10,514 bases of DNA, taken from the NCBI GenBank assembly GCA_025937035.1, contig JAICSG010000075.1, positions 1-10,514 of the forward strand. The letters are read 5' to 3'. Both the position numbers and the translations under genes were made by a program. Within the stretch, counting starts at the first letter, position 1. Each line of letters opens with the position of its first letter. The notes under the pieces were generated by a model. It searched no databases, had not been told where the DNA came from, and saw only the letters and a list, made by a program, of their open reading frames with translations. Source of the DNA: Thermoanaerobaculia bacterium. Lineage in GTDB: Bacteria; Acidobacteriota; Thermoanaerobaculia; Multivoradales; UBA5704. This document shows positions 1 through 10,514 of this stretch, piece after piece.

Positions 1-420
1 CCGCCGGGCCGCCTCATAGGCGTCGTCGAACAGCTCCCCCTCCAGCTCGACGATGCCGCCGAGGCGACGGGTGTTCTCGACCTTGATCAGGGGCGTGGTG
101 ATCGGCATCAGGATGGTGGAGAGCACTCCGAGCCGGGTGGCGCTGTAGGCCACTCCCTGGGCATGGTTGCCGGCCGACGCCGCGACCACCCCCCGCTGCG
201 CCTGCTCCGGCGACAGGGAGGCGATCTTGTTGTAGGCCCCCCGGACCTTGAAGGAGCCGGTGAGCTGAAGGTTCTCGTACTTGAGCCAGGCGTGCAGGCC
301 GAGCTCGTCGGAGAAGGCTCTGGAGAGCTGGCAGGGGGTCTGCTGGACCACTCCGGCCAGCCGCTCCCGCGCCTGCTCGATTTCGCGCAGAGAGATCAAG
401 GTTTCTTGCAGGTGGATCAA
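1..420 (-). CDS. ilvA: Threonine ammonia-lyase (threonine dehydratase), N-terminal 140 residues, cut by window start
   Basis: PLP enzyme that deaminates L-threonine to 2-oxobutanoate, the first step towards isoleucine; cytoplasmic. Seen: the fold-type II PLP lysine motif GSFKVRGAYNK (K58) and the cofactor-phosphate/substrate loop SAGNHAQG (residues 82-89). The N-terminus is closer to the TdcB-like, short-leader form than to long E. coli IlvA, and without the C-terminal part a regulatory ACT domain cannot be judged, so ilvA versus tdcB is undecided. The start is taken as TTG at 420: there is no ATG or GTG in frame back to the stop near 484, and a good Shine-Dalgarno (428-435) sits 7 nt before it. 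A second in-frame TTG at 399 lacks such a site. The leader carries a hairpin (443-471). The TPR gene upstream on the same strand ends 136 nt away, so co-transcription is possible but not required. Confidence 0.9.
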   Translation of the reverse strand, partial: MIHLQETLISLREIEQARERLAGVVQQTPCQLSRAFSDELGLHAWLKYENLQLTGSFKVRGAYNKIASLSPEQAQRGVVAASAGNHAQGVAYSATRLGVLSTILMPITTPLIKVENTRRLGGIVELEGELFDDAYEAARR

Positions 421-427
421 ACGGCCG

Positions 428-435
428 CCTCTCCT
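428..435 (-). promoter_or_regulatory. Ribosome binding site deciding the TTG start of the threonine ammonia-lyase
   Basis: On the minus strand AGGAGAGG stands 7 nt before TTG at 420. It is the only convincing Shine-Dalgarno in the open frame and supports the non-ATG start. Confidence 0.65.
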
Positions 436-442
436 GGGGCCT

Positions 443-471
443 GGGGCGTGCCCACAACCGGGCTTCGCCCC
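443..471 (-). other. Hairpin in the leader of the threonine ammonia-lyase gene
   Basis: GGGGCG (443-448) pairs with CGCCCC (466-471), and inside it GCCC (450-453) pairs with GGGC (460-463), leaving a 6-nt loop. The same CGCCCC (466-471) can instead pair with a second GGGGCG at 494-499, so two mutually exclusive stems can be drawn in the minus-strand transcript. It lies 22 nt before the TTG codon. No T-tract follows, so it is either a weak terminator for the TPR gene upstream or a leader structure for the lyase gene; the sequence does not decide. Confidence 0.4.
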
Positions 472-556
472 TGCCCCTTCTTCTTAGAGTGACGGGGCGA
501 GGCAAAGCCGGGACGTTGGGGGATCAATCCAGATCTGTAGTGAACGCAGGCACTTG

Positions 557-1108
557 CTACTTCTGCGGGGCTCCGGCCGCGACGGCGATCTCCTGGGCGA
601 CGGTGACCGCCGCGGCGTCGGAGCTCTTCGGAGCCGCGAGGCTGGCGCGCTTGAGCAGCGCCTGGGCGAGGCTGGTGCGGACCTGGGACGCCATCCGGCC
701 ATCGAGCTGGACCGCCTTGCCGTAGGCCTCGCGGGCCGCGTCCATCTCCCCCTTGAGGGCCAGGATGGTGCCGAGCTGATCGTAGGCGCGGGCCTGGTCC
801 TGCGGCGAGGTGTAGAGGGCGAGGGCCATGCGGGTCACGTGGAGGGCGGCGTCGTACTGCCGGGCGCCGCTGTAGGCGCGGGCGGCGCCGAGCAGGCAGT
901 CGGGGCAGGGGCCCTGGTTGAGATCGCTGGCCCGCTCGAATTCGGCGGAAGCTTCCTTGTAATGCCCTTCCTGGACGAGACGCTCACCCCGCTGCATCGC
1001 CCTCACGGCGTCCTCCTGCACGGCGGCATCCCCGGCCCACGCGTTGGAAACCCAGAGAAAGGCGGCCAGAGCTGCGAAGAGAGAAGCGGTACGGAATCGT
1101 GGCGTCAT
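557..1108 (-). CDS. Secreted tetratricopeptide-repeat (TPR) protein
   Basis: 183-residue protein with a clear Sec signal peptide: basic MTPRFR, a hydrophobic stretch at 10-22 and a likely cut after Ala25 (NAWA-GD). The mature part is helical and TPR-like: one repeat near 35-64 (ERLVQEGHYKEASAEFERA), a degenerate one near 70-100, and a third near 106-136 with a typical A-x-G/A pattern ending in AREAYGKAVQLD. A CxxC pair (C68-P-D-C71) sits at the start of the second repeat and could form a disulphide or bind metal. TPR proteins act as periplasmic scaffolds; no enzymatic domain is present and the partner is unknown. The ATG at 1108 has a Shine-Dalgarno, AAGGAG (1116-1121), at 7 nt. A near-consensus sigma-54 promoter (1207-1221) points at it, and the gene is divergent to the DUF4142 gene. 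Confidence 0.85.
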   Translation of the reverse strand: MTPRFRTASLFAALAAFLWVSNAWAGDAAVQEDAVRAMQRGERLVQEGHYKEASAEFERASDLNQGPCPDCLLGAARAYSGARQYDAALHVTRMALALYTSPQDQARAYDQLGTILALKGEMDAAREAYGKAVQLDGRMASQVRTSLAQALLKRASLAAPKSSDAAAVTVAQEIAVAAGAPQK

Positions 1109-1206
1109 CGTCGAGCTCCTTCTGTATCAAATCAGTAGGCGGTACGTCTCGCCCCTCGGCCCATCGTCGGGAGCGGCCCCGCCTGCCAGGACACCAGACC
1201 TACAGG

Positions 1207-1221
1207 GCAAAGAGCGTGCCA
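1207..1221 (-). promoter_or_regulatory. Sigma-54 (RpoN) promoter for the TPR gene
   Basis: Reading the minus strand: C-TGGCACG-CTCT-TTGC-C. The -24 element is complete (TGGCACG), the -12 element is TTGC, and exactly 10 nt separate GG from GC, as sigma-54 requires. Predicted transcription start is near 1195, giving a leader of about 87 nt before ATG 1108. Confidence 0.7.
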
Positions 1222-1234
1222 GCGTTCTGCGCTG
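1220..1234. promoter_or_regulatory. Small inverted repeat between the divergent promoters, possible operator
   Basis: CAGCG and CGCTG flank a 5-nt centre (TTCTG). The left arm overlaps the -24 element of the minus-strand sigma-54 promoter. It could be a regulator site, but 5-bp arms occur by chance in GC-rich DNA. Confidence 0.2.
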
Positions 1235-1257
1235 CGGAGGCCGAAATCGGGCGTCAA

Positions 1258-1273
1258 TGGCACTTCCCTTGCT
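1258..1273 (+). promoter_or_regulatory. Sigma-54 (RpoN) promoter for the DUF4142 gene
   Basis: TGGCAC-TTCCC-TTGCT: the -24 core TGGCAC and -12 core TTGCT match the sigma-54 consensus, with the required 10 nt between GG and GC. Predicted start near 1284 gives a leader of about 86 nt before ATG 1370. Sigma-54 promoters need an AAA+ enhancer-binding protein; no gene for one is in the window. Confidence 0.7.
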
Positions 1274-1369
1274 TAATTCTTTATGGCAAGACGGCTCCTG
1301 CGATCCTGGAATCCCGGGGCTGTCGTCTCTTGCCTGCAACGCAATACGAGGAAAGGAGAGGAAGAAGTT

Positions 1370-1975
1370 ATGAAGAGCAGTAACCGGATTATTACGGCCG
1401 CCACTCTGACGGGCCTCCTCGCGCTGGCGCCCGCGCTCCTCGCGCAGAGCACCTCGGGCTCGATGAGCAAGACCACCAAGACCACCAAAACCATGGCCAC
1501 CTCGACCTCGATGCTGAGCGCCTCCGACAAGAAGTTCGTCATGGAAGCGGCGGTGGGCGGCATGGAAGAGGTCCAGCTCGGCCAGCTGGCTGCCCAGAAG
1601 GCTTCCGATACCGACGTCAAGAATTTCGGCCAGAAGATGGTCGACGACCACAGCAAGGCCAACGACCAGCTCAAGCAGGTCGCCTCGCAGAAGGGGATCA
1701 CGGTCCCCTCGACGCTGCCGGCCAGCAAGCAGAAGGAGGTCGACCATCTGTCCAAGCTCAGCGGCGCCGCCTTCGACAAGGCCTACGTGAGCATGATGGT
1801 CAAGGACCACAAGAAGGACGTCGCCGAGTTCAAGAAGGAGTCGACGAAGGCCAAGGACTCGGACGTCAAGAGCTTCGCCTCGACCACCCTGCCGACCCTT
1901 CAGGACCACCTGAAGATGATCGAGGACATCTCCGCGAAGATGCACCCCACCAAGAGCGCCAAGAAGGGCAAGTAA
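1370..1975 (+). CDS. Secreted DUF4142 ferritin-like four-helix protein
   Basis: 201 residues. Signal peptide MKSSNRIITAATLTGLLALAPALLAQ, cut near residue 24-26, then a short Ser/Thr/Lys linker with an imperfect KTT repeat, then a DUF4142 domain (PF13628, ferritin-like superfamily) over about residues 48-193. Family hallmarks are visible: FVMEAAVGGMEEVQLGQLA in helix 1, MVDDHSKAND in helix 2, FDKAYVSMMVKDHKKDV in helix 3 and LPTLQDHLKM in helix 4; the Glu and DH residues are candidate metal ligands. The role of the family is not established; members are often periplasmic and linked to envelope stress. ATG 1370 is chosen over an in-frame ATG at 1283 because the signal peptide begins here, AGGAG (1354-1358) precedes it, and 1283 coincides with the predicted sigma-54 transcription start. 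A strong terminator follows directly. Confidence 0.9.
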   Translation: MKSSNRIITAATLTGLLALAPALLAQSTSGSMSKTTKTTKTMATSTSMLSASDKKFVMEAAVGGMEEVQLGQLAAQKASDTDVKNFGQKMVDDHSKANDQLKQVASQKGITVPSTLPASKQKEVDHLSKLSGAAFDKAYVSMMVKDHKKDVAEFKKESTKAKDSDVKSFASTTLPTLQDHLKMIEDISAKMHPTKSAKKGK

Positions 1976-1983
1976 GCTCGCGA

Positions 1984-2005
1984 GGGCGGCCCCGCGGGGC
2001 CGCCC
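1984..2005 (+). terminator. Hairpin terminator after the DUF4142 gene
   Basis: Perfect inverted repeat: GGGCGGCCCC (1984-1993), GC, GGGGCCGCCC (1996-2005), starting 9 nt after the stop codon. A pyrimidine-rich tail (CTCTCTTCTCCCTCC) follows instead of a pure T-tract, as is common in high-GC genomes. Confidence 0.75.
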
Positions 2006-2024
2006 GCTCTCTTCTCCCTCCAGT

Positions 2025-2032
2025 TATACAAT
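2025..2032 (+). promoter_or_regulatory. Promoter -10 element immediately upstream of the serine hydrolase; probable leaderless transcript
   Basis: TATACAAT contains TACAAT (2027-2032), a 5/6 match to TATAAT, in otherwise very GC-rich DNA. The start codon at 2041 lies 8 nt after it, where transcription would begin. There is no Shine-Dalgarno in the 35 nt before the ATG and no clear -35 box. Confidence 0.5.
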
Positions 2033-2040
2033 CCCCCGCC

Positions 2041-3156
2041 ATGATCGACGGTGCTCTGGACCGGCTCCCCCGCGCGCGGGAGGCGATCGAGGTGGGGATC
2101 CGCGAGCGGCTCCACCTCGGTGCCCAGCTCTACGTGTCGCTCGGCGGCGAGCCGGTGGCCGATGCCGCGCTGGGGGAGAACCGGCCGGGCGAGCCGCTCA
2201 CCCGCGACCACCTCATGCTCTGGCTCTCCTCCACCAAGCCGGTGCCGGCGGTGGCGATCGCCCAGCTCTGGGAGCGCGGCTTGCTGGAGCTCGACGATCC
2301 GGTGGCGCTGCACATCCCCGAATTCGCGGCCAACGGCAAGGAGGGGATCACCCTCCGCCATCTCCTCACCCATACCGGCGGTATCCGGATGCTCGACACC
2401 GGCTGGCCCCACCGTTCCTGGGAGGAGATCATCGCCAGGATCTGCGCCATGAAGCCGGAGCCGCGCTGGGTGCCCGGCCAGAAGGCCGGCTATCACCAAG
2501 CATCGAGCTGGCTCATCCTGGGCGAGGTGATCCGGCGCGTGGGGGGCCTCCCCTTCTCCACCTACGTCCGCCGGGAGATCTTCGAGCCGCTGGGAATGGC
2601 CGATTCCTGGATCGGCATGCCTACCGAGCGCTACCTGGAGTATTGGGACGCGGGGCGGATCGGCGCGATGTGGAATACAGAGGGAGAGGAGCTCAAGGAC
2701 CACGGCTGGGACAGCGCGGAGAGGGTGACGCGGCCCAGCCCGGGCGGCAACGGCTACGGCCCCCTGCGGGAGCTGGGGCGCTTCTACGAGATGCTGCTCG
2801 GCCGGGGGTGCTGGCGGGCCCAGCGCATCCTCCTGCCGCAGACCGTCGAGGCCTTCACCACCCCGCACCGGGTGGGGATGGTGGACGTCACCTTCAAGCA
2901 CGTGCTGGACTGGGGGCTGGGCTTCATCGTGAATTCGATCCAGTACGGGGCGGAGACGGTGCCCTACGGCTACGGCCACCACGCCTCCCCCCGCACCTTC
3001 GGCCACAGCGGCTACCGCTCGTCGACCGGCTTCGCCGATCCGGAGCCGGGGCTCGCCGTGGCTCTCGCCTTCAACGGCACGCCGAGCAACGAGCGCCATG
3101 AGGTGCGGATCCGCTCGGTGCTCGACGCGGTCTACGAGGACCTGGGGCTGGCCTGA
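2041..3156 (+). CDS. Serine hydrolase of the beta-lactamase (class C/esterase) family
   Basis: 371 residues, single beta-lactamase-type domain (PF00144) and no signal peptide, so probably cytoplasmic. The catalytic serine motif SxxK is S63-S-T-K66, after LMLWL and before the helix KPVPAVAIAQLWERG. The block LRHLLTHTGGI (105-115) is typical of the family. The second motif, usually Y-x-N, reads Y151-H-Q, and the third, KTG in true beta-lactamases, reads H322-S-G. This set fits esterases, peptidases or amide hydrolases better than antibiotic resistance; the substrate cannot be named. It is preceded by a terminator and a -10 element close enough to the ATG for a leaderless mRNA. It converges with the Kazal gene, the two stop codons being 3 bp apart, and a hairpin at 3184-3210 may end its transcript. 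Confidence 0.88.
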   Translation: MIDGALDRLPRAREAIEVGIRERLHLGAQLYVSLGGEPVADAALGENRPGEPLTRDHLMLWLSSTKPVPAVAIAQLWERGLLELDDPVALHIPEFAANGKEGITLRHLLTHTGGIRMLDTGWPHRSWEEIIARICAMKPEPRWVPGQKAGYHQASSWLILGEVIRRVGGLPFSTYVRREIFEPLGMADSWIGMPTERYLEYWDAGRIGAMWNTEGEELKDHGWDSAERVTRPSPGGNGYGPLRELGRFYEMLLGRGCWRAQRILLPQTVEAFTTPHRVGMVDVTFKHVLDWGLGFIVNSIQYGAETVPYGYGHHASPRTFGHSGYRSSTGFADPEPGLAVALAFNGTPSNERHEVRIRSVLDAVYEDLGLA

Positions 3157-3159
3157 CCG

Positions 3160-3558
3160 CTACTTCGTCGCCGCGGCCTTGCAGGCGCCCTTGTGAGCCT
3201 CACGGGCGCCGGCCGTCAGCAGCTCACACAGGTTGTCGTAGGTCTTGTTGTCGCAGCCGCAGACCTTGGCGCCGCCCTTGGGGCAGGGGCTCTTGACCTT
3301 GACGCAGGTGCCGGCGAGGTCGGCGACGTTGCACATGTTGGCGGGGTACCGGCAGGCCTGCCCCTCCGGGCACTTGAGGCCGGCGATGCCGCCGCACATC
3401 GCGCCCTTCTTGGCCGACGAGGACGAGGAAGAGGTGCCGCCGCCGTAACCCTTCGCCTTGTTGTCACCGGATGACTGCGACCACGCGGAAGTCGCCACGC
3501 CGACCAGCAGAATCAGCGCGAAGCACAGACACAGCTTGACGATCGCCTTCTGAACCAT
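3160..3558 (-). CDS. Secreted Kazal-type protease-inhibitor-like protein
   Basis: 132 residues. Signal peptide at 1-28 (hydrophobic LCLCFALILLVGVA, cut near AWSQ), a Gly/Ser linker with six serines in a row (43-48), then ten cysteines at 55, 63, 69, 76, 85, 92, 100, 102, 111 and 126. The C-terminal half, VCGCDNKTYDNLCELLTAG followed by C126, is the Kazal signature (PF00050/PF07648) with the bacterial CGCD in place of CGSD. The first half (MCGGIAGLKCPEGQACRYP) is the small Cys-rich module that often precedes it in bacteria. Kazal domains bind serine proteases tightly; whether this one inhibits anything is not known. The start at ATG 3558 is fixed by a perfect AGGAGG (3566-3571) at 7 nt and by the signal peptide; the longer frame to 3606 is rejected. 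The membrane-protein gene ends 55 nt upstream on the same strand, so the two may share a transcript. Confidence 0.85.
   Translation of the reverse strand: MVQKAIVKLCLCFALILLVGVATSAWSQSSGDNKAKGYGGGTSSSSSSAKKGAMCGGIAGLKCPEGQACRYPANMCNVADLAGTCVKVKSPCPKGGAKVCGCDNKTYDNLCELLTAGAREAHKGACKAAATK
3184..3210 (+). terminator. Bulged 11-bp hairpin at the convergent junction, possible terminator of the serine hydrolase
   Basis: GGCGCCC (3184-3190) pairs with GGGCGCC (3204-3210). After a TT bulge, GTGA (3193-3196) pairs with TCAC (3200-3203) around a GCC loop. It begins 28 nt past the hydrolase stop codon and lies inside the last codons of the Kazal gene. No T-run follows, so termination activity is inferred from structure and position only. 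Confidence 0.4.
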
Positions 3559-3565
3559 GAGCGAG

Positions 3566-3571
3566 CCTCCT
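3566..3571 (-). promoter_or_regulatory. Strong Shine-Dalgarno deciding the Kazal gene start
   Basis: AGGAGG on the minus strand, 7 nt before ATG 3558, preceded by a run of five A. It excludes the longer in-frame start at 3606. Confidence 0.8.
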
Positions 3572-3577
3572 TTTTGT

Positions 3578-3604
3578 GGAACCGCCACGACAACGCGGTG
3601 TTCC
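3578..3604 (-). other. Short imperfect inverted repeat between the membrane-protein and Kazal genes
   Basis: GGAACCGC (3578-3585) and GCGGTGTTCC (3595-3604) form an 8-bp stem with a 2-nt bulge and a 9-nt loop, between the two genes and just before the Kazal Shine-Dalgarno. It may be a weak terminator or a leader structure; no T-tract follows. Confidence 0.25.
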
Positions 3605-3613
3605 AAGGATAGC

Positions 3614-4273
3614 TCAAAAAAGCGAGGAAATCCCCTGCCAGATCCACCAGATCCCGACCAGGCGGAAAATCCAGAGCAGATTGCGCACCCCCAGCAGGAA
3701 GAAGTTGTGGACCGGGAACGGCACCTCTACAGGTGAGTGCTCGCGGGCGGCGAGGTAGCCGAACGCTGCCACGTTCACGGTGATGCCCACCACCAGCTTG
3801 AACCAGTTGGTGGCGAAGGGCACGGGGGCTGGCTGCCCCGCGGCGGAGACGGCGAGCGCCGTGAGCAGGAAGAGGAGAGGGAGGAAGATCCCCAGCCGTA
3901 GCGGCCAGCGCCAGAGGTGGAGGAAGGAGAAGAAGCGCGCCGCCGGCTCGCGGTGCCGGGCGCAGCAGCGGGCGGCGACCGTGCGGCCTCCCGCGGCGCG
4001 CAGCTCCAGCTCCACAGGCTCGCGAGGGGGCACCCGGTTGCACCAGAGGCATTTGCTCTCGCGCACCCGTTCCATGTACGGCCGGGCGATGAAGCGGTGG
4101 CCGATCATCAGCACGACCCCCGCGGCGAGGCTCACCCCCACCGGCGCCGGATGGCGGACGAAGAGGAACAGCACCACCGGGATGAACAGGAAGAGGAGGA
4201 CGCCCGCCGTGTAGACGGCGAGGGGGTTGGGAGCGGCGGAAGCCGCCGGCGGAGTCGAGTCTGGAATCGCCAT
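3614..4273 (-). CDS. Multi-pass membrane protein with a CxxC...CCxxH zinc-type motif, unknown function
   Basis: 219 residues; I do not recognise the family. Predicted membrane segments lie near 18-39 and 45-62, then 124-146, 156-176 and probably 190-210. Between the second and third is a soluble loop of about 60 residues holding C75-L-W-C78, then C103-C104 and H107, the spacing of a zinc ribbon or rubredoxin-like site. The loop is Arg-rich (RVRESK before the motif, ARHREPAARFF after it), which by the positive-inside rule suggests a cytoplasmic face. The C-terminus is rich in Trp and Phe (NLLWIFRLVGIWWIWQ). ATG 4273 is the only reasonable start. It has no Shine-Dalgarno, but a CATAAT element (4285-4290, minus) lies 11 nt upstream, compatible with a very short leader. 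The Kazal gene follows 55 nt downstream on the same strand. Confidence 0.75.
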   Translation of the reverse strand: MAIPDSTPPAASAAPNPLAVYTAGVLLFLFIPVVLFLFVRHPAPVGVSLAAGVVLMIGHRFIARPYMERVRESKCLWCNRVPPREPVELELRAAGGRTVAARCCARHREPAARFFSFLHLWRWPLRLGIFLPLLFLLTALAVSAAGQPAPVPFATNWFKLVVGITVNVAAFGYLAAREHSPVEVPFPVHNFFLLGVRNLLWIFRLVGIWWIWQGISSLF

Positions 4274-4284
4274 GAGAGGGGCGG

Positions 4285-4290
4285 ATTATG
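4285..4290 (-). promoter_or_regulatory. -10-like element close to the membrane-protein start
   Basis: CATAAT on the minus strand matches TATAAT at 5 of 6 positions and lies 11 nt before ATG 4273, putting transcription start a few bases from the start codon. No Shine-Dalgarno and no clear -35 are present. Confidence 0.35.
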
Positions 4291-4321
4291 CCACGGCCCG
4301 GAAGGAACGAGGATCTCTGGA

Positions 4322-4337
4322 TGGCTCACGGCTTGCA
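4322..4337 (+). promoter_or_regulatory. Candidate sigma-54 promoter of the seven-gene glycan operon
   Basis: TGGCTCA-CGGC-TTGCA: exact GG-N10-GC spacing, perfect TTGCA at -12, and TGGC at -24 with two mismatches to TGGCACG. Predicted start near 4348 leaves a 36-nt leader that keeps the Shine-Dalgarno at 4374-4378. It is weaker than the two matches in the 1109-1369 gap. Confidence 0.5.
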
Positions 4338-4383
4338 TTTACGGAACATATGAGATGAGCTGTGTCTTCCGTGAGGAGCATGG

Positions 4384-5310
4384 ATGTCCGGGTTGAGAGC
4401 GACGTTTCGCGGTGGTGTGAGCAGAGGACAGACGCACGGATCGCCTTGGGAGTGGGAGGGTCTCGCGAGGGAGTTTCCAGCGGTCCGGCTCCAGGAGATC
4501 CCGGGAGATCCCGGGACCGGCGTCCCTTCCCTTCCGCTTCAGGTCGAGGAGTGGGAATCCCAAAATTTCAACTTCTACGAGATGGACGGGCGTCTCGACG
4601 CCCTGGCCGAGCGGGATTTCGGGCCCTTCGCCGTTGACGTTCTCGGGGGACCCGGGGAGCTGGCGCGGGCGGCGGGCGAGATCCTCACCCGGTGCCAGAG
4701 ATGGATGGACCGCCGCAACGAGGCCTCCCGCGGCGCCCTCTTCGACCGCGTCCTCATCCAGCACCGGGGCTCCCATGATCTCGCCAAGCCGCTGGTGAGG
4801 GCCGACTACGACCATGCCCTGGACACCTGGCAGTGGGTGCTCCGGCTGGCCCCGGACGCGGACCTCGCCACGCAGCTCGCGGCCCTCTTCCACGACGTCG
4901 AGCGCCTGGCCTCCGAGGCCGACGCGCGCGTCGAGCACCACGCCGCCGACTACCAGGCCTTCAAGAACGATCACGCGGAGCGCGGGGCCGAATTGGCGGA
5001 GGCCCTTCTGGCCTGGGTGGGAGTCGATGCCGGAACGCGGGAACGGGCGGCCCGTCTGATCGCCGCGCACGAGCACCTTCCCGAGCCGGGGGATCCGGAC
5101 GCGGCGGCCCTCTCCCTGCTCAACGACGCGGACGCGCTCTCCTTCTTCTCCCTCAACAGCGCCGGCTATCTCGACTACTTCGGGCCGGAGGCGACGCGGC
5201 GCAAGGTGGCCTACACCCTGCGGCGGCTGCGGCCGGAGGCCCGCCGGTATCTGGACGGCCTGCGCCTGCGCCCGGCGGTGGCCGCGGAGCTGGAGGCCCT
5301 GGCCGCATGA
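4384..5310 (+). CDS. HD-domain phosphohydrolase-like protein, first gene of the glycan operon
   Basis: 308 residues. Residues 1 to about 66 are low in recognisable features and include a 10-bp tandem repeat at DNA level. Residues 85-135 are helical (AAGEILTRCQRWMDRRNE). An HD-superfamily metal site follows: H144 (YDHALDTW), H170-D171 (LFHDVERL), H197 (NDHAERG), H229/H231 (AAHEH) and D248/D250 (NDADAL). The spacing fits HD phosphohydrolases, which cleave phosphate esters of nucleotides or sugar nucleotides. The substrate is unknown; in this operon a phosphorylated sugar or nucleotide product is a reasonable guess. The start at ATG 4384 has AGGAG (4374-4378) 5 nt upstream. An in-frame ATG at 4582 (M67) lacks one, though the true conserved region may begin near there. 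The stop overlaps the next start as ATGA. Confidence 0.75.
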   Translation: MSGLRATFRGGVSRGQTHGSPWEWEGLAREFPAVRLQEIPGDPGTGVPSLPLQVEEWESQNFNFYEMDGRLDALAERDFGPFAVDVLGGPGELARAAGEILTRCQRWMDRRNEASRGALFDRVLIQHRGSHDLAKPLVRADYDHALDTWQWVLRLAPDADLATQLAALFHDVERLASEADARVEHHAADYQAFKNDHAERGAELAEALLAWVGVDAGTRERAARLIAAHEHLPEPGDPDAAALSLLNDADALSFFSLNSAGYLDYFGPEATRRKVAYTLRRLRPEARRYLDGLRLRPAVAAELEALAA

Positions 5311-6377
5311 AGCTGGTCATCTTCGGGCTGACGATCAGCTCCTCCTGGGGCAACGGCCACGCCACCCTCTGGCGGGGGCTCTGCCGGGCGCTGGCCCGCA
5401 ACGGCCACCGCGTGGTCTTCTTCGAGCGGGACGTCCCCTACTATGCCATCCACCGCGATCTCCGGGAGCTGCCCGGCACCGACCTGAGGCTCTATCCGAG
5501 CTGGGAGGAGGTCCTGCCCGCGGCCCGCCGGGAGGTGGCGGATGCCGACGCGGCCATGGTCACCTCCTACTGCCCGGACGGCGAGGCGGCCTCCGGGCTC
5601 GTCCTCGCGACCGACGGGCCGCTGGCGGTCTTCTACGATCTCGACACCCCGGTGACGCTGGACCGGCTCAAGCAAGGCGAGCAGGTCCCCTATCTCCCAG
5701 CCGAGGGCTTGAGCGGCTTCGACCTGGTGCTCTCCTACACCGGCGGCCGGGCCCTGGACGAGCTCCGGGACCGCCTCGGCGCCCGCCGGGTGGCCCCCCT
5801 CTACGGCAGCGTCGATCCGGAGGTCCACCGCCCCGCCGAGCTCAACCCCAACTTTCAGGGGGATTTCTCCTACCTGGGCACCTACGCCGCCGACCGTCAG
5901 GAGGCGCTGGAGCGGCTCTTCCTGGAGCCGGCCCGGCGGCTGCCCGGGAAGCGCTTCGTGATCGGCGGCGCCCAGTATCCGGTCGACTTCCCCTGGGGGA
6001 GCAACCTCTTCTTCGTCCGCCACCTGCCGCCGGCGGACCACCCGGCCTTCTACGCCTCCTCGCCCTTGACGCTCAACGTGACCCGCGCGGCCATGGCCGG
6101 GATGGGCTACTGCCCCTCGGGTCGGCTGTTCGAGGCGGCCGCCTGCGGCACGGCCGTGCTCTCGGACACCTGGGAGGGGCTCGACCGCTTCTTCGAGCCG
6201 GGGCGGGAGATCTTCACCGCCAGGAGCACGGAGGAGGTCTTCGAGATCCTGTCGCTCCCCCCGGAGGAGATCCGCAGGGTGGCCCGCGCCGCCCGGGAGC
6301 GGACGCTGGCCGAGCACACGGCGGAGCGGCGGGCGGCGGAGATGGTGGAGCACATGAGAGTGGGGGTGTCGGCATGA
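5307..6377 (+). CDS. CgeB-like glycosyltransferase (GT-B fold)
   Basis: 356 residues, cytoplasmic. N-terminal Rossmann half: MKLVIFGLTISSSWGNGHAT, then VVFFERDVPYY (typical of the CgeB-type family) and VFYDLDTPVTL. C-terminal half matches Glyco_trans_1_2 (PF13524): DFSYLGTYAADRQ, RPLPG-type helix, LNVTRAAMAGMGYCPSGRLFEAAACG, then a WEGLDRFFEPGREIF block followed by the C-terminal helix. In this family the FEAAACG region and the following Glu bind the nucleotide sugar donor. CgeB of Bacillus subtilis takes part in modifying the spore surface; donor and acceptor here are unknown. It starts inside the stop codon of the HD gene (ATGA) and ends inside the start of the nucleotidyltransferase gene (ATGA), so it is translationally coupled on both sides. 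Confidence 0.88.
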   Translation: MKLVIFGLTISSSWGNGHATLWRGLCRALARNGHRVVFFERDVPYYAIHRDLRELPGTDLRLYPSWEEVLPAARREVADADAAMVTSYCPDGEAASGLVLATDGPLAVFYDLDTPVTLDRLKQGEQVPYLPAEGLSGFDLVLSYTGGRALDELRDRLGARRVAPLYGSVDPEVHRPAELNPNFQGDFSYLGTYAADRQEALERLFLEPARRLPGKRFVIGGAQYPVDFPWGSNLFFVRHLPPADHPAFYASSPLTLNVTRAAMAGMGYCPSGRLFEAAACGTAVLSDTWEGLDRFFEPGREIFTARSTEEVFEILSLPPEEIRRVARAARERTLAEHTAERRAAEMVEHMRVGVSA

Positions 6378-7114
6378 GCGTCTGGGGGATCGTGCCCGCC
6401 GCGGGCATGGGGAGCCGCATCCAGCCGCTCGCCTTCTCCAAGGAGCTCCTCCCGGTCGGCACCCGGATCGCCGATGGGACCGAGCGCCCGAAGGCGGTCT
6501 CGGAGTACCTGGTCGAGCGGATGATCCTCGCCGGCGCCACCCGCATCTGCATGACGATCTCGCCGGGCAAGTCCGATATTGTCGAGTACTACGGCGGCGG
6601 CTTCGGCCCGGCGCACGTCTGCTACGTGGTGCAGCCGGAGCCCAAGGGGCTGTGCGACGCCCTCTTCCGGGCCGTCCCCCTGATCGGGCCGGACGACCAG
6701 GTGCTGATCGGCCTGCCGGACACCGTCTGGTTCCCCGAGGACGGCCTGCGCCGGCTCCCCGCGGACGCGCTCTCCTTCCTCCTCTTCCCCGTCGATCATC
6801 CGGAATTCTTCGACGCCGTGGTGACGGGCGAGGAGGGGCGGGTGCTGGAGATCCAGGTCAAGCGGCCGGGCGCAGCCAGCTCCTGGGTCTGGGGGGCCTT
6901 CCGCATGCCCGGCCGGGTCTTTCACGACCTCCACGCCCTCTGGACCGAGCGCGAGGGGCGGGACGTGTACGTTGGCACCCTGGTGAACGAATGGCTGGCG
7001 CGGGGGGGCGAGGCCCGCGGGGTCCGCGCCGGCGAGTCCTACGTGGACGTGGGGACTCTCCACGGCTACCGCGAGGCGATTCAACTCTTGGAGCGACGCG
7101 AGGTGATGGTGTGA
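6374..7114 (+). CDS. Sugar-1-phosphate nucleotidyltransferase (RmlA/GalU-like)
   Basis: 246 residues, NTP_transferase fold (PF00483). The nucleotide-binding loop is intact: GIVPAAGMGSRIQPLAFSKE, with G11-x-G13-S-R15 and K23, followed by LLPVG. LPDT near residues 117-120 supplies one metal-binding Asp, and YVDVGTLHGYREA near the C-terminus carries the second (D in DVGT). It would make an NDP-sugar from NTP and sugar-1-phosphate, feeding the two glycosyltransferases in the operon. The sugar and base cannot be assigned. The length is short but complete for single-domain members; there is no left-handed beta-helix extension. The start overlaps the upstream stop (ATGA, 6374-6377) and the stop overlaps the next start (GTGA, 7111-7114). 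Confidence 0.88.
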   Translation: MSVWGIVPAAGMGSRIQPLAFSKELLPVGTRIADGTERPKAVSEYLVERMILAGATRICMTISPGKSDIVEYYGGGFGPAHVCYVVQPEPKGLCDALFRAVPLIGPDDQVLIGLPDTVWFPEDGLRRLPADALSFLLFPVDHPEFFDAVVTGEEGRVLEIQVKRPGAASSWVWGAFRMPGRVFHDLHALWTEREGRDVYVGTLVNEWLARGGEARGVRAGESYVDVGTLHGYREAIQLLERREVMV

Positions 7115-7995
7115 TCGAAGCCGTGAAGCTGTGGAACGAGCCGAACAACAAGTCCCACTGGGACTTCGAGATCGACTCCGACTGGAAGCTGTTCGCCCGC
7201 ATGGCCTGCCTCGCGGGGGAGGCCGTGCGGGGGGAGAACGGCTCGCTGACCCGCGTCCTGGGCGGGATCTCGCCGATCGACGCCAAGTTCGTCCTCAACA
7301 TGAAGGAGCAGGGGGTGCTCGACCAGGTCGACGCCATCGCCGTGCACGGCTTCCCCCTCGACTGGAACCACTGGCAGATCCACGAATGGCCCGACCGGCT
7401 GGCCGAGATCCAGGCGCTGACCGATCTGCCGGTCTGGGTGACCGAGGTGGGGGTCTCGACCTTCGGCGCCGAGGAGGTGCAGGAATTCGGCCTCCGCCGC
7501 ACCGCCGAGCTCCTCCTCGGCCGCGCCCCCCGCATCCACTGGTACAGCCTTTACGACCTGCCGCGCGCCTGGCCGGCCACCACCCGCCACCGCGAGGCCG
7601 AGGGGTCCTCCTACTACCGCCACTTCTACATGGGTATCCTGCGCGAGGACGGCACTCCCAAGCTTTCCCTCAAGCACTTCTCGGACTACACCCCCGAGAT
7701 GGGCATCTGCCAGTGGTTCCATTTCGAGGACCACCGCCTGGACGACGCCGTGCGCTGGCTGCGGCGGCTCGGGGTGAAGAGGCTGCGCACCGGCCTCTCC
7801 TGGGCGGACAGCTTTCGCCCCAACGCCGACGCCTGGTTCGACCGCCAGATGAAGGCCCTCGACGAGCTCGACGTCACCCTCACCTACTGCTTCACTCCGG
7901 AGCACCGCGGCATCCAGCCGCACCATACGAGCCCCCCGCAATGTCTGGAGGAATACGCGGATTTCTGCGCCCGGATGACTCGACGCTACGCGTGA
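7111..7995 (+). CDS. Clan GH-A glycoside-hydrolase-like TIM barrel, apparently circularly permuted
   Basis: 294 residues, GTG start at 7111 overlapping the previous stop. No signal peptide. It opens directly with VKLWNEPNN (acid/base Glu10, normally after strand 4, about 130-160 residues into GH39/GH5-type barrels). Strand 5 (RVLGGIS, 48-54), strand 6 (DAIAVHG, 74-80), strand 7 with nucleophile Glu112 (WVTEVG) and strand 8 (RIHWYSLYD, 141-149) follow, then the usual barrel ending MGILREDGTPK. After that comes what looks like the first part of such a barrel: GICQWFHFED (198-207), VKRLRTGLSWADS (222-234), VTLTYCFTPEHRG (255-267) and EYADFCARMTRRYA at the C-terminus, which in a normal enzyme runs straight into the NEP strand. 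Both catalytic Glu are kept, so activity is plausible: trimming, transglycosylation or a cytoplasmic glycan step. A fusion of two barrel halves from different proteins is the alternative. Confidence 0.8.
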   Translation: MIEAVKLWNEPNNKSHWDFEIDSDWKLFARMACLAGEAVRGENGSLTRVLGGISPIDAKFVLNMKEQGVLDQVDAIAVHGFPLDWNHWQIHEWPDRLAEIQALTDLPVWVTEVGVSTFGAEEVQEFGLRRTAELLLGRAPRIHWYSLYDLPRAWPATTRHREAEGSSYYRHFYMGILREDGTPKLSLKHFSDYTPEMGICQWFHFEDHRLDDAVRWLRRLGVKRLRTGLSWADSFRPNADAWFDRQMKALDELDVTLTYCFTPEHRGIQPHHTSPPQCLEEYADFCARMTRRYA

Positions 7996-8765
7996 GCCCG
8001 CGCGTCCTGATCGTCGTGGCCCACCCGGACGACGAGGTGGTGGGAGCCGGCGCCCTGATCTCCCGGCTGCCGGACGTCTGGATCCTCCACGCCACGGACG
8101 GCGCCCCCCACGATCCCCGCTTCATGGCGCGGAGCTTCGCGGGGAGCCGCGAGGAGTACGCCCGGGCGCGGCGCCGGGAGCTCGAGGAGGCCCTGGCCCT
8201 GGTGGGGGTGGGGCCCGACCGCTTGCTGAGCCTCGGGATCGCCGACCAGGAGGCCGTCTTCGAGATCCCCCGGCTGGCCGAGGGGATCGCCCGCGCCGTC
8301 CGCGAGATCCGGCCGGATACCGTGCTGACCCTCGCCTACGAGGGGGGGCATCCGGACCACGACGCGGTGGCCCTGGCCGTCCAACTGGCGGTGGAGGGGA
8401 CCGCGATCCTGGAGATGCCGCTCTACCACGCCAGGCCGTGGACGGAGAGCATGGTGGTCGCCAGGTTCCTCCCCGGCCCGCCCGGGGGGCGCCTGACCCT
8501 GACCGAGAGGGAGCGGGACCTCAAACGGCGCATGATCGAGACCTTCGTCACCCAGGCCGAGACGCTCCGTGCCTTCCTCCCTCCGCGCGACGAGCCGTTC
8601 CGTCCCGCCCCCCCTTACGACTTCACCCGCCCGCCGCACCCGGGGCGCCTGCAGTACGAGATCTGGGGGTTTCCCATCGATGGGAAAAGGTGGCGGGAAA
8701 CCGCGAAATCCCACCTTTCTCTGGCGTCTTCCTTGCACGTGTCGTCTCACGATGTTGGTTGTTGA
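7992..8765 (+). CDS. PIG-L/LmbE-family de-N-acetylase
   Basis: 257 residues, GTG start at 7992 inside the previous stop (GTGA). PIG-L fold (PF02585): RVLIVVAHPDDEVVGAG gives the zinc motif H11-P-D-D14-E15, and GGHPDHDA gives H120-x-x-H123, the third ligand region. The family removes the acetyl group from N-acetylglucosamine linked to inositol, malate, lipids or antibiotics (PIG-L, MshB, BshB types) and is zinc-dependent. This supports an N-acetylhexosamine in the product of the operon. The C-terminal tail after GFPIDGKRWRE (about 25 residues) looks non-conserved, and it overlaps the next gene by 14 nt. Cytoplasmic; no signal peptide. Confidence 0.88.
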   Translation: MSPRVLIVVAHPDDEVVGAGALISRLPDVWILHATDGAPHDPRFMARSFAGSREEYARARRRELEEALALVGVGPDRLLSLGIADQEAVFEIPRLAEGIARAVREIRPDTVLTLAYEGGHPDHDAVALAVQLAVEGTAILEMPLYHARPWTESMVVARFLPGPPGGRLTLTERERDLKRRMIETFVTQAETLRAFLPPRDEPFRPAPPYDFTRPPHPGRLQYEIWGFPIDGKRWRETAKSHLSLASSLHVSSHDVGC

Positions 8766-9780
8766 AGTCGCCTACCCGTTCGCTCCCGTGGGTCCAGATG
8801 CCGTAGGAGGTGCCGAGCAGATTCTGCCCCTGCTCGCCGGGGCTCTCGGGCACCGCTCGGTCGTCATCGCCCAAGAGGGCTCGTCCTGCCGGGGGACGCT
8901 GCTGCCCATCCCCGCGTTGGAGAATCTGGACGCGCGGTCGCAGGCCGAGGGTCATGTCCACGTCCGGCGGGCTATCGCCGAGGCCCTGGAGCGGTTCCCG
9001 GTCGACCTGATCCATTTCCACGGCGTCGACTTCCCGGCCTATCTGCCGCCGGACGGCCCGCCGGCCCTGGCGACCCTCCACCTGCCGATCCATCTCTACC
9101 CGTCCGAGGCGCTCTTCCCCCGCCGGCCCGGGACGTGGCTCCACTGCGTCTCGGAGTCCCAGCGGCGGGACGTCCCGCCGGGTGCCCCCCTGCTGGGGAC
9201 CGTGCCCAACGGGGTGGATCTCGCGGCGCTCCGGCCCGGCCGCCGCAAGCGGGAGCTCGCCCTCTGCCTCGGCCGGATCTGCCGCGAGAAGGGATACCAC
9301 GAGGCCCTCGACGCGGCGCGGGAGGCGGGGGTGCCTCTGGTCCTCGCCGGCGAGGTCTTCCCCTACGAGGATCACCGGCGCTACTTCCGGGAAGAGATCG
9401 AGCCGCGGCTGGGGCCGGGGGCCCGCTTCCTGGGCCCCTTGGGGCTCGCCCGCAAGCGGCGCCTGCTGGCGGCGGCGCGCTGCCTGATCGTCCCCAGCCG
9501 CATCGCCGAGACCAGCTCGCTGGTCTCCATGGAGGCGCTGGCCTGCGGCACCCCCGTGGTGGCCTTCCGCGCCGGCGCCCTCCCCGAGATCGTCGAGCAC
9601 GGCCGGACGGGCTTCCTGGTCTCGGACGTCCCCGAAATGGTCCGGGCCCTCCGGGAGGTCGCAGCGCTCGATCCCGCTGTCTGCCGCGCGGAGGCCGAGC
9701 GGCGCTTCTCCGCCGAGGCCATGATCTCCCGCTATTTCGACCTCTACCGCCAGATCGCGGCCCGGACCGTCCATGTTTGA
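8752..9780 (+). CDS. GT4-family glycosyltransferase
   Basis: 342 residues, GT-B fold. The N-terminal acceptor half begins MLVVEVAYPFAP with the GGAE loop (GPDAVGGAEQILPLLA), and includes DLIHFHGVDFP (DxxHxH) near residue 90. The C-terminal donor half (PF00534) starts after VPNGVDLAALRPG: CLGRICREKGYHEAL, LVLAGEVFP, and the catalytic E-x7-E pair E253-TSSLVSM-E261 followed by ALACGTPVVAF. It is a retaining transferase that uses an NDP-sugar, as in MshA, BshA and many polysaccharide enzymes; donor and acceptor are unknown. The ATG at 8752 lies inside the end of the PIG-L gene (14-nt overlap) and has no clear Shine-Dalgarno, so translation probably depends on coupling. Its stop overlaps the next start by 8 nt. 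Confidence 0.9.
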   Translation: MLVVEVAYPFAPVGPDAVGGAEQILPLLAGALGHRSVVIAQEGSSCRGTLLPIPALENLDARSQAEGHVHVRRAIAEALERFPVDLIHFHGVDFPAYLPPDGPPALATLHLPIHLYPSEALFPRRPGTWLHCVSESQRRDVPPGAPLLGTVPNGVDLAALRPGRRKRELALCLGRICREKGYHEALDAAREAGVPLVLAGEVFPYEDHRRYFREEIEPRLGPGARFLGPLGLARKRRLLAAARCLIVPSRIAETSSLVSMEALACGTPVVAFRAGALPEIVEHGRTGFLVSDVPEMVRALREVAALDPAVCRAEAERRFSAEAMISRYFDLYRQIAARTVHV

Positions 9781-10514
9781 GATCGAGGAAATACCAGACC
9801 TGGAGGCGTTGCGCGGCGAATGGTCGGATCTCTGCGACCGCTCTCCGCGCGTCACCCCGTTCCAGCGTCCCGAGTGGCTGATCCCCTGGGTCCGCGCCTT
9901 CCCGCCTGGAGAGCCGTGGGTGATGGCGGTACGGAAGGAAGGACGGCTGATCGCGCTTGCGCCGCTGCTCGTCTACCCCAACGAGGGGAAGCGGACCGTG
10001 GCCTTCTGCGGTGGAGGCGTCTCGGACTATTGCGACGTGGTGACCGATCCGGACGGCGAGGAGGAGGCCGTCGCCGCCCTCCTGGCCCATCTGGCGGCCC
10101 ATCGGGACCGCTGGGATATGGCGGATTTCGAGCCCCTTCCCGGCGACAGCCCGCTCCTCCGGATCTCCCAGGGGTCTATCGAGACGCGGGACGTCTGCCC
10201 GGGGCTCGACCTGCCGGACCGGGTGGAGGATCTCCATGAGGTTGTCCCCACCCGCCAGCTCGCCAATCTGAGGAAATACCGCCGCAAGGCCGAGAAGCTC
10301 GGCGAGCTCCGCCTCCACGGCGACGGTTCCTGGGAGGAGAAGCTGGAAATCCTGCTTCGCTTCTACCTGGCCCGCCGGGGTGAGCAGGACGGGGACACTC
10401 TCCGGGCCTTTCACCGGGAAGTCGCGACCGGCTTCCACGCCCGAGGCGCCCTGGGGCTCCACCTGCTCTGCCTGAACGGCGATCCCCTGGCCGGCCTCTA
10501 CGGCTTCCGGGAGA
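9773..10514 (+). CDS. CelD/FemAB-like GNAT acyltransferase, first 247 residues, cut by window end
   Basis: The frame is open from ATG 9773 (inside the end of the GT4 gene) to the window end. The N-terminus has the CelD/BcsL-type pattern: LEALRGEWSDLCDRS, then TPFQRPEWLIPWVRAF, then GRLIALAPLLVY. The second half contains LANLRKYRRKAEKLG, followed by a helix and LHLLCLNGDPLAGLYGFR, the start of the acetyltransferase core of Acetyltransf_6 (PF13480, BioF2-like). Such proteins belong to the GNAT superfamily and resemble the FemAB peptidyl and aminoacyl transferases; members are often found in polysaccharide gene clusters. Next to a PIG-L deacetylase it could acylate the freed amine of the sugar. 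The C-terminal catalytic part lies outside the window, so the assignment rests on family pattern. Confidence 0.75.
   Translation, partial: MFEIEEIPDLEALRGEWSDLCDRSPRVTPFQRPEWLIPWVRAFPPGEPWVMAVRKEGRLIALAPLLVYPNEGKRTVAFCGGGVSDYCDVVTDPDGEEEAVAALLAHLAAHRDRWDMADFEPLPGDSPLLRISQGSIETRDVCPGLDLPDRVEDLHEVVPTRQLANLRKYRRKAEKLGELRLHGDGSWEEKLEILLRFYLARRGEQDGDTLRAFHREVATGFHARGALGLHLLCLNGDPLAGLYGFRE

Follow-up and report, generated by a model that had tools for sequence, protein, structure and literature searches.

A probable natural circular permutation of a clan GH-A glycosidase barrel in bacterial glycan-synthesis gene clusters

TIM barrels have, to our knowledge, rarely undergone circular permutation in nature; among barrel glycosidases, the GH70 glucansucrases provide an example when compared with GH13 (clan GH-H). 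With regard to clan GH-A, to which we take the GH39 enzyme PslG to belong, no report of a circular permutation was found among the listed titles and abstract openings of the open-licence PMC literature. PslG (PDB 5bx9, 4zn2) is the endoglycosidase of the Psl cluster, and it is described as a retaining endo-beta-glucosidase (PMC11912335); when it is lost, or mutated at the catalytic site, Psl localisation and signalling are affected (PMC9075953). It has been placed at the membrane or in the periplasm, but also inside the cell. A second enzyme of glycan synthesis, MmpH, is an endomannosidase that reportedly cuts mature methylmannose polysaccharide into primers for new chains, and its gene adjoins those of a sugar methyltransferase and a glycosyltransferase (PMC9883506).

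The DNA analysed here, referred to as the window, is a contig of 10,514 nucleotides from a Thermoanaerobaculia bacterium (Acidobacteriota), which encodes a 294-residue protein, pGH, amid genes for glycan synthesis (Table 1). We consider it probable that pGH is an intact, natural circular permutant of clan GH-A, re-cut from an ancestor of ordinary strand order and acting as a cytoplasmic retaining beta-glycosidase in glycan synthesis. Compared with the GH70 enzymes, which are large extracellular multidomain proteins, it belongs to another clan and is permuted at another point. PslG is its best solved relative by profile comparison, is likewise encoded in an exopolysaccharide-synthesis cluster and has an aligned pair of catalytic Glu, but differs in having the ordinary strand order, a 416-residue chain and another operon. 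MmpH resembles the pGH family in being encoded next to a sugar methyltransferase and a glycosyltransferase, yet it is an alpha-endomannosidase of another fold, and no homology between the two is claimed.

Table 1. Features of the window (all on the forward strand), with the evidence for each
Feature	Coordinates	Strand	Evidence
HD-domain/DUF4202 protein	4384..5310	+	PF13875, E 9.5e-22; relatives in 12/80 loci
Glycosyltransferase (Glyco_trans_1_2), presumably CgeB-like	5307..6377	+	PF13524, E 1.7e-41; relatives in 43/80 loci
Sugar-nucleotidyltransferase-like protein	6374..7114	+	PF00483; relatives in 40/80 loci
pGH, predicted circularly permuted clan GH-A glycosidase, 294 aa	7111..7995	+	ORF, model, rotation alignment
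pGH, predicted strands 4-8 segment, residues 1-194, closing with the former C-terminal helix	7111..7692	+	Model and alignment with L115 solo
pGH, Glu10, predicted acid/base (WNEPN)	7138..7140	+	Conservation and PslG alignment
pGH, Glu112, predicted nucleophile (VTEVG)	7444..7446	+	Conservation and PslG alignment
pGH, predicted strands 1-3 segment, residues 195-294	7693..7992	+	Model and alignment with L115 solo
PIG-L (GlcNAc-PI de-N-acetylase-like) protein, likely GTG start	7992..8765	+	PF02585, E 3e-24; relatives in 13/80 loci
GT4-family glycosyltransferase, start approximate	8752..9780	+	PF13692, PF00534
Acetyltransf_6 (GNAT) protein, runs off the contig	9773..10513	+	PF13480, E 6.2e-11; relatives in 10/80 loci

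A scan of GTDB genomes by peptide pattern returned at least 595 stretches, 569 of them encoding a relative, and the best 80 were analysed as homologous loci; being the best matches to a permuted query, these are uninformative on the frequency of the ordinary order. In the translated window, the pGH frame opens with a GTG at 7111 that overlaps the stop of the nucleotidyltransferase gene (GTGA), and it closes with a stop at 7993-7995, which itself overlaps a GTG fitting the start of the PIG-L gene. A start codon occupies the identical position in 76 of the 80 homologues (63 ATG, 12 GTG and 1 TTG); three others start one codon earlier, and one (L070) has a start at neither position. The products measure 293-319 residues in all 80 loci, and in 12 of them an in-frame stop lies five codons or fewer upstream of the start. 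As judged from these comparisons, the start site of pGH is genuine. The motifs WNEPN, with Glu10, and VTEVG, with Glu112, are found at the places where the sequence-only reading of the window had put them.

An AlphaFold2 model of pGH was built on an alignment of 43 rows (A1, close homologues, 58-88%; mean column identity 73%), and reached a mean pLDDT of 86.8 and a pTM of 0.87. DSSP assigns to this model eight strands (residues 4-7, 47-50, 75-80, 108-113, 142-145, 197-200, 224-230 and 254-260) that alternate with helices and that we read as b4 to b8 followed by b1 to b3. Glu10, preceded by N9, comes just after the first of these strands, while Glu112 ends the strand 108-113; the acid/base and nucleophile positions of clan GH-A are matched if the strands are numbered 4, 5, 6, 7, 8, 1, 2, 3. 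On the strength of the model, pGH is predicted to be a (beta/alpha)8 barrel containing each of its eight strands once, with a closure suggested by DSSP, pTM and homology. The strand order proposed from the letters of the window is thus borne out by the modelled strands, and the structure prediction, put forward as a check, yields no incomplete barrel. When the model was compared with the PDB using Foldseek, the best query TM was 0.48 among 50 listed of 1647 matches; those listed were weak and mixed TIM barrels, most of them not glycosidases, and they lend no positive support to the barrel reading. Such weak matches are expected, as the aligner is sequential and the chain permuted.

The permutation itself is seen by comparison with an unfused protein of ordinary strand order, 329 residues long, from genome G481 (L115:14657-15646, hereafter L115 solo). 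Native pGH aligns with it in two swapped pieces scoring 88.2 and 72.8 bits, residues 5-184 pairing with 111-297 of L115 solo and residues 195-294 with 5-105, whereas pGH rotated at 194 gives a single alignment covering residues 1-284 with 150 bits. Two swapped pieces were also obtained for native pGH with the L115 fusion (L115:3362-6940), L101 and L014, all in ordinary order. Among the cut positions tried, the best single-domain profile score was highest at 194 with L115 solo (207.2), with the L115 fusion (161.4) and with L101 (131.4). With L014, the score at cut 194 (84.2) is at most 0.1 bit below the maximum, and cuts 165-194 are equal within 0.6 bit. As a control, the ordinary-order L115 solo was itself rotated, and its alignments split into two. 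Two further ordinary-order proteins behaved less sharply: rotation raised the score from 32.4 to 42.6 bits with L011, and from 29.7 to 32.2 bits with L012, for which the scan was flat over most cuts and therefore non-discriminating. The proposal that the C-terminus of pGH runs on into its N-terminus is accordingly upheld, the rotated copy forming one continuous alignment over L115 solo with its best cut at 194.

Searches against solved structures gave the same picture. The native A1 profile found PslG as its top match in the PDB (E 1.2e-6), with profile positions 198-293 on 22-128 and 3-166 on 132-303. A rotated profile aligned with PslG in one piece (6-252 on 25-300, E 2.6e-10), a comparison that is unevenly matched, the native profile containing 43 sequences and the rotated one 8. 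After addition of the ordinary-order relatives, the rotated profile covered PslG further (7-299 on 21-327, E 3.7e-19). As a single sequence, native pGH retrieved only chance matches from the PDB, while rotated pGH ranked PslG first (E 0.022). It had been anticipated that the rotated copy would score higher, and this holds for the ordinary-order homologues and for PslG, but not for Pfam: with PF11790 (Glyco_hydro_cc), native pGH reaches 17.7-17.8 bits over residues 72-126 and rotated pGH 18.4 bits, both below the gathering score of 21. The Pfam score is hardly moved by rotation because the matching stretch lies inside one segment, and the strand 4-8 part alone scores 19.2 bits. As many as 34 of the 43 members of A1 match this family at E <= 0.01.

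The alignment with L115 solo has a single gap at the new ends of pGH, which argues that little sequence was lost in the re-cut; a variant scenario in which about six residues were removed was dropped in view of this one gap at the join. The old ends are connected by about three residues, from the helix 187-193 to the strand 197-200. A second strand 1-3 segment was found in none of the 80 loci, within the flanking DNA examined, and neither was any relic of a tandem-duplication intermediate in those flanks. Neither of the outcomes that would speak for a lost N-terminal segment or for an unrelated second barrel was encountered.

The sequence-only reading had suspected that the architecture may be shared rather than unique, and this proved to be the case. 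In all 80 loci, at 72-87% identity, the segment with strands 4-8 comes before the one with strands 1-3, and these loci, as judged from their record titles, represent about ten phyla overall, including Acidobacteriota, Myxococcota, alpha-, beta- and gammaproteobacteria, Verrucomicrobiota, Planctomycetota, Gemmatimonadota, Bacteroidota, Nitrospirota, Actinomycetota and former Deltaproteobacteria. This distribution bears on the trivial explanation that pGH is an ordinary barrel cut short or wrongly assembled, or that its motifs have been read by chance. The assembly is indeed fragmented, the window being one 10.5-kb contig out of 1254, but the same order recurs throughout the homologous loci, among them the complete chromosomes of Ramlibacter terrae and Sorangium So ce26, together with the S. 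meliloti replicon pSymB. We have therefore rejected an assembly artefact, and consider the chance that any such error underlies the permuted order to be negligible.

Relatives of ordinary order were also encountered: rotated pGH shares up to 37.6% identity with them, this value being that of L115 solo over 287 residues, and 23-31% with the fusions described below. Seven of the ordinary-order proteins examined consist of a barrel fused to an NAD epimerase (L101, L117, L118, L119, L121, L135 and L115:3362-6940), and thus differ from pGH both in their strand order 1-8 and in their epimerase domains. A fused ordinary-order paralogue near L049, which reaches beyond the examined flank, was found separately. 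L115 solo, also of order 1-8, is the most instructive case; its gene directly follows that of a TIGR04290 methyltransferase (337 bits, cut-off 300) with a TGATG overlap. The same operon slot holds the permutant elsewhere, for instance in L029, where the methyltransferase gene spans 4232-5008 and the permutant starts at 5001. An ordinary-order gene in this slot was observed in one genome only (G481).

The two forms may also coexist. In the class of G396 (148 genomes), six genomes gave matches, with the permutant in G396, G437, G533 and G539, and ordinary-order single frames in G396, G481, G533, G538 and G539; G396 and G533 carry permuted and ordinary-order genes on a single contig, separated by a few kb. 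In the phylum of G481 (395 genomes), seven genomes gave matches: six (G661, G736, G789, G818, G868 and G909) have the permutant, and three (G481, G661 and G868) have ordinary-order frames. In a tree of 61 sequences, permuted and ordinary-order rows are mixed through long branches. The permuted rows failed to group together when no constraint was applied, but a constraint that groups them was not rejected (p-AU 0.585 versus 0.415); since the forced tree is not worse, these sequence data are compatible with a single origin of the permuted form.

With regard to catalysis, Glu10 and Glu112 align with PslG chain positions 139 and 250, which with a constant offset of 26 correspond to E165 and E276; both pairs are 111 apart. 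E165 and E276 are the residues mutated as the catalytic site of PslG (PMC9075953). Homology to PslG, an Asn-Glu pair after predicted strand 4 and a Glu ending predicted strand 7 together mark pGH, at the level of sequence and model, as a probable member of clan GH-A. Profile libraries assign it less directly: PF01229 (GH39) matches neither native nor rotated pGH, the 43 members of A1 have matches to three families of which PF01229 is not one, NCBIfam offers no family at E <= 1, and searches of Pfam and the PDB brought up neither GH13 nor GH70. L014, which is of ordinary order, matches PF01229 with 39.2 bits (cut-off 26).

Could the permutation be real, but the barrel non-catalytic, serving in carbohydrate binding or as a scaffold? 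The epimerase-fused cousins give some substance to this idea, because the loss of catalytic residues in them indicates that the wider family does yield apparently dead barrels: the nucleophile position is occupied by Ala in four of the seven and by Gly in L121, the acid/base position by Asn in L121 and L135, and six of the seven lack at least one catalytic Glu, the pair being complete only in L115:3362-6940. In the permuted form, however, Glu10 and Glu112, as well as four residues of active-site type (His79, Arg226, Trp231 and Trp144), are invariant in all 50 sequences compared, the window included, and A1 contains 91 invariant columns across its 43 rows. We thus regard a non-catalytic pGH as quite unlikely.

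The genes surrounding pGH and its homologues are informative as to its role. Relatives of the L029 methyltransferase (TIGR04290) were detected in 53 of the 80 loci (tblastn E <= 1e-8), with 27 loci having none in the flank, and in 49 loci this gene lies immediately upstream, at a distance of no more than 250 nt; other neighbours include an epimerase (26 loci), a GT9-like protein (19), a pyruvyl transferase (8) and an FrhB-like protein (8), and all such neighbour counts, those of Table 1 included, are lower bounds, because the flanks covered no more than 5 kb and a number of contigs are short. At locus L138 (G305), further genes encode a TIGR04295 B12-radical SAM protein, a UDP-glucose dehydrogenase and two epimerases. 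In the genome of the window, the methyltransferase is encoded on a separate 5.2-kb contig, together with a Glyco_trans_1_2 glycosyltransferase.

A survey of the phylum of the window (396 genomes) points in the same direction. The permutant occurs in nine genomes, in one of which (G348) it is split over two frames, and two others (G207 and G062) gave only weak matches to ordinary-order proteins. TIGR04290 is present in ten genomes at E <= 1e-60; it scores above cut-off in eight, all of which carry the permutant. Fisher's test on this co-occurrence, uncorrected for relatedness among the genomes, gives 6e-16, or 3e-14 once the two genomes below the cut-off are counted as well. G348 is the one genome of the nine with the permutant to lack TIGR04290.

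The impression that relatives annotated as beta-xylosidase exist turned out to be correct: 11 of 30 listed Sinorhizobium records (146 matching) bear this name, and the remaining 19 of those listed have no annotation under the match. A degradative beta-xylosidase, as this name implies, might find some backing in the pSymB records, in the presence of GH39 beta-xylosidases among the weaker profile matches, and in an ABC transporter with an amino-acid annotation, encoded at a distance of about 11 kb on pSymB. The gene bearing the label on pSymB is, however, followed just downstream by one for a polysaccharide pyruvyl transferase and preceded some 8-12 kb upstream by glycosyltransferase genes. More generally, the neighbours are mostly of glycan-synthesis types, with no gene for xylan use among the annotations looked over, non-systematically; the best xylosidase matches the profile with E 2.1e-5, as against 3.7e-19 for PslG, and a signal peptide has no room ahead of strand 4. 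The label on the Sinorhizobium records is therefore not supported by the evidence gathered here, and a xylan-degrading role is, in our estimation, very improbable.

A different question is whether pGH is a transglycosidase, which builds or rearranges a glycan, rather than a hydrolase. It is surrounded by synthetic enzymes, and the GH70 enzymes, the other well-known permuted barrel glycosidases, are transglycosylases. Against this, none of the sequence features tested tells a transglycosidase from a hydrolase, and the nearest solved relative, PslG, is reported to act as a retaining endo-beta-glucosidase (PMC11912335). We hold a transglycosidase to be unlikely, though it deserves more consideration than the alternatives discussed above.

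Returning to the preferred reading of pGH as a permuted glycosidase of glycan synthesis, we can propose the following course of events. An ordinary-order ancestor would have sat in a glycan-synthesis operon, the direction of change being from this form to the permuted one. Its chain would have been opened anew in the loop that connects helix 3 with strand 4, and its former ends, in helix 8 and strand 1, linked through some three residues. Together with the operon, the permuted gene may then have spread, or been kept, across many phyla. The enzyme would cleave or transfer beta-glycosides with retention, with Glu10 as the acid/base and Glu112 as the nucleophile. Since strand 4 begins at residue 4 and leaves no room for a signal peptide, pGH is presumably cytoplasmic, and this, together with the gene context, suggests an enzyme serving glycan synthesis, as had been surmised from the window. 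Its target might be the glycan that the neighbouring glycosyltransferases, epimerases and TIGR04290 methyltransferase make, at the stage of an intermediate or as the product, and its role the trimming, chain-length control or recycling of a methylated glycan during synthesis. The presence of a glycosidase inside a synthesis cluster is explained by the precedents of PslG and MmpH, and the link with the methyltransferase favours a pattern of the MmpH type.

The protein family is already present in public databases, as beta-xylosidase where a name occurred. TIGR04290, TIGR04295, DUF4202 and Rta_06860 are not mentioned in the open-licence PMC literature, and none of the papers listed from it deals with this gene cluster, as judged by title. 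In its most extended and more speculative form, our proposal is that pGH represents the first natural permutation in clan GH-A; having arisen in place within a conserved operon slot and become widespread in about ten bacterial phyla, it would serve an undescribed pathway for a methylated glycan, with TIGR04290 and TIGR04295 as its markers, and would cut the methylated chain so as to control its length or to allow self-recycling; we put this forward tentatively, as a possibility that we find somewhat doubtful when all its parts are taken together. With the permuted form, its ordinary-order cousins and one ordinary gene in the same slot all at hand, the path of the permutation and its effect are directly testable, and pGH would serve as a marker for a glycan pathway that is widespread and linked with the TIGR04290 methyltransferase.

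Six relatives of the permutant, the circularly permuted GH-A barrel of the window, keep the ordinary strand order and are fused to an NAD epimerase. Their loss of at least one catalytic Glu (the counterparts of Glu10 and Glu112) suggests, from sequence, that these barrels are probably dead and would serve as sugar epimerase domains. At L115, an epimerase–GH-A barrel–epimerase triple fusion in a 1192-aa frame shares one cluster with an unfused gene of ordinary order.

Coordinates of the features discussed
Locus	Position	Strand	Feature
L101	3622-5814		GH-A barrel–NAD epimerase
L117	7849-10038		same
L118	10575-12836	(-)	same
L119	1856-4048		same
L121	349-2385	(-)	same
L135	367-2436	(-)	same
L115	3362-6940		triple fusion
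L115	14657-15646		unfused, ordinary order
L044	6117-7022		protein close to permutant, Bacteroidota/Ramlibacter
L019	6533-8062	(-)	same
window	7111-7995		permutant
window	3160-3606	(-)	small protein

The protein found close to the permutant in Bacteroidota and Ramlibacter gave zero Pfam matches for both loci and zero NCBIfam matches for L044, and was judged GT9-like by eye only. The window also encodes a small Cys-rich, secreted-looking protein, Kazal-like by eye.

In genome G348, the permutant looks broken and is spread over two overlapping frames (L010/L013), and a search of this genome for TIGR04290, an NCBIfam methyltransferase without a name, returned no match. Locus L138 includes a TIGR04295 B12-radical SAM protein. 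The permutant co-occurs with TIGR04290 (G000:C1250, another contig of the window's genome) in 8/8 genomes holding the latter above cut-off, which points to both belonging to one undescribed pathway.
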